From Marinibacterium profundimaris (GTDB lineage: Bacteria > Pseudomonadota > Alphaproteobacteria > Rhodobacterales > Rhodobacteraceae), in contig NZ_AQQR01000003.1 of NCBI RefSeq assembly GCF_002210095.1, forward strand, positions 124,001-188,000: a stretch of DNA of 64,000 nucleotides, given 5' to 3'. Of the stretch, positions 1 to 64,000 are shown piece by piece (position 1 is the stretch's first letter; every line of letters starts with the position of its first letter). The notes below the pieces were generated by a model, which saw only the letters and a program-made list of their open reading frames with translations, was not told where the DNA came from and searched no databases. The translations under genes were made by a program, and so were the position numbers.

Positions 1-71
1 TGATCGCCCGGAAACGCGTAAGTCACATTCAAAAAAGTGCATTATGTAACCGTGATGAGGTCCGAGCCCAC

Positions 72-683
72 ATGTCCGACCAGCACAACAAGCCTCTGTC
101 CCGCCGCAGCCTGATCCTGAGCGGTATCGCCACCCTGGCCACGCCGGCGCTTGCCCGTGCGCAATCCAGCGATGCCTTTCCGCAGGCCGAACCGGCCATT
201 CGCGACCAGGTTCCGGTGCAGCGCAACATCTCGTCCTTCACCACCCAGAACTGGCAGGACCATTTCGACCAGCTGGGCGTCGGCTGCCTTCTGGCCGACA
301 TCACCAGCCGCGCCGTGCATTACTGGGGCGGTGACGGGGTGACCTACCGCCTTTACCCCTCCTCGGTGCCGCTGAGCGAGGAGCTGACCCGCCGCGGCTA
401 TTCCACGATCGTGCGCAAGACCGAGTTCCCCAGCTGGACGCCGACGGCGTCGATGCGCGAACGCGATCCCACCCTGCCCGAACGCATGGAAGGCGGCGAT
501 CCCGGCAACCCATTGGGCACCCGCGCCATGTATCTCGACTGGCCGGCCTACCTGGTGCACGGCACGCATGACACCCGCAAGATCGGGCGCCAGAGCTCGT
601 CGGGCTGCATCGGTCTTTACAACCAGCATGTCGAACAGCTTTATCCGCTGGTCGAGATCGGCACCCAGGTTCGCCTGGTCTGA
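72..683 (+). CDS. L,D-transpeptidase (YkuD family), exported
   Basis: Probable periplasmic L,D-transpeptidase that cross-links peptidoglycan or attaches proteins to it through a cysteine thioester. The 203-residue product starts with a twin-arginine-like leader (SRRSLILSG, residues about 10-18) followed by a hydrophobic stretch ending in ALARAQ, so Tat or Sec export is likely. The YkuD signature is C-terminal: a His in HGTHDT and, about 15 residues later, SSGCIGL with the catalytic Cys, followed by a short end. Length suits the small alphaproteobacterial single-domain type. It is monocistronic and followed by a GC-rich hairpin with a T-run. Family assignment is firm; whether it makes 3-3 cross-links or has a regulatory role cannot be told. 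Confidence 0.88.
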   Translation: MSDQHNKPLSRRSLILSGIATLATPALARAQSSDAFPQAEPAIRDQVPVQRNISSFTTQNWQDHFDQLGVGCLLADITSRAVHYWGGDGVTYRLYPSSVPLSEELTRRGYSTIVRKTEFPSWTPTASMRERDPTLPERMEGGDPGNPLGTRAMYLDWPAYLVHGTHDTRKIGRQSSSGCIGLYNQHVEQLYPLVEIGTQVRLV

Positions 684-688
684 CGATC

Positions 689-724
689 CGCCGCGCCCGG
701 TCGATCCCGGGCGGCGCCCCTTTT
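689..724 (+). terminator. Probable rho-independent terminator after the L,D-transpeptidase gene
   Basis: A GC-rich imperfect inverted repeat (CGCCGCGCCCGG against CCGGGCGGCG, loop TCGATC) starts five bases after the stop codon and is followed by CCCC and TTTT. The left arm carries a two-base bulge. Confidence 0.55.
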
Positions 725-733
725 GATAAGATT

Positions 734-760
734 GAAACGGATCCCGTGCGGGGTCCTTTC
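734..760 (-). terminator. Possible hairpin terminator for the convergent methyltransferase gene
   Basis: GGATCCCG and CGGGGTCC form an 8-bp stem with a two-base loop, extended by flanking GAAA/TTTC. It lies seven bases past the stop of the minus-strand methyltransferase gene and could also act on the plus strand. The T-run is weak on both sides. Confidence 0.35.
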
Positions 761-766
761 TGCGTT

Positions 767-1606
767 TCAGAGCTTGCGCATCCAGAAGCTCTGCGCCCTG
801 CCCCCGCCCAGGAACGGCAGGGCGGCCACCGCATCGGGCCGTTCCTTCTGCAGGTAGAAACCCGGCCACAGGATCTCGTATCCGCCGCCCTGCAGCAGCG
901 CGTGCAGCATGTATTGCTCGCCCCAGCCCGGGCAGTCGTAGAAGAACCGCTTGGGGTATTCATAGGGCAGGAACACGTCGTGCACGTGGATCACTACGCC
1001 CGCGGGCAGCGACGGGATGATCCGGCAGAAGAGATGCGCGACATCGTTGGACATCCGCACCACGTGGCTCGAATCGATGAAGAGCACGTCGTCGGCCTCC
1101 AGCTCGGCAAAGAGCGCCGGATCGACGCCTTCGACGTGGCCCTGTTCGAACCGGTCCACCACCCCGGCGATATCCGCGCGCGGCCAGGGGTCGATGGCGG
1201 TGATCGTGCCGCGGATCTCCCCGTCGATCAGCGCCTGGCGCGTGACACGGGTGGAGTTGCCGCATCCGACCTCGATCACCCTCTTCGGCGCGTGCCGGCG
1301 GATCATCAGGTAAAGCGCCTCGGCATCCGGCGTGTCGTAATAGCCGTTGGCGGGCGTGTAGCCCGTTGTGCTTGCCGTGCGCAGCCGCTCGAGGTCAGCG
1401 GCATGGGCCATGTAGTCGCGCTCCAGCGGCGCGATGTCGAAGGCCTCCATCCCCGGCGACAGCGCATAGGCCGGCCCGTTGAGCCCTCCGCGCGCCTCGA
1501 ATGCCTCCAGCCGCGCGCGTTCGGCGCGGATCTCGTTCTTGTCGACCAGGGCCACGTCCAGCTCGTCGAGCATGTCGTTCATCTTCGGGAATTTGCGCCT
1601 GGCCAT
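767..1606 (-). CDS. Class I SAM-dependent methyltransferase (Methyltransferase_24 type)
   Basis: Putative small-molecule or glycan methyltransferase of 279 residues. The SAM-binding motif I is [10 protein letters not shown] near the middle of the chain; an acidic motif follows (AIDPWPRAD) and then VLFIDSSHV, typical of the Methyltransferase_24/cephalosporin-hydroxylase-like fold. The N-terminal third is a charged helical segment. The ATG at 1606 was chosen because the protein then begins [11 protein letters not shown]; the reading frame is open 24 codons further upstream but without a convincing start. The gene is head to head with the YbdK-type ligase, whose formal ATG at 1605 overlaps this start. 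Substrate unknown. Confidence 0.8.
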
Positions 1607-2858
1607 GGCCCCTGCCTTTCCTGTCACCGGTTCCCTCCCGCTTAGGCGCGCCGGCCGGCGGGCGCAAGCGCGGGCCACGGATTTTCCTTGGCAGATCGGT
1701 CGCTTCCGGCTTCACTGTCCCCGCGGAACGGGGGGCGGCGCCATTCAACAGGATTTCACCATCGGCATCGAGGAGGAGTACCTTCTCGTCGACAAGGACA
1801 GCCTCGACCTCGCCCAGGCGCCCGAGGCGCTGATGACGGCCTGCCAGGCCGATACCGAGGGCCAGGTCAGCCCCGAATTCCTGCAATGCCAGATCGAGGT
1901 CGGCACGCGCGTCTGTTCCAGCATCACCGCCGCGCAGGAAGACCTGCGCCGCCTGCGCCGGATCGTCTCGGACCGCGCGGCCGAGCACAACCTTGCCCCC
2001 ATCGCCGTCAGCTGCCACCCTTTCGCCGACTGGAAGGTCCAGCATCACACCCGCAAGGAGCGCTATGACGACCTTCAGGATGCGCTTGGCAACGTGGCCC
2101 GGCGGATGCTGGTCTGCGGGATGCATGTGCACGTGGGCATCGAGGACGACGCCCGCCGCATCGACCTGATGCCGCAGCTCTGTTACTTCCTGCCGCATCT
2201 GCTGGCGCTGTCCGCTTCCTCGCCCTTCTGGGGCGGCGAGGACACGCATCTAGCCTCCTACCGGCTGACCGTCTTCGACAACCTGCCCCGCACCGGCCTG
2301 CCGCCCCGCTTCGAAAGCTGGGACGAGTTCCAGCGCACCACCGGGGCGCTCATCGACCTGGGCGTGATCGAGGACACCTCCAAGATCTGGTGGGACCTTC
2401 GCCCGTCGAACAGCTTCCCGACGCTGGAGACCCGGATCATGGATGTCTCGCCCCGGCTCGACCATGCGCTGTCTCTGGCGGCCCTGGTACAGGCGCTGAT
2501 CCGGATGCTGATGCGGCTGCGCGAACGCAATCTGCGCTGGCGCGAATACGATCGGTTCCTGATCGCCGAGAACCGCTGGCGCGCGCAACGCTACGGCGTG
2601 ACCGAAGGCCTGATCGATTTCGGCGACCGCCAGATCAAGCCGATGACCCAGCTGCTGGACGAGCTGACCGGCCTGCTGGCCGAGGATGCCGAAGCGCTGG
2701 GAACGCTGGAATGGATCGCCAAGCTGCGCCGCATCGCCGAAAACGGCACCTCCTCCGCCCGCCAGAGGCGCGTCCATGCCGAGGCGGGCGCCCGCGGCGA
2801 GGATCCCGGCCGCGCGGTGGTGCAGCACCTGATCGAGGAATTCCACGCCGACCTCTGA
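1605..2858 (+). CDS. Carboxylate-amine ligase, glutamate-cysteine ligase family 2 (YbdK type)
   Basis: Member of the YbdK/GCS2 family, ATP-dependent carboxylate-amine ligases with weak gamma-glutamylcysteine ligase activity; the physiological substrate is generally unknown. Family similarity begins at [13 protein letters not shown] and runs through CGMHVHVGI, the SASSPFWGG region and WWDLRPS to the end, about 370 residues. The only in-frame ATG (1605) would add about 46 Arg-rich residues not found in the family and overlaps the divergent gene. No GTG, TTG or CTG lies between; an ATT at 1743, preceded by a G-rich stretch, would give a product beginning IQQDFTIG and 371 residues long, the usual family length. 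The end is certain and the start is not. Confidence 0.82.
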
Positions 2859-3007
2859 GCCGGGCCCGAGAAAATTCGCCGAATTTTCTCCGCCGCACCC
2901 GTCATTTCGCAAAGTGGCTTTGCGGCGCTGCACCTTGCCGCGGCCACGCGGCAACGGATAGAAAAGAAACAGGTTTTCAAACCACAGGTGTCGAGGGGAG
3001 GCGCGCC

Positions 3008-4150
3008 ATGGATTTCGCCCTGAGTGAGGAACAACAGGCCATTTTCGACATGGCGCATGGCTTCGGCCAGGACGAGATCGCGCCATATGCCCGCGACTGG
3101 GAACGCCAGGGGACCATCCCCCGCGATCTATGGCCCAAGGTGGCGGCGCTCGGGTTCGGCGGCATCTATGTCAGCGAAGACAGCGGCGGCTCGGGCCTCG
3201 GACGGCTCGACGCGACGCTGGTCTTCGAGGCGCTGTCGATGGCCTGCCCCTCTGTTGCGGCCTTCCTGTCCATCCACAACATGTGCGCACGGATGATCGA
3301 CAGCTTTGCCAGCGCCGAGTTCAAGGCCCGCGTCCTGCCCGGCGTCATGTCGATGGAAACGGTGCTGTCCTACTGCCTGACCGAACCCGGCGCCGGCTCC
3401 GACGCCGCCGCCCTGACCACCCGGGCCGAGCGCACCAACGAGGGCTACAGCCTCACCGGCACCAAGGCCTTCATCTCGGGCGGCAGCTATTCCGATGCCT
3501 ATCTCTGCATGGTGCGCACCGGGGGCCCCGGGCCGAAAGGCATTTCCACCATGCTGGTCGAGGCAGGCACACCCGGCCTGTCCTTCGGCGCGCTCGAGGA
3601 GAAGATGGGCTGGAAATCCCAGCCCACGGCGCAGGTGCAGTTCGATGCGTGCCCGGTGCCCGCCGCGAACCTCGTGGGCGAGGAAGGCCGTGGATTTTCC
3701 TATGCCATGGCAGGACTTGACGGCGGGCGGCTGAACATCTCCGCCTGTTCTCTGGGTGCCGCGCAATCCGCGCTGGACCAGACGCTGGCCTATATGGGCG
3801 ACCGCAAGGCCTTCGGCCAGAGCATCGACCAGTTCCAGGCCCTGCAATTCCGCCTCGCCGACATGGAGATCGAGCTTCAGGCCGCGCGGGTGTTCCTGCG
3901 CCAGGCCGCCTGGAAGCTGGACCAGGGCGCACCGGATGCGACCCGCTATTGCGCCATGGCCAAGAAATTCGTGACCGAGGCCGGATCGCGCATCGCAGAC
4001 CAATGCCTGCAGCTGCATGGCGGCTATGGCTATCTTGCCGATTACGGGATCGAGAAGATCGTGCGCGACCTGCGGGTCCACCAGATCCTGGAAGGCACCA
4101 ATGAAATCATGCGCTTGATCGTCGCGCGCAGCCTGCTCGCGGAGCGTTGA
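3008..4150 (+). CDS. Acyl-CoA dehydrogenase, probably isobutyryl-CoA dehydrogenase
   Basis: FAD enzyme of 380 residues that oxidises a short branched acyl-CoA. The family motifs are visible: CLTEPGAGSDAAAL (FAD/substrate loop), GTKAFISGG, the LDGGRLNISA helix region, DRKAFGQ, and the C-terminal LHGGYGYL...IHQILEGTNEI-type segment (here VHQILEGTNEIMRLI). The ATG is preceded by GGGGAGG seven bases upstream. It is followed after one base by the 3-hydroxyisobutyryl-CoA hydrolase gene and then 3-hydroxyisobutyrate dehydrogenase, which points to the valine pathway and hence isobutyryl-CoA as substrate; that specificity is inferred from context. The methylmalonate-semialdehyde dehydrogenase often found beside these genes is not in the window. 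Confidence 0.9.
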   Translation: MDFALSEEQQAIFDMAHGFGQDEIAPYARDWERQGTIPRDLWPKVAALGFGGIYVSEDSGGSGLGRLDATLVFEALSMACPSVAAFLSIHNMCARMIDSFASAEFKARVLPGVMSMETVLSYCLTEPGAGSDAAALTTRAERTNEGYSLTGTKAFISGGSYSDAYLCMVRTGGPGPKGISTMLVEAGTPGLSFGALEEKMGWKSQPTAQVQFDACPVPAANLVGEEGRGFSYAMAGLDGGRLNISACSLGAAQSALDQTLAYMGDRKAFGQSIDQFQALQFRLADMEIELQAARVFLRQAAWKLDQGAPDATRYCAMAKKFVTEAGSRIADQCLQLHGGYGYLADYGIEKIVRDLRVHQILEGTNEIMRLIVARSLLAER

Positions 4151-4151
4151 G

Positions 4152-5189
4152 ATGTCAGACATACATATCCGGATCACCGGCCGGGCGGGTCGCATCACCC
4201 TGACCCGCCCCAGGGCGCTGAACGCGCTGACATGGGACATGTGCCTTGAGATGGACGCCGCGCTGAAAGTCTGGGCCGGGGACGATGCCGTGGCCCTGGT
4301 GGTGATCGACGCCGAGGGCGATAAGGCCTTCTGCGCGGGCGGTGACATCGCGCAGCTGCATGCCCACGGTATCCAGGGCGATTACGATTATGCGCGGCGG
4401 TTCTGGCGCGACGAATACCTGATGAACGCGCGGCTGGCGGATTTTCCCAAGCCGGTCGTCAGCTTCATGCAGGGGTTCACCATGGGCGGCGGGGTCGGCA
4501 TCGGCTGTCACGGGTCGCACCGGATCGTGGGCGACAGCAGCCGCATGGCCATGCCGGAATGCGGCATCGGGCTGATCCCCGACGTGGGCGGCACCTATCT
4601 TCTGGCGAAGGCGCCGGGGCGGCTGGGCGCCTACCAGGGGCTGACCGGCGCGCGCATGGGTCCGGGCGATGCCATCCACGTGGGCTTTGCCGATGCCTAT
4701 GTGCCGGAAGACGACTGGCCCGCCGTGATCGCCGCGCTGGAAGAGAGCGGCACGCCGGATGTCATCCCGCAGGCGGCGGCGCCGGCGGCGCCGCTGAAAT
4801 CCATGCAGGCCGAGGTAGTTACCCTTTTCTCCGGCACGGATCTGTCTGAAATCCTTGAGAGATGTTCGGCCTCTGGCAGCGAGCTCGCCACCGGCGCGGC
4901 CAAGGCCTTGCGCCGTGGATCGCCTCTGGCCATGGCCGCGACGCTGGAGATGCTGGAGCGGCTGGGCGGCGGCCCGGACCTGACGATCCAGCAGGCGCTG
5001 GCGCTGGAATACCGGTTCACCTGGCGTGCGATGGAGCACGGGGATTTCCTGGAAGGCATCCGCGCGCAGATCATCGACAAGGACCGCAGCCCGTCCTGGC
5101 GGGACGGGCTGGCCACGCTGGACCAGGCGCGGATCGACGCGATGCTCGCGCCGCTGGGCGAAGACGAGCTGACATTCGAGGGGGAGTGA
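4152..5189 (+). CDS. 3-hydroxyisobutyryl-CoA hydrolase (crotonase superfamily)
   Basis: Hydrolyses 3-hydroxyisobutyryl-CoA to free 3-hydroxyisobutyrate in valine breakdown. The 345-residue length is that of the hydrolase/ECH_2 branch rather than a 260-residue enoyl-CoA hydratase. Diagnostic stretches are DKAFCAGGDIAQLH (oxyanion hole), FMQGFTMGGGVGIG and MPECGIGLIPDVGG, where the Glu and Asp are the usual catalytic residues, and a C-terminal helical region with LEYRFTWR. The ATG begins one base after the stop of the acyl-CoA dehydrogenase gene, so the two are probably translationally coupled. The next gene, 3-hydroxyisobutyrate dehydrogenase, would use the product. Confidence 0.9.
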   Translation: MSDIHIRITGRAGRITLTRPRALNALTWDMCLEMDAALKVWAGDDAVALVVIDAEGDKAFCAGGDIAQLHAHGIQGDYDYARRFWRDEYLMNARLADFPKPVVSFMQGFTMGGGVGIGCHGSHRIVGDSSRMAMPECGIGLIPDVGGTYLLAKAPGRLGAYQGLTGARMGPGDAIHVGFADAYVPEDDWPAVIAALEESGTPDVIPQAAAPAAPLKSMQAEVVTLFSGTDLSEILERCSASGSELATGAAKALRRGSPLAMAATLEMLERLGGGPDLTIQQALALEYRFTWRAMEHGDFLEGIRAQIIDKDRSPSWRDGLATLDQARIDAMLAPLGEDELTFEGE

Positions 5190-5194
5190 CGACA

Positions 5195-6067
5195 ATGAAG
5201 ATCGGGTTCATCGGACTGGGCAACATGGGTGCGCCCATGGCGGCCAACCTGGCGAAGGCCGGGCACGAGGTGACGGGCTATGACCCGGCGGCCTTCGAGG
5301 TCGAGGGCGTGGCCGAGGCCGGCAGCGCGGCGGCGGCGGCCACGGGGCAGGACGTGGTGATCACCATGCTGCCCAATGGCGCGATCCTGCGCACCGTGGC
5401 GGCCGAGATCGTGCCCGTGATGGACAAGGGCGCCGCCTTTGTCGATTGCTCCACCGTGGATGTGGAGAGCGCGAGGGACATCGCGGAACTGGCTGAAAAG
5501 GCGGGACTTCTTGCCGTTGACGCGCCCGTGTCGGGGGGCATTGGCGGGGCCGCGGCGGGGACGCTGACCTTCATGGCGGGCGGCTCGGAGGCGGCCTTTG
5601 CCAAGGCGCAGCCGCTGTTCGAGATCATGGGACAGAAGGCGGTGCATTGCGGAGACTCGGGCGCCGGACAGGCGGCGAAGATCTGCAACAACATGATCCT
5701 GGGCGTCACCATGATCGCGACCTGCGAGGCCTTTGCCCTGGCCGACAAGCTGGGGCTGGACCGGCAGAAGATGTTCGACGTGGTGTCGACCTCTTCGGGG
5801 TACAGCTGGTCGATGAATGCCTATTGCCCGGCCCCGGGCGTGGGGCCGAATTCGCCGGCGGACAATGGCTATGTGCCTGGTTTTGCTGCCGATCTCATGC
5901 TGAAGGACCTGCGGCTAAGCCAGCAGGCCGCCGAAAGCGCGGATGCGGACACCCCGATGGGCGCGCTGGCGCAGGCGCTTTACGCGCATTTCGTCGAGGA
6001 AGAGGACGGGTCGGGCCGGGACTTCAGCGCGATGCTGCCGCGGTTCGAAAAGCGCGGGCGAGAGTGA
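5195..6067 (+). CDS. mmsB: 3-hydroxyisobutyrate dehydrogenase
   Basis: NAD-dependent oxidation of 3-hydroxyisobutyrate to methylmalonate semialdehyde, third step in this operon of valine catabolism. The 290-residue protein begins with the Rossmann motif GFIGLGNMGAPMAANL, then DAPVSGGIGGAAAGTLTFM-type sequence (substrate-binding DxPVSGG), then GAGQAAKICNNM with the catalytic Lys, and the C-terminal GF..DLMLKDL segment. The start lies five bases after the preceding stop with GGGGAG upstream. The following 270 bases hold one copy of the dispersed hairpin repeat. Confidence 0.92.
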   Translation: MKIGFIGLGNMGAPMAANLAKAGHEVTGYDPAAFEVEGVAEAGSAAAAATGQDVVITMLPNGAILRTVAAEIVPVMDKGAAFVDCSTVDVESARDIAELAEKAGLLAVDAPVSGGIGGAAAGTLTFMAGGSEAAFAKAQPLFEIMGQKAVHCGDSGAGQAAKICNNMILGVTMIATCEAFALADKLGLDRQKMFDVVSTSSGYSWSMNAYCPAPGVGPNSPADNGYVPGFAADLMLKDLRLSQQAAESADADTPMGALAQALYAHFVEEEDGSGRDFSAMLPRFEKRGRE

Positions 6068-6126
6068 GGCAGGCGGAGGTCCAGAGCAGGGAAAGCAACC
6101 CCGGCTGAGCGTTGGCCGAGAGCGCT

Positions 6127-6175
6127 GGGGGCGCTGCCCCCAGACCCCCGGAGGTATTTGTCTCCAAGAAGAAAG
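6127..6175 (+). repeat. Dispersed intergenic hairpin repeat, copy a
   Basis: Contains GGGGGC-GCT-GCCCCC (a hairpin), then AGACCCCCGGAGG, TATTTGTCTCC and AAGAAGAAA. The GGAGGTATTTGTCTCCAAG core recurs exactly, inverted, at 10608-10650, and related copies lie at 35061, 39751 and 51374. It sits between the mmsB stop and a small exported-protein gene. Confidence 0.75.
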
Positions 6176-6338
6176 CCACGGCGTTTGTTCCGTTTTGTAC
6201 AAAGCGGAATCGGCGGAATGTCGCCCTTTGTCCATTTTGTACATCGCCGAGCGACGGAACAGATGGGATGTTTTCGTGTTAAAATTGTAAGGACGCGCCG
6301 CGATGAGGGCTGCGTCGCAAGACGGAAGGAGACGTCCC

Positions 6339-6740
6339 ATGAAACCCATACTGATCGCCCTGCTGGCCGGGTCCATGACCCTGAGCGCGGGGGCCGTTCT
6401 GGCCCAGGGCAAAGGCAACGGGCATGGCAACGGAAACGGGCACGGCAACAAGAGCAAGGGCAACGCCAATGTCGTGCGGATCGACCCGGTGCAGACAACC
6501 CAGGCCGCCGGCTGTCCGCCCGGTCTCGCGAAGAAGAATCCGCCCTGCGTGCCGCCGGGCCAGGCCAAGCGGTATGGGCCGGGCCAGGTGATCAACGATT
6601 ACGTCTATATCAACAACCCGGGCCGCTACGGTCTGTCGGGCGGCAATTACGTGCGCGCCGGCAACTACGTGTACAAGGTGGATCAGAACACCATGGAGGT
6701 GCTGAACCTCGTGGGCGCGGTGGCCGATATCCTGAACTGA
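6339..6740 (+). CDS. Small exported Gly/Asn/His-rich protein (RcnB/CigR-like)
   Basis: The 133-residue product has a clear signal peptide (MKPILIALLAGSMTLSAGAVLAQ) and then a low-complexity GKGNGHGN segment, a PPG-rich linker (CPPGLAKKNPPCVPPGQAKRYGPGQ) and a short conserved tail with NDYVYINNP and a repeated YV pattern. This arrangement resembles the RcnB/CigR family of periplasmic proteins, whose best-known members act in nickel/cobalt homeostasis or as anti-virulence factors; no function can be assigned here. The ATG at 6339 has GGAAGGAGA upstream and starts the signal peptide directly. It is monocistronic with a strong terminator. Confidence 0.72.
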   Translation: MKPILIALLAGSMTLSAGAVLAQGKGNGHGNGNGHGNKSKGNANVVRIDPVQTTQAAGCPPGLAKKNPPCVPPGQAKRYGPGQVINDYVYINNPGRYGLSGGNYVRAGNYVYKVDQNTMEVLNLVGAVADILN

Positions 6741-6763
6741 GGATATCGCCGCGCGCAGGGAAC

Positions 6764-6791
6764 GGGCCGGGTCTGTTGACCCGGCCCTTTT
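6764..6791 (+). terminator. Rho-independent terminator
   Basis: A perfect 10-bp stem, GGGCCGGGTC and GACCCGGCCC, with loop TGTT is followed by TTTT. It lies 24 bases after the stop of the small exported-protein gene and just before the convergent end of uvrA. Confidence 0.85.
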
Positions 6792-6816
6792 CATGTCCGC
6801 GGTGGGAATGCCCAGG

Positions 6817-9726
<2,910 letters not shown>

Positions 9727-9787
9727 GGCAGACCCCTTACTGCGGCAAAGGTAGGCGATCCCGGTTCGGGGGCCAAGCGAAAATGGA

Positions 9788-9802
9788 GAACAAAAGGTAA
9801 AC
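9788..9802 (-). promoter_or_regulatory. Candidate LexA (SOS) box upstream of uvrA
   Basis: GAAC-N7-AAAC on the plus strand (GTTT-N7-GTTC on the coding strand) is one mismatch from the alphaproteobacterial SOS box GTTC-N7-GTTC. It lies about 60-75 bases upstream of the uvrA start, a gene usually under LexA. Only the sequence and the context support it. Confidence 0.45.
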
Positions 9803-9910
9803 CTTCAGATCGTTCGTTTACCACTGCTTCGCGCGGCATCGCAAGCGCACGGGGCATGGCCCACGCCGATATAGGGCGGGATCTGGCGGAAACCAGAGCC
9901 GGGGGGGCAG

Positions 9911-10471
9911 TCAGGTCTTCCGCGCGAGCGCCCAGGCGCAGATCGGCATGTCGGGGTCGTTGTCGAGGCTGTCGCGCGCCGCGTCGTAGTCCGGCGGCCA
10001 GGGGCCGTCGTCAAGGTTGCGCCGCGCGGCATTGCGGTTGCCCCATTGATCGGCCTCGATGGCGTCCTCGTCAAAGCCCGCCTCGATCAGCAGGTTCTTC
10101 AGCCCGCGCGCGGACCAGCGGGAATTGTCCATCGGCGCGGCATGGAAGGGGACGAAAAAGGGCACGGCGAGCCAGAAATGCCCGCCCTTGCGCAGCATCT
10201 TGCGCACGTTCTTTGTCGCGGCATAGGGGCGGTCGAGATGATCCCAGACCTGGTTGGCAAGGACAAGATCGAACCTCAGGTCCTTGCCGCCTTCCCGGTA
10301 GGGCCCGGCGCAGATGTCCCACTCGGGGTAAAGAAACTGCCGGTAGGAGCGGAAGGCGAACCCCCTGCCCCATTTGCCCGACACCTCGGCTACGTCGAGC
10401 GTCCCGGGCCCAAGGGCCTTGATGAGCGCACGGCTCGATTTCTGCATGACGACGCGATTGAGGCTGACCAT
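9911..10471 (-). CDS. SAM-dependent methyltransferase-like protein
   Basis: The 186-residue product resembles a compact class I methyltransferase: a central segment FDLVLANQVWDHLDRP fits motif IV, preceded by a weak SAM region (LDVAEVSGKWG) and followed by VRKMLRKGGHFWLAVPFFVPFH and an SARGLKNLLIEAGF segment as in Methyltransf_11/23 proteins. The glycine-rich loop is poor (DVAEVSG), so catalytic activity is not assured. The ATG at 10471 is the last good one before the conserved part; the similar-looking stretch RNPRHIDWTRALGSDF upstream may belong to the protein through a non-ATG start. It lies downstream of the dehydrogenase gene and a hairpin repeat copy, so it may be transcribed alone. Confidence 0.65.
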   Translation of the reverse strand: MVSLNRVVMQKSSRALIKALGPGTLDVAEVSGKWGRGFAFRSYRQFLYPEWDICAGPYREGGKDLRFDLVLANQVWDHLDRPYAATKNVRKMLRKGGHFWLAVPFFVPFHAAPMDNSRWSARGLKNLLIEAGFDEDAIEADQWGNRNAARRNLDDGPWPPDYDAARDSLDNDPDMPICAWALARKT

Positions 10472-10607
10472 GGCGCGCAGGAAATCCGATCCCAGCGCGC
10501 GCGTCCAGTCGATGTGGCGCGGGTTGCGCAGACGGGATCGAGTATTTGGGACAAAGGTGAAGACAGGGCCGCATCGCGCAGATCCAGCCGTCCCGCGCGA
10601 TCCCCTG

Positions 10608-10650
10608 CTTCTTCTTGGAGACAAATACCTCCCGCCGGAGGCTCCCGCCC
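10608..10650 (-). repeat. Dispersed intergenic hairpin repeat, copy b
   Basis: Inverted relative to the copy at 6127: CTTCTTCTTGGAGACAAATA then CCTCCCGCC and GGAGGCTCCCGCC. The shared core is identical over about 24 bases. It lies just beyond the stop of the FAD/GcvT dehydrogenase on the minus strand. Confidence 0.72.
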
Positions 10651-10678
10651 TCACCGACAATCCGGCCGCCGGGACGTC

Positions 10679-13102
10679 TCACGCCCGCAGCCGCAGGCCC
10701 TTGGGATCGAACAGCGGGTCGGGCAGGATCCGGGCCGCGTGCGGACGGCCCAGAAGCATGACCGACAACTCGGCCTCGTCGGGCACGTCGGCCTTGACGA
10801 AGGCCAGCGCCAGGGATTTGCCCAGATGGTGGCTGTAGGCGCCGGAGGAGATGCGGCCGACGCCGGTCTCGCCGGAGAAGACCGGCTCGCCGCCGGTGGC
10901 GTCGGCGTTGGAGGCGTCGGTGGCCGCGCTGTCGAGTTCGAGCATCACCATCCGCTCGCGCGGTGCGCGCGACAGGGCCTCGGCGACGGCATCGCGGTGG
11001 AGGAAGGCCTTGTCGAGCCTGACCAGCGGGTCCAGCCCGACCTCCTGCGGCCAGTATTCGGGGGAATAGTCGCGGCCCCAGGAGCCATAGCCCTTCTCGA
11101 TCCGCAGGGCCATCAGGGCGCGGCTGCCGACGGGGCCCGCGTCCAACGGGCGGCCCGCACCCAGCAGCGCCGCGTAAAGCGCCGGCTGGTGTTCGGTGGC
11201 GCAGTGCAGTTCCCATCCCAGATCGCCGGTGAAGGAGACGCGGATCGCCGTGCAGGGAATACCCGCCACCGTGATCGCGCGGGCCCGGAAGAAGGGGAAA
11301 TCGGCGGTGGCCAGCGACGTGTCCGTCAGCGGTTGCAGAAGGTCGCGGGCCAGCGGGCCGGCGACGTTGAAGCCGCAGGTCTCGGTGGTGGTGGAGCGGA
11401 AGGTGGTGCCCCCGGGCAGCGGGACCTGCCTGAAGAAGCGCAGGTGGTAGCGTTCGGCCATGCCGGAGCCAACGACAAGGTAGCGGTCGGGGGCGAGGCA
11501 GGCGATTGTGAAATCCCCGGCGATGCCGCCGCGTTTCGAGATCAGCGGCGTGAGGCAGCAGCGGCCCGGGTCCACGGGCATGTGGTTGGCGAAGAGCGCG
11601 TCGAGCCAGTCGCGCGCACCGGGCCCCTCGACCGCGTAGGTGGCGAAGTTGGAAATGTCGATGATCCCGGCCCGGTCGCGCAGCATACAGGCCTCGGCCC
11701 CCACCGGCGCCCACCAGTTCTGGCGGGTGAATCCGTTGGTGTCCTGCGTCCCGGGCGTGTCGGCGAACCAGAGCGGATGTTCCCAGCCGGCGTTCAGCCC
11801 CATGACCGCGCCCATCTGCAGTTGTGTCTCATATATGGGACGCGTTCGGGCGGGCCGGCCGGCGGCGCGTTCCTCGTTCGGGAAGTGGATCGCGAAGCGG
11901 TGGGCATACTGGTCGGCGACGCGGGCGCGGGTGAATTGCGGCGTGGCCCAGTCGCCGAACCGGGCGATGTCCCAGGCGAAAAGGTCGTATTCCATCTCGC
12001 CTTGCGTGATCCATTGCGCCGCCATCAGCCCCATGCCCCCCGATTGCGAGAAGCCGGGGATGATGCCGCAGCAGGCGAAATACTGTCTCAGTTCCGGGAC
12101 AGGGCCGAACAGCACGTTGGCATCGGGCGACCAGATCATCGGGCCGTTGATGACGCGCTTGATCCCCGCATTCCCCACCGCCGGAACGCGCGCGATGGCG
12201 CGCATCAAGTTCTCCTCGATACGTTCGAGATCATCGGCAAAGAGCTCGTGACCGAAGCCTCCGGGCGTGCCCTCCACCGCCCAGAGCCGCACGTCGCGCT
12301 CGTAGGCGCCGACCAGAAGCCCCTGCCCTTCCTGGCGCAGGTAATATTCGCCGTCGCGGTCAGCGACCGAGGGCAGACGGCGGCCCATGGCGGCGATCTC
12401 GGGGATGGTCTCGGTCACGAAATACTGGTGTTCGGTGGGCTGCAGCGGCAGGGCGATCCCGGCCATGGCGGCCACCTCGCGCGCCCAGAGACCGGCCGCG
12501 TTGACGACCCATCCGGTGTGGATGTCGCCCTTCGGCGTGCGGACGATCCATGACCCGTCTGGCTGCGGCTCGGTCCCGGTGACGGGGGTGAAGCGGTGGA
12601 TCTCGGCGCCCATCCGGCGGGCACCGGCGGCATAGGCCTGGGTCACGCCCGAGGGATCGACGTTGCCGCCGTCGGGCTCGTACATGATGCAGCGGATGCC
12701 GTCGAAATCCACCAGCGGATGCAGGCGCTCGGCCTCGTCGCGGGAAATTTCGTGGAAATTCATTCCGTAAAGCTTCGCCTTCGCCGCCTGAAGCCGCAGC
12801 TGGTGCTCGCGCGCCTCGGTCTGGGCGAGGTAAAGCGACCCGGCCTGGAACACGCCGCAACCCTGGCCCGTTTCGGCCTCGAGCTGCTTGTAAAGCTGCA
12901 TCGTGTAGTGCTGGAGGCGCGAGATATTGGTGTTGTCGTGCAGCCCGTGGATATTGGCCGCGGCATGCCAGGTGGAGCCCGAGGTCAGCTCGTCCCGTTC
13001 CAGCAGGACCACGTCGCGCCAGCCGGCGCGGGCCAGGTGATAGAGGATCGAGCAGCCGATCAATCCGCCGCCGATCACGACGGCCTGGGCGTGGGTCTTC
13101 AT
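10679..13102 (-). CDS. FAD-dependent oxidoreductase/GcvT fusion (dimethylglycine/sarcosine dehydrogenase family)
   Basis: An 807-residue two-domain enzyme that probably oxidatively demethylates an N-methylated amine and hands the C1 unit to tetrahydrofolate. Residues about 6-380 form the FAD domain, with AVVIGGGLIGCSILYHLA (dinucleotide fold) and ELTSGSTWHAA, where the His is the usual site of covalent FAD. The C-terminal half is a GcvT/aminomethyltransferase domain with AEACMLRDRAGIIDISNF, a YLVVGSG stretch and FTGDLGWELH. The ATG at 13102 starts at MKTHAQAVVIGGG; the frame is open 23 codons further upstream. The paralogue at 16357 is similar throughout. Sarcosine, dimethylglycine or a related compound may be the substrate; sequence alone does not decide. 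Confidence 0.85.
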   Translation of the reverse strand: MKTHAQAVVIGGGLIGCSILYHLARAGWRDVVLLERDELTSGSTWHAAANIHGLHDNTNISRLQHYTMQLYKQLEAETGQGCGVFQAGSLYLAQTEAREHQLRLQAAKAKLYGMNFHEISRDEAERLHPLVDFDGIRCIMYEPDGGNVDPSGVTQAYAAGARRMGAEIHRFTPVTGTEPQPDGSWIVRTPKGDIHTGWVVNAAGLWAREVAAMAGIALPLQPTEHQYFVTETIPEIAAMGRRLPSVADRDGEYYLRQEGQGLLVGAYERDVRLWAVEGTPGGFGHELFADDLERIEENLMRAIARVPAVGNAGIKRVINGPMIWSPDANVLFGPVPELRQYFACCGIIPGFSQSGGMGLMAAQWITQGEMEYDLFAWDIARFGDWATPQFTRARVADQYAHRFAIHFPNEERAAGRPARTRPIYETQLQMGAVMGLNAGWEHPLWFADTPGTQDTNGFTRQNWWAPVGAEACMLRDRAGIIDISNFATYAVEGPGARDWLDALFANHMPVDPGRCCLTPLISKRGGIAGDFTIACLAPDRYLVVGSGMAERYHLRFFRQVPLPGGTTFRSTTTETCGFNVAGPLARDLLQPLTDTSLATADFPFFRARAITVAGIPCTAIRVSFTGDLGWELHCATEHQPALYAALLGAGRPLDAGPVGSRALMALRIEKGYGSWGRDYSPEYWPQEVGLDPLVRLDKAFLHRDAVAEALSRAPRERMVMLELDSAATDASNADATGGEPVFSGETGVGRISSGAYSHHLGKSLALAFVKADVPDEAELSVMLLGRPHAARILPDPLFDPKGLRLRA

Positions 13103-13210
13103 GGGGGCATCCTTTTGACTGCCCCCAACAGAACCGCGTCGGGTCACGCCGGGATCGTCTGATCCCGACATGACAGGTCGCGAACAGTCATTTGGCGCAG
13201 CTTGGCCCCC

Positions 13211-13489
13211 CTAGCCGTTGCAGGCGCAGCCCCGTCCGACGTTGCAGGATTTGCTTTTGGAGATGCAGGAATCCCCGCACGCCTTCCCCTTTCGGCAGGT
13301 CTTGCAGCAGGACTGCGAAAAGGTCGTAAGGCCGCCCACGGACTCGAGGCGAAGAAGCAGGCTTTCGGGTTGGGAAGAGGATGACGGAACACTCATCGAC
13401 ATGTGCTGAGCCGAAACGCCATCGGACACCGGCAAAAAGGACAAAACTGAAGTTACAGCTACAAATCCGATTAGAACTCGATAAGACAA
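13211..13489 (-). CDS. Small exported Cys-rich protein
   Basis: A roughly 92-residue protein with a hydrophobic leader (YRVLIGFVAVTSVLSFLPVS...VSAQ) and a C-terminal knot of eight Cys in about 32 residues, with CCKTCRKGKACGDSC and CNVGRGCAC. I recognise this CCxxCxxGKACGDSC pattern as a recurrent motif of short secreted bacterial proteins of unknown function, but cannot name a family. The start is taken as the TTG at 13489, with AGGGAG six bases upstream, which gives a clean signal peptide; longer readings from upstream ATGs begin with Arg-rich sequence. The gene is somewhat AT-richer than its neighbours. Metal binding or disulfide stabilisation are both possible. Confidence 0.6.
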   Translation of the reverse strand: MSYRVLIGFVAVTSVLSFLPVSDGVSAQHMSMSVPSSSSQPESLLLRLESVGGLTTFSQSCCKTCRKGKACGDSCISKSKSCNVGRGCACNG

Positions 13490-13557
13490 AACGGGCTCCC
13501 TGCACAAAAACGTTAACAAATCGTTAACTATTTTCTCGTGCAGGGGAAGCCCTTTGG

Positions 13558-14142
13558 TCAGGCGGCGGCGGCCACGTCTTCGCTGCGCAGCGGCTTCAGG
13601 GCGCCGGCCCATTTCTGCAGCTCGTCCAGAAGGCCGGTCAGGCCCTTGCTCATCTCGTCATTCGGCTTCAGCGTGCCATCTTCGATGAAGTTCCAGACCA
13701 TCGGCGCCGGGACCACCTGCGGCAGCGGCATCATGTTGCCCGTGCTGATCAGGCTGCGCAGTTCCTGCGCGGCACGGGTGCCGCCCGAGATGCCGCCGTA
13801 GCTGACGACACCGGCGACCTTGTGGCGCCATTCCACCGACAGCGCCTGCAGCGCGTTCACCAGGGCGGCGGGCGGGAAGTAATCGTATTCCGGCGTCACG
13901 AAGATATAGGCGTCGGCGTCGGCCATTGCGGCGGACCAGGCCTTGGTGTGATCGTGCTGGTAGTCCTGCATCGCCGGGTGGTTCGGCTCGTCCAGAAGCG
14001 GCAGGTTGAAGGAGTCGAGGTCGACCAGCTCGACGTCGAAGCCGGCGTGATCCTTGGCGGCTTTTGTCACCCAATCGGCGACGGTGGGGCCAACGCGGCC
14101 CGGGCGGGTGGAGCCGATGACGATTTTCAGCTTCATGGACAT
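13558..14142 (-). CDS. NADPH-dependent FMN reductase (ChrR/YieF-like)
   Basis: Flavodoxin-fold NAD(P)H:quinone or FMN reductase of 194 residues. The FMN phosphate loop is IVIGSTRPGRVGP at the N-terminus, followed by FVTPEYDYFPPAALVNAL and a VSYGGISGGTRAAQEL segment typical of the FMN_red family. Such enzymes reduce quinones, chromate or nitro compounds. The start is MSMKLKIVIG at 14142. It is divergent from an HxlR-type regulator across 247 bases that contain an inverted repeat; the pairing of an HxlR repressor with a flavin oxidoreductase is a common electrophile- or quinone-sensing arrangement, so regulation by that neighbour is likely (inference). Confidence 0.88.
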   Translation of the reverse strand: MSMKLKIVIGSTRPGRVGPTVADWVTKAAKDHAGFDVELVDLDSFNLPLLDEPNHPAMQDYQHDHTKAWSAAMADADAYIFVTPEYDYFPPAALVNALQALSVEWRHKVAGVVSYGGISGGTRAAQELRSLISTGNMMPLPQVVPAPMVWNFIEDGTLKPNDEMSKGLTGLLDELQKWAGALKPLRSEDVAAAA

Positions 14143-14279
14143 GGTATAACTCCTGGTCCTTGTGTCTTTGTGTCGTGTCTCTCGTGCGCGGCGACCGGTC
14201 CGTGACCCTCCCATCCGGATCGGGCCGCGCTCTTGTTCCGGATCTCCGAGCGTTCAACTTGGTTACATTCGGAAACCGT

Positions 14280-14303
14280 GGTATCCAGGCGATACCGGGA
14301 TAC
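14280..14303. promoter_or_regulatory. Candidate HxlR operator in the divergent promoter
   Basis: GGTATC-CAGGC-GATACC is a perfect 6-bp inverted repeat with a five-base spacer, overlapped by GTATCC...GGATAC. It lies between the FMN reductase and HxlR genes, the position expected for an autoregulating HxlR repressor. Confidence 0.45.
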
Positions 14304-14389
14304 GGACCCTAGATAACGATGGGTCAACGCACCACAAGACGGCACGTTCCCGTTACCGCAGGCACCCAGACGAAACCGAGGTCACCCAG

Positions 14390-14788
14390 ATGAAACCGCT
14401 TCCCCGCCATGGCGACCCCCGCTGCCCCGCCGTGCGCAACCTGCTGCAGACGATCGGATCCAAGTGGTCGGTCATCGTGGCGCTGCATCTCAGCGCGGGC
14501 CCGCACAGATTTTCCGAGCTAAAACGGTCGGTTGGCGGGGTTTCGCAGAAATCCCTCACCACCTGCCTGAGGGAGCTGGAGCGCAACGGGCTGGTGGAAA
14601 GAGTGGTCACGCCAAGCGTCCCGCCCCGGGTGGATTACGCCCTGACGGAGCTGGGCGAGACCCTGATGGAGCCGCTCAAGGCGCTGACAGCCTGGGCGGT
14701 GCGCAATGAATGTGCGGTGGCGCAGGCCCGGGCGCGGTTCGAAGAGGCCGAGGAGGCCGAGCCGGAGAAGCAGCCGGCCGCGGTCTGA
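14390..14788 (+). CDS. HxlR-family transcriptional regulator
   Basis: A 132-residue winged-helix regulator. The family hallmarks are CPAVRNLLQTIGSKWSVIVALHL near the N-terminus, RFSELKRSVGGVSQKSLTTCLRELERNGLVERVV (recognition helix and following helix) and the wing VPPRVDYALTELGETLMEPL. The single Cys near residue 10 (in RCPAV) is placed as in redox-sensing members, which suggests electrophile sensing. The frame is open well upstream, but ATG 14390 begins at MKPLPRHGDPRCP, the expected N-terminus. It is divergent from the flavin reductase it probably controls. The Glu-rich tail is not conserved. Confidence 0.87.
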   Translation: MKPLPRHGDPRCPAVRNLLQTIGSKWSVIVALHLSAGPHRFSELKRSVGGVSQKSLTTCLRELERNGLVERVVTPSVPPRVDYALTELGETLMEPLKALTAWAVRNECAVAQARARFEEAEEAEPEKQPAAV

Positions 14789-14851
14789 CTGCTCGGCTCG
14801 CGGGCCTCGGTCGACGCGCTCGTGTCGGCGCAGGGACGGTCGCGGCCCGGG

Positions 14852-16078
14852 TCAGTCCGCCGGGCCCTGCACCAGCCGGTCGCGGGAGGCGCGCGCGGCC
14901 TCTTTGACAACGGGCCCGCCGTAGGTTTGCAGGCGGTCCAGCGCCGCCTCGATCGCCTCGCGCACCTCGGCCCGGTCGGCCCCGTCGCGGGCGATGATCT
15001 CCAGGCTGGTGCGAAAGAACACGTCGGGCTCTGTCGGGGCCATGTAAAGGCGCGTGTTGACGATCCTGTCCTTGTCGCCGGCGGGATCCTCCTGCCCCTC
15101 GGCCCCCGGTTTCGGCGCGCAGTCCATCAACACCGCGCTCAGCCGGTGGACCACGTCCACGGCGGTCTGCGGATCGTTGATCCCCGGCGACAGCGCGCGA
15201 CTGGCGACCTCGGTCAGGACGATCACCGCCAGCCGGGGATCCTGTTCGAAAAGCCGGTTCGACGTGATGCGAAAGCCGCTGCGCAGCCGGTCTCCGGCGG
15301 CCTTGTCCGGGGTGTTTCCGTCGATCCAGGCCAGCGGCATGCCCGGAAGCAGGTAATCGCCGGGCCGGGCGGGAATATACAGATCCACGCCGCATTCCTC
15401 GGCCTCGACCTGGAGGTAATCCTCGAAGATCTGCTCCAGGTACCCGGCGCGTTCGGCCACCAGGGCGGGCTTGCCCGAATGGGACAGGATCTCGTCCCGG
15501 TCCATGACATGGCCGCCCAAGGCGGGGCGGGACACGAAATCGGACATGACGCGATGCGCGATTGTCTCGAAGGATTCCAGCGAGGCATCGACAGAGCCCA
15601 GCGAGGCCAGGTGATCGATCCAGCGCATGATGGACCCGATCACGATCAGAACCACCAGCACCGTCATCAGAAACAGCAGCGCGCTTTCGGAGCGTCCCAT
15701 GAAGGGGGTGGCGCGCAGGATGATACCCAGCAGCGCGAAGACGAAGGCGCCGACGAAGTTCGACAGCACCGCATTGGTCAGCGTGTCGTCGCGCAGCACC
15801 AGCCGCGTCCGCGGGGTGACCGAGGACGAGGCGAACTGGATCGCGCCGGTGAGGATCGACAGCGAAAAGGTCGTCACCGCCAGCATCGAGGAGGCGAGGA
15901 TGTTGAGAATGGTATCGAGGGAATCGACGCCCAGTTTCTCGACCACCACGTCGGGCACCACCGGCCCGATGAAAACCGCCGCCGCCAGCGCCACCAGCGC
16001 CAGCGAGGCGATGATCAGCACCCGGGAGACAAGGCGCCGCAAGAGCTGGGCAAACACGCGCAGAAACGTTCGCAGCAT
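14852..16078 (-). CDS. DUF2254 integral membrane protein
   Basis: A 408-residue predicted membrane protein of the DUF2254 family, function unknown. Hydrophobic segments cluster in the N-terminal third: one near residues 15-40, a second around LASSMLAVTTFSLSILTGA, a third in VLSNFVGAFVFALLGII, and a fourth in ALLFLMTVLVVLIVIGSIM, with FASSSVTPRTRLVLRDD between. The rest is a soluble domain with RALSPGINDPQTAVDVVHRL, a characteristic DUF2254 stretch. ATG 16078 has AGAGGAAAG upstream and starts just before the first membrane segment. The gene is convergent with the HxlR gene and shows no operon partners. Confidence 0.85.
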   Translation of the reverse strand: MLRTFLRVFAQLLRRLVSRVLIIASLALVALAAAVFIGPVVPDVVVEKLGVDSLDTILNILASSMLAVTTFSLSILTGAIQFASSSVTPRTRLVLRDDTLTNAVLSNFVGAFVFALLGIILRATPFMGRSESALLFLMTVLVVLIVIGSIMRWIDHLASLGSVDASLESFETIAHRVMSDFVSRPALGGHVMDRDEILSHSGKPALVAERAGYLEQIFEDYLQVEAEECGVDLYIPARPGDYLLPGMPLAWIDGNTPDKAAGDRLRSGFRITSNRLFEQDPRLAVIVLTEVASRALSPGINDPQTAVDVVHRLSAVLMDCAPKPGAEGQEDPAGDKDRIVNTRLYMAPTEPDVFFRTSLEIIARDGADRAEVREAIEAALDRLQTYGGPVVKEAARASRDRLVQGPAD

Positions 16079-16356
16079 GGGCTTTCCTCTGTCTCCGCCC
16101 GCCGCGCGGGCCTGTCGATCGGTCGTGTTCTGGCCTATCGCACGGCGAAAGTCCCGTTTTATGTGCCGGGACGGTGTCCGGGGCCGGGATTGGGACCTGT
16201 TCCGCAATGACGCCGGGAGCGGCGCCTTGGCCGTGCGCTCTGTTCCCTGCCCGTCATGGCGCCGGGATGGTCCCGAAGCGACATGTGCTGTCGCGTCTGG
16301 GCTTGTTTCCGGCCGGTCCCGCGCCGACAGTTTCCACGCCAGGCTGAAGGATCAAT

Positions 16357-18768
16357 GTGATGAAGACAACCACCCGCGTCGCGGTCATCGGAGGCGGCGT
16401 TGTCGGCGCCTCGGTGCTTTACCACCTGACCAAGCTGGGCTGGAGCGATGTCATGCTTCTGGAACGGTCCGAGTTGACGTCGGGTTCCACATGGCACGCG
16501 GCGGGCGGGTTTCACACGCTCAACGGCGACACCAACATGGCCGCGCTGCAGGGCTACACGATCCGGCTTTACAAGGAGCTGGAGGAGATCACCGGCCTGT
16601 CCTGCGGGCTGCATCACGTGGGCGGCGTGACGCTGGCCGACAACCGCGACCGGTTCGACATGCTGCTGGCCGAACGCGCCAAGCATCGTTTCATGGGGCT
16701 GGAGACCGAAATCGTCGGCCCGGAGGAGATCGCGAAGATCGCGCCGATCACCAATACAGACGGCATCATCGGCGCGCTTTACGATCCGCTGGACGGGCAC
16801 CTGGACCCGTCGGGCACCACCCATGCCTATGCCAAGGCCGCGCGCATGGCCGGGGCCGGGATCGAGACCCATTGCAAGGTGGTCGAGACCAATCCCCGCG
16901 CGGACGGCACCTGGGACGTGGTCACCGAAAAGGGCACGATCCACGCCGAACACGTGGTCAATGCCGGCGGGCTCTGGGCGCGGGAGGTGGCGGCGATGGC
17001 GGGCCTTTACCTGCCGCTGCTGCCGATGGCGCATCAGTACCTGGTGACCGACGACATCCCCGAAATCTACGAGCGCGACGCGGAACATCCCCATGTCATG
17101 GACCCGGCCGGAGAGAGCTATACCCGGCAGGAAGGCCGGGGCCTGTGCATCGGGTTCTACGAACAGCCCTGCCAGCCCTGGGCCGTGGGCGGCACGCCGT
17201 GGGACTTCGGGCACGAATTGCTGCCGGACGATTTCGACAAGATCGAACAGTCGATCGCCTTCGCCTATCGCCGCTTCCCGGTGCTGGAACGCGCGGGCGT
17301 GAAATCGGTGATCCACGGGCCGTTTACCTTCGCCCCCGATGGCAACCCGCTGGTCGGTCCGGTGCCGGGGATGCGGAACTACTGGTCCGCCTGCGCGGTG
17401 ATGGCCGGGTTTTCCCAGGGCGGCGGCGTGGGCCTGACGCTGGCGCAATGGATGATCGAGGGCGAGCCGGAGCGCGATGTCTTTGCCATGGATGTCGCGC
17501 GGTTCGGGCCGTGGACCACGCCGGGCTATACTGTGCCGAAGGTGATCGAGAATTATCAGAAGCGGTTTTCCGTCTCTTACCCGAACGAGGAACTGCCGGC
17601 GGCGCGCGGGATCCGGCGCACACCGATGTATGACGTCTTTGACGCCATGGGCGCGGTCTGGGGCGCCCAATACGGGCTGGAGGTCGTGAACTACTTCGCC
17701 GAAGAAGACGAGCCGCGCTATGAGACGCCCAGCTTCCGGCGGTCGAACGCGTTTGACGCCACGGCGCGCGAGGTGAAGGCCGTGCGCGAGGCGGTGGGTA
17801 TCAACGAGGTGCAGAACTTCGGCAAATATGCCGTGACGGGGCCGAGGGCGCGGGCCTGGATCGACCGGGTGATGGCGGGGCGTGTGCCGCCGCCGGGTCG
17901 GATCGCGCTGACGCCGATGCTGTCGGAGAAGGGCAAGCTGATCGGAGATTTCACGATGTCCTGCCTGCGGAAAGAGGAGTTCCAGCTGACCGCCTCCTAC
18001 GGGGCGCAGGCGTTTCACATGCGGTGGTTCGACAGCCACCTGGAAGACGGTGTGACCATCGAGAACGTCTCGGACCGGCGGACGGGGTTCCAGCTGGCGG
18101 GGCCGAAGGCGCTGGAGGTACTGGCGGGTTGCACCGGAGCGCCGGTGGCGCAGATGCGGTTTCTCGACGTGGCGCGGATGGTGGTCGGTACGGCGGAGTG
18201 TATCGTGCAGCGGGTGAGTTACACCGGCGATCTGGGCTACGAAATCTATTGCGACGCGATGGAACAGCGCCAGCTGTGGGAGGTGCTTTGGTCCGCCGGG
18301 CAGCCGCACGGCATGCGGCCCTTCGGAATGCGGGCGATGATGTCGCTGCGGCTGGACAAGGGGTTCGGCAGCTGGATGAGCGAGTTCTCCCCCGATTACA
18401 CCCCGGCCGAGACCGGGCTGGACCGGTTCATCGCCTGGAGCAAACCGGTGGACTTCATCGGGCGGGCGCCTGCCGAGGCGGAACGCGCCAGCGGCCCGAC
18501 GAGGTGCCTCGCCACCTTTGTCGTCGAGGCCGATGACGCGGATGTGCAGGGATACGAGCCGATCTGGCTGGAGGGCGCGGTGCAGGGCTTTTGCACCTCG
18601 GGCGGCTATTCGCATTTCGCCGGGCAATCGGTGGCGATCGGCTTTCTGCCCGCAAACCGGATCGCCAATGGGCTGAAGGTCGAGATCGAGATCCTTGGCC
18701 AGATGCGCCCGGCCACGCTTTACTCCACGCCGCTCTTCGATGCCGATGGCGCAAGGATGCGGGGATGA
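16357..18768 (+). CDS. FAD-dependent oxidoreductase/GcvT fusion (dimethylglycine dehydrogenase family), second copy
   Basis: An 803-residue paralogue of the enzyme at 10679. The N-terminal FAD domain shows VAVIGGGVVGASVLYHL and ELTSGSTWHAAGGFH with the presumed flavinylated His; the middle has VVNAGGLWAREVAAMAGL. The C-terminal GcvT-like half has AVREAVGINEVQNFGKYAV, VSYTGDLGYEIYC and RLDKGFGSWMSEFSPDYT. The start is GTG 16357 or ATG 16360, with GAAGG upstream. The stop overlaps the start of the nucleotidyltransferase gene (ATGA), so the two are coupled. The two FAD/GcvT proteins differ most around the substrate side, so different N-methyl substrates are likely; which ones is not visible. Confidence 0.85.
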   Translation: MMKTTTRVAVIGGGVVGASVLYHLTKLGWSDVMLLERSELTSGSTWHAAGGFHTLNGDTNMAALQGYTIRLYKELEEITGLSCGLHHVGGVTLADNRDRFDMLLAERAKHRFMGLETEIVGPEEIAKIAPITNTDGIIGALYDPLDGHLDPSGTTHAYAKAARMAGAGIETHCKVVETNPRADGTWDVVTEKGTIHAEHVVNAGGLWAREVAAMAGLYLPLLPMAHQYLVTDDIPEIYERDAEHPHVMDPAGESYTRQEGRGLCIGFYEQPCQPWAVGGTPWDFGHELLPDDFDKIEQSIAFAYRRFPVLERAGVKSVIHGPFTFAPDGNPLVGPVPGMRNYWSACAVMAGFSQGGGVGLTLAQWMIEGEPERDVFAMDVARFGPWTTPGYTVPKVIENYQKRFSVSYPNEELPAARGIRRTPMYDVFDAMGAVWGAQYGLEVVNYFAEEDEPRYETPSFRRSNAFDATAREVKAVREAVGINEVQNFGKYAVTGPRARAWIDRVMAGRVPPPGRIALTPMLSEKGKLIGDFTMSCLRKEEFQLTASYGAQAFHMRWFDSHLEDGVTIENVSDRRTGFQLAGPKALEVLAGCTGAPVAQMRFLDVARMVVGTAECIVQRVSYTGDLGYEIYCDAMEQRQLWEVLWSAGQPHGMRPFGMRAMMSLRLDKGFGSWMSEFSPDYTPAETGLDRFIAWSKPVDFIGRAPAEAERASGPTRCLATFVVEADDADVQGYEPIWLEGAVQGFCTSGGYSHFAGQSVAIGFLPANRIANGLKVEIEILGQMRPATLYSTPLFDADGARMRG

Positions 18769-19370
18769 GCGATATCCCGATCCTGCTGCTTGCGGCCGGG
18801 GCGTCGAACCGGATGCGCGGGCGCGACAAGCTGATGGAGGAGGTCGACGGCCAGCCGCTGGTGGCCCGCATGGCGCGGATGGCGCGGGCCGCGACCGATG
18901 GCGCGGTGCTGGTCACCCTGCCACCGCAGCCGCATCCGCGTCATGGCGCGCTCAAGGGGCTCGACATCGTGCCGGTGGAGGTGCCGGAGGCGGCCGAGGG
19001 CATGGGCGCCTCGATCCGCACCGGGATCGGCGCGCTGCCCGAAGGCGCGCGGGCGGTGATGGTTCTGCTGGCCGATCTGCCGGACCTGCGGGCCGCGGAT
19101 CTGCGGACCGTCCTGCAGGCGGTCAAGGATCGGCCGGACATGCAGGTGTGGCGCGGCGCGACGGAGGATGGGCGCGCCGGGCATCCCATCGTCTTCGCGG
19201 CGGCGCTGTTTCCCGACCTCGCCGCCCTTGCGGGGGACGAAGGGGGGCGATCGGTGGTCGCCGCCGCCGGGGACCGCATGTGCCTTGTGCCCCTGCCCGG
19301 CCAGCAGGCTCTGGCCGACCTCGACACGCCCGAAGCCTGGGCCGCGTGGCGCGCGGCCAGGGGCAAGTGA
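18765..19370 (+). CDS. MobA-like nucleotidyltransferase (MocA/CTP-transferase type)
   Basis: A 201-residue NTP transferase-like protein. It starts with ILLLAAGASNRMRGRDKLMEEVDG, the nucleotide-binding loop with the Lys of the GTP/CTP transferases that act on molybdopterin, and has VMVLLADLPDL (metal-binding Asp region), GHPIVFAAALF and DLDTPEAW. Family relatives include MobA (GTP) and MocA (CTP), which build molybdopterin dinucleotide cofactors. The ATGA overlap with the FAD/GcvT gene means co-expression, but that enzyme needs no molybdenum, so the link is unexplained. It could also be a nucleotidyltransferase for a different small molecule. Confidence 0.8.
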   Translation: MSDIPILLLAAGASNRMRGRDKLMEEVDGQPLVARMARMARAATDGAVLVTLPPQPHPRHGALKGLDIVPVEVPEAAEGMGASIRTGIGALPEGARAVMVLLADLPDLRAADLRTVLQAVKDRPDMQVWRGATEDGRAGHPIVFAAALFPDLAALAGDEGGRSVVAAAGDRMCLVPLPGQQALADLDTPEAWAAWRAARGK

Positions 19371-19499
19371 GTGACCCCGGACGGCGGCGCCCCGGAGATC
19401 GGGATCAGGCGATGACGATGGGACAAAGCCCCGCATTCGCGTGAGATCGGGTAAGATCTGGATGGGGCGGCACCTGAAAGGCTCAGGCCCCCGCGATGC

Positions 19500-19525
19500 G
19501 GTCACCGAGGGACCACCTGGTGACC
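19500..19525. other. Inverted repeat between convergent genes
   Basis: GGTCACC and GGTGACC form a 7-bp stem with a 12-base loop between the nucleotidyltransferase gene and the convergent RTX/Hint gene. It has no T-run and may be a weak bidirectional terminator. Confidence 0.3.
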
Positions 19526-19547
19526 GGATCACACCAGAGGCGGGCAC

Positions 19548-22061
19548 TCAGGGAAAGAGCACCCGCGCCTCGTGTTTCCTCAGTGCGCGACGGGCGGCGT
19601 GGTAATCGTTCAGCCCCTCGGTGGTTTCAAGCTCGGGGAAAAGCTCGAAGATCTCGGTGCGCTGCGCGTTGCCGATCCCGGCCAGCGAATAATCCCCGGG
19701 CTGAAAGCTTTCGGTCCAGGCGCCGTCCGACAGCACCACCTCGTGGTGGTCGAACATCATGTGCAGGTAGGTCGCCTGCCCGACCTCGACCTCTTCGACA
19801 CCGTCGAGCCCGGTCAGGTGCTTGGCCGCGACCAGCACTTCGCTTTCGTCGAAGTGAAGCGCGGTCTTGTCGTTGGCGACAAGCACCCGGTGGTTGGGGC
19901 TGAGCAACATGTCGCGTTCCGGCAGGTCGTTGCCAAGCGCGCCCTTGCGGATGCGGATCGGGCGCAGATGCCGGCGCTGCGAAAGCTCGCCCGCGGTCAG
20001 GTGCCGCCGGCCCATCCAGCGGATTTCCTGGATGCCGTTGTCGCGGGTGATGATCCGGTCGCCCTCGCGCAGGGTTTCCACCAGCTTCTCGCCGCGCGGC
20101 GTGGCGATCCGGGTGCCGGGGGTAAAGCAGATGACGACCTTTTCGATGTTCTCGAAGGTGGCGGTGCCGGTTTCCTTGCCGTCCTTGTCGTAGAACCGGA
20201 CCGTGCCGGCCTCGGGGTCGCCATCGGCATAGTCGACCGACAGCGTGCCGCCCGGGTTCGCCGCCCTGGCCGCGCCCGTCAGGTCGAGCACGTCGATGTC
20301 CTTGCCGTCGGGATCCTCGCCGCCGTCGATCGTGTCGCCCGGGGTGATGTCGAAGAAGGTGTCGTCGCCCTCACCGCCGTAGAGCCTGTCGTTGCCCTCG
20401 CCGCCGGTGATCCGGTCGTCGCCGCCCTCGCCGTAGATGACATCGTCGCCTTCGCCGCCGAAGAGCGTGTCGTTGCCTTCTTCGATTAGCACGGGCGCGT
20501 CGAAATGCACGTCGGTGATGGTGATGCCGGAATTGTCGTGACCGGCCTGGTCATGGGCGATCTCGATCCGCGAGACGGGACCCGGGATCTGAACCAGCAC
20601 CGAATTGTCCAGTGCCGTCGGGTCGAGGTAATTGTCGCCCCAGGCCTGGCTGGCCGTGTCGGCGCCGGTGACGGTATCGGTGTCGGAGAGCCGCAGGTTG
20701 CAGCCCGCCGTCAGCGTGATCTCGACCGGGCAATTGTCGGCATCAAAGGCGGTGACCCTGACGATGCCGTCGCCGTCGATGTCGTTGATCCGGAAGGCCA
20801 CGTTGCTGACCGCCCCGGAGAAATCCAGCCGGTAGTCGGCGTCGTTGCGATTGCCGTTCAGAACCGAGGAAAAGCCGCTGGTCGCATCCGCCTCGCCATC
20901 GGGGGCGATGCCGTCGGTGGCCTGGGCCACGTCGTCATAGGTGTTGGTCACCCCGGGATCGGCGTTCAGCACCTTGAACGACACCTGGACCGAGCCGGTG
21001 TCCTGCGTGAACCCGCCGCTGAGGTCATCGCCGTCGTCGATGGGCGCAGGCCCGTTCGGATCGGGCGCCTCGGACCAGCGAAAGACCTCGCGGCCGGAGC
21101 CGGTGGCGCTGTCGAGCGTGCTGTCGCCGTAGATCGTGTCGTTGCCCGCGCCGCCGTGGACCGTGTCGTCGCCGGCCCCGGCATAGATCGTGTCGTCTCC
21201 TTCGCCCGCCTCGATCTCGTCGTCGCCGCCGCGTGCGTCGACGATATCGTCATCGGGGCCCTGGCCCGGCAGGATGGCATCGCCGTTGTCGATCCGGTCG
21301 CCATCGGGATCGCCGGTATAGCCCAGGTCGATCAGGTCGTCGCCCTCGGTGCCCTCGACGATGCCGTCGCCGTCGTGGCCGCCGTGGCCCAGGACATCGG
21401 CATCCATCACCGCGACATAGTCGATCGTGCCCTCGAAGCCCTGGTCGTAGCAGCCTTCTTCGTATTCCCGCGCGCCGAAGATGAAATTCTCGCCGTTCGC
21501 GTGATCGACATTCATCGACATCGGCGTGCCGATCTCGATCGTCTCCTCGGTTTCGGCGCTGAGGTTGACGACCTTCAGCGCGCCGCCCTTGTCCGACCAG
21601 CTGTAGGTCAGCCGCAGGTCGTCGCCGGGGCTTGCCAGCCCGTCCGACGTCGCCACGCAGATTTCGGTCCCGTAAGAGACCTGCTGCACCTCGATGGCGC
21701 CGTCGGCGGTGACGCGGATGTCGAGGAAGCCGTCCTCGTAGCGGGTGGCATGGTCGCCACGGCTGACCAGCGTGTCGGGCGAGGTCCCGGTGTGGCAGGT
21801 CTGGTTGAACTCCAGCACCAGGCTGCCCTCGTGCAGGTCGAAGGGCGTATCCTCGGCGTTGACCTGGAAGAAGCTGCAGCCGTTGGTGACCAGTTCGCCG
21901 TTCTGCGCCCAGGCGCCGTGAAAGCTGCCGTCCTGCGCGATGCCGTCGTCCAGGCCGGTATCCGCCTTGGGATCAAAGGGCAGGAAATCCCACAGCCCGA
22001 TCACGTTGGCGGAATAGGTGTTCTCAAATGCCTCGACATCATGCGTCGTCGTCTTCGTCAT
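19548..22061 (-). CDS. Secreted RTX-repeat protein with C-terminal Hint domain
   Basis: An 837-residue, Asp-rich protein (no classical signal peptide). Residues about 15-235 look like a LamG/concanavalin-type domain ([13 protein letters not shown]...GEFFQV-like strands). Two sets of Ca-binding RTX nonapeptides follow: [21 protein letters not shown]-like repeats in the first and [15 protein letters not shown]-like repeats in the second, with a beta-sandwich insert between. The C-terminal 200 residues are a Hint domain beginning with [24 protein letters not shown] and containing [10 protein letters not shown]. Hint domains in such proteins can cut themselves at the Cys. Export by a type I system is expected from the RTX repeats; no ABC exporter gene lies next to it. 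The architecture is frequent in Rhodobacterales. Confidence 0.85.
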
Positions 22062-22798
22062 CGTTCACTCCTTCCCGGTCCGAAGACCGGCCCGCCTGAC
22101 CGGCGCGCTGCAGCCCCGGGCACCCCTGCAAACGATGTGACGGACCCTGTGCCGACCCCGACGGGCACGCTGCACAAGGCACAGCGCTGCCTTCCCTGCC
22201 CAAGCTGTCGGACAGAGCCGGTCGAGACGGCGCATTCCCGCGTCTCCGGTCGAAAATGGTCCCCTGAACGCCGAACGCCGGCGCTGTCACCAACGGCCGC
22301 GTCCTGCAGCCGGCAGAAGTCGCCCCCGAGTGGGCAGGATCTGATTATCGCCGCATTTTCATCGCTCAAAGTGAAAATTGTCCCAAAAAAGCCCCGATCT
22401 CATTCGGTGCGAGCAGGTCATCCGGACGTGATCCGGACGCGCTGCGGACAGGAATTGAACCCAGGCGGTGCGCCTGGGACACCAACCAACTGTTTTTAAA
22501 TCGGTTTCCCCAATACAGCCCGACACCCGACACCATCGTCGGCAGAACCGCACGGCGAAGGGCTCCATCTGAATTTGTGTTAATATTCGGGCAGATCGGT
22601 CCGAGGCCCCTCAATCGGCAGCCGCGGGATTGTCCGGAAAGCGGGGCCAATCGCGACACCAGGAGGGGATTGAAAACAGACCCGCCACCCCTTGCAGGGA
22701 ATCGCTGACTAGAGCTGTCGGAAATCGTGGCGGACCTGCGGCCCCGGCCCGGGCGGGACGTGATGGGGACGGCCCGATCGCGCGGACCGTCCCGGTTT
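22062..22798. other. 737-base intergenic region without a convincing gene
   Basis: Both flanking genes run on the minus strand. Short open frames here show no family features. The region holds an 8-bp hairpin (22460-22478, CCCAGGCG-GTG-CGCCTGGG), a tRNA-like remnant on the minus strand at about 22440-22500, and AT-richer patches near 22370-22390 and 22570-22590. The promoter of the RTX/Hint gene should lie in its left part. Confidence 0.5.
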
Positions 22799-23953
22799 TC
22801 AGTTCACGCGCGAGAGGGTTTCGACCACCAGCGCGATCTGCGCATCGGTCAGGTCCACCGCCGCGGGCAGGCCGATATGGGTGCCGCTCAGCCATTCGGT
22901 CACGGGCATCGGATCGTGGCCCCGGCCCTGCATAAGCGGCTCGCCATGCAGGCCGCGACCGTACCAGCGGCGCGAGGCGATCCCCAGCGCGGCCAGGGAC
23001 GAACATACGCGGTCCGCCCTCTCGGGATCGATGCAGTCGATCAGCACGTAGGCCCCGCTGACCTCGGGGCTCAGCCGCAGCGTGCCGGGCATCGAGAGCG
23101 AGACGGCAGCGGCCCGGCGATAGCTGTCGGCCAGGGCGACGAATCGGGCGCGCCGTTCGGGCCAGTGATCCAGCTGCGCGAGACCGACGGCGGCGTGATA
23201 CTCGCTGAGCTTGCCGTTGAACCCGTCCATCTCGCAGCGGCGCTCATCGCTCATGCCGAAATTGGCCACCTGCGCCAGCCGCGCCCAGCCATCCGGCGAG
23301 CGCCACAACACGGCGCCGCCCTCGGCGGTGGAAAAGGTCTTGGTCGCGTGCAGGCTTAGCATGACCGGCACTTCGGAGCGCACGAGCGAGGGATCGGCCT
23401 CGAACTGTTCGAAGGCGCCGGCGCCATCGATCACCACCGGGCAGCCGGTTTCGGCCTGGAAGGCGACCCAGGCTTCCATGTCGGGGCGGCAGCCATAGGC
23501 GGTGACCGCCATGACAAGCCCCACGCGATGCAGTTCGGGGTGGCTGGCCAGGGCCTTCGGATCGGGCATCCAGGTCTCGGGATCGACATCGACGAACCAG
23601 GGCTCGTATCCGCAGCGGATCGCCGAAAGCGCAGTGGCGATGAAGGTATAGGAAGGCATCAGCGCCAGCGGCCGGTCCGGCCGGGCGGTGCCGGCATGGG
23701 CAATGATCGCCGCCTCGAGCGCCGCGCTGCCGGTGCCCAGCAACGAAACCGAAAAGGGCGGCAGTTTCAGATAATTGCAAAGCCGCGTCTCGAGCTCCTC
23801 GAGGAGAGGTCCGCGGTTGGAATACCAGCGCGCGGCATCGATCCGCTCTAGATAGGCGGCGATGCTTGCGGCTGGCGGAAGCAGAGGGCGCTGCACCTGC
23901 GACAGGGAGACGTCGATCATGGTGCGGGCGGTCAGCTTTGAATCGATACTCAA
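22799..23953 (-). CDS. DegT/DnrJ/EryC1/StrS-family aminotransferase
   Basis: PLP-dependent aminotransferase-fold protein of about 384 residues, the group that aminates keto-sugars for surface glycans. GTGSAALEAAIIAHAG binds the cofactor phosphate, VIDGAGAFEQ carries the Asp, and HATKTFSTAEGG contains the presumed PLP Lys. A C-terminal VLIDCIDPERAD region matches the small domain. The start is taken as TTG 23953, with GAAAGG upstream; ATGs at 23920 and 24007 are alternatives, and 23920 begins at MIDVSLSQVQRPLLPP, close to the usual N-terminus. No sugar biosynthesis genes adjoin, so its substrate is open. It is divergent from phnM. Confidence 0.8.
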   Translation of the reverse strand: MSIDSKLTARTMIDVSLSQVQRPLLPPAASIAAYLERIDAARWYSNRGPLLEELETRLCNYLKLPPFSVSLLGTGSAALEAAIIAHAGTARPDRPLALMPSYTFIATALSAIRCGYEPWFVDVDPETWMPDPKALASHPELHRVGLVMAVTAYGCRPDMEAWVAFQAETGCPVVIDGAGAFEQFEADPSLVRSEVPVMLSLHATKTFSTAEGGAVLWRSPDGWARLAQVANFGMSDERRCEMDGFNGKLSEYHAAVGLAQLDHWPERRARFVALADSYRRAAAVSLSMPGTLRLSPEVSGAYVLIDCIDPERADRVCSSLAALGIASRRWYGRGLHGEPLMQGRGHDPMPVTEWLSGTHIGLPAAVDLTDAQIALVVETLSRVN

Positions 23954-24383
23954 ACAGGGGACCTTTCGTCGGGACGCGCTCACAGCGTCGTGATAAATGC
24001 TTAACAAAAGGACATTTTCCGGTCAACGGACCTCCGGCGGTCGGGAGCGCGGAAGGTGCGGCGCCGGGCCGGTTTCGCCCAAGGGCGCGCCGGTATATGG
24101 GTGGCGCCACGGGACCCAGCGAGTGGGTGGTCGCATAACGCAGCGTCAACATGACGCCGCCTGCTTTGTAGCCCAAGGCGGAACGGCATCGGGCCCCGGG
24201 GGGTTCATGTGCGGGGCGTGGCGGGCCCGCGCCAGACGCCCGGGGTGTCATCCGCCGTCACGCAGGCGTCACGGTGCTGTCGCATCGCGCCGCTACTCCC
24301 GGCGCCTGCGCCGCCCTCCGGCCCGGCGCGACCATCCCCCGCGCCTGACGCGGCAAGACGAACGAGAAGGAAAGGACGGCAAC
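23954..24383. other. Divergent promoter region between aminotransferase and phnM
   Basis: This 430-base gap holds no credible gene. It carries the Pho-box-like periodic array at 24245-24283 and the Shine-Dalgarno GAAGGAAAGG of phnM. The phnM promoter should lie downstream of the array. Confidence 0.55.
24245..24283 (+). promoter_or_regulatory. Degenerate Pho-box array upstream of phnM
   Basis: GTGTCAT, CCGTCAC, GCGTCAC and CTGTCGC, four heptamers sharing (G)TCA-like cores, occur with spacings of 10, 11 and 11 bases, the periodicity of PhoB sites (CTGTCAT-N4 repeats). It ends 100 bases before the phnM start. Individual units are imperfect, so support rests on the periodicity and the phosphonate context. 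Confidence 0.45.
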
Positions 24384-25550
24384 ATGTGGCTTTCGAATGC
24401 AACCCTGGTGGGGCCGGACCGGGTCTATTCCGGCGCCCTGCGGATCGCGGACGGACGGATCGAGGAGATCACCGAGGATCCGGTCGAGGGCGTGGCGGTC
24501 GATTGCCAGGGCATGCTGCTGACGCCGGGGCTGATCGACATGCACGGCGACATGATCGAGCAGGAGCTGGAGCCGCGTCCGAGGGTGCATTTCCCGACCG
24601 AGGTGGCGCTGAATGCGCTCGACCTGCGGCTGGCGGCGGCCGGGGTGACCACGGCCTATGCCGCGGTCTCGTTCACCGCCGGGGCGTCGCAAGGGCAGCG
24701 GCGGTCGTTCGATCATACGTCGGACGTGATCCGCGCGCTTGGCGCGGCGAAGGACCGGCTGCGGATCGATCACCGGGTCCATGCGCGGTTCGACATCACC
24801 TTCGAGGATGCGCTCTCCGTGGTGGAGGCCCTGATCGAGGACGGCGCGGTCGACCTGATCTCTCTGATGGATCACACGCCGGGCCAGGGGCAGTATCGCG
24901 ATCTGGAACGCTTCGCGGCGCAGCTGGCCTATTCCCGGGGCATCGACCACGAGGAAGCCGAGCAGCTGGTGGCCGACAAGATCGTCGACCGGACCCGCCC
25001 GGCCGAGGTCATCGCCACGACCTTGCAGGAGATTGCCGCGCTCTGTGCCCGCAGCGGCGTGCCGATGGCAAGCCATGACGACGACACGGCCGAGAAGGTG
25101 GCGCTGATGGCGGGCCTTGGCGTGCGGATCAGCGAATTCCCGGTCAGCGACGAGGCCGCTGCCGCCTGCCGCGACCATGGTCTGGTGACCGCCATGGGCG
25201 CGCCCAACGCGCTGCGCGGGCTCAGTTATTCCGGCAACCTCTCGGCGCGCGAGGCGCATGCGGCCGGGTACCTGGACATCCTGGCCGCCGATTACCACCC
25301 GGCGGCGCTGCTGCCCGCGCTGCTTATCCTGGCCGAGACCGATCCAAACGGCCTGCCCGGCGCGCTGGCCATGGCCACCGACACGCCGGCCCGCGCCCTG
25401 GGCCTGTCCGACCGGGGCCGGCTGGAGCCCGGGCTGCGCGCCGATCTCGCCATCTTCGACCCGGCCAGTTCGGGCCGCTGCGTGGCGGCCTGGTCGGCCG
25501 GGCGCATGGTGCATTTCGACGGAACGCTTCAGATGCCCCTGCCCCTGTGA
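24384..25550 (+). CDS. phnM: Alpha-D-ribose 1-methylphosphonate 5-triphosphate diphosphatase
   Basis: Amidohydrolase-fold enzyme of the C-P lyase pathway that removes pyrophosphate from ribose 1-methylphosphonate 5-triphosphate. The 388-residue protein begins with an amidohydrolase strand (LSNATLVGPDRVYSGALRI), then LLTPGLIDMHGDMIEQE with the metal-binding HGD (PhnM has HxD here), SLMDHTPGQGQYRD, MASHDDDT, EFPVS and the C-terminal LAIFDP strand. ATG 24384 has GAAGGAAAGG upstream. The same-strand phnCDE genes follow after 315 bases with their own Pho box, so there are probably two transcripts. The core lyase genes phnGHIJKL are not in the window. Confidence 0.93.
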   Translation: MWLSNATLVGPDRVYSGALRIADGRIEEITEDPVEGVAVDCQGMLLTPGLIDMHGDMIEQELEPRPRVHFPTEVALNALDLRLAAAGVTTAYAAVSFTAGASQGQRRSFDHTSDVIRALGAAKDRLRIDHRVHARFDITFEDALSVVEALIEDGAVDLISLMDHTPGQGQYRDLERFAAQLAYSRGIDHEEAEQLVADKIVDRTRPAEVIATTLQEIAALCARSGVPMASHDDDTAEKVALMAGLGVRISEFPVSDEAAAACRDHGLVTAMGAPNALRGLSYSGNLSAREAHAAGYLDILAADYHPAALLPALLILAETDPNGLPGALAMATDTPARALGLSDRGRLEPGLRADLAIFDPASSGRCVAAWSAGRMVHFDGTLQMPLPL

Positions 25551-25753
25551 CAGGCGGCTGACGGGCGGCCGAGCCGCGCGCGCCCGGCACGCCGGCCATG
25601 CCTCGGCTCGCCTGGATGGCCAAGACGAGGTCGCCGCCCTTCCGGATGGTTCCGGGAGGGCGGTTCAGGATCCACCCCCAACTGCTGCCGCCTGCCCCGC
25701 GGCAAACCTTCGCGCCGACTGCGGTGTCCTCCCTGCCCCGCCGGCCGCGGCTG

Positions 25754-25771
25754 ATGACAGACCCGTGACAG
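25754..25771 (-). promoter_or_regulatory. Pho box, minus-strand orientation
   Basis: On the minus strand this reads CTGTCAC-GGGT-CTGTCAT, a near-perfect pair of PhoB heptamers with the canonical four-base spacer. A further ATGACAG lies at 25785-25791. There is no minus-strand gene just downstream, so it may extend the PhoB footprint or drive an antisense transcript. Confidence 0.6.
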
Positions 25772-25794
25772 AGCGGTGTCGAGTATGACAGCCC

Positions 25795-25823
25795 TTGTCA
25801 CCTGAGCGTCAATCGCCTGTCAT
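25795..25823 (+). promoter_or_regulatory. Pho box upstream of phnC
   Basis: Three heptamers, TTGTCAC, GCGTCAA and CTGTCAT, are spaced by exactly four bases (11-base period) and end 42 bases before the phnC ATG, the geometry of a PhoB-activated promoter. This predicts induction by phosphate starvation. Confidence 0.75.
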
Positions 25824-25865
25824 CCGGGCCCAATAGGCACGTCCCGACTTCAACGGGAGCCCTAG

Positions 25866-26675
25866 ATGACCACCAGCCTCCGCCTCGACAACGTGACCCG
25901 AACCTTCGGCGAAACCCGGGCCGTGGACGGGGTCTCTCTCGATATCCGCCAGGGCCAGTTCGTCGGCATCATCGGGCGCTCCGGCGCGGGCAAATCCACG
26001 CTGCTGCGGCTGATCAACCGGCTGATCGAGCCGACCGAAGGCTCGGTCGCTTTCGGCGGGACCGAGATCACCACCCTGAAGGGCCGCGCCCTGCGCAACT
26101 GGCGCCGCGACTGCGCGATGATCTTCCAGCAGTTCAACCTGGTCGACCGGCTGGACGTGCTGACCAACGTGCTGATCGGACGGCTGGCGGATCACGGATT
26201 TCTCAGCGCGATGGCGATGCGGTTCACCGACGAGGAACGGACCATGGCGCTGATGGCGCTGGACCGGCTGGACCTGGTGCCGCAGGCGCTGCAGCGGGCC
26301 GGGACGCTGTCGGGCGGGCAGCAGCAGCGCGTGGCCATCGCCAAGGCGCTGGTGCAGCGGCCGAAGATCATGCTGGCGGACGAGCCGATCGCCTCGCTGG
26401 ATCCCGCGAACGCGACGCGGGTGATGGACGGACTGGCCGCGATCAACCGCGACGAGGGGATCACGGTGCTGGTCAACCTGCACACGCTGGATACCGCGCG
26501 GGCCTATTGCGACCGGATCGTCGCCATGCGCGCGGGCCGGGTGATGTTCGACGGCTCGGCGGCCCAGCTGACCGACGGCGTGGTGCGCGACATCTACGGC
26601 ACCGAGGGGCTGGCCGAGTTCAACGAGGCGGTGACCTCCACCGCCGCCCGGGGCCGGGCCCGCGTGACCGCCTGA
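25866..26675 (+). CDS. phnC: Phosphonate ABC transporter, ATP-binding protein
   Basis: ATPase of the PhnCDE importer. The 269-residue protein has Walker A GRSGAGKST at residues 37-45, a Q-loop in IFQQFNLVDRLDV, signature LSGGQQQRVAIAKAL, Walker B IMLADEPIASLDP and the H-loop His in VNLHTLDTA. The QFNLVDRL and LIGRL sequences are typical of PhnC. It is the first gene after the Pho box and is followed by phnD, phnE and phnE. A hairpin and a 16-base direct repeat lie in the 104 bases between phnC and phnD. Confidence 0.95.
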   Translation: MTTSLRLDNVTRTFGETRAVDGVSLDIRQGQFVGIIGRSGAGKSTLLRLINRLIEPTEGSVAFGGTEITTLKGRALRNWRRDCAMIFQQFNLVDRLDVLTNVLIGRLADHGFLSAMAMRFTDEERTMALMALDRLDLVPQALQRAGTLSGGQQQRVAIAKALVQRPKIMLADEPIASLDPANATRVMDGLAAINRDEGITVLVNLHTLDTARAYCDRIVAMRAGRVMFDGSAAQLTDGVVRDIYGTEGLAEFNEAVTSTAARGRARVTA

Positions 26676-26683
26676 CCCATCCC

Positions 26684-26714
26684 GTCCGGCGCCGGGCGAT
26701 CCGGCGGGCCGGAC
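26684..26714 (+). other. Intercistronic stem-loop between phnC and phnD
   Basis: GTCCGGC and GCCGGAC form a 7-bp stem with further pairing inside. It has no T-run, so an mRNA-processing or stabilising role ahead of the binding-protein gene is more likely than termination. Confidence 0.35.
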
Positions 26715-26718
26715 CTTC

Positions 26719-26759
26719 AGACCACAAGACCCACAGACCGCAAGACCCACAGACCAGAC
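26719..26759 (+). repeat. 16-base tandem direct repeat, 2.5 units
   Basis: AGACCACAAGACCCAC is followed by AGACCGCAAGACCCAC and a partial AGACCAGAC. The two full units differ at one base. It lies about 20 bases before the phnD start. Confidence 0.75.
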
Positions 26760-26779
26760 GCAATCCAGGGGGATTTCAC

Positions 26780-27697
26780 ATGCGTTTCTTCACCACCACC
26801 GCGATCCTCGCCGCCATGGCCGCTCCGGTCCTGGCCGAGGGCTGGAAGGACGATTACCAGGTCATCAAGTTCGGCATCCTGTCGGGCGAGAACGAACAGG
26901 ATCGGCTGATGCGTAACGAGCCGCTGCGCGTCTATCTCGAAGACAAGCTGGGCGTGGAGGTCGAGATCTTCACCGCCGGCAATTACGACGGCGTGATCCA
27001 GGCCATGGCCGCCGACCAGATCGAGGTGGCGCGCTTCGGCTCGTCTTCCTACGCGGCCGTTTACACCGCAACCGACGGCGGCGTGCGCCCGACGCTGACG
27101 GCGATCGCACAGGACGGCTCGACGGGCTATTACTCGATCGTCGTGACCCGCTGCGACAGCGGCATCACCTCGCTGGAAGACGCCAAGGGCAAGGTCCATG
27201 CCTTCGCCGACCCGGATTCGACCTCCGGCTATGCCGTGCCCTATTTCAACATGATCGAACGCGAGGGCTTCAAGCCCGAGGATCATTTCGGCACGGTCAC
27301 CTTCTCGGGCAGCCATGAGGCCGGGGTGCAAGGTGTCGTGAACGGCACCTTCGACACGGCCTCGACCTACCAGGACAACGATGCGGCCGGCGTCTACCAG
27401 CGCATGGTGGACAAGGGCATGATCGACGAGGGCGTGATCTGCAAGATCTGGGAAAGCCCCGAGATCACCTCGGGCCCCTGGACCTTCCGCACCAACCTGC
27501 CCGACGAGATGATCGAGGAGGTCACCGCCGCGATCGAGAGCTTCCCGCAGGACGATCCGGAGGGCTATGCGCTCTATTCCTCGTTCTCCGAGGACGACCC
27601 GAACCCCGAGGCCGGCTTCACCCGCGTCGATCACGACCGCTACCAGTGGATCGTGGACATGCGCGCCTGGATCAAGCAGCAGCGCCGCGGCTCCTGA
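26780..27697 (+). CDS. phnD: Phosphonate ABC transporter, substrate-binding protein
   Basis: Periplasmic binding protein of the PhnCDE system, 305 residues. A signal peptide (MRFFTTTAILAAMAAPVLAEG) is followed by FGILSGENEQDRLMRNEPL, typical of the PhnD/TctC-like family, then FGSSSYAAVY, FADPDSTSGYAVPYF (phosphonate-binding Ser/Thr region) and GSHEAGVQGVVNGTFD. ATG 26780 has CCAGGGGGA upstream. It is the third reading frame after the Pho box with a downstream hairpin at 27711, consistent with higher expression of the binding protein. Confidence 0.95.
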   Translation: MRFFTTTAILAAMAAPVLAEGWKDDYQVIKFGILSGENEQDRLMRNEPLRVYLEDKLGVEVEIFTAGNYDGVIQAMAADQIEVARFGSSSYAAVYTATDGGVRPTLTAIAQDGSTGYYSIVVTRCDSGITSLEDAKGKVHAFADPDSTSGYAVPYFNMIEREGFKPEDHFGTVTFSGSHEAGVQGVVNGTFDTASTYQDNDAAGVYQRMVDKGMIDEGVICKIWESPEITSGPWTFRTNLPDEMIEEVTAAIESFPQDDPEGYALYSSFSEDDPNPEAGFTRVDHDRYQWIVDMRAWIKQQRRGS

Positions 27698-27710
27698 TCG
27701 GCACCGGGGC

Positions 27711-27729
27711 GGCGGGGCCTGTCCCCGCC
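27711..27729 (+). other. Stem-loop after phnD
   Basis: GGCGGGG and CCCCGCC with loop CCTGT begin 14 bases after the phnD stop. It may stabilise the upstream mRNA end. Confidence 0.4.
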
Positions 27730-27746
27730 GTCCGCCGCTTGGCGCC

Positions 27747-27824
27747 ACGGTGGGTTGAAAACCCACCCTACGGATATCGGCACGGACCCCGCAGCCCCCG
27801 TAGGGTGGGTTTTCAACCCACCGT
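27747..27824. repeat. Nested inverted repeat of GGTGGGTTGAAAACCCACC type
   Basis: Two 27-base arms (27747-27773 and 27798-27824) are exact reverse complements, separated by 24 bases. Each arm is itself a hairpin, GGTGGGTT-GAA-AACCCACC. It lies between phnD and the first phnE. The unit is like a short repetitive extragenic element found in many proteobacteria. Confidence 0.85.
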
Positions 27825-27871
27825 TCCCCACGCGCCGTCTCCTCGACCACCATCCCGGGATCAAATCGCCC

Positions 27872-28813
27872 ATGACCCTGCTCACCGCCCATCCGGCGAG
27901 CCCTCTCCCCGCCTCCGGTGATCTCGCGCAGTTCGAGGCCGACTACGCCGCCCTGCGCCGCCGCACCCGGATCGGCTGGGCGCTCGGCGCGGCGATCTTC
28001 CTGGTGCTCTTCACCGTCACCGCTTGGCTCGGGGATTTCTTCCTCGTCACCCAGGTCACCCTGCCCGACGGCTCGCGCGACTGGCGCTGGATCATCCCCG
28101 CCGGCATCCCTCGCCTGGGCGAATACATCTCGCAGACCATTCCCGTCCTGCGCTGGGACAGCCTTGGGGCCGATCTGGCCAACTGGTTCTGGCGCTGGCA
28201 GATCTGGCTGCGCCTGCTGCTCGAGACCGTCCTGATCGCCTTCATGGCCACCACGCTGGGCGTCATCGGCGGCTTCCTTCTGTCCTTTCCCGCCGCGCGC
28301 AACCTTGCACCCAACCGCTGGGTCCTTTGGATCTCGCGCCGCTACCTCGAAATCGCGCGCACTGTGCCCGAGCTCGTGTGGGCGCTGATCTTCGTCTATT
28401 GCTTCTCGGTCGGGCCCATGGCCGGGGTCATGGCCATCGGGCTGCATGCCACCGGCGCGCTCGGCAAGCTTTACTCGGAGGCGAACGAGAACATCGACAT
28501 GGGCCCGCTGGAAGGCGTCCGCGCCGCCGGCGGCACCTGGTTCGACCAGATCCGCTATGGCGCCGTGCCGCAGGTCCTGCCCAACATCGTCAGCTACACG
28601 CTGCTGCGGTTCGAGATCAACGTCCGCGCCTCGTCGATCATAGGTTACGTCGGCGCCGGCGGGCTGGGTCAGGAATTCCGCACCGCCATGTCCTTCCAGG
28701 AATATACCGACCTCTCGGCGCTGTTCCTCATCATCCTGGTGACCGTGGTCGTGATCGACTTCGGCTCGGAAAAGCTGCGCCACCGCATCATTGGCCTGGA
28801 GACCCGCCCATGA
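27872..28813 (+). CDS. phnE: Phosphonate ABC transporter, permease (first)
   Basis: Integral membrane subunit of the PhnCDE importer, 313 residues. A cytoplasmic N-terminal stretch precedes a membrane helix (IGWALGAAIFLVLFTVTAWL), then an insert, and at least four more helices, with the inner-membrane EAA-like loop EANENIDMGPLEGVRAAGGTWFDQIRYGAVPQVLPNI. The C-terminal block has SIIGYVGAGGLGQEF, a PhnE hallmark. The frame is open for 39 codons before ATG 27872, but those codons run through the inverted repeat. The stop overlaps the next phnE by four bases. Confidence 0.93.
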   Translation: MTLLTAHPASPLPASGDLAQFEADYAALRRRTRIGWALGAAIFLVLFTVTAWLGDFFLVTQVTLPDGSRDWRWIIPAGIPRLGEYISQTIPVLRWDSLGADLANWFWRWQIWLRLLLETVLIAFMATTLGVIGGFLLSFPAARNLAPNRWVLWISRRYLEIARTVPELVWALIFVYCFSVGPMAGVMAIGLHATGALGKLYSEANENIDMGPLEGVRAAGGTWFDQIRYGAVPQVLPNIVSYTLLRFEINVRASSIIGYVGAGGLGQEFRTAMSFQEYTDLSALFLIILVTVVVIDFGSEKLRHRIIGLETRP

Positions 28814-29688
28814 CCGACACCCGCGCAACCTCCGGCATCACCGAGGCCCAGGTGCAGGCCGCGATGGAGGCCCATCCCACGGCCTTCCGCGATCCCCTGC
28901 CCCTGCGCCTGCGCAAGTTCGCCCTCTGGGCGTTCTTCATCGGCCTCTTCTGCTGGTGCCTTTACGATTTCGACATGTCGCCCCAGCGGATCTGGACCGG
29001 CATGGACCGTTTCGGCCGGGTCCTGTCCTTCATGTTCCCGCCCCATGTCTGGGACACCTGGGCCGAATGGTCCGACATCCTCAAGGGCCTGGGCGAGACG
29101 CTGTCGATGGCCTTCCTCGGCACGCTGCTGGGCGCCATCGTGGCCTTCCCGCTCAGCTTCCTCGGCGCGAAGACGATCAACCGCGTCTTCTGGTTCCGCA
29201 TGTCGGTGCGGCGCGGCTACGACGTGATCCGCGCCTTCGAGACACTGATCCTTGCCCTGATCTTCATCCGCGCCTTCGGGCTCGGGCCGCTGGCCGGGAT
29301 CCTGGCCATCGCGGTCTCCGAGATCGGAACGCTGGCGAAACTCTTCTCCGAGGCGCTGGAGAACACCTCGCAGAAGCCGGTCGACGGGGTCAAAGCCTCG
29401 GGCGGATCGCGGCTGCAGACGATCCGCTACGCGATCCTGCCGCAGGTCCTGCCGGTCTATATCTCGGTCATCCTCTACAATTTCGAAAGCAACGTGCGCT
29501 CCGGCACGATCCTGGGCATCGTCGGCGCGGGCGGCATCGGCTTCCTGCTGTCGGACCGGATCGCGGCCTACAAGTGGGATGAGGCCTGGATGATCATCTT
29601 TCTGATCATCGCCATGGTCTACGTGATCGACTGGCTCTCGGCGAAGATCCGCACCCGCCTGATTGGCGAATGGACCGGGGCACGCTAA
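28810..29688 (+). CDS. phnE: Phosphonate ABC transporter, permease (second)
   Basis: Second PhnE-type membrane subunit, 292 residues, probably pairing with the first as a heterodimer. Helices are at LRKFALWAFFIGLFCWCLYDF, TLSMAFLGTLLGAIVAFPLSFL and further on; the EAA-like loop is EALENTSQKPVDGVKASGGSRLQTIRYAILPQVLP and the end has SGTILGIVGAGGIGFLL. It overlaps the upstream phnE by ATGA. Two separate PhnE genes are the usual arrangement in alphaproteobacteria. Confidence 0.93.
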   Translation: MTDTRATSGITEAQVQAAMEAHPTAFRDPLPLRLRKFALWAFFIGLFCWCLYDFDMSPQRIWTGMDRFGRVLSFMFPPHVWDTWAEWSDILKGLGETLSMAFLGTLLGAIVAFPLSFLGAKTINRVFWFRMSVRRGYDVIRAFETLILALIFIRAFGLGPLAGILAIAVSEIGTLAKLFSEALENTSQKPVDGVKASGGSRLQTIRYAILPQVLPVYISVILYNFESNVRSGTILGIVGAGGIGFLLSDRIAAYKWDEAWMIIFLIIAMVYVIDWLSAKIRTRLIGEWTGAR

Positions 29689-29698
29689 GCCACGTTCC

Positions 29699-30205
29699 AT
29701 GCAACGCATCATGATCATCGGCGCCCCGGGCTCGGGCAAAAGCACGCTGGCCCGGGCCATGGGCGACCGGCTGGGCCTGCCCGTCTACTTCATGGATCAC
29801 ATCCACTGGACACCCGGCTGGGTGGAACGCGATCCGGCCGAGAAGACGGCCATGGTGCGCGAGATCATCGCGAAGGACGCCTGGGTCTTCGAAGGCGGGC
29901 ATTCCACCACCTATGCCGACCGTCTCGCCCGCGCCGACCTGCTGATCTGGCTCGATCTGCCCACCGGGCTGCGCGTGTTCCGAGTGATCCGCCGCTGCTG
30001 GCGCGACAGCGGCCGCGTGCGTGCCGACATGCAGGCGGACTGCCCCGAACAACTCTCGATGCTGCCCGAATTCCTGCGCTTCATCTGGACCACCCGGCAC
30101 AGCAGCCGCGCCCGGATGCGCGCCCTGCACGAGGGCGCGCGCCTGCCCAAGAAACACTTCCGCTCCACGCGGGAGATCAACGCCTACCTGGAGACCCTGA
30201 CATGA
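29699..30205 (+). CDS. P-loop kinase-like ATPase in the phn operon
   Basis: A 168-residue P-loop protein like the small adenylate-kinase/FlaR (DNA topology modulation) family. Walker A is [16 protein letters not shown] (about residues 6-21); the domain continues with [41 protein letters not shown] (a Walker B-like line) and an Arg-rich lid, [12 protein letters not shown]. It lies 10 bases after phnE and overlaps the hexapeptide transferase start, so it belongs to the phn transcript. The usual small kinase of the pathway, PhnN (ribose 1,5-bisphosphokinase), is not seen; this gene could fill that place, but its motifs are not those of PhnN, so this is speculative. Confidence 0.75.
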
Positions 30206-30867
30206 GCGGAGCCGGATCGAAGCCGCATCTCGCCGAGACCCCGACCATCCACGACAGCGCCCGCGTGATCGACTGCACCCTCGGCGCCTGGACCGAGGTC
30301 GGCGCCGGCACGATGCTGAAAGACGTGACGATGGGAGATTTCTCCTACATCGTGCAGGATTGCCACGTCGTCTGGACCACGATCGGCAAGTATTGCTCCA
30401 TCGCGATGGGGGCGCGGATCAACCCGGGCAACCATCCCACATGGCGGGTGTGCCAGCATCATTCCGTCTACCGCTCCGAGGCCTATGGCATGGGCCCAGA
30501 CGACGCGGACTTCTTCCAGTGGCGCAAGGCGCATTGGGTGACGATCGGCCATGATGTCTGGATCGGCCACGGGGTCACGATCACGGCCGGTGTCACCGTG
30601 GGCACCGGGGCGGTGATCGGCGCCGGTGCCGTGGTCACGCGCGACGTGCCGCCCTACACGGTCGTCGGCGGCGTGCCCGCCCGCCCGATCCGCCGCCGCT
30701 TTACCGAGGCCCAGTCCGACCGGCTGATGCGCCTGGCCTGGTGGGACTGGCCGCGCGAGAGGTTCGCTGCCGCCCTGCCCGATATCCGGGCACTCTCGGT
30801 CGACCAGTTCCTCGACGCCTACGAGACCAGGCCCGAAGACTTGCCCTCGGCGGCGCGGGATGCCTGA
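30202..30867 (+). CDS. Phosphonate metabolism hexapeptide-repeat transferase
   Basis: A 221-residue left-handed beta-helix acyltransferase-like protein of the type found in phn operons (phosphonate-metabolism transferase family). Hexapeptide turns run through [49 protein letters not shown] and the later [42 protein letters not shown]. The His in GNHPTW and in HHSVYR are placed as in xenobiotic acetyltransferases. The ATGA overlap with the kinase gene indicates coupling. Such proteins are thought to acylate a phosphonate intermediate or toxic analogue; the substrate is not established. Confidence 0.87.
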
Positions 30868-30891
30868 ACATCGCCCCATGAAGGACCACGC

Positions 30892-31518
30892 ATGAAAGAT
30901 GGGGCGTCATCCGACACCAGCCGTTCCCATGAGACAGGCCCGACATCGCGAGACAGTCCGGAAGGACTGGCGAGCAGTCCCCGCCCCGGACCGGCGAAGC
31001 CCTCCGCCGACACGCCGAAGCGCAAGGTGATCGACGGCGGCTTCCTCCTGCTCTGCGCCCTCACGCTGGGCGCCGGGCTGGCCGTGGGCGTGACAAAGGG
31101 CTGGGACCGGGTCCTGCTGCTTTCGGGCGACGGGCTGGGCTTCGTCGCCGTGCTGCTGCCCAAGATTCTCTGCGGCATCTTCGTCGCCTCCGCCCTGCCC
31201 GTTCTGCTGCCACGGGAAAAGGTCGCCGGCTGGATCGGCCCCGACAGCGGCGCGCTTGGGCTGGTCTATGCCGCGCTGGCCGGCGCCATCATCCCGGGCG
31301 GCCCGATGATGACCTTCCCCCTCGCCGCAGGCATGCTGGCCGCCGGCGCCGATCTGGCCGCCGCGCTCACCTGCATCACGGCATGGAGCCTCTACGGCCT
31401 CAACCGCACCCTGATCTGGGAGCTCTCCTTCCTGCCCGCGGATCTCGTGTTCCTGCGCGTGCTGATCTGCCTGCCGCTGCCGATCCTGCTCGGCCTCGCC
31501 GTGAGGCGCCTGCGATGA
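30892..31518 (+). CDS. Predicted permease, N-terminal half (ArsP/DUF318-like)
   Basis: A 208-residue membrane protein with a 45-residue hydrophilic, Pro/Ser-rich N-terminus and then about five helices (FLLLCALTLGAGLAVGV; GFVAVLLPKILCGIFVASALPVLL; ALGLVYAALAGAIIPGGP; MTFPLAAGMLAAGADLAAALTC; LVFLRVLICLPLPILLGLAV). The IIPGGPMMTFPLA motif resembles the predicted permeases of the ArsP_1/DUF318 type, where two such halves are normally fused. Here the second half is the next gene, overlapping by four bases. It may be read from the phn transcript, as only 24 bases separate them. Substrate unknown. Confidence 0.68.
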   Translation: MKDGASSDTSRSHETGPTSRDSPEGLASSPRPGPAKPSADTPKRKVIDGGFLLLCALTLGAGLAVGVTKGWDRVLLLSGDGLGFVAVLLPKILCGIFVASALPVLLPREKVAGWIGPDSGALGLVYAALAGAIIPGGPMMTFPLAAGMLAAGADLAAALTCITAWSLYGLNRTLIWELSFLPADLVFLRVLICLPLPILLGLAVRRLR

Positions 31519-31997
31519 ACATCCTGATCGGCACCGTCCTCCTGCTGGGTCTGTCGGCCTGGTTCTGGCACAAACTCGGCCCCGAGCGTCGCCCCGAGGC
31601 GCTGGCCGCCACGAAAGCCACCCTCGCCTTCACCCTGCCGCGCATCGTCGTGGCGCTGGTCGGCGCCGGTCTCTTCGCCGAACTGCTGCCCGACGACCAG
31701 GTGCAGGCCTTCTTTGGCGCCGATGGCGGGTGGAAGGGCATCCTGCTGGCCGCCTGCCTTGGCCCGCCGACGCCGGGCGGCGCCTTCGTCAGTTTCGCGA
31801 TCGGAGCCGCGGCGCTCAAGGCCGGGGCCAGCGTGCCCGCGGTGCTGACCTACGTCACCTCGTGGGCGCTGTTCTCGACCACCAAGATCCTGACCTACGA
31901 GATCCCGATGATGGGCGCCCGGGCGATGTGGCTGCGCGTGGCCTTGTCCTGGCCGATTCCCTTCATCGTGGGCGCCGTCGTGCTGCTGATCGGCTGA
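31515..31997 (+). CDS. Predicted permease, C-terminal half (ArsP/DUF318-like)
   Basis: A 160-residue membrane protein with about four helices and the motif LGPPTPGGAFVSFAIGAAAL, matching the PGG motif of the upstream gene, plus VLTYVTSWALFSTTKILTYEI. It looks like the second half of the same permease, encoded separately with an ATGA overlap. The stop codon is the first TGA of a hexamer repeat, so the array begins inside the last codon. Confidence 0.68.
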   Translation: MNILIGTVLLLGLSAWFWHKLGPERRPEALAATKATLAFTLPRIVVALVGAGLFAELLPDDQVQAFFGADGGWKGILLAACLGPPTPGGAFVSFAIGAAALKAGASVPAVLTYVTSWALFSTTKILTYEIPMMGARAMWLRVALSWPIPFIVGAVVLLIG

Positions 31998-32035
31998 GGC
32001 TGAGGCTGAGGCTGAGGCTGAGGCTGAGGCTGAGG
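31994..32035 (+). repeat. CTGAGG hexamer tandem repeat, seven units
   Basis: Seven perfect CTGAGG units follow each other, starting at the stop codon of the second permease gene. Each unit contains TGA in frame with that stop, so gain or loss of units would not alter the protein. Confidence 0.9.
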
Positions 32036-32140
32036 GCAGACCGTCCCGGCGCTCCCGGTCAAGCGCCCCGGCACCTTGTTCTGGCAGATGTCCTTGCCAA
32101 GCCGGGCGACACCGCGCCTAACCTGCCACCTCCCGCCGGC

Positions 32141-32917
32141 TTATCCCCGCCGCGCCGTCAGCAGCGTCGCGTCCCAGCGCAGCTCGAACGGGTCGAGCCC
32201 GTGATGGGCGGCACAGATCGTCTCGAACCGGTCGCGGAACGCGCGCAGCCCGATCCCGCGCACCACCTCCATCACCGTCGCCCGCGTGAGGTACAGATCC
32301 AGCAGGTCGCCCATGCTCACCCGTTCCGACCAGGCGTAGCTGCGCAGCTGCACGTCATGGAACCCCTCGACCGCCTCGACCTGCGCCTGCAGCGGCATCT
32401 TCGCCTTCTCCCACCGGGTCATGTCGCGCAGCACCTCGGAATGCTCCCGCACGAAGGCGTCGATCTCGGCCACTGCGCCTTCGGGCCGCCGCCGGTTACG
32501 CCCCAGCGCCAGGATCCCGCCGGGCACCAGCAACCGCCGCGCCTCGGCAAAGAAGGCCCCGGGCTCGAACCAGTGCACGGCGGTAAAGGCGGACACCAGT
32601 CCGGCGCTGCGGTCCGGCAGGTGGATCGCCTCGGCCACGCTGGGATTGGCCTGCACGTTGGGCCAGCGCTGCAGCCGCCGGGTCAGCACCCGGCGCATGT
32701 CGTCCCCCGGCTCGACCCCGATCACCATCCAGGAGCCCGGCAGGTGCTGCAACAGCCCCTCGGTCGAGATCCCGGTGCCCGCGCCCACATCCACCGCGCA
32801 ATGGGCGCTGGCCGGGACCATCCCGGCGAGGTCGCGGAACAGCGCCCGTGGATAGGGCCGGCGATAGGCGTCATAGGCCTCGGCCAGCCCGTCGAACCGG
32901 GTGGTGTCAGTCTCCAT
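32141..32917 (-). CDS. Class I SAM-dependent methyltransferase
   Basis: A 258-residue methyltransferase of the Methyltransf_11 type. Motif I is AVDVGAGTGISTEGLL (near residue 42), acidic motif II VIGVEPGDDMRRVL, and motif IV AGLVSAFTAVHWFEP with the post-motif MEVVRGIG region toward the end. RLLVPGGILALGRNRR matches motif VI. The N-terminus TRFDGLAEAYDAYRRPYP is typical of ubiquinone/menaquinone-like or trans-aconitate methyltransferases; the substrate cannot be told. It is divergent from the phosphatase-fold gene with a Pho box between them. Confidence 0.83.
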   Translation of the reverse strand: METDTTRFDGLAEAYDAYRRPYPRALFRDLAGMVPASAHCAVDVGAGTGISTEGLLQHLPGSWMVIGVEPGDDMRRVLTRRLQRWPNVQANPSVAEAIHLPDRSAGLVSAFTAVHWFEPGAFFAEARRLLVPGGILALGRNRRRPEGAVAEIDAFVREHSEVLRDMTRWEKAKMPLQAQVEAVEGFHDVQLRSYAWSERVSMGDLLDLYLTRATVMEVVRGIGLRAFRDRFETICAAHHGLDPFELRWDATLLTARRG

Positions 32918-33265
32918 GCGGCACGCCGTTCATGGCCAGAGCCCCGACCTCGCTCCAAAGGATCCTTCACATTCACCCAAAGGTCACGTCCCCGCTCCTG
33001 CCGTCCGATTTCTTTCTGCCCGGGCCACCGCACCATGCGCGCGGCCCGGCTGTGCCACCGCACGGACGGAGAAAGTGCAGACCCTGTTTACATGACATCC
33101 AGATGACAGTTCGCCCCGCGAACGCGGGAAAAAGCGCTTTATCGCCAATCCCCTGCCTCATCCCGGCGCCAACCGCCCGGCAATCGCCAGACCTGTGCCC
33201 GAAACTCTTGCCTGCCCTGCGTCTGCGTGCCAAGCCGCCATCACAGACCTGACCGGAGTCCCCTC
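32918..33265. other. Divergent promoter region with a Pho box
   Basis: A 348-base gap between the methyltransferase gene and the phosphatase-fold gene. The only clear signal is the Pho box at 33092; no gene with family features is present. Confidence 0.55.
33092..33109 (-). promoter_or_regulatory. Pho box between methyltransferase and phosphatase-fold genes
   Basis: On the minus strand this reads CTGTCAT-CTGG-ATGTCAT, two PhoB heptamers with a four-base spacer, of which the first is the exact consensus. It is 175 bases from the minus-strand start and 157 from the plus-strand start; the site orientation favours the methyltransferase, while the phosphodiesterase operon is the more typical Pho target. 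Confidence 0.6.
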
Positions 33266-34297
33266 ATGCGCCCGATCCTGACGCAGACCGTCCCCGCCCT
33301 GGAAACGCCCTCGCAGGAGCTGCGCGATGCGGCAAAGGCCACCGGCGGGAACCGCGCGGCCCATGACCGGATGCTGTCCGACTGGCCCTGCATGACCACG
33401 ATCGAACTTTCCCAGCCACCCGCCGCCCCGCCCGTTCCGTCCGAGCTGACGGTTTGCGCCTGGAACATGGAACGCTGCAAGCGGGTCGAGGACAGCGCCA
33501 CGCTGCTGCGCGCCGCCGGCGCCGACGTGGTCCTGGCGACCGAGGTCGACATGGGCATGGCCCGCTCCGGCCAGCGCCACACCACGCGCGACCTGGCCGC
33601 CGCCCTGGGCATGGGGTTCATCTATGGCACCGAATTCGTCGAGCTCGGCTCGGGCGATCCGTTCGAGACGGCCGAATTCGCCGATATCCCGAATACGCAC
33701 GGTCTGCACGGCAATGCCATCCTGTCCCGCTTCCCGCTGCGCGCGCCCTGCCTGATCCCGCTGGACGACGGCGGGCTCTGGTACGTGTCCACGCCCAAGA
33801 ACGACGGCCAGCACCGGGTCGGCGGCCGCATGGCCATGGCCGCGCAGATCGACACGGCCCAGGGCCCCCTCACCCTCGCCGCCGCCCATTTCGAAAGCGA
33901 AAGCGATCCCTCGCTGCGCGCCGACCAGGCCCGCCGCTTGATCGAGGGGCTGGAGCGGCAATATGGCGCCGGCAAGGCGGTGATCGGCGGCGATCTGAAC
34001 ACCAACTGGCTGGCCGACGGCACCCGCACCGCGGCCGAGATCATCGCGGACCCCGCCGCCGTCGAACCCGCCTTCACCCATTTCGCCGAAGCCCGCTTCG
34101 ACTGGCGCGGCAGCATGACCCCGGGCTTCACCACCCGCTGCCCCCCGGGACGCGCCGCGCGCTATCCGCTGATGATCCTGGACTGGCTCATGGTCCGCGA
34201 CGTCGCCCCGTTCGGGCCGCGGATCTGGCCCGCGGTCTCCTCCGCCGGCCTCTACCTGTCCGACCACGAGATGCTCTCGACCCGGGTGATCGCATGA
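33266..34297 (+). CDS. Endonuclease/exonuclease/phosphatase-family hydrolase
   Basis: A 343-residue protein with the EEP fold. CAWNMERCKR carries the Asn, VLATEVDMG the metal-binding Glu, VIGGDLNTNW the catalytic Asp and Asn, and LSDHEMLSTRV the terminal Asp-His pair. The first 70 residues are not conserved. Members hydrolyse nucleic acids, phosphoinositides or sphingomyelin; no signal peptide is obvious, so a cytoplasmic role is likely. ATG 33266 was chosen because the upstream codons lack an SD. The stop overlaps the glycerophosphodiester phosphodiesterase gene, so the two form an operon, probably for phosphate recovery (inference, supported by the Pho box upstream). Confidence 0.85.
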   Translation: MRPILTQTVPALETPSQELRDAAKATGGNRAAHDRMLSDWPCMTTIELSQPPAAPPVPSELTVCAWNMERCKRVEDSATLLRAAGADVVLATEVDMGMARSGQRHTTRDLAAALGMGFIYGTEFVELGSGDPFETAEFADIPNTHGLHGNAILSRFPLRAPCLIPLDDGGLWYVSTPKNDGQHRVGGRMAMAAQIDTAQGPLTLAAAHFESESDPSLRADQARRLIEGLERQYGAGKAVIGGDLNTNWLADGTRTAAEIIADPAAVEPAFTHFAEARFDWRGSMTPGFTTRCPPGRAARYPLMILDWLMVRDVAPFGPRIWPAVSSAGLYLSDHEMLSTRVIA

Positions 34298-35007
34298 GCC
34301 CCGCCCTCGTCGCCCATCGCGGCGCCTCCCGCTGGGCGCCGGAAAACACCTTTCCCGCCCTCCGCAAGGCAGTGGACATGGACGCGCAGGTCATCGAATT
34401 CGACATCCGCGAAAGCGCCGACGGCGTGCTCTACGTCATGCACGACGAGAAGCTGGACCGCACGACCGACGGCACCGGCCCGTTCCACGCCCTGTCCTCG
34501 GCCGAGATCGACGCGCTGGATGCGGGCCGCTGGTTCGGGGCCGAATTCGAAGGCACCCGCGTGCCCCAGTTCGACGCCTATCTCGACGCCATCGCACAAG
34601 CAGGGCTCGAGGCCTATGCCGAGGTCAAGTGGTGCGACTGCGACCGCGCCGCCGCGATCATCCGCGAGGCAGGCATGCAGGACCGGACCTTCACCTTCTC
34701 ATTCGAGGCCGAGATGCGCGCCTGGATGCGCCGCGCCGCACCCGAGATCCGGCACATGGTGATCTCTCCCATCGCGCGCAACGTCTCGGTCGCCCGCGCG
34801 CTGCACGGCGCCGACATGATCGAGCTGCACGCCGAAAGCCTGCGCGCCCCGGTGGTGCAGGCCGCCCGCGACGCCGGGCTGCAGATCATGGCCTATTCGA
34901 ATTCCGACGACCCGAAGGTCTACCGCCGGATGTTCGACCTCGGGATCGATTACATCAATCACGACCATCTGGATCTCACCAACGCCCTGCGATCCGAACG
35001 CGGCTAA
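34294..35007 (+). CDS. Glycerophosphodiester phosphodiesterase
   Basis: A 237-residue TIM-barrel GDPD that cleaves glycerophosphodiesters to glycerol 3-phosphate and an alcohol. The motifs are HRGASRWAPENTF (catalytic His and Glu), EFDIRESADGVLYVMHDEKLDRTTDGTG (Glu/Asp and second His) and the C-terminal YINHDHLDL. No leader, so cytoplasmic like UgpQ. It overlaps the phosphatase-fold gene by four bases. Its end is followed after 54 bases by a copy of the dispersed repeat. Confidence 0.93.
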   Translation: MSPALVAHRGASRWAPENTFPALRKAVDMDAQVIEFDIRESADGVLYVMHDEKLDRTTDGTGPFHALSSAEIDALDAGRWFGAEFEGTRVPQFDAYLDAIAQAGLEAYAEVKWCDCDRAAAIIREAGMQDRTFTFSFEAEMRAWMRRAAPEIRHMVISPIARNVSVARALHGADMIELHAESLRAPVVQAARDAGLQIMAYSNSDDPKVYRRMFDLGIDYINHDHLDLTNALRSERG

Positions 35008-35060
35008 GCCTGCCTTTAAGAAAAAAGAGGCGCGGCCCGTCATCCGGCGCCACGCCCCTT

Positions 35061-35120
35061 GTTCTTCTTGGCCCAAATACCTCCGGGGGAGTCGCCGCAG
35101 GCGACGGGGGCAGCGCCCCC
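35061..35120 (+). repeat. Dispersed intergenic hairpin repeat, copy c
   Basis: GTTCTTCTTGGCCCAAATAC then CTCCGGGGGA, a variable hairpin GTCGCC-GCA-GGCGAC, and a second hairpin GGGGGC-AGC-GCCCCC. It lies between convergent genes and could act as a bidirectional terminator. Confidence 0.82.
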
Positions 35121-35131
35121 AGCCCGCCCCG

Positions 35132-36193
35132 TCAGGCGCGCCGACGCCGCCCGCCCGGACGCCCGCGCCGGCCACCGGCCGCCGAGCCATCCGCCGACGG
35201 CGCCTTGTTGAAGGCGATCCAGCCCGCGCCATGCGCGTCGCGGTCGAACAGCAGGTTGGCGGCGCGGATCGCCTCCATCTCCTTGCCCGGCTTCGGCTTG
35301 GTCGATCCCAGCCCGAACAGCGTGACGAAGGTCTCGTCGTCCATATCCGCGGGCAGGACGATGCCGGCAGCTTCCACCTCGGCCTTCTTCTCGGCGATCT
35401 TCGACTGCGCCACCGGCAGCGCCACCGGGTTCATGATCGCCGATGTCATGCCGGCGCCCATCGCCATCGGCAGGAAGGCGTTGTTGATCCCATGCCGGTT
35501 CGGCAGCCCGAACGAGATGTTGGACGCCCCGCAGGTGGTGTTCACGCCCAGTTCCTCGCGCAGGCGGCGCACCAGGGTAAAGACCTGGTGCCCGGCCGTC
35601 GCCATGGCCCCGATCGGCATCACCAGCGGGTCGACCACGATGTCATGGGCGGGAATGCCGTAATCCGCGGCGTGCTGAACGATCTTCTTCGCCACCGCAA
35701 AGCGCACGTCGGGATCCTCGGAAATCCCGGTGTCGTCGTTGGAAATCGCCACCACCGGCACGTTGTACTTCTTCACCAGCGGCAGGATCTGCTCCAGCCG
35801 CTCTTCCTCGCCGGTGACCGAATTCAGCAGCGGGCGGCCCTCGCAGACCTCCAGACCCGCCTCGAGCGCGCCGGGAACCGAGCTGTCGATGCACAGCGGC
35901 ACGTCGACCAGCGATTGCACCAGCTTCAGGATCTCGACCATCAGCGGCGGCTCGGTCTCGTTCGGGTTGGGGTTCGAATTATAGACCACGCCCGCGTTCA
36001 CATCGAGAATGTTGGCCCCGGCGGCCACCTGCGCCAGCGCGTCCTTCTCGACGGTGGAAAAATCGCCGGCTTCCAGCTCGGCGGCCAGCTTCTTGCGGCC
36101 CGTCGGGTTGATCCGCTCGCCAATCACGCAGAAGGGCTGGTCGAAGCCGATGATGGCGGTCTTCGATTTGGATTCTACGATGGTGCGGGTCAT
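35132..36193 (-). CDS. Methyltetrahydrofolate:corrinoid methyltransferase
   Basis: A 353-residue pterin-binding (dihydropteroate synthase-like) methyltransferase that moves a methyl group between methyl-tetrahydrofolate and a corrinoid protein. ERINPTGRKKLA is the pterin-site start, followed by LDVNAGVVYNSNPNPNETEP, CIDSSVPGALEAGL, LLNSVTGEEERLEQILPL and VDPLVMPIGAM, then TTCGASNISFGLPNRHGIN, a methyltransferase-branch signature. The C-terminal 30 residues are Arg/Gly-rich and not conserved. It overlaps the HAD gene by four bases and is part of a minus-strand operon with a MetF-like reductase. No corrinoid protein or MttB-like partner is in the window. Confidence 0.92.
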   Translation of the reverse strand: MTRTIVESKSKTAIIGFDQPFCVIGERINPTGRKKLAAELEAGDFSTVEKDALAQVAAGANILDVNAGVVYNSNPNPNETEPPLMVEILKLVQSLVDVPLCIDSSVPGALEAGLEVCEGRPLLNSVTGEEERLEQILPLVKKYNVPVVAISNDDTGISEDPDVRFAVAKKIVQHAADYGIPAHDIVVDPLVMPIGAMATAGHQVFTLVRRLREELGVNTTCGASNISFGLPNRHGINNAFLPMAMGAGMTSAIMNPVALPVAQSKIAEKKAEVEAAGIVLPADMDDETFVTLFGLGSTKPKPGKEMEAIRAANLLFDRDAHGAGWIAFNKAPSADGSAAGGRRGRPGGRRRRA

Positions 36194-36849
36194 GTCATGG
36201 CCTTTCTGTCAAAACGCGCGAGGATGTGTTCCAGCGCCGCGTCGGTGAAATCTTCGATGGTTTCATGGGCCCCGGCCGCGCGCAGGGTGTCCTCCCCGGC
36301 AGAGCTGCGGATGCCCACCGCGTAGGCCCCCGAGGCGCGCGCCGCGCGCATGCCCGAGGGGCTGTCCTCGAACGCCACGCAGGCCTCCGGCGAGACGCCG
36401 AGGCCGCGCATGGCGGCAAGGTAGGGTTCCGGATCAGGCTTGCCGCGCGCGCATTCGTCGCCGATGATCAGCAGTTCAAAGGCGTCGCGCAGGCCGATGG
36501 CCCGCAACATGTGCTCGGCATTGTCGCGCGGTGCATTGGTCACCACGGCAACGTCCCAGCCAGTCTTGCGCGCACGCTCCAGCAGGGCCTCCGCCCCGGG
36601 CATCGGCGGCACGTGTCCGGTCAGCCGGTCGCGAAAGCGCGCCTCCTTCTCGTCCGACAGCGCCTGCGGATCCTCGCCCGGGAAAAGGTCGGGAAAGATC
36701 TCAAGGTTGTGCCGGCCGTGGATCTTCTCGGCATAGACCTGCGGCGAATAGGACAGCCCGCGTTCGGCGAAGATCTCGCCGAACACATCGATATGGAGCG
36801 CGTCCGAATGGATCAGCGTTCCGTCCAGGTCGAACAGAAGTGCCGTCAT
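36190..36849 (-). CDS. HAD-superfamily phosphatase (subfamily IA)
   Basis: A 219-residue HAD hydrolase of the phosphoglycolate phosphatase/beta-phosphoglucomutase type. Motif I is LLFDLDGTLIHSD, motif II VVTNAPRDNAE, motif III the Lys of ARGKPDPEPYL and motif IV VAFEDSPSG. A helical cap follows motif I (residues about 20-85). The stop overlaps the start of the corrinoid methyltransferase gene (ATGA) and the gene is 90 bases downstream of the MetF-like gene. A housekeeping role in the corrinoid operon, such as removing a damaged cofactor phosphate, is only a guess. Confidence 0.85.
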   Translation of the reverse strand: MTALLFDLDGTLIHSDALHIDVFGEIFAERGLSYSPQVYAEKIHGRHNLEIFPDLFPGEDPQALSDEKEARFRDRLTGHVPPMPGAEALLERARKTGWDVAVVTNAPRDNAEHMLRAIGLRDAFELLIIGDECARGKPDPEPYLAAMRGLGVSPEACVAFEDSPSGMRAARASGAYAVGIRSSAGEDTLRAAGAHETIEDFTDAALEHILARFDRKAMT

Positions 36850-36939
36850 GGCCCGCCCCCGATCATGGTGCTGCCCCGAGCATAGTGTTGACGCCGATCA
36901 CGCCCGCAACCGGACCGGTGATCCGGGTCGCGCCGCTGC

Positions 36940-37869
36940 TTACGCCCTGGCCGCGGGAACGGCCGAGGTCCCGCCGTTCTCGATGGCCCATTCGGCATTT
37001 GTCCTGATGCCGCCCAGGGGAAAGAAGTGGACCTGGGCGATGTTGAAGTCCGGATTGGCCGCCTTGTGCGCGGCCAGGGCACTTATCACCTCCGTGGGCT
37101 CATAAGGCAACAGCAGCTTGGTGACATCCATGGCGCGTTTCTGCAGAACCTTCAGCGACGGGCCCACACCGCAGGCAATCGCGAACTTGATGAGCGTCTG
37201 CAGCTTGGCCGGTCCCGCGATGCCGATATGGATCGGCAGATCGACGCCCGCGGCCTTCACGCCATCGGCCCAGTCGATGATCGACCCGGCATCGAAGGCG
37301 AATTGCGTGGCAATGGCCATCTGCGCGTCACTGCGCTCGGCAAAGTTCTGTTTCCAGCGCAGCGCGGCCTCGACATTGGCCATCCCGCCGTTGGGGTCGA
37401 TATCGCGGTTGCCTTCGGGATGGCCGGCCACGTGCAGCCGGGTGAAGCCCGCCTTGTCGAACAGCCCGGTCTCCATCAGCTGCATGGAGCTGTCGAAATC
37501 GCCGTGCGGCTCCGACACGCCGCCGGCCAGCAACAGCGCCTGGGTGACCCCGGCCTCGCCCTGGTACCGGGCGATCCAGTCTTCGAGCATGGCGCGGTCG
37601 CGGATGATGCGCGCGGGGAAATGCGGCATCACCTGGTAGCCGTCGGCGGCCAGGCGGGCGGCGGTGCCGACCATCTCCTCGATCGGGGTGCCGTCTATGT
37701 GGGCAATGTAGACCCGGGTCCGTTCGGGCAGAAGCGCGCGGAAATCCTCGACCTTCGCGGCCGTGCGCGGCATGACCTCGATCGAATAATCCTGCAGGAA
37801 ATCCTGTACCCTGGGATCGATCGGGGCCGCCACACGGCCGGCGTCCTTGCGGAAATTCAACAGCGCCAT
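36940..37869 (-). CDS. Methylenetetrahydrofolate reductase-like protein (MetF family)
   Basis: A 309-residue flavoprotein-type TIM barrel like MetF: HIDGTPIEEMVGTAARLAADGYQVMPHFPARI, LLLAGGVSEPHGDFDSSMQLMETG, HVAGHPEGNRDIDPNGG and TQFAFDAGSI match the family's flavin/folate surface. It starts at MALLNFRKDAGR (ATG 37869, GGGAGG upstream). The length and sequence are of a divergent MetF branch found beside corrinoid methyltransferase genes, probably oxidising methyl-H4folate to methylene-H4folate when methyl groups are used as an energy source (inference). The small gene at 37887 precedes it by 17 bases. Confidence 0.85.
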   Translation of the reverse strand: MALLNFRKDAGRVAAPIDPRVQDFLQDYSIEVMPRTAAKVEDFRALLPERTRVYIAHIDGTPIEEMVGTAARLAADGYQVMPHFPARIIRDRAMLEDWIARYQGEAGVTQALLLAGGVSEPHGDFDSSMQLMETGLFDKAGFTRLHVAGHPEGNRDIDPNGGMANVEAALRWKQNFAERSDAQMAIATQFAFDAGSIIDWADGVKAAGVDLPIHIGIAGPAKLQTLIKFAIACGVGPSLKVLQKRAMDVTKLLLPYEPTEVISALAAHKAANPDFNIAQVHFFPLGGIRTNAEWAIENGGTSAVPAARA

Positions 37870-37886
37870 CTGCGCCTCCCTTCTTG

Positions 37887-38195
37887 CTACTCGCGGGCCT
37901 CGGCCCAGCCGCCATTGTCCACCAGGGCGCGGATCCGCGCCTTGTCGTACTCCGTCTCCAGCCGCACCGCCTCGGCCTCGGCCGCCTCCTCCGGCGTGCC
38001 TTCGACCGCGTAGGCCGGCGCCTTGCGCCATTCGGCCAGGTAATCATCGGTCCCGGCCATGCCGGACTTCATCGCCGCGCGGTCGATTGCCTGTTCAAAG
38101 CGCTCGTGCAGCGGCCGCTTGGTGCCGCGCCGTCCCTTGCCCACGATCACCTGGGCGGGAATGTCGCGCCAGTAAACGATGGTAACATCCGGCAT
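37887..38195 (-). CDS. Small 'virulence factor' domain protein in corrinoid operon
   Basis: A 102-residue protein beginning PDVTIVYWRDIPAQVIVGKGRRGTKRPL and with FEQAIDRAAMKSGMAGTDDYLAEW, which I recognise as the short Virulence_fact (PF13769-like) family. It has no signal peptide. It is the first gene of the minus-strand operon with MetF-like, HAD and corrinoid methyltransferase genes; the family is often encoded there, which suggests a role in C1 transfer rather than virulence, though none has been shown to my knowledge. Confidence 0.75.
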   Translation of the reverse strand: MPDVTIVYWRDIPAQVIVGKGRRGTKRPLHERFEQAIDRAAMKSGMAGTDDYLAEWRKAPAYAVEGTPEEAAEAEAVRLETEYDKARIRALVDNGGWAEARE

Positions 38196-38622
38196 TGCAT
38201 CTGTCCTTCTTCTGGCCTGTCTAGGGTAAAGATCCGCCCCACAGGTGCACGATTTCGACCTGACGCGACGCGCCAGCGACGCCGTTTCCGATTTGGTCGC
38301 GGCGCGCCGGCATCCTTCACATCTTGGTCACCATGTGCAACGCCTCCCGCCCGGCGCCAGTACGCCTATTGCCCCCGAGGCCCGGGCGGGCGCCGGCCCC
38401 CGCAACCGGCCGTCCAGCCGGGTCCGGCAGACCCATCGCCGAGGCCTCGCCGCCCCGCGGCGGCCCGTCCCGGCGTCCCGGACAGCCGCCTCGTTCCCCG
38501 CCAAATGCCCCTTTTCCGGGCAAGATTCCCGCAAACGCCGCGGCGGCACATGCGACGCGATCTTGCGCCACGCCGCCCCGCATCCTATGCTCATGCTCAA
38601 CTAGATATCGGAGGGCGTGACC
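38196..38622. other. Divergent promoter region, no credible gene
   Basis: A 427-base gap between the corrinoid operon and ppx. An open frame at 38245-38604 encodes an Arg/Pro-rich sequence without family features and is taken as non-coding. No strong repeat or motif was seen. Confidence 0.5.
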
Positions 38623-39735
38623 ATGGCGCCCAGGCGTCCCAAAGGTGCGGGCGCGTTCCCGAAACCGGTCGAAAGCCCTGCGCCAAACCCGCCCGACCAG
38701 TGCGAGCTTTATGCCGCACTGGACCTGGGCACCAACAGTTGTCGCATGCTGATCGCTCAGCCGAAGGGCTCGGGCTTTCACGTCGTCGACAGCTTTTCGA
38801 AATCGGTACAGCTGGGTACCGGGCTGGAGAGATCCGGGCGCCTGTCGCGCGCCTCGATGGCGCGTACGCTGCAGGCACTGCGGATCTGCCAGCAAAAGCT
38901 CAAGCGCAACAAGGTGCGCCGGATGCGCCTTGTCGCCACCGAAGCCTGCCGCCGCGCCAAGAACGCCGGCGATTTCATCGCGCAGGTCAGGCGCGAAACC
39001 GGCCTGAAGCTCGAAATCATCGCCCCCGAGGAGGAAGCCCGCCTCGCCGTGATCTCCTGCGCGCCGCTGGTCTCGACCCGCACCGACAACCTGCTGGTGG
39101 TCGACATCGGCGGCGGTTCCACGGAACTGGTCTGGATCGACATCTCCTCGGTTCCGCGCCGCGACCGCCCGGCCGCGATCATGCGCCTGCACGCGGGCTT
39201 TCACCCGGCCGAAAGCCCCTTCCCGGCGGCCAAGGTCGTCGACTGGATCTCGGTCCCTCTGGGCGTGGCCACGCTGCGCGACCAGTTCGCCGATGTCGAA
39301 GACGACGCCGCGCGCTTTGCCCTGATGTCCTGGTTCTTCGAAGAGAACCTCGCCGAATTCGCTCCGTACAAGGACGAACAGACCCGCGAGGGGTTCCAGA
39401 TCGTCGGCACCTCCGGGACGGTGACCACGGTCGCCGCCTCGCATCTGGGCCTGAAACGCTACGATCGCACCAAGGTCGACGGGCTGCGCATGACCTCGGA
39501 CCAGATCGACAAGGTGATCCGCTCCTACCTCGATCTCGGCCCCACCGGCCGCCGCCGCGATCCCCGCATCGGCGAAGACCGGCACGCGCTGATCATGTCC
39601 GGCTCGGCCATCCTGCAGGCGCTGTTGCGCTGCTGGCCCACCGACCGGCTCTCGGTCGCCGACCGTGGCCTGCGCGAGGGGCTGCTTTATGCCCAGATGT
39701 CCGCGGACGGGGTGCTTGAAGACGGGCCGTTCTAG
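38623..39735 (+). CDS. Ppx/GppA family phosphatase
   Basis: A 370-residue exopolyphosphatase/guanosine pentaphosphatase-family protein. ALDLGTNSCRMLIA is the first phosphate loop of the actin-like ATPase fold, followed by ATEACRRAKNA, IIAPEEEARLAVI and the second loop VVDIGGGSTELVW; the C-terminus has FQIVGTSGTVTTVAASHLGL and MSGSAILQALL. Either polyphosphate or pppGpp could be the substrate. ATG 38623 has TCGGAGG nine bases upstream; a GTG six bases earlier is too close to it. The gene precedes rlmE, separated by a repeat, as in many alphaproteobacteria. Confidence 0.9.
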   Translation: MAPRRPKGAGAFPKPVESPAPNPPDQCELYAALDLGTNSCRMLIAQPKGSGFHVVDSFSKSVQLGTGLERSGRLSRASMARTLQALRICQQKLKRNKVRRMRLVATEACRRAKNAGDFIAQVRRETGLKLEIIAPEEEARLAVISCAPLVSTRTDNLLVVDIGGGSTELVWIDISSVPRRDRPAAIMRLHAGFHPAESPFPAAKVVDWISVPLGVATLRDQFADVEDDAARFALMSWFFEENLAEFAPYKDEQTREGFQIVGTSGTVTTVAASHLGLKRYDRTKVDGLRMTSDQIDKVIRSYLDLGPTGRRRDPRIGEDRHALIMSGSAILQALLRCWPTDRLSVADRGLREGLLYAQMSADGVLEDGPF

Positions 39736-39750
39736 GCGTATCCGTCCTGT

Positions 39751-39818
39751 CTTCATCTTTGTGAAAATACCTCCGGGGGAGGTCCGGCCGCAGGGCCGGA
39801 CGGGGGCAGAGCCCCCGC
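39751..39818 (+). repeat. Dispersed intergenic hairpin repeat, copy d
   Basis: CTTCATCTTTGTGAAAATAC then CTCCGGGGGAG, a variable hairpin GTCCGGCC-GCAG-GGCCGGAC, and GGGGGC-AGA-GCCCCC. The stem differs from copy c but stays base-paired. It lies between ppx and rlmE. Confidence 0.82.
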
Positions 39819-39845
39819 CTTCGACAGCCAAGGGAAGCCTTCGAT

Positions 39846-40577
39846 ATGGTCAAGAAACCCACCGGAAAGTCGCCCACGGGCAAGAACACCTCCGGCCGTG
39901 GCCAGCGCGAGCTGACCGTCAAGGTCAAGACCGCCCGGGGCCGCAAGCTGTCCTCGACCCGCTGGCTGCAGCGACAGCTGAACGATCCTTACGTGAAACG
40001 CGCCCAGGCCGAAGGCTATCGCGGCCGCGCCGCCTTCAAGATCCTGGAACTGGACGACAAGTACCGCTTCCTCGTCCCCGGCGCCCGCGTCGTAGACCTT
40101 GGCTGCGCGCCCGGCGGCTGGTGCCAGGTGGCGGTGCCGCGGGTCAACGCCCTGGGCGAGAAATCCGGCAAGGCGGTCGGCAGGATCCTGGGCGTCGACC
40201 TGCAGGAGGTCGAGCCAATCGCGGGCTGCGAGATCCACCAGCTCGACTTCATGGAAGACGACGCGGACCTGAAGGTGAAGGAGTGGCTGGGCGGCCCGGC
40301 GGACGTGGTGATGTCGGACATGGCGGCCTCCTCATCGGGACACAAGCAGACAGACCACCTGCGCATCATCGCGCTTTGCGAGGCGGCGGCCTATTTCGCC
40401 TTCGACGTGCTGGAACCCGGCGGCACCTTCGTCGCCAAGGTCCTGGCCGGCGGCGCCGAGGGGGAACTTCAGAAGCTGCTCAAGCAGAAGTTCGAAAAGG
40501 TGGTGAACGTGAAGCCGCCGGCGTCCCGCTCGGACAGTTCCGAGAAATTCGTCGTGGCGACGGGGTTCCGGGGGTAA
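39846..40577 (+). CDS. rlmE: 23S rRNA (uridine-2'-O-)-methyltransferase RlmE
   Basis: FtsJ/RrmJ-family enzyme that methylates U2552 of 23S rRNA. The 243-residue protein has a basic N-terminal tail, then [36 protein letters not shown], where the Lys in AAFK belongs to the catalytic K-D-K-E set, motif [16 protein letters not shown], motif [22 protein letters not shown] with the Asp, and the catalytic Lys in FVAKVL. The E is in the final segment ([11 protein letters not shown]). The start MVKKPTG has AAGGGAAG upstream. Confidence 0.96.
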
Positions 40578-40785
40578 GACGCCGAAGGGCGAAAACCGGG
40601 GAAACCGTTCATTTCCGACGGAAAAACCTGGCGCGGATGCTTGGCGCCCCTGTATTGGCTCACCGGACCCGGGCCGGCGGGACGACCTGTCCGTGCCTGA
40701 CCGGTCAGCAGCAGGACGAGGCTCGGCGACAGGCCGGCCTCGCCGCTGTGCCTTGCCTACCCTGCCTTCCCTTGCGCAGGCTTTT

Positions 40786-40962
40786 TCATCCCAATGAAAG
40801 TCCCACAAGCAGAAGGACCATGATCATCAGAACTGCGACGAGCCCCAATACCGGGCCCGCTTTTTTCATTGGTAACTTCTCCGCGTAGCACTTCCCGCAA
40901 TGCGCCCCTCGGAAACGCATGCGATGTCCGCAGCTGTCACAGCGAAACACCCTGACCGCCAT
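40786..40962 (-). CDS. 58-residue zinc-ribbon membrane protein
   Basis: A very short gene. The product reads MAVRVFRCDSCGHRMRFRGA and continues with HCGKCYAEKLP; the four Cys at 8, 11, 22 and 25 form a CxxC-x10-CxxC zinc ribbon. Residues about 36-57 are a hydrophobic helix (GLVAVLMIMVLLLVGLSL). ATG 40962 has AAGAAGG about nine bases upstream. A second in-frame ATG at 40869 with GGAGAAG six bases upstream could give a 27-residue helix alone. It lies between convergent rlmE and the hypothetical at 41316. Function unknown. Confidence 0.6.
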   Translation of the reverse strand: MAVRVFRCDSCGHRMRFRGAHCGKCYAEKLPMKKAGPVLGLVAVLMIMVLLLVGLSLG

Positions 40963-41315
40963 TGTGTCATACCTTCTTGAAATTCAACCGAAGCTTAATT
41001 CGGCGCTCTTTTATCCCTACGGCCCACTCGTTTCTTCTTTAATTGACCGCCAGCGCACGATGTCATCGATCGCTGCATATGTGCAGCGCCAACCAAAGCT
41101 TGCTTCGAAAAGAGTCGCGAACCGGCGCCTTGATGACAAATATTTCTACCGGTTGTCGTATTAATTTGCATCAGGCGAAAGATAGGCGGATAACCGCCTA
41201 CCAGATTTGCAGGACAAAATTCTGAAATTCAAAGAAAAATCCGGATCCACAACCGGCATCGGCAAATCCCCGCCACCCGCTCTCGCTTTGCGGGAAGCTT
41301 GCATGACAAGAGTGC
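40963..41315. other. AT-rich intergenic island with two inverted repeats
   Basis: A 353-base gap, notably AT-richer than its surroundings, without a credible gene. It has CGCTGCA-TATG-TGCAGCG at 41071-41088 and TAGGCGG-ATAA-CCGCCTA at 41183-41200. The first lies 110 bases upstream of the zinc-ribbon gene and could be an operator; the second resembles a terminator stem without T-run. Confidence 0.5.
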
Positions 41316-41942
41316 CTATTTTCCCAGTTCACCGAGAATTATCTGCGCCACGGCAAAAGCGCGCTTTTCCAGCAGGACCGGGCTTTCGCAGACATATGTG
41401 ATCGACCTCTGCCGGTCCTGGTAGATCCGCGTGTCCCAATAGATTTCGTCTTCCAGCGCCTCGAAGGCGTCCCAGGCGTCGTTGTCGTCGGTCTCTTCCG
41501 CCACGGCCTCCAGCTCCCGCGCCCTTTCGCGCTTGGCATCGATCTGCTGCGACAGGCCGCGATGTTTCTCGGCAAAGCGGCTGATGCCCCCGATGATCTT
41601 GTAACGCTCGGTGTCGATCTCCTGGAACACCCCGGCAAAGAGACGGGTCAGCCGCTCGTCGCGGCTTTCGGTCTCGGTGGGCCCAATATCTGCCACCAGC
41701 GGCGCCACCTCCTCCAGCGGCACGCCGCGTGCGGTCAGCAGCGGCACCAGTTCGGCCAGCGTCTCGTCCTGGCGCCAGCGCGGCGTCTCGGGCAGGGCCG
41801 GGCCGGTCCACATCTGGCCCCAGGACAGATGTTCCACCTTGCGCTGCACGCAGGGCCAGTTCTCGTCGCCGAAGGCCGCAGCCGCGCCCGGCAAGAGCGT
41901 CAGGGCCGCCAGAAGTGCCCATACCTTGGTCGTGCCTGTCAT
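41316..41942 (-). CDS. Exported hypothetical protein, helical
   Basis: A 208-residue protein with a signal peptide (KVWALLAALTLLPGAAAAFG) and one Cys just after it (ENWPCVQRKVEHLSWGQMW). The body is helical and acidic, with an apparent four-helix region in which EKHRGLSQQIDAKRERARELEAVAEE looks like a coiled coil. A late Cys (ITYVCESP) may pair with the first. No family recognised. It faces the pentapeptide-repeat gene and lies at the left edge of the methanol locus, so it may belong to it. Confidence 0.7.
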   Translation of the reverse strand: MTGTTKVWALLAALTLLPGAAAAFGDENWPCVQRKVEHLSWGQMWTGPALPETPRWRQDETLAELVPLLTARGVPLEEVAPLVADIGPTETESRDERLTRLFAGVFQEIDTERYKIIGGISRFAEKHRGLSQQIDAKRERARELEAVAEETDDNDAWDAFEALEDEIYWDTRIYQDRQRSITYVCESPVLLEKRAFAVAQIILGELGK

Positions 41943-42032
41943 CTTCGTGATCCTCCCATATCCTCTTGTACGCTATGCTACGGAGCGGTCTCGTCCCGCC
42001 GACGGGGAATGACCCCATATCGGAGCAGCGCC

Positions 42033-42806
42033 ATGCGGTTCATCTTAATCCTCTGCCTCTCCATGGCTCTCGCCGGACCGGGCCGGGCGCAATCGCCGCT
42101 CGACGGGGTCGACCTGCAAAGCCCCGCGATGACCGAGGCGAAGCTGACCCGCGACGAGGTGATCGAGAGGCTCTCTGCCGACCATCCCGATTTCACGCAG
42201 GAGTGGATGAACGGGCTCGACCTCTCGGGGCTGGATTTCACCGGCGCCACCCTGCGCGCCGCGCGGCTGAACCACGCCAACCTCAGCGGCGCCATCCTCG
42301 ACAAGGCCGAGCTGAGCCAGGCCTGGCTGATGGAGGCCGACCTGACCGGCGCCTCGTTGCGCGAGGCCACGCTGTTCCAGACCCAGCTGACCGGCGCGAC
42401 GCTTCGCGGCGCCAATCTCACCGGCGCGCGACTGGCCTGCGATTTCACCGGGGCCGACCTGCGCGAGGCCAAGTTCGACCTCGCCGATTTCTCGGCCGAC
42501 ATGAAGAACCAGTCCATGGGGCTGATGCGCGGCGTGCTCAACCATGCCGAGGCTGACGGCGCCAGCTTTCGCGGCGCGCAGCTGATGCGGGCCGACATGG
42601 AATTCGCCTCGCTCAAGGGCGCCGACCTGACCGGGGCGGATCTGGCCATGGCCACGCTGGGCGGCGCCGACCTGACCGGCGCGCGGGTGGCAGGCGCCGA
42701 TTTCCAAAATGCCGATGTCACCTCGGCCCGGCTGATCGGCCTCGACGGGCTCGCCGACGGACAGCTGGACACCGCCCGCAACCTCGACCGCGCGTTTCGC
42801 GACTGA
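42033..42806 (+). CDS. Exported pentapeptide-repeat protein
   Basis: A 257-residue protein with a signal peptide (MRFILILCLSMALAGPGRAQ) and then about 25 pentapeptide repeats of the A(D/N)Lxx kind (LDFTGATLRAARLNHANLSGAILDKAEL and so on), which would form a right-handed square beta-helix in the periplasm. ATG 42033 is preceded by CGGAG. It is divergent from the helical exported protein and convergent with the ABC permease gene (four bases apart). Its role in this locus is not known. Confidence 0.85.
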   Translation: MRFILILCLSMALAGPGRAQSPLDGVDLQSPAMTEAKLTRDEVIERLSADHPDFTQEWMNGLDLSGLDFTGATLRAARLNHANLSGAILDKAELSQAWLMEADLTGASLREATLFQTQLTGATLRGANLTGARLACDFTGADLREAKFDLADFSADMKNQSMGLMRGVLNHAEADGASFRGAQLMRADMEFASLKGADLTGADLAMATLGGADLTGARVAGADFQNADVTSARLIGLDGLADGQLDTARNLDRAFRD

Positions 42807-42810
42807 CCCG

Positions 42811-43602
42811 TCATCGCCGCGCCGCCATCAGCCCGCGCGACGGGTTGTAGGCCCAAAGGGCCGCGCCCAGGAACAGCGCGCCGCAGCCCAGGACGACGGC
42901 CAGCGCCAGCCAGTTGACCTGCAGATACAGCGCGAAGCGGATCAGCTCCACGCAATGGGTGAACGGGTTCAGCTGCGCGATCTGATAGAGCAGCACCGAC
43001 CCCTCGCGCACCCTCCACAGCGGGTAAAGCGCGGACGACGCAAAGAACATCGGGAAGATGACGAAGTTCATCACCCCCGCGAAATTCTCCAGCTGCTTCA
43101 CGGCGGACGAGATGAAGAGCCCGATCGCCCCCAGCACTAGCCCCGACAGCACCAGCGCCGGCACCGCCGCAAGATAGCCCAGCCAGGGCGGGTCCACGCC
43201 CCAGATCCGCGCGATCAGCAGGAAGGTATAGACCTGCAGCAGCGACACCAGCACGGACGCGAACAGCTTCGTCGTCAGCAGGAAGCCCCGGGGATAGGGG
43301 CTGACCAGCAGGGTCCGCATCGCGCCGGTTTCCCGGTCGTAGACCATCGACAGCGACGATTGCATCCCGTTGAACAGCTGGATCATCCCGCAGAGCCCCG
43401 GCACCACGTAGACCTCGTAATGCACATAGGTTTCGTAGGGCGGCGTGATCGACAGGCCCAGCACCGCCCGGAACCCGGCGGCAAAGATGAAAAGCCAGAC
43501 CAGCGGACGGACCAGCGCCGCGAAAAACCGTTCCTTCTGCTGGAAGAACCGCAGCATCTCGCGCCAGAAGATACCGCGCGCGCAGATCCACCAGCCGCTC
43601 AT
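42811..43602 (-). CDS. ABC-2 type permease of PQQ-dehydrogenase-linked transporter (LutF/PedC-like)
   Basis: A 263-residue membrane protein with six hydrophobic segments and the ABC-2 pattern (RGIFWREMLRFFQQKERFFAAL at the N-terminus; the conserved MVYDRETGAMRTLLVSPYP coupling loop; NFVIFPMFFASSALYPLW). It overlaps the ATPase gene by four bases. In lutABCDEF of Methylorubrum and pedABC of Pseudomonas, homologous permeases are the membrane part of systems needed for lanthanide uptake or use; here the similar operon order beside xoxF suggests the same. The symbol is withheld because assignment is by context. Confidence 0.8.
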   Translation of the reverse strand: MSGWWICARGIFWREMLRFFQQKERFFAALVRPLVWLFIFAAGFRAVLGLSITPPYETYVHYEVYVVPGLCGMIQLFNGMQSSLSMVYDRETGAMRTLLVSPYPRGFLLTTKLFASVLVSLLQVYTFLLIARIWGVDPPWLGYLAAVPALVLSGLVLGAIGLFISSAVKQLENFAGVMNFVIFPMFFASSALYPLWRVREGSVLLYQIAQLNPFTHCVELIRFALYLQVNWLALAVVLGCGALFLGAALWAYNPSRGLMAARR

Positions 43603-44354
43603 GCCGCGTCGCCCCCGCGCTCGGCGGTCATCTCCAGGAACGCCTCCGACAGGCCCTGCGCCCCGGCGATCTCGGCCGCCGGTCCCCGGGCCAGAACGCG
43701 GCCCCGGTGCAGCACGACCACGGGGTCCTGGGGCCAGATCTCGTCGATCAGATGCGTGGTCCACAGCACGCCGACGCCCTCCTGCGCCGTCAGCCGGTGC
43801 ACGTCGGCCACGATATCGGCGCGGGATTTCACATCCAGCCCCACGGTCGCCTCGTCACACAGAAGCAGCGCAGGCGAATGCAGCAGCGCGCGCGCGATCT
43901 CGACCCGCCGCACCTGCCCGCCCGACAGCCGTCCGACCTTGTCGCCGGCGCGGTCGCCCATTCCGATCTTGTCCAGCAGCGCCTCCATCCTGGGCCGCAC
44001 CGCGCCCCAGGCGCGCCCGTGCAGGGCGCCCTGATAGCGGAAGTTCTGCGCCACGGTCAGCGAGGCATCCAGCGCCCGGCTCTGGAACACGACACCGGTG
44101 CGGGCCAGCGCCGCGCGGGCATCCCGTTCCACCGGGTGGCCGCAGATCGAAATCTCGCCCACCCGCGTCACGAACAGCCGGGTCACCAGGTTGAAAAGCG
44201 TCGACTTGCCCGCGCCGTTCACGCCCAGCAAGGCCACGAACCGCCCGCGCGGCACCCGAAGCGACACGTCGTCCAGCGCCACGCGCGTTCCGTAGGAATG
44301 GCTGACGCCCGCGACATCCAGCGCGGGCGCGGCGTCATGATCGGGCAAGTTCAC
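43599..44354 (-). CDS. ABC transporter ATP-binding protein, PQQ-dehydrogenase-linked (LutE/PedB-like)
   Basis: A 251-residue ABC ATPase: Walker A LGVNGAGKSTLF, signature LSGGQVRRVEIARALLHSP, Walker B LLLCDEATVGLD, and H-loop VLWTTHLIDE. The ARTGVVFQSRALDASLTVAQNF Q-loop region is of the ABC-2 exporter/nodulation type. The start is taken as GTG 44354, which overlaps the stop of the acidic protein (GTGA); TTG 44348, with AAGGAG upstream, is equally possible. It works with the permease just downstream and presumably with the binding protein at 46079. Confidence 0.85.
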   Translation of the reverse strand: MNLPDHDAAPALDVAGVSHSYGTRVALDDVSLRVPRGRFVALLGVNGAGKSTLFNLVTRLFVTRVGEISICGHPVERDARAALARTGVVFQSRALDASLTVAQNFRYQGALHGRAWGAVRPRMEALLDKIGMGDRAGDKVGRLSGGQVRRVEIARALLHSPALLLCDEATVGLDVKSRADIVADVHRLTAQEGVGVLWTTHLIDEIWPQDPVVVLHRGRVLARGPAAEIAGAQGLSEAFLEMTAERGGDAA

Positions 44355-44605
44355 TCCTTGCGCTTTTCCACCACCTCGAAGTCCTTCGACAGCTCGATGT
44401 CGTATTGCCCGTCCGAGCAGAAGACATCGTCCAGCTCGTAGCCGTCCGCCTCGACCTCGATGTCGTCGGGATCCATCTCGCATTCCATGTTGTCGAGAAT
44501 GTCGAGGATCGCCTCCATCTCCGCCTCGGTCGGGGCGTCGTCGGCAAAGACAGGGGCGGACAGACCGGCAGCCAGCGCGGCGGCCATCACGAGAACACGG
44601 GTCAT
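44351..44605 (-). CDS. Small acidic exported PepSY-like protein, candidate metal binder
   Basis: An 84-residue protein with a signal peptide ending SAPVFA. The mature 62 residues hold about 25 Asp or Glu, with an acidic helix DILDNMECEMDPDD and then IEVEADGYELDDVFCSDGQ and YDIELSKDFEVVEKRKE, the helix-hairpin pattern of half a PepSY domain, with two Cys that could bridge. The gene lies between the LutC-position protein and the ABC ATPase in the lut-like operon, overlapping both neighbours by four bases. Lanthanide-binding PepSY proteins (lanpepsy) are known in methylotrophs, so periplasmic lanthanide or calcium binding is a reasonable hypothesis, unproven. Confidence 0.8.
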   Translation of the reverse strand: MTRVLVMAAALAAGLSAPVFADDAPTEAEMEAILDILDNMECEMDPDDIEVEADGYELDDVFCSDGQYDIELSKDFEVVEKRKE

Positions 44606-45042
44606 TGGATCGAAATCTCCACTTTCTGGGTGTCGCCGGTGGACCCGGGAATCTTCAGTTCATAGCGCCCGGGCTTGATGGCAATGAAGGTAAACCGGAC
44701 CGTACCTTCTGCATCGAATTCGAAACTGTCCAGCGCCATCGGTCGGATCTCGAGGTCATTGATGACCACCTCGTTGATCCAGATCGCGCGGAAGAATTCC
44801 GGACCCACCAGCGCCAGCTCCTGCGATCCGTCGGCCTCGATATACATCGTGTAATAGGCGCCCGATTGCAGCGCCATCGGCGCCTCGGCCAGCGGCTTGC
44901 CGGCCGACAGCGTGACCTTCGGCAGCTCCTCGCGGTTGCACTTGGCCAGCAGCCCGGCAAAGCCGAAATCGTCGCACAGCGGCGCCGCGGCCAGGGGCCC
45001 GGCAAACAGGCCAAGGGCTGCGGCGGCAATCAGGTGTTTCAT
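44602..45042 (-). CDS. Exported hypothetical protein of the lut-like operon
   Basis: A 146-residue protein with a signal peptide (KHLIAAAALGLFAGPLAAA) and two Cys near the mature N-terminus (PLCDDFGFAGLLAKCNREELP). The rest is predicted beta strands, ending GRYELKIPGSTGDTQKVEISIQ, with a middle LEIRPMALDSFEFDAEGTVRFTFIAIKPG that recalls a cupredoxin or Ig-like sandwich, though no copper ligand set is evident. It overlaps the acidic protein gene by four bases and follows the beta-propeller gene by 66 bases. Position corresponds to one of the exported proteins of lut operons. Confidence 0.72.
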   Translation of the reverse strand: MKHLIAAAALGLFAGPLAAAPLCDDFGFAGLLAKCNREELPKVTLSAGKPLAEAPMALQSGAYYTMYIEADGSQELALVGPEFFRAIWINEVVINDLEIRPMALDSFEFDAEGTVRFTFIAIKPGRYELKIPGSTGDTQKVEISIQ

Positions 45043-45108
45043 GTCATCCTCCCGGGTAACTCTTTGTAATGGTTCACTGGCTGGGCCACGCGGCCGGGCT
45101 GTCGCTCG

Positions 45109-46086
45109 TCAGTTCGGAGAGACGACGACGCCCCAGGGCAATTCGCCGACCTGCACCGATTTCACGACCTTGCGCGCCTCCACGTCGATGAAGGACACGT
45201 CGTTGGAATTGCCGTTGGTCGAGATGATGTATTTCTCGTCCGGCGTGAACCCCAGCTGCCAGACCCGCTGTCCCACCAGCAGGTAATCCACCACCTCGTC
45301 CGTCTCGCCGTCGATCACCGCCACCCGGTTCGAGGGGCCGAGCGCGACGAAGACGGTCTTGCCGTCGCGCGTCACCCGCACGCCCACCGGCTGCAGCGCC
45401 TCGGGCACGATGCCGGGCACCTCGAAGGTGATCTTCTTCATGATGTCGCCGGTCGCGGGGTCGATCACGCTGACGGTGCCGCCGATCTCGGCCGAGACAT
45501 AAAGCTTCGATCCGTCTTCGGTGAACTGGGCAAAGCGCGGGCGGCTGTCGACCAGCGTGTTGATGTCCAGCTCATAGGTCTCGGTATTGATGAAATGGGC
45601 CATATTCGTCGTCTCGGACGTGTTGACCACGTATTTCCCGTCCGGAGACACGCCCATGCCCTCGGGCTCCACCCCCACCGGGATCTCGGCCAGAACGCGC
45701 CTGGTCTCGACATCGACGACGGTGACGATGTTGTCGTCCTCGTTGGCGATGTACAGCGGGTTGCCCGACGGGTGCAGCACGAACAATTCCGGGTCCGGCC
45801 CCGAGGGCAGCGTGTGCAGCAGCTCCATCGTCGTGGGGTCATAGACCTCCACCGTGTCGTCGTCCGAGGCGCACAGGTACAGCTCATGCCCCGAAGGCGA
45901 GATGGTGATGCCGCGCGGCCGCTGGCCGGTCTCCACGGTGCGGATCACTTCCATCGTCTCGGTGTCGATAAGCGTGACGGAATTGCCCTTCTCGTTGCTG
46001 ACATAGGCGGTGTAGGCCATGGCCTGGCCCGCCAGAAGCGCAGCGGTTGCGGTCGCGGCCAGGAACTTTGTCATCGGCTTAATCAT
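45109..46086 (-). CDS. YVTN-type beta-propeller protein, PQQ-linked
   Basis: A 325-residue periplasmic protein with a signal peptide (FLAATATAALLAGQAMA) and seven beta-propeller blades of the YVTN type, for example AYVSNEKGNSVTLIDTETMEVIRTVETGQRPRGITISPSG and LYVSAEIGGTVSVIDPATGDIM. It belongs to the kind of propeller protein encoded with PQQ-dependent alcohol dehydrogenase ABC systems. ATG 46086 has CGGAG about ten bases upstream and overlaps the end of the binding-protein gene; ATG 46074 also gives a signal peptide. In lut operons this is the second gene. Confidence 0.87.
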   Translation of the reverse strand: MIKPMTKFLAATATAALLAGQAMAYTAYVSNEKGNSVTLIDTETMEVIRTVETGQRPRGITISPSGHELYLCASDDDTVEVYDPTTMELLHTLPSGPDPELFVLHPSGNPLYIANEDDNIVTVVDVETRRVLAEIPVGVEPEGMGVSPDGKYVVNTSETTNMAHFINTETYELDINTLVDSRPRFAQFTEDGSKLYVSAEIGGTVSVIDPATGDIMKKITFEVPGIVPEALQPVGVRVTRDGKTVFVALGPSNRVAVIDGETDEVVDYLLVGQRVWQLGFTPDEKYIISTNGNSNDVSFIDVEARKVVKSVQVGELPWGVVVSPN

Positions 46087-47269
46087 CAAGGGAACACTCC
46101 GTTTCGGGTTCGTCGTAGCCCAGCGTGTCCAGCTGGGATGTCTGGTGCAGGAATTCCTCCTGCGGCGAGACCGAGACCACCAGCGGACCATCGGCCAGCA
46201 GGATCCCCTGCCGCAACTGCTGGTTCCAGGGCCGGAAGCTAAGGGGCAGGCCCTTGAAGCCGGGGATCTCGAACTCGTCCGAGCGGAGGTAGGCGCGGAT
46301 CGTCTGCGGATCGGCGCTTTCGGTGCGGGTCACCCCCTCGCCCACGATGCGCACGGCCAGCCAGGCGAGGTAGTCGCGCCCCGACATGTAGCGGTTCGCG
46401 TGTTTCTCGAACCGGGTCTGCAACTGCGTGCCGCCCCAGCCTTCGGATCCGGGATGCCAGTCGCGCACCCTGAGCCCGGCATCGCCCGCGACGGGACGCG
46501 GATCCCAGGTGCGGTACGGCAGGTACAGCCCGAAGACCTCGTTTTCATCCGCCGCGATCACCACGTCGTGACGCCTGGCGTTCTGGGTAAAGACCGGCAT
46601 CTGCCGCTGCACCAGCACGTGGCCGCTGTCGCTGCGCCGCGCGCCGCCGGTGTCTTCATAGACCCGTTCCTCGACGATATCGGCGCCGAACCTGCCCGCC
46701 GCCCGCCGGTATGCCTCGGCCATGGCGATGTCCTCGGGGTGGGACCCATGGATCAGCAGCCAGCGGTCCCATTTCTTCCAGACCAGGTACTGCGCCAGCG
46801 CATCCGCCTTCATCGCCCGGCTGGGAATGACGTGAAACAGGTTTGCCTCGCACCCCGACAGGCGCAGCGCGTCATCCTCGGCGCCGATGTTCAGCACCAG
46901 CGCCTCGGGAACCGCCGCCGCGATCTCCTCCAGCAGCGCGGCCTTTGCATCGATGGCGAAAAACCCCACGCCCCCGGCCCGTGCCGCCTCAACCGCCGCC
47001 ACGGCCTCCTCCGGCGTGGGCGTCAGCACCTCCAGCGCATAGGTATGGCCCAGGAACCGCCCGGTCGTCGCATTGTCCGCCAACCCCACCTCGGCCCCGG
47101 CGATGCCGTCGTTCTCCGCAGGCTCCTCCAGCCGGGTCAGCGGCAGCGGCGCCGCGTCCTGCACCAGGACCAGCCCCACCCGGGCCTCCACCACCTCGGC
47201 CAGCGCGACACCCGCCCAGCCCAGCCCGGCCAGCGCCACGCAGGCGGCGCGAACAATGGTGTTCCGCAT
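46079..47269 (-). CDS. ABC transporter substrate-binding protein, PQQ-dehydrogenase-linked (LutA/PedA-like)
   Basis: A 396-residue periplasmic binding protein (signal peptide RAACVALAGLGWAGVALA) of the branched-chain-amino-acid-like fold: VGLVLVQDAAPLPLTRLEEPAENDGIAGAEVGLADNATTGRFLGH, LVLNIGAEDDALR, LLIHGSHPEDIAMAEAYRRAAGRFGADIV. It matches the PQQ-dependent alcohol dehydrogenase ABC binding family. It starts the minus-strand operon of six genes. In P. putida and Methylorubrum, homologues take part in lanthanide transport; a lanthanide or chelate ligand is inferred, not seen. Confidence 0.86.
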   Translation of the reverse strand: MRNTIVRAACVALAGLGWAGVALAEVVEARVGLVLVQDAAPLPLTRLEEPAENDGIAGAEVGLADNATTGRFLGHTYALEVLTPTPEEAVAAVEAARAGGVGFFAIDAKAALLEEIAAAVPEALVLNIGAEDDALRLSGCEANLFHVIPSRAMKADALAQYLVWKKWDRWLLIHGSHPEDIAMAEAYRRAAGRFGADIVEERVYEDTGGARRSDSGHVLVQRQMPVFTQNARRHDVVIAADENEVFGLYLPYRTWDPRPVAGDAGLRVRDWHPGSEGWGGTQLQTRFEKHANRYMSGRDYLAWLAVRIVGEGVTRTESADPQTIRAYLRSDEFEIPGFKGLPLSFRPWNQQLRQGILLADGPLVVSVSPQEEFLHQTSQLDTLGYDEPETECSLDD

Positions 47270-47519
47270 GGTCCTCCCCCCTTGCGTCCCGTCGCGCGGC
47301 ACCTCCCCCGGGTCCGGCCCGGGCGCGCACCACGCCTCCTCTCGAACCGATGAAGCCGCCGCGCACGCCCCGCGTCAAGCCGCCGCCCTCCGCCCTGCCC
47401 GCGCCTTCTCACAATCTGAGAGCGCACCCCCGACCTTGGTCGGATTTTCTTGTCACCGCAGGATCTTGGCCCATTTCTGTGCCAAGGTAGGATACCCCGG
47501 CCATTCGCAGGAGGAGAGG

Positions 47520-48032
47520 ATGCGCCCGATGACCAGTCCACCGACATTGCCCCGGGCCCTGGCCGCCCTGCTGGCCCTGCTCTGCCTGGCGGCCCTGCCC
47601 GCCCGGGCCGAAGATCCGCAATCGGTCGCCTTCTTCGGCATCACCCTGCTCAACACCAGCATGGAACCGGTGACCGAAGCGGAAGCCGCGCGCCTGCAGG
47701 CCGCCGAGGCGCAGATCGTCGAGACCATGACCGAGAGCGGCCGCTTCACCTTCGTCGACACAGCACCCATCGCGGAAGAGGCCGACCGCTACACCAACCT
47801 CGCGCAATGCAACGGCTGCGACAGCGCCTTCGCACAGGACCTCGGCGCCGATCTCGCCATGTCCGGCGAGTTCCAGAAGACCTCCAACCTGATCCTTTCC
47901 TTCACCCTCTACCTGCGCGACGCCGAAACGGGTAACCTCGTCGGCGGAGGCTCCGCCGACATCCGCGGCAATACCGACGACAGCTGGCACCGCGGCGTCC
48001 GCTACATCCTCAGAAACAGGATCTTGAAATGA
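47520..48032 (+). CDS. Exported DUF2380-like protein
   Basis: A 170-residue protein with a signal peptide (LAALLALLCLAALPARAE) that looks like DUF2380 family members: VAFFGITLLNTSMEPVTEAEAARL, ERFTFVDTAPI-like sequence (here GRFTFVDTAPI), a CNGCDSAFAQDLGADLAMSGEFQK region with two Cys, and LILSFTLYLRDAETGNLVGGGSADIRGNTDDSWHRG. ATG 47520 has AGGAGGAGAGG upstream. It overlaps the binding protein gene by four bases and starts a plus-strand operon with an ABC transporter, divergent from the lut-like operon. Function unknown. Confidence 0.78.
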   Translation: MRPMTSPPTLPRALAALLALLCLAALPARAEDPQSVAFFGITLLNTSMEPVTEAEAARLQAAEAQIVETMTESGRFTFVDTAPIAEEADRYTNLAQCNGCDSAFAQDLGADLAMSGEFQKTSNLILSFTLYLRDAETGNLVGGGSADIRGNTDDSWHRGVRYILRNRILK

Positions 48033-49003
48033 AACGCTTTCTGCTCTCCGCCGTCACCAGCCTCGGGCTCGCGCTTCCGGCCGCGGCCGAGGACCTGCCG
48101 AGCCTGCGCATCGCCGTGCTGAAGTTCGGCACCGTGAACTGGCTGATGGAAACGATCACCTCGAACGGCTTCGACACCGAAAACGGCTTCACCCTCGACA
48201 CCGTCCCGCTCGCCGGCGGCGCTGCCACCTCCGTGGCGTTCCAGTCCGGCGACGTGGACATGATCGTCGACGACTGGGTCTGGGCGCTTTATCAGCGCGA
48301 CCACGGCGTGCCGATCGAATTCGTCCCCTATTCCAACACCCTGGGCGCGCTGATGGCGCGGCCCGGCATCACCACGATCTGCGACCTGAAGGGCAAGAAG
48401 ATCGGCGTGGTCGGCGGCGAAACCGACAAGAGCTGGATCATCCTGCAGGCGCTCGCCACCCGCGACTGCGGCTTCGACATCACCCAGGAGGCCGAGATCC
48501 TCTTCGGCGCACCGCCCCTGATGTCGCAACAGCTGGAATCGGGCGCGGTCGACGCGGTCTCCACCTACTGGCACTTCGCGGCCAAGCTTCAGGCCGTCGG
48601 CATGCCGAAACTGGTCGGCGTGCACGACGCGATGGTCGAACTGGGGATCGACCCGCCGCCGCCGATGATCGGTTTCGTCTGGAACGACGACCGCACCGAC
48701 AGCGACCTTGTCGCCGCGATGATGCGCGCCGCCGAAGCCGGGCGCGCCGCGCTGGCCGAGGATGCCGCCTGGGACGCCCTGCGCCCGATGATGCGCGTCT
48801 CCTCGGACGAGGAATTCGTGGCCCTGCGCGATGCCTTCCAGGCCGGTCGCCCCGGCCCCTGGACCAAGGCCAACACCGACGCGGCGCACAAGCTCTACGA
48901 CCTGCTGACCGAACTTGGCGGCGAAGGCTTCAAGGCCGAGGCCGGGCCCTTCACGCCCGAGATCTTCAACGATCCCACGGCCGCCTCGCCGAATGCCGGC
49001 TGA
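48029..49003 (+). CDS. ABC transporter substrate-binding protein (NitT/TauT-like)
   Basis: A 324-residue periplasmic binding protein, signal peptide RFLLSAVTSLGLALPAAA. The mature start LRIAVLKFGTVNWLMETITSNGF, GGAATSVAFQSGDVDMIVDDWVWALYQRD and ITTICDLKGKKIGVVGG are typical of the NitT/TauT (SsuA/ThiY-type) family, whose members bind nitrate, sulfonates, bicarbonate or pyrimidines. It is expressed with a permease and ATPase. Located inside the methanol locus, its ligand could be a chelate, a C1 compound or a cofactor precursor; this is open. Confidence 0.85.
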   Translation: MKRFLLSAVTSLGLALPAAAEDLPSLRIAVLKFGTVNWLMETITSNGFDTENGFTLDTVPLAGGAATSVAFQSGDVDMIVDDWVWALYQRDHGVPIEFVPYSNTLGALMARPGITTICDLKGKKIGVVGGETDKSWIILQALATRDCGFDITQEAEILFGAPPLMSQQLESGAVDAVSTYWHFAAKLQAVGMPKLVGVHDAMVELGIDPPPPMIGFVWNDDRTDSDLVAAMMRAAEAGRAALAEDAAWDALRPMMRVSSDEEFVALRDAFQAGRPGPWTKANTDAAHKLYDLLTELGGEGFKAEAGPFTPEIFNDPTAASPNAG

Positions 49004-49772
49004 CATCCTGACGGGTCGGGCACGGGGGGGCCGGGCACGGGGGGCCGCCTGGCCCCTCTTTTCGCTTGCGCTGCTGATGGCGGTCTGGACCCTAGCCTCG
49101 GCCCTGATCCAGTCCGACCTGCTGCCCAGCCCCCTCGCCGTCTGGGAGGCGTTCCAGCGCGAGTTGCGCCTGGGCTATATAGAGGACATGGCCGCCACGC
49201 TGGGCCGCGTCGCCGCCGCCTTCCTGCTGGCCATGACCATCGGCTCGGCCATCGGCATCTGGCTGGGCACGACACCGGCGGCCGACCGGCTGCTGTGGTC
49301 CTGGGTGATCTTCTTCCTCAATGTCCCGGCGCTGGTCACCATCGTGCTCTGCTACGTCTGGTTCGGCCTGACCGAGGCCGCCGCCGTCACCGCCGTGGCG
49401 CTCAACAAGATCCCCAATGTCGCGGCCACCCTGCGCGAAGGCGCGCGGTCGCTCTCGACCGACCTCGCCGAGATGGCCCAGCTTTATGAGCTTCCCCGCA
49501 GCGCCCGGCTGCGCCACGTGATCCTGCCCCAACTTGCCCCGTTCTTCGCCGCCGCCGCCCGCAACGGGCTGGCTCTGGTCTGGAAGATCGTGCTGGTGGT
49601 CGAACTTCTGGGCCGCCCCAACGGCGTGGGGTTCGAAATCCACTCGCAGTTCCAGCTGTTCGACGTGGCCGGGATCTTTGCCTATGCGCTGGGCTTCATC
49701 GTGATCGTTCAGGCCATCGAATGGCTGATCCTGGCGCCCTGGGAAACCGCCACGCGCCGGTGGCGCCGATGA
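48993..49772 (+). CDS. ABC transporter permease (NitT/TauT-like)
   Basis: A 259-residue membrane protein with about six helices and the SsuC/TauC pattern: SDLLPSPLAVWEAFQ, the membrane-permease loop EGARSLSTDLAEMAQLYELPRSARLRHVILPQLAPFF with EAA-like spacing, and LALVWKIVLVVELLG. ATG 48993 overlaps the binding-protein gene by 11 bases, which implies coupling. A second possible start slightly upstream would lie within that gene. Confidence 0.87.
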   Translation: MPADILTGRARGGRARGAAWPLFSLALLMAVWTLASALIQSDLLPSPLAVWEAFQRELRLGYIEDMAATLGRVAAAFLLAMTIGSAIGIWLGTTPAADRLLWSWVIFFLNVPALVTIVLCYVWFGLTEAAAVTAVALNKIPNVAATLREGARSLSTDLAEMAQLYELPRSARLRHVILPQLAPFFAAAARNGLALVWKIVLVVELLGRPNGVGFEIHSQFQLFDVAGIFAYALGFIVIVQAIEWLILAPWETATRRWRR

Positions 49773-50446
49773 CAGGCCTGACCATCGACCTGCGCGGCAA
49801 GTCCTTCTCGGGCACGCCCGTGCTTGGCCCGCTGTCCTTCACGCTTGCCCCCGGCGAACGCGCCTGCCTGCTGGGCCCCTCCGGCATCGGCAAAAGTACG
49901 CTGCTGTCGCTGATCGCCGGGTTCGACCGCGCCTATGACGGCACGATCGCCCTGCCTCCGGGCCGGATCGCCATGGTGTTCCAGGCGCCCCGGTTGCTGC
50001 CCTGGCGCACGCTGGCGCAGAACATCGCGCTGATCCCCGGGGCCGGAGACCTCTCCCGCGCGCGCGCCCTTCTGGCCGAGGCCGGCCTCGCCGATGCGGC
50101 GGACCAGTATCCCGAAAAGGTCTCTCTCGGCATGCAGCGGCGCGCGGCCCTCTGCCGTGCCCTGGCGGTCTCGCCCGCGCTGATCCTGCTCGACGAACCG
50201 CTGGTCTCGCTCGATCCCGCCTCGACCGAGCAGATGCGCGCCCTCCTGCGCCGGACCCTCGACCTGACCGGCGCCACGGCGCTGCTGACCACCCATGACC
50301 GGCGCGAGGCGCTGGCCCTGACCGACCGCATCCTGGAAATCGACGGCCGCCCCGCGACGCTGCGCCACGACCGCCCCTCGCCGCTTTCGCGCGACGACAG
50401 GCTGGATCCCCAGCGCGTCGAGACCGCCTATCGCGAGATGTTCTGA
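49769..50446 (+). CDS. ABC transporter ATP-binding protein (NitT/TauT-like)
   Basis: A 225-residue ATPase with Walker A LLGPSGIGKSTLLSLIAGF, Q-loop VFQAPRLLPWRTLAQN, a degenerate signature VSLGMQRRAALCRAL instead of LSGGQ, Walker B ILLDEPLVSLDP and H-loop LTTHDRREAL. The altered signature is seen in some members of this group. It starts at the ATGA overlap with the permease. Its 3' end overlaps the convergent methyltransferase gene by 19 bases. Confidence 0.87.
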   Translation: MTGLTIDLRGKSFSGTPVLGPLSFTLAPGERACLLGPSGIGKSTLLSLIAGFDRAYDGTIALPPGRIAMVFQAPRLLPWRTLAQNIALIPGAGDLSRARALLAEAGLADAADQYPEKVSLGMQRRAALCRALAVSPALILLDEPLVSLDPASTEQMRALLRRTLDLTGATALLTTHDRREALALTDRILEIDGRPATLRHDRPSPLSRDDRLDPQRVETAYREMF

Positions 50447-51105
50447 TCCCGCCTGGCGGTGAACAGCACCTGTCCCCGCGGCAGCATCACATCGCCGCGC
50501 GTGACCTGCCATCCGGCGCTGCCCGCCAGGTGCACCACATCCGCCTCCAGCACGTGATAAGGCGGCCGGATGTCATGGGTCACCACCCCGTCGGGCTGGC
50601 GCCAGGGCCGCGCCGCCGTTGCGGCATCGGGGACGAGAAAGACGGTGAACAGGACCCGCTCCAGCCGGTCGAACCGGGCCAGGTTCACCAGCGCCCGGCG
50701 CAGGAAGGCCATGGGCAGATGCGGAAAGACGGCGAATGCGATGGCATGGGTGATGTGGTCCGGCACCCCGGGAAAATCGAAACGCGCATCCTCGATCAGC
50801 CGGTCCATGCCCAGCCGCCCGGGATCTTCCAGCTCGGCCTGACGCCCCGCCAGCATCAGCGCGCGCGAGGCATCCGTGGCCCAGTAATGGCCCGCTTCCA
50901 TCCAGGGCACCGCCTTGCACCCCAGCCGCAGCGCCCCGGCCCCGATGTCCAGCAGGTGATGCCCCGGCTCCAGCCCCGCGTCCTGCAGGATCTGCATCTG
51001 GATCCGCCCGGTCTCCTCCCACCGTCCGCCGACGGCGTCACGGTGCCGGCCGCTGGCAATGGCGGTCTCGTGGAAACCTGCGGCGTCATAGGGGTTCGAG
51101 ATCAC
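50428..51105 (-). CDS. Class I SAM-dependent methyltransferase
   Basis: A 225-residue protein with motif I HLLDIGAGALRLGCKAV, an acidic Asp in YWATDAS, and THAIAFAVFPHLPMAFLRRALVNLARF at motif IV/V. The N-terminus NPYDAAGFHETAIASGRHRDAVGGRWEETGRIQMQIL is of the kind found in small bacterial methyltransferases with a HRXXVGGRWEE-like pattern. Substrate unknown. It overlaps the ATPase gene tail-to-tail by 19 bases, so the two may influence each other's transcription. Confidence 0.8.
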   Translation of the reverse strand: MISNPYDAAGFHETAIASGRHRDAVGGRWEETGRIQMQILQDAGLEPGHHLLDIGAGALRLGCKAVPWMEAGHYWATDASRALMLAGRQAELEDPGRLGMDRLIEDARFDFPGVPDHITHAIAFAVFPHLPMAFLRRALVNLARFDRLERVLFTVFLVPDAATAARPWRQPDGVVTHDIRPPYHVLEADVVHLAGSAGWQVTRGDVMLPRGQVLFTARRDQNISR

Positions 51106-51373
51106 GGCGACAGGCTTTCAGAGGGGAATGGTCGCGTCCATTGCACGCCGTTCCCCGATCCTGTCAAGCGATGGTGGCCCGCCCACCCGGGATTGCATGT
51201 GCAGCCGGCGGCCCTGCCTGTCGCCATCGGTGCCTGAACCAAAGGCGCATCAATGGCGATCCCCGAAGGTAAATTCCCCAGTAGGAAAGCGGGCGTTCCG
51301 CGCGGTGGCAGGCACCGCCCCTTGTCTGCAACCTCCCCCAGAGAGCTTGCGGCGAAGCGCAGCACCGCCCCTT

Positions 51374-51399
51374 GTCTTCTTCTTGGTCAAAATACCTCA
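51374..51399 (+). repeat. Dispersed intergenic repeat, partial copy e
   Basis: GTCTTCTTCTTGGTCAAAAT followed by ACCTCA matches the 5' part of the repeat family (TTCTTGG..CAAATACCTCC); the hairpins are missing. Confidence 0.7.
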
Positions 51400-51501
51400 A
51401 TCCGACATTGCCACCGCTTCTGCCCTGCGAAGCACAGCGCCAAACCTTTCCAAAAGGTTAATCCGCCGCTGCAAGTCCTTGATTTCGCTTGGACCACCTA
51501 G

Positions 51502-51519
51502 TGTCCCACGCGTGGGACA
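51502..51519. promoter_or_regulatory. Perfect 18-base palindrome TGTCCCACGCGTGGGACA
   Basis: A fully self-complementary 18-mer immediately before the CW-motif gene's stop codon on the plus strand. TGTCCC...GGGACA half-sites resemble operators of enhancer-binding regulators, but this one lies at a gene end, so its role is unclear. Confidence 0.45.
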
Positions 51520-52062
51520 TCACGGCGCCCAGGGCTGCATCCGCTCCAGCGGCAACCCTTCGGCCGCCCATCCGTCCAGCCCTTCGGGAAACCAATAGAC
51601 CGCCGTATAGCCCAACTCCTCAACCGCCCGTTTCGCGGCATTCCAGGACATCCAGCAGTTGGCCTGGCAGAAGAACAGCACCGGCGCCTCCGGGTCCCCG
51701 CCCGTCACCGCCGCCAGCCCGTCCTCCAGATAGGCCCGCCGATCCTCCGGCAGGAGCCCATGGCCCGTGTTGGGCAGCCAGACCGCGCCCGGCACCGTCT
51801 CGCGCGGCTTGTCGATCCACAGCGTGCCCTCGGGCAGGTTGTCCGGTTTCGGTGGGCGCGGAAAGACATCGACGAAGGCTGTCTCGCCATCCTCCCAGAG
51901 GCTGCGGGCCTGCGCGGCATCGACCACCGTCGCACCCGACAGCGTGTCGGGCACCGGCGCGCGGTAGGCCTCGGTCCGGTAGCCCGCGGGCTCGGGCACG
52001 CCGCCGGCCTGGCAGGCCGGGGCGGCGATCAAAAGCGCGACAAGGACGGCCTCAATCCGCAC
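51520..52062 (-). CDS. PQQ-dependent catabolism-associated CW-motif protein (rhodanese-like)
   Basis: A 180-residue periplasmic protein (signal peptide RIEAVLVALLIAAPACQA, with a Cys that might be lipidated) with rhodanese-like features: VVDAAQARSLWEDGETAFVDVFP and a C-terminal LFFCQANCWMSWNAAKRAVEELGYTAVYWFPEG, in which a Cys pair and CW are the family's mark. It is encoded in many PQQ-dehydrogenase loci and may act in disulfide or sulfur transfer. The stop is directly next to an 18-base palindrome. The start codon overlaps the XoxJ-like gene. Confidence 0.87.
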   Translation of the reverse strand: MRIEAVLVALLIAAPACQAGGVPEPAGYRTEAYRAPVPDTLSGATVVDAAQARSLWEDGETAFVDVFPRPPKPDNLPEGTLWIDKPRETVPGAVWLPNTGHGLLPEDRRAYLEDGLAAVTGGDPEAPVLFFCQANCWMSWNAAKRAVEELGYTAVYWFPEGLDGWAAEGLPLERMQPWAP

Positions 52063-52894
52063 GACCGAACTCGTCGACCAAAGGCACGCCGTAGTCGGTC
52101 AGGATCGCGTCGATCTCGTCCTGGTTGCGGCGGATCAGCGAGTTCAGCTCGCGCTTCCAGGTCAGCTCGCCCTGCCGCACGCCCATGGTGATGCGGTAGA
52201 ACAGCCGCGGCGCACCCTCTTCCTTCAGAAGCGGCGTCACCACCAGGTCCATGTCCGACTGACCCGCGTACCAGCCCGCAAGCGGCCCCCAGAGCACGGC
52301 GGCATCGATCTCGCCCGCCTCCAGGTCGGCCATCATCAGCTCCACCGGGCTTTCGGCGCGGCGGTCGACCATCAGCTTGTAACCCCTGGCCTTGCCGATC
52401 AGCCCCTGCCGGGCCATGTGGGTGGCTGGCGGGCTGCCCGCTGTCACCCCGATCACCAGGTCCTGCAGCCGGGGATCGCCCAGGTGATCCACATCGGCCA
52501 GGTCACTGTCCGACGGCACCACGATCGCGTAGGCCGAGGTGTAGTAATGGTTGGTGTTCAGCACCAGCTCGTGCCCCTGGGCAAAGCCGATCACCACGTC
52601 GCAGCGCCCGCTGGCCAGGGTCTGGCGCACGAAGCCGGTGGCCTGCGGGAACCAGGTGTATTGCACCGGCCGGCCCAGCTTCTCCGCGAAGAGCGCGGCT
52701 ATGCGGTTCTCGAACCCCGTCTCCTCCTGGTTGGAAAACGGCGTGTTGGCGGGATCGGCGCAGACCCGGAAATAATCCTGCGACACCAGATCCGAGGTAT
52801 CCGTCTCGGCCCGCGCCACACCCGCGCCGGCACCGGCCAGGCAAAGCCCGGCCAGCGCCATCCGAAGGCCGCGTCTCAGGCTCAGCCCATGCAC
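52052..52894 (-). CDS. xoxJ: Quinoprotein-dehydrogenase-associated substrate-binding protein (MoxJ/XoxJ-like)
   Basis: A 280-residue periplasmic binding-protein-fold component of the XoxF system. Key stretches are FRVCADPANTPFSNQEETGFENRIAALFAEKLGR, TWFPQATGFVRQTLASGRCDVVIGFAQGHEL and VLWGPLAGWYAGQ. It is likely to bind or activate XoxF or its cytochrome rather than transport a solute. The start is taken as GTG 52894, which gives a signal peptide (MHGLSLRRGLRMALAGLCLAGAGAGVARA) and overlaps the cytochrome stop by 13 bases; ATG 52861 is the alternative. Confidence 0.87.
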   Translation of the reverse strand: MHGLSLRRGLRMALAGLCLAGAGAGVARAETDTSDLVSQDYFRVCADPANTPFSNQEETGFENRIAALFAEKLGRPVQYTWFPQATGFVRQTLASGRCDVVIGFAQGHELVLNTNHYYTSAYAIVVPSDSDLADVDHLGDPRLQDLVIGVTAGSPPATHMARQGLIGKARGYKLMVDRRAESPVELMMADLEAGEIDAAVLWGPLAGWYAGQSDMDLVVTPLLKEEGAPRLFYRITMGVRQGELTWKRELNSLIRRNQDEIDAILTDYGVPLVDEFGRAD

Positions 52895-53403
52895 GAATTC
52901 TCGTCCTCGGTGAAGCGGTCGGACTTGGGGTCCTTGCTGGGCGGACGTCCGCGCGGGATCGCGTCGGCGCCGCGCGCCTTGAGGTAGATATAGATGTCGT
53001 CCAGGTAGCACATGACGTTCTTGTTCAGCCCGAACGCCGGCATCACCTGGTTGTCCGCGGCGTCCACAACCTTGCGGCCCTCGACCACGACATAGACGAA
53101 ATCGTAGTAATCCATGTCGATCGCGCTGTCCTTCAGCGCCGGCGCATAGCTGGACCCTTCGCCGTCCGGCCCGTGGCAGACATGGCATTCCGCGTGGTAG
53201 CGGCGGAAGCCCGAGAAGGTGTACCAGTCGACCGTCCCGTCTTCCTTCACGTTGAAGGTGGGCACATCGTCCTCGGTGAAATATTTGCCGCCTTCCTCGT
53301 AGGCCGCGGTGATGTTGTCGACCTCGTTTTCCTGCGCGATGGCGGCGCCTGTGGCCAGAACAAGGGCCAGGCCGGCGGAGAGGGCGTGCGAGATGGGTTT
53401 CAT
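52882..53403 (-). CDS. xoxG: Four-cysteine c-type cytochrome, electron acceptor of XoxF (XoxG-like)
   Basis: A 173-residue periplasmic cytochrome c of the methanol-related four-Cys type. The signal peptide is ALSAGLALVLATGAAIA. CHVCHGPDGEG binds heme, NQVMPAFGL contains the presumed axial Met, and two extra Cys lie at VMCYLDDI and NSCMG, which may bridge and is typical of this group. It should accept electrons from XoxF. RBS AAAGGA precedes ATG 53403. Located between xoxF (197 bases upstream) and xoxJ. Confidence 0.88.
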   Translation of the reverse strand: MKPISHALSAGLALVLATGAAIAQENEVDNITAAYEEGGKYFTEDDVPTFNVKEDGTVDWYTFSGFRRYHAECHVCHGPDGEGSSYAPALKDSAIDMDYYDFVYVVVEGRKVVDAADNQVMPAFGLNKNVMCYLDDIYIYLKARGADAIPRGRPPSKDPKSDRFTEDENSCMG

Positions 53404-53600
53404 CTGGGTCCTTTCTAAGTCAGCCCCGGGCGGCTTCTGCCGGCGCCGGGCGCGGAACTGCACGTCTTTTCGGATCAATCCTGCCCGATCCGCGGAGCTT
53501 GCGAAGCAGGACTTTGGTCTTTTTCTCAGGATCTGAGAGGGCCTTGCGGACGGCGCTGGAAACTGGTCTAGCCACCGCCTGAGGTCTCGATCCGCCGTCC

Positions 53601-55400
53601 TCAGTCAGGCAGGGCGAAGACGGTCAACTGGCCGCCAAGAGCCGTGTAGCTGCTGAGGCCCGCGTAGCCGCCCACGGCGCCAAGGCCGTCGTTCGGGTTC
53701 ACAAGGCCCGCCGCCAGACCGATACCGGCCCAGCCGCCGATGCCGGAATAGACCGCCACGTACTGCTTGCCCCGATGGCTGTAGGTCATCACGTTGCCGA
53801 TGATGCCCGACGGCGTCTTGAAGCGATAGAGCTCCTCGCCGCTGGTCGCATCGACCGCCTTCAGGTAGCCTTCGAGCGTGCCGTAGAAGACAACGTCACC
53901 CGCGGTGGCCAGCGCGCCGGACCAGACCGAGAACTCCTCGGGCAGCGACCAGACGATCTCGCCGTTGATGTTGTCCCAGGCGATGAAGTTGCCCATGCCG
54001 CCGTGGCTGTTGGGCGCCGGGTACATCGCCAGCGTGGCGCCCACGTAGGGCTGACCGGCGGTGTAGGACACGCGGAACGGCTCATAGTCCATGCAGACGT
54101 GGTTGGTCGGCACGTAGAACAGTTCCGTCTTGGGCGAATAGGCCGCCGGCTGCTGGTCCTTGGTTCCCAGTGCCGCCGGGCAGATGCCGGTGGAGTTCAC
54201 GTCTTCGCCGTTCTGCTCGGTCGAATATTGCGCGACCACTTCTGGACGCCCGTAATTCTCCGAGTTCGGATCCATGTCGACGCCGGTGGTCCAGTTCACG
54301 ACCGGGTCGAACTTTTCGGCCACCAGCAGTTCGCCGGTTTCACGGTCGAGCGTATAGCCCAGGCCGTTGCGGTCGAAATGGGTGAGCAGCGGACGCATCT
54401 CGCCGTCGAATTCCTGATCCGTGAGGATCATCTCGTTGACGCCGTCATAGTCCCATTCGTCATGCGGGGTCATCTGATAGACCCACTTGGCCATGCCGTC
54501 ATCCGGATCGCGGGCCATGATGGTCATCGACCACTTGTTGTCGCCCGGGCGCTGCGCCGGGTTCCAGGTCGACGGGTTGCCGGTGCCGTAATAGACCAGG
54601 TCCAGCTCCGGATCGTAGGAGTACCAGCCCCAGGTCGCGCCGCCGCCGATCTTCCACTGATCGCCTTCCCAGGTCTTCAGCGAGCTGTCGGCGCCCACGG
54701 GCTTGCCCAGTTCCATGGTGTTTTCCGGATCGAACAGGATCTGGTCGTCCGGCCCCATGGAATAGGCGCGCCAGACCTGCTCACCGGTTTCCATGTCATA
54801 GGCGGTCATGTGCGATTGCACGCCGAATTCACCGCCCGAGATGCCCACCAGCACCTTGTCCTTCACCGGCAGGACGGTGGCGGTGTTGGTCTCGCCCTTG
54901 GACGGATCGCCGTTGACGACCGACCACTTGACCGCGCCGGTCTTGGCGTCCAGCGCCACGACGGTGGTGTCGGCCTGGTGCAGGAAGATCATGCCGTTGG
55001 CATAGGCCGGGCCGCGGTTCACCGTGTCACAGCACATGACCGGGATCACGTCCGGGTCCTGCTTGGGCTCATACTTCCAGATGATGCGGCCGTCCGCGTT
55101 CAGGTCCAGCGCATAGACCTTGTTGGGAAACGGGGTGTGGACATACATGATGTCACCCACCACCAGCGGGCCGCCTTCGTGGCCGCGCAGAACCCCTGTC
55201 GAGAAGCTCCAGGCCACCTGCAGATCACCCACGTTGTCGCGGTTGATCTGGCTGAGTTTCGAATAGCGCGTGTTGGCGTAATCGCCGGTCTGCAGCACCC
55301 AGTCATTCGGGTTCGACTGCAGCGACATTACACTGTCATTTGCAAGTGCCGCCCCGGACATCATGGTGCCGGCGAGCAGGCATGCGACAATCTTTTTCAT
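53601..55400 (-). CDS. xoxF: Lanthanide-dependent methanol dehydrogenase XoxF
   Basis: PQQ enzyme of 599 residues oxidising methanol (possibly other short alcohols) in the periplasm. It has a signal peptide ([19 protein letters not shown]), the adjacent Cys pair at 123-124 that closes a ring over PQQ, and propeller W-motifs. The metal site can be read: E191 (GGEFG), N275 (GTGNPS), D317 (DEWDYDG) and the extra D319 two residues later, which marks XoxF enzymes that need a lanthanide rather than calcium. The E191-N275 spacing (84) equals that of characterised XoxF. Downstream are the cytochrome and binding-protein genes. RBS GGGAGG precedes ATG 55400. Confidence 0.96.
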
Positions 55401-55607
55401 GGTTCCTCCCATTCAGATGCACGGGCCAGCGGCCAATCCTCCCTGGCGCGGGTCCGAGCGGGTCGTGGAGGGGTGATCGTGAAAAAGGCGCGTCCATCCA
55501 ATGACTTGGTGGAACCTTGATCATCCCCGTATACCGATGTGAACCGACACACGCCCTCGTTGCAACAGGGAATCTCAGAAACTAAGACTTAGGTAGGGAA
55601 GCGCTTG

Positions 55608-56615
55608 TCATTCCCATTCCAGTTCGCGCCAGGCGGCGGTGATGTTACGAGGATGGTAGGTTTGAGAAAGCAACCATCCCGGCAGATCCGCATCGCTTTC
55701 GCCGGTCACCACGTCGATCAGTGCGGTGCCCTTGGCGATCTCGGCGCGCAGCCCGGTGGCCAGGTCCGACAGGTAGCTCAGCGTCGGCGCCGCGGCGTCG
55801 GGCCAGGGGGCCGAGACCGGCCCATGACCCGGCACGACTCGGGCGGCCGGACGATCGGCGGCCGCGCGCAGCGCCTGCTGCCAGCCCGTGACCGAACCGT
55901 CGATCGACGGCAGATGCGTCAGGAATGCCAGGTCGCCCAGGAACCACGTCGCCGTGTCACGGTCGAAGACCGAAAGATCGTTTGTCGTATGACCAACGCC
56001 ATGCCGTCGCAGCTCGAGCACGCGGTCGCCCAGGTCGATGGCCTCGGGCGTCTCGCTCACCGGCGGCGGGCCCTCAGCGGCGCTCCAGCCCGGCCCGACA
56101 TCCCGCGCATAGGCCTGATGGTAATGGTCGTACCGGGCCGCGAGGCCGGCCGCAAAGGCCGGATGAGCAATCGCCGTCGCGCCGGCCTCCAGGAAGACGC
56201 CGGCCCCCATCACGTGGTCGGGATGCATGTGGGTCAGCACGAGGTACCACACGGGCAGATCGGTGCGCGCGCGGATGTCGTCCAGCAGGGCCCGCGCCAC
56301 CGCGTCCGAGCCTCCGGCGTCGATGACGGCCACCGCCTCTTCTCCGACGACATAGCCGATATTCGCGGTGTCGGCCCCGTTGCCCGGCCCCGGCTCGGCC
56401 ACCTGTCCGCGATGCACGTAGACCCCCGGCGCCACCTCGGCCACCCAGAAGGCCCCGTCCCCGCAGGTCCAGGCCTCCCTGGTCCAGCCGGGCGCGGGCA
56501 CATGTTCGCGCCCGGCCCGCTGGCAGGACGCCTGATCGGGCCAGGCGCCCTGCTCTCTTACCTCGCAGTGACCCGGCGCACCGGTCAGGCACGCCAGGAC
56601 CAGCAGCGGCAGCAC
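55608..56615 (-). CDS. Quinoprotein relay metallo-hydrolase (metallo-beta-lactamase fold)
   Basis: A 335-residue exported MBL-fold protein: YVHRGQVAEPGPGNGADTANIGYVVGEEAVAVIDAGG, VLTHMHPDHVMGAG (HxHxDH zinc motif), then GVGHTTNDLSVFDRDTATWFLGDL and VVPGHGPVSAPW (zinc His and Asp). It resembles SoxH-related hydrolases of quinoprotein loci; relatives are called quinoprotein relay system hydrolases. Two Cys pairs in the N-terminal region (SCQRAGRE, EAWTCGDG) may form disulfides. The start is taken as GTG 56615, just after the formaldehyde dehydrogenase stop, giving a short hydrophobic leader; the frame is open further upstream. Confidence 0.8.
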   Translation of the reverse strand: MLPLLVLACLTGAPGHCEVREQGAWPDQASCQRAGREHVPAPGWTREAWTCGDGAFWVAEVAPGVYVHRGQVAEPGPGNGADTANIGYVVGEEAVAVIDAGGSDAVARALLDDIRARTDLPVWYLVLTHMHPDHVMGAGVFLEAGATAIAHPAFAAGLAARYDHYHQAYARDVGPGWSAAEGPPPVSETPEAIDLGDRVLELRRHGVGHTTNDLSVFDRDTATWFLGDLAFLTHLPSIDGSVTGWQQALRAAADRPAARVVPGHGPVSAPWPDAAAPTLSYLSDLATGLRAEIAKGTALIDVVTGESDADLPGWLLSQTYHPRNITAAWRELEWE

Positions 56616-56619
56616 AGGA

Positions 56620-57732
<1,113 letters not shown>

Positions 57733-57814
57733 GGGGATGTCCTTCCGGTTGAACGTCGCGGGGAGGCTAACGCCCCGTGACGCCGCTGCCAAGTTAGCCG
57801 ATGGTCGGACTGGC

Positions 57815-58021
57815 TCAGGTCGACTCTTCCGTGGTGATCATGGCGCAGCGCCAGGACCGGACCTGCCACGCCTCGTTCATGACCTGCCAGCGCGACACGC
57901 GCGGGATCGAGGAATAGAGGCATTGTGACGGGCTCAGCCCCGGCGTCAGAAGCGTGAGGTTATGCTCGCGGCAATGGGTGGGATCTTTTGCCAGACAGGC
58001 CATGACAATCAGCTCCAGCAT
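57815..58021 (-). CDS. Small conserved hypothetical protein of the methanol locus
   Basis: A 68-residue product: [20 protein letters not shown], then [20 protein letters not shown] and [20 protein letters not shown]. The three Cys and the tail W..RSWRC recur in similar short proteins that I recall from Rhodobacteraceae methanol loci. The first 12 residues are hydrophobic. ATG 58021 is chosen over longer readings. It lies upstream of frmA on the same strand, 82 bases away. Function unknown. Confidence 0.65.
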
Positions 58022-58162
58022 GATCGGGCACCTCCCAGGCCCTCCGTCCGACGGCGGCCTTTGGGGCAATCCTGCAGGGGCCCGGCCATCTCCGGTCGGG
58101 ACAGTTTGCGTCAGGCCGTGCCGCGATGCTACCTATACCAAAGGGGAAGAGGAGACCCTGAG

Positions 58163-58810
58163 ATGAGGAAAACCGCAAGTGCGGCCGCACTGGCGCTGCT
58201 GTTGGCCTGGCCACTGGCCGCGCCCGCCGAAACCAGCACCAGCAACCAGACCGCCCTGCTGTTCGGCACACCGCACATGTCCCGGGTCGAGGAGGGATCG
58301 ACGCTGGACTACGACGTCCACACGATCCGCACCGACGCCACCAGCGGCGACACCACCGAAACCGACGGCCACATCGCCCTGCGCACCAGCGCCGGAACCG
58401 AGCCCCAGAGCCGCAACGTCGAGGCCGAACTCACCCGCGACGGCCGCAGCCGCACGCTGGACCCGTTCCGCTCGGTCAGCGGAAACCCGGTGCTGATCAT
58501 CTTCCTGGAGCAGGTGCTGCAGGATGTGTCCGAGGCCACCGGCGGCAGTTCCAACTACCTGCGCAACCGCATCCGCGAGGGGCTGGCCAGCGGCCTGACC
58601 GAGGAGGAGGTCCCGGGCGGCACCCGGCTGGTCATGCAGCCGCTGGCGCAGGATCCGAACACCGCCGAACTGGGGCCTTATGCCAATCTCGAGTTCAGCT
58701 TCGTGATCGACGACGCCCTGCCCGGCATGCTGGGCCAGCTCAGCGCCAAGGCCGGCCCGGCAGAGGCCCCCGTCTTCCTCGAGGAGGTGACCTATGATGC
58801 CGAAGGCTGA
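58163..58810 (+). CDS. Exported hypothetical protein of the methanol locus
   Basis: A 215-residue protein with a signal peptide (ASAAALALLLAWPLAAPAE) followed by a beta-rich region: QTALLFGTPHMSRVEEGSTLDYDVHTIRTDATSGDTTETD and later VLIIFLEQVLQDVSEATGGSSNYLRNRIREGL, a helical insert, then LGPYANLEFSFVIDDALPGMLGQLSAKAG. No domain recognised. It starts at ATG 58163 with GGGGAAGAGGAG upstream and overlaps the next gene by 17 bases, so the pair form a small operon divergent from frmA's side. Confidence 0.75.
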   Translation: MRKTASAAALALLLAWPLAAPAETSTSNQTALLFGTPHMSRVEEGSTLDYDVHTIRTDATSGDTTETDGHIALRTSAGTEPQSRNVEAELTRDGRSRTLDPFRSVSGNPVLIIFLEQVLQDVSEATGGSSNYLRNRIREGLASGLTEEEVPGGTRLVMQPLAQDPNTAELGPYANLEFSFVIDDALPGMLGQLSAKAGPAEAPVFLEEVTYDAEG

Positions 58811-59165
58811 TCCGCTCCGCCGCATGGCTCTGGTTGTCGCGGCAGCCCTTTCGATGACCGCGCCCGTGGCCGCCCAGACCCCGGTCGTGAACGATTATCC
58901 CACCGTCGCGCGGGCCGATTACGTCTTCGGCTGCATGAGTTCCAACGGCGAGACCCGCGAGATCCTCGAGAAATGCTCCTGCTCGATCGACCATATCGCG
59001 CGGCTTCTGCCCTATGAACGCTACGTCAGCGCCGAGACGATCCTGCGCACGCTGCAGGTCGGCGGCGAGAAGGTCGCGCCCCTGCGGGCGTCGGCCCGGC
59101 ACAAGGCGATGGTCGCCGACATGCGCCGCGCGCAGATCGAGGCGGATATTCTCTGCTTTCAGTAG
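58794..59165 (+). CDS. Exported hypothetical protein with four cysteines
   Basis: A 123-residue protein with a signal peptide (RRMALVVAAALSMTAPVAAQ). The mature part has VFGCMSSNGETREILEKCSCSIDHIA and a final DILCFQ, four Cys likely forming two disulfides, in an otherwise helical sequence. It overlaps the upstream gene by 17 bases. I recall similar proteins near xoxF in Rhodobacteraceae, but know no function. Confidence 0.72.
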   Translation: MMPKADPLRRMALVVAAALSMTAPVAAQTPVVNDYPTVARADYVFGCMSSNGETREILEKCSCSIDHIARLLPYERYVSAETILRTLQVGGEKVAPLRASARHKAMVADMRRAQIEADILCFQ

Positions 59166-59202
59166 GCGGCCCCGTCCCGTCGCGGGGGCGGGCGCCAGTG
59201 CA

Positions 59203-59769
59203 CTACCGGTAGGGATAATGCGGCGCGGCCGGGCGGCCCTGCGGCAGTACCGAGCCGTCGCGGATCACCTCACGGCCACGGGCGATCACGTGGACCACCT
59301 CGCAGATCGCCCCTTGCGCCGTCACATGAGGCAGCGCAACCGGATCGAAGACCACGATATCGGCGATCATCCCGGGCATCAGGCGGCTCTGCCCGATCGT
59401 CGCCGCAGGGCGCATTGGGCTGCCGGCTGATCCGCCGGGCACCGGTGCCGGCTGCATCCATCCGCAGGCCACGATCAGGCCAAAGGCATCCAGCACCTGA
59501 TCGCCTTTCAGCGCATCGGGCGTGATGCCGGTGATCCGCCCGTCGCGGATCCCGATGTTTGCGGGCTCCGTCCGTCCGCTTTCCGGGTCGAGGATCAGAC
59601 CGACCGCGATCACCAGGTCATGGGTGGTGCCGGTCCAGTCGTCGTCGAAGAAACTCAGCCCGCCAAGCCCCTGGCGCCTCGGCGCGGGGCCGGTCCGGAT
59701 CTGCTGCACGGCAATCCCCCTGCCCGGCAGGCTGCCCCGGATCAGGGCCCTTTCATTCTGTCGGCCCAT
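59203..59769 (-). pseudogene. Internally deleted amidohydrolase (D-aminoacylase/dihydroorotase-like) remnant
   Basis: The 188-residue frame joins two ends of an amidohydrolase without its middle. Residues about 45-105 (DLVIAVGLILDPESGRTEPANIGIRDGRITGIT...VLDAFGLIVACGW) are the N-terminal strands, which should lead into the first metal motif (usually HxH). Instead it jumps after GGSAG to MRPAATIGQSRLMPGMIADIVVFDP, the C-terminal strands, with a normal end. The whole catalytic barrel (about 250-350 residues) is missing, so it cannot be active. A (CAC)n run lies just upstream of the start. Confidence 0.75.
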
Positions 59770-59785
59770 GGATATCCCCGGATCG

Positions 59786-59807
59786 CCACCACCACCACCA
59801 CCACCAC
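59786..59807. repeat. CCA/CAC trinucleotide run, about seven units
   Basis: A run of about seven CCA units lies in the 5' region of the amidohydrolase remnant. Such runs can vary in length by slippage. It is outside any intact gene. Confidence 0.7.
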
Positions 59808-59940
59808 GACAGACGTGTGCCGATCACCCTAAAGCGATACCGTCTTGCGCGACTTGATATGGATCAACTCGCGCCCATGGGGTCAGGCCCCTCACGTCCG
59901 CGCCCGGATCCAGGGGAAAGTCCCGGCGACAGGAAGGCCG

Positions 59941-60804
59941 TCAGAAGGCGTGATCCAGCGGAAAAAGCCCGTCGAAATCGGCCCCGTCCGTATCCCCGGC
60001 CTCGACCCGCAGCGGCCCCTCGCCCGAGGGCGTGAAGCGGAACCGCAACGAGGGATCCTCGCTGAGCGAGATGCCGCCCTCCATCTTCAACAGCAGGTCG
60101 TCGCCCTGGTAAATCGCGATCCGGTCCACGAAACGCGCCGGCACGTAAAGCTGCGTGACCTGGTCCAGCTGGAAGCCCGAATTGTTGGGATGGCGGATCA
60201 TCACCTGCGCGTCCAGCCGGTGCGGATCGGCACCCTGCTGCGCCTCGAAGAGCCGCATCTTCATCCGGCCCAGCGTCGCCTCGGCCGCGACCGGGTCACT
60301 GCTGGCCGGGGCCGAACAGCCGCCCGAGGCCTTCACGTAGCGCGCCGACTGGATCAGGCTTCCGTCGTCCAGCTCGGCCACTGCGCGGACATTGGAATAG
60401 GCGTTGACCCGCAGCCGCGTCGACAGCTCGACCACCGGGCCCATCGCCGGGGAAAGCTCGAACGTGGCGGCCACCGGCGCCGGGTTCTCGTCGACGATCA
60501 GCGTCAGGCGCACCACCTGCCGGTCGGGCCCCGGATCGATCCGCAGGCGCGTGGGAACGGCGGCGGCGTCATGGGCGCGGTACGGCAGGTCGAGCGATAT
60601 CGCCTCGCCCGCCGGTTCGATCACCGCGTCCTCGGCAAAGATCGCATCGCGGATATCGGCCCAGGTCTCTCCGGGCTGTTCCGGCCCGGCCATCCTGTCC
60701 TGGGCCGCGACAGGCGCGGCCATCAGGCCGGCAAGGGCCACGGCACCGATCCACGCTGCCCTAGGGCGGCTCCGGGCGTCACGGTTCCGGTTCAAAAGAC
60801 GCAT
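59941..60804 (-). CDS. Quinoprotein-associated SoxYZ-like fusion protein
   Basis: A 287-residue exported protein with a signal peptide (AAWIGAVALAGLMAAPVAA). It shows a SoxY-like front (DIRDAIFAEDAVIEPAGEAISLDLPYRAHDAAAVPTRL) and a SoxZ-like end (QVMIRHPNNSGFQLDQVTQLYVPARFVDRIAIYQGDDLLLKMEGGISLSEDPSLRFRF). The GGCSAP motif in the middle has the Cys that could carry sulfur species, as GGCG does in SoxY. It is of the fused SoxYZ type encoded with PQQ dehydrogenases, probably acting with the MBL-fold hydrolase. ATG 60804 has AGGGAGGAG upstream. Confidence 0.83.
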   Translation of the reverse strand: MRLLNRNRDARSRPRAAWIGAVALAGLMAAPVAAQDRMAGPEQPGETWADIRDAIFAEDAVIEPAGEAISLDLPYRAHDAAAVPTRLRIDPGPDRQVVRLTLIVDENPAPVAATFELSPAMGPVVELSTRLRVNAYSNVRAVAELDDGSLIQSARYVKASGGCSAPASSDPVAAEATLGRMKMRLFEAQQGADPHRLDAQVMIRHPNNSGFQLDQVTQLYVPARFVDRIAIYQGDDLLLKMEGGISLSEDPSLRFRFTPSGEGPLRVEAGDTDGADFDGLFPLDHAF

Positions 60805-60950
60805 GGTTCTCCTCCCTGCGCTCCTCCTGTGGGTCAAGGCTGGCACGGGGCGGACCGGCCTGTCGATAGGGTCATGGTCGTAGACGCCCGGAAACGCAAA
60901 CGCCCGGGACACGCGGCCCCGGGCGGTCTGGTCCTGGCGTTCTGCGCCGG

Positions 60951-62432
60951 TCACTCGGGACAGGAGGGCTCCACATAGGCCGCGCCGTCCTGCACGCCCA
61001 GCAGCACCAGCGAACAGCCGTTGTCCAGCTCGGCCGGCCGGAAGATGTCAAGCGACAGCGGCCCCTGCCCGACCTGCATCAGCTGCGCGGTGTTATCCGG
61101 CAGCCGCTGCACGAAGATCCGCGCATCACCCACCGTGGCGGTCTGACCGACCTTCAGCATCAGGCCGGTCTCGCTCAGCCTGTCGGCCAGCCGTGGCTCC
61201 GGGTCTGCCTCGGGCTCCGTCGCGGCCGTCTCGGGCGTCTCGGGCGCCGCTTCGATTTCCGGCACGGGCGCCGGCGCGGCGACCAGCGTGGCGATGTCCG
61301 CCAGCGACACCGCGTCATCGCCGCAGGCGGCATGCAGATGCGCAACGCGGCCGTCCAGCCCCTTCAGCGCGACACCGCAGCCATTCGCCATGACATGCGG
61401 CTGGCGCGTGCCGACGGTGGCCTCCTCGCTCATGCCGGTGAGGGTGAAGATCCGCAGATGGGCCGCGCCGCCGTCGAGGCGGGACAGGAACACGCGCATG
61501 TCGCCGAAGAGCCCGGTCTGGCCAACCGCCAGCGCCATGTCCACGGGTTCGGGCAACTCGCCCTGGGCAACGCCGGTCCCGGCGGCCTCGTCCGCGCAGG
61601 CGGTGGTGAGATAGGCCTTGCGCCCCACCAATCCGGCCAGCGCCACGGCGCAGCCGCCGCCGACATCCGCCGCGGCGCCGTCGATCCCGGCTGTCACCGG
61701 ATCCTGGCCGCGGATGCGCAGATGGGCGCCGGCCTCAGACACGCGCGACAGGAAGATCCGCGTCTCGCCCAGCTGGGCGGATTCGCCGATCGACAGGATC
61801 ATGCCGTCATCGCCCACCGCGGCGGCCAGCGCCTCAGCCTCGGCCGTGTCATCTACGGGCTCTGCGGCCCCGGCGGTGTCCGCCGCCGCCGGTTCCTCCG
61901 TCCCGTCGGGCGGCGCGGCGGCCGTCCGGGTGGCGCCGGTCCCGGCGGACCCGGGCGCCTGCGGCGAGGTGCCGCCCATGCCCACGGCGGCGGCCGCGGC
62001 CGTCAGGGTCTCCTGCATCGCGGCCATCAGATCGCCCCGCATGCTGTCCATGTCGCCGGTCATGCCGGTCACCGTGTCGGACAGGCTGGCCTGGTCGCCC
62101 GACAGCTGCTCCAGCGCGCCGCGCAGCTCCTGCAGCGCGGCTGACTCCGCCTCGGCCTTGGCGCCGAGCGCCTCGAGGCTCGCCGCCGTCCCGGTCGACT
62201 GGTCCTCCAGCGTGCCGGTCAGCGCGGCGATCGCCGTCTCGTTGGCCTGGATCCCACCCGCCAGCGCATCCACCTTGACCGAGACATCCTCCAGCGCCCG
62301 GGCCAGCCCGGCCTGCATCTCGTCCATCTGCGCGGTCATCCGGGCATCCTGCTCCGACCCGCTGCTCATCGCGAAGCCGAGCACGATCCCGGCCACTGCC
62401 GCTCCTCCGGCCCATAGATACTTTTCCGTCAT
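60951..62432 (-). CDS. Membrane-anchored coiled-coil protein with three Cys-pair repeats
   Basis: A 493-residue protein of unrecognised family. Residues 6-24 form one helix (LWAGGAAVAGIVLGFAM), then a helical region (about 25-145) with heptad-like spacing suggests a coiled coil, followed by an Ala/Pro-rich linker. From about 210 on, three repeats follow the pattern hhhGxxxxhGxxRIFLSRhxxxxAHLRI ... GCxVALxGLxGRxAYLxxAC(A/G)D: ILSIGESAQLGETRIFLSRV, LAVGQTGLFGDMRVFLSRL and LKVGQTATVGDARIFVQRL. Each repeat has two Cys, likely a disulfide. The architecture suits a periplasmic protein; it lies between the SoxYZ-like gene and the two-component genes. Confidence 0.7.
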   Translation of the reverse strand: MTEKYLWAGGAAVAGIVLGFAMSSGSEQDARMTAQMDEMQAGLARALEDVSVKVDALAGGIQANETAIAALTGTLEDQSTGTAASLEALGAKAEAESAALQELRGALEQLSGDQASLSDTVTGMTGDMDSMRGDLMAAMQETLTAAAAAVGMGGTSPQAPGSAGTGATRTAAAPPDGTEEPAAADTAGAAEPVDDTAEAEALAAAVGDDGMILSIGESAQLGETRIFLSRVSEAGAHLRIRGQDPVTAGIDGAAADVGGGCAVALAGLVGRKAYLTTACADEAAGTGVAQGELPEPVDMALAVGQTGLFGDMRVFLSRLDGGAAHLRIFTLTGMSEEATVGTRQPHVMANGCGVALKGLDGRVAHLHAACGDDAVSLADIATLVAAPAPVPEIEAAPETPETAATEPEADPEPRLADRLSETGLMLKVGQTATVGDARIFVQRLPDNTAQLMQVGQGPLSLDIFRPAELDNGCSLVLLGVQDGAAYVEPSCPE

Positions 62433-62516
62433 GGCGCGTGTGTTCCTCCCCTGGCCAGTCCTGGCTTTGCTTAAGGGGTACCAAATGGTTTCCCCTAGGT
62501 CACCTTATATTGGCCC

Positions 62517-63173
62517 TCACTGAACGAGACGAAAGCCCTCTCCCCGGACGGTCTCGATCCGGATATCCTCGGACAATTCGGCCAGTTTCCGGCGCAGGTA
62601 GCCGACATAGACATCGACGGAATTGCCCGACACCTTGTCCTCCCCGCCCCAGGCGGCCGCCAGCAGATCCTCGCGGCGCACCGTCTCGCCCCGGTGGTCG
62701 ATCAGCGGCTGGGCCAGCGCCCATTCCCGCCGCGTCAGCGTCACCCGCCGCGCGCCAAGCGCCAGCACCCGCGCGCCGGCATCGCGCCGCAGCTCGGGCC
62801 GTTCGGGCGGGCCGCGACGGCCAAGCGCATGAAGCCGGGCCAGCAATTCGTCGAATTCGAAGGGCTTGACGAGGTAATCGTCGGCGCCGGCGTTGAACCC
62901 GCGCAGCTTGTCGTCCAGCGTGTCGCGCGCGGTCAGCATGCAGACCCGCGCCGGGTGGCCGAAGGTGCGCAGCGCGGCGCAAAGATCGGCGCCGTCGCCG
63001 TCGGGCAGCATCCGGTCCAGCACCACCAGGTCATGCGCCAGCCGCCCGACCTGCGCCACCGCGTCCTGCAGCGTGCGCTCCCAGTCGACGTCATAGCCCG
63101 CCTGCGCAAGCCCGCGTTCCAGCATCCGCGCGACACCCACGTCATCTTCGACCAGCAGAAGCCGCGTGCTCAT
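62517..63173 (-). CDS. OmpR-family response regulator
   Basis: A 218-residue regulator. The receiver domain has LLVEDDVGVARML with the acidic pocket, the phospho-Asp in VVLDRMLPDGDG, the Thr in MLTARDT and the Lys in YLVKPFEF. The winged-helix output domain begins about residue 130 and shows LTRREWALAQPLIDHRGETVRREDLLAAAW and SVDVYVGYLRRKLAE..IRIETVRGEGFRLV. The ATG overlaps the kinase gene stop by four bases. It may control the methanol locus, as MxbM-type regulators do in other methylotrophs, but only position suggests it. Confidence 0.93.
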   Translation of the reverse strand: MSTRLLLVEDDVGVARMLERGLAQAGYDVDWERTLQDAVAQVGRLAHDLVVLDRMLPDGDGADLCAALRTFGHPARVCMLTARDTLDDKLRGFNAGADDYLVKPFEFDELLARLHALGRRGPPERPELRRDAGARVLALGARRVTLTRREWALAQPLIDHRGETVRREDLLAAAWGGEDKVSGNSVDVYVGYLRRKLAELSEDIRIETVRGEGFRLVQ

Positions 63174-64000
63174 GACCCCTCCCCGCATGGCGTACTCCGG
63201 CATGGCTGGTCTCCGGCCCTGACAGGCCGGCTCCCGCTGTTGCGCATGGTGTCCTCCTCCAACCGGGCCTCCTCCGGACGCTCCCAGGCCAGGCGCACTT
63301 CGGCGCCGCTCCCGGCGCGGTTCGCGGCCTCGACCCGCGCGCCATGATGATCCGCGATCCAGCGCACGATGGCCAGCCCCAGACCGCTGCCCCCGCGCAA
63401 CCGGCCCGAGCCGCCCTGCACGTAACGATCGAAAAGCTCCATCGGGTCGCCCTCGCCAAAGCCCGGGCCCTGATCGCGCACCGACACGGCCCGCTCCGTC
63501 ACCTCCACGGTGATCACGTCACCGGGGCCCGAGAACTTGATCGCGTTGTCGATCAGCGCCAGCACCGCCTGCCGCAGGGCCGAGGCATCGCCGATCAGTT
63601 CCCGCTCGCCCGCGATCCGCAGCTCCAGCGACACCTCGCTCGCCGTGGCAAAGCCGCGGGCCTGATCAACCGCGCCGGTCACCGCATCCGACAGCTCGAA
63701 CGGGGCGCGGCCCAGCGTCAGCGTGCCATCCTCGGACCGCGCCAGCGACAGCAGGTCGTCCAGGCGCCGCCGCAGGAACCCGCCATTGGCCGAGATCCTC
63801 TCCAGCGCCGCGCGCTCGCCCGCCCCGGCCTTCAGCGCCACCTGCGCCTCGCCCAGCAGGACGGTGACCGGCGTGCGCAGCTCATGCGAGATATTGGCGA
63901 AGAAGGCGCGGCGGTCGCGGTCGATCCGCGTAAGTTCCGCATTGGCATTGGCCAGATCCGCCGTCGCCGCCTCGACCCGGGTGCGCAGGCGGTCCTGTTC
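63170..64000 (-). CDS. Sensor histidine kinase, C-terminal part (cut by window end)
   Basis: The open frame continues to the window edge; the 5' part (sensor and membrane segments) lies outside. Visible are a helical stretch, the H box FFANISHELRTPVTVLLGEAQ with the phospho-His, the N box AVLALIDNAIKFSG, G1 RDQGPGFG, the F box MELFDRYV and G2 RGGSGLGLAIVRW. The last 40 residues are not conserved. The stop overlaps the response regulator gene. Input signal unknown. Confidence 0.93.
   Translation of the reverse strand, partial: EQDRLRTRVEAATADLANANAELTRIDRDRRAFFANISHELRTPVTVLLGEAQVALKAGAGERAALERISANGGFLRRRLDDLLSLARSEDGTLTLGRAPFELSDAVTGAVDQARGFATASEVSLELRIAGERELIGDASALRQAVLALIDNAIKFSGPGDVITVEVTERAVSVRDQGPGFGEGDPMELFDRYVQGGSGRLRGGSGLGLAIVRWIADHHGARVEAANRAGSGAEVRLAWERPEEARLEEDTMRNSGSRPVRAGDQPCRSTPCGEGS

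Follow-up and report, generated by a model that had tools for sequence, protein, structure and literature searches.

A small acidic PepSY-type protein in the lutD slot of an alphaproteobacterial lut operon, a candidate lanthanide-handling partner of LutC

The gene at 44351..44605 on the minus strand of the window (the whole stretch of 64,000 nucleotides that was analysed) was characterised by sequence comparison and structure modelling. It encodes a protein of 84 aa with an ATG start. The sequence evidence strongly indicates that the gene is real and that its product is secreted, very acidic and built of a single PepSY domain whose two cysteines are invariant; it also indicates that the gene is paired with that of LutC and belongs to genomes with XoxF. 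The protein occupies the place in which lutD is found in other bacteria. By analogy with landiscernin (LanD), it is proposed with a probability of about one half that it is a PepSY-type stand-in for landiscernin and a periplasmic lanthanide-handling partner of LutC.

The gene and its operon

The gene order on the minus strand is lutABC-X-lutEF, where X is the gene of the PepSY protein. The LutA substrate-binding protein (46079..47302; TIGR03863), the LutB beta-propeller (45109..46191; TIGR03866), the LutE ABC ATPase (43599..44354, with a GTG start; TIGR03864) and the LutF ABC permease (42811..43764; TIGR03861) scored above their cut-offs, the true starts of LutB and LutF being probably inside the ORFs. 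LutC (44602..45042), also on the minus strand, is secreted, is predicted to fold like a cupredoxin and carries an N-terminal pair of Cys residues. A CXXCW protein (51520..52062; TIGR03865), labelled LutG by cluster context, a XoxJ/MoxJ-like binding protein (52052..53188; TIGR03871) and a XoxF-type PQQ methanol dehydrogenase (53601..55412; TIGR03075) were likewise above the cut-offs. These three are encoded 7 to 11 kb upstream on the same strand, past a plus-strand importer, and the XoxF gene is about 9 kb from the PepSY gene. The dehydrogenase has the WDYD motif, and this DYD form is taken by us to be the lanthanide type. The sequence-only reading had placed the small ORF in a lut-like operon, and the homologues of lutA, B, C, E and F in order, with the DYD-bearing XoxF nearby, are in accordance with it. 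The overlap with the operon neighbours was also confirmed, with 4 nt in common between the start of the PepSY gene and the LutC ORF and 4 nt between its stop and the LutE start at 44354.

Other genes around the operon were noted. The importer is of the SsuA/NMT1 type (binding protein, permease and ATPase; 48029-50446, plus strand) and is divergent from lutA. Its binding protein has a homologue encoded within about 0.7 kb after the PepSY gene in 39 of the 75 loci described below on the same strand, and in 2 on the opposite strand, so that the importer looks like a regular member of such lut/xox clusters. An apparently secreted DUF3280 (PF11684) protein is encoded within 47073-48032 (plus strand), between the importer and lutA, and a DUF3280 gene is annotated in the Mameliella lut cluster too. 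The apparently secreted protein of 208 aa at 41316-41942 (minus strand) resembles, by eye, the 'hypothetical protein' right after lutF in Paracoccus alcaliphilus; in the window its gene is separated from lutF by an ORF (plus strand, inside 41562-42806) whose repeats are pentapeptide-like. Response regulator and histidine-kinase-like ORFs are located at 62517-63841 (minus strand), about 7 kb upstream of xoxF.

The N-terminus of the PepSY protein is signal-peptide-like as judged by eye, leaving a mature form of about 63 aa (44354-44542) with the sequence DDAPTEAEMEAILDILDNMECEMDPDDIEVEADGYELDDVFCSDGQYDIELSKDFEVVEKRKE. Asp and Glu make up 25 and Lys and Arg 4 of the 63 mature residues, giving a pI of 4.05, a charge of about -21 and a mass of 7.2 kDa. 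The binomial p value of this acid count against a rate of 0.125 was 5e-8; the acid rate in the mechanical set of window ORFs, which includes some false ORFs, was 0.122. The earlier description of a secreted, very acidic small ORF with two cysteines was thus upheld, both Cys being present. Codon comparison with the homologous genes of three loci gave dN 0.11 and dS 1.16 (L065), dN 0.14 and dS 0.56 (L066) and, more weakly, dN 0.29 and dS 0.47 (L067), changes which are compatible with purifying selection.

Fold and conserved residues

The AF2 model of the protein, built with 76 sequences, had a pLDDT of 95.4 and a pTM of 0.80. It predicted a helix at mature residues 6-18 and strands at 28-31, 34-42, 45-52 and 57-62, of which the strands 34-42 and 45-52 agree with the 'VEADGYELDDVFCSDGQYDIEL' hairpin read from the sequence. 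The reading of this protein as half a PepSY domain was rejected, as the model shows a whole unit of one helix and four strands and the Pfam PepSY_2 (PF13670) match spans 2-80 of the 83 profile positions, signal region included. This match scored 17.6 bits for the window protein, below the cut-off of 24.3. The PepSY_2 model takes in the signal region, and no PepSY_2 match was obtained with the window protein in its mature form; because of this coverage the mature forms of eight relatives were rescanned, two being above the cut-off (24.6 and 24.4), three below it and three without a match. The same model matched 57 of the 76 family members with E values of 1 or less (3.5e-11 at best), and 7 of 15 plasmid homologues are annotated publicly as 'PepSY domain-containing protein'. 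The family matches together with the predicted whole PepSY-type domain support the suggested PepSY relationship and fold.

In the Foldseek search with the model, for which 50 of 154 rows were listed, no match had an E of 0.001 or lower (best 0.48). The top TM-score among them, 0.68 (probability 0.82, E 0.87), belonged to UipA (7ath), and a calcium-binding protein of Parabacteroides (3u1w) was a weak fold match (E 0.93). A match to a mite allergen (3h7t; phmmer E 0.005, profile E 0.17 and 0.23) was judged to be a chance one. The protein has no EF hand, unlike lanmodulin, which is characterised by EF hands in which position 2 is Pro. No such Pro was seen by eye in the four EF-hand frames of the window genome that were read (L202, L203, L204 and L207, out of six that also include those at C28 and C1:544537). 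One of them, L204 (G000:C1, about 422900-423150), encodes a small protein that looks secreted, has four loops resembling EF hands and comes near lanmodulin in size; it is possibly a calcium or metal binder of this genome.

Across the 76 aligned rows, C21, D39 and C42 (mature numbering) are invariant. Position 48 is D in 75 rows and E in 1, position 63 is E in 74 and D in 2, and position 27 is D in 49, N in 25 and E in 1; E36 and D38 are each found in 75 rows, E29 in 74 and D24 in 69. Conservation at positions 34-42 is partly by construction, since these positions were in the search pattern. The acidic residues are conserved in the orthologues beside xoxF; a lack of such conservation was what the sequence-only reading had named as evidence against its proposal. 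An outgroup of 11 PepSY_2 proteins outside lut loci was also aligned, 11 of 15 scanned loci having given a usable frame. These proteins share the domain and, in most of the 11, the E..DD....D acid pattern, as E36, D38, D39 and D48 recur in them. The notion that the conserved acids are lut-specific was therefore dropped, and the four residues are no argument for lanthanides specifically. The outgroup differs in the CEMDPxD loop, which by eye occurs in none of the 11 and in lut-type proteins only, and in the Cys pair, which is present in 2 and absent in 9. On this alignment, the loop is lut-specific and the Cys pair mostly so. C21 and C42 are present or missing as a pair in the outgroup, which fits a disulfide.

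Linkage to XoxF and to LutC

The protein query gave matches in 5 of 61 relatives, window genome included. Among 295 genomes of the family, 91 were above the permease cut-off, and 80 of these 91 were searched for both the PepSY protein and XoxF. The PepSY protein was matched in 25 genomes, two of them weakly (4e-7 and 2e-4), and XoxF in 34 at E up to 1e-100. Both proteins were found in 24 genomes, the PepSY protein only in 1, XoxF only in 10 and neither in 45, a strong co-occurrence with a Fisher p value of 1.7e-11 (3.7e-10 with the two weak matches counted as absent). The locus of the one genome with the PepSY protein only (G135, locus L228) carries a D-x-D dehydrogenase with 36% identity to XoxF. 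Five of the ten XoxF-only genomes have LutC and LutE back to back with nothing between them (L081, L223, L224, L225 and L227), and the other five (L226 and L229-L232) have a different arrangement with LutC or LutE not in place.

The first profile matched 8 of 385 genomes in a class-wide sample, strongly in the window genome only, and the second profile matched 13 of 349 genomes in a phylum-wide sample, all in the window's class, four of these matches having an E of 6.7e-30 or lower and one further match being of intermediate strength. A scan of named genomes, with the set drawn by the pattern G[YF][EL][LI][DQ]D[VA][FI]C, gave 75 loci, judged by record title to be mainly in Rhodobacterales and Rhizobiales/Hyphomicrobiales, with carriers including Sinorhizobium fredii and Roseovarius, Rhodovulum and Cereibacter species. 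A XoxF at an identity of 70% or higher was present in 71 of the 75 carrier genomes (39 in the locus itself, and 32 of the other 36 elsewhere), L152, L156, L158 and L175 being the carriers without it; LutB was found in 61 and LutA in 60 of the 75 loci. The XoxF-type enzymes tracked by the protein are of the DYD or DFD form. The PepSY gene is mostly missing from lut-type clusters that accompany other D-x-D dehydrogenases (10 such matches fell in PepSY-free loci, and 1 genome had the gene), so the protein is not needed for lanthanide use as such, and the proposal that it tracks lanthanide dependence in general was discarded.

LutC is encoded directly upstream of the PepSY gene in 74 of the 75 loci, with a gap of -4 to 135 nt (the exception is L107), and its predicted structure is cupredoxin-like (pLDDT 90; Foldseek E 3e-6 to cupredoxin domains). 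A LutC match was obtained in 102 of 135 loci, and its N-terminal Cys pair was found in 78 of 84 loci with the PepSY gene vs 1 of 18 without; with identical copies removed the counts were 72 of 76 vs 1 of 18 (Fisher 5e-14). This correlation is striking but confounded by lineage. A tree of 94 LutB rows requires at least 10 changes in the presence of the PepSY gene, 6 of these on supported branches. In the 5 supported independent pairs the LutC Cys pair went in the same direction in 3.9 on average and never in the opposite one; with five pairs the tree test cannot reach 0.05, and its direction is the same as that of the correlation. One genome (L156/L228) has LutC with the Cys pair together with the PepSY protein, and its LutB groups with clusters having neither. 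The LutC/PepSY pair occurs without LutA and LutB in 14 of the 75 loci within the stretches examined, some of which are short, and the two genes look like a cassette. As suggested earlier, the protein might serve the transporter as a ligand, but it is LutC rather than the ABC transporter that is constantly found next to it. It may also be, at somewhat less than even odds, that in Rhodobacterales and Rhizobiales this cassette handles lanthanides, that its single-PepSY protein took on the job of landiscernin independently and that the Cys pair of LutC comes and goes with the PepSY gene because the two proteins form a working complex.

The lutD slot and the proposed role

LutD has been reported as a Ln3+ binder (PMC9260416, PMC7391723, in the parts available), and landiscernin (PDB 9c8w-9c90) comes from M. 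extorquens (PMC12898644), in which lutD is dispensable (PMC7391723). From the slot it is concluded that LanD is the LutD of Methylorubrum extorquens AM1. In a genome of a Methylobacterium-type genus (G575) a match to landiscernin at 5e-19 was obtained with the gene that lies between LutC and LutE, and LanD has this position in all four genomes of the genus (G575 and three more). The PepSY protein therefore sits where LutD/LanD, a known lanthanide binder, is encoded elsewhere. The protein and its two profiles gave no match to landiscernin (9c8w/9c8x) up to E 10; homology to landiscernin was rejected on this result, as the Methylobacterium-type LanD was found at once. LanD was found in none of 51 carrier genomes (the window genome and 50 of 75 others) and in 1 of the 57 permease-positive genomes of the class sample. 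Since LanD and the PepSY protein share the slot without a sequence match, the slot holds two apparently unrelated small proteins. Both are small, secreted and encoded between lutC and lutE, whereas LanD reads helical by eye and would be all-helical, and the PepSY protein is predicted to have one helix and four strands. LanD reportedly dimerises and contacts lanmodulin (PNAS 2024), and the kind of role reportedly proposed for it is the retention, sorting or transfer of lanthanides. A 2025 study of Sinorhizobium and Bradyrhizobium, in the part concerned, lists homologues of lutA, B, E, F and G without C or D (PMC12628762); the missing lutD fits the absence of LanD there, and the S. fredii locus (L122) carries the PepSY protein.

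The PepSY protein discussed in the XoxF/lanthanide literature is, in the excerpts considered, lanpepsy (PMC12482762, PMC11845868, PMC12828617). This protein of Methylobacillus flagellatus (LanP) is likewise a periplasmic PepSY protein linked to methylotrophy, and its Glu/Asp sites bind lanthanides with a Kd of about 1 uM vs 14 uM for Ca (PMC11845868, PMC12828617). Compared by description only, lanpepsy has 19 kDa and two PepSY domains, whereas the window protein has one domain and about 7 kDa, roughly half of it in size. The hosts of lanpepsy are given as Methylobacillus and, in a methanotroph survey, Gammaproteobacteria; the window protein is alphaproteobacterial. UipA of Microbacterium shares the PepSY fold and has a negatively charged, metal-binding face, but it is a tandem PepSY, single-pass membrane protein concerned with uranium and iron (PMC8963506, in part). 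DbfQ of Vibrio cholerae is small and periplasmic with a single PepSY domain, like the window protein, but is encoded with a two-component system and acts on it (PMC12714742, in part). No description of a PepSY protein of the present type was found in searches of the open-licence literature on PepSY with XoxF or lanthanides, outside which the original LanD and lanpepsy papers lie, and titles on PepSY and methanol dehydrogenase in Rhodobacter showed none among the matches listed.

In the proposed mechanism the PepSY protein would be located in the periplasm, where its Cys pair may form a disulfide and its acidic sheet and CEMDPxD loop may bind Ln3+. Together with LutC, the cupredoxin-like protein, it would retain or sort lanthanides or pass them on along the route that links uptake at the outer membrane, XoxF and the LutAEF importer. 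The dispensability of lutD in M. extorquens and the ten XoxF genomes without the PepSY gene suggest that the protein is probably accessory rather than essential, like lutD in Methylorubrum.

Several other explanations were weighed against this reading. A chaperone that supplies Ca2+ or aids PQQ/metal loading in XoxF maturation, with no lanthanide preference, would fit the tight linkage to XoxF, the weak fold match to 3u1w and the binding of Ca by lanpepsy as well (PMC12828617, in part); the enzyme tracked is, however, of the lanthanide type (DYD or DFD) and the equivalent LanD in the slot is a lanthanide binder, and the chaperone is considered unlikely. Slightly less credit still is given to a general PepSY accessory or regulator, docking in the DbfQ-DbfS style on the periplasmic sensor domain of a histidine kinase which controls xox/lut, with metal, if bound at all, as the signal or incidental. 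An enrichment of PepSY proteins in the neighbourhood of two-component systems has been reported (PMC12714742, in part). Records of Paracoccus, Mameliella and Haematobacter have a HAMP kinase and a response regulator after lutEF, and in 12 of the 75 loci a match to the Paracoccus kinase/regulator or to the window regulator was found no more than 5 kb away (13 of 78 when the Paracoccus record and two more are included). Yet the nearest two-component match in the window is about 18 kb off, beyond the DbfQ-type proximity of about four genes, the constant neighbour is LutC (74 of 75) and not a kinase, and a regulator leaves the extreme acidity of the protein unexplained.

Copper or general metal handling, in which LutC and the PepSY protein form a periplasmic module resembling CopC plus PepSY and recruited to several metal systems, is improbable. 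The match of the LutC model to cupredoxin domains is in its favour, as is a close PepSY homologue encoded after CopC/CopD and YcnI genes on two Sinorhizobium plasmids (L238:8914-9171 and L242:4914-5171), where the PepSY protein is of the typical lut type and no lut genes are annotated in the parts read; however, of the five plasmid loci opened (H1, H4, H5, H7 and H14, of 15), three are lut clusters and two have the copper context, and XoxF is present in 71 of the 75 carrier genomes. A protease inhibitor or propeptide-like domain without a metal role, as classically suggested for PepSY domains (cited by PMC12714742, in part), is very improbable, given the acidity and the xox/lut linkage and with no protease-like gene among the operon genes scanned. 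The lanthanide-handling role is itself weakened by the Sinorhizobium CopC/CopD context, by the two-component genes after lutEF and by the acid pattern shared with non-lut PepSY proteins.

The question addressed by the stand-in for landiscernin is how lanthanides are sorted and transferred in the periplasm, where LanD is rare in the class sampled. Two unrelated proteins may be filling the job of one slot, and a second unrelated small protein in the lutD slot allows a direct test of what the slot does. The analysis names LutC as the candidate partner of the PepSY protein, and the protein itself would be a candidate of 63 residues, probably disulfide-stabilised, for the binding of rare earths.
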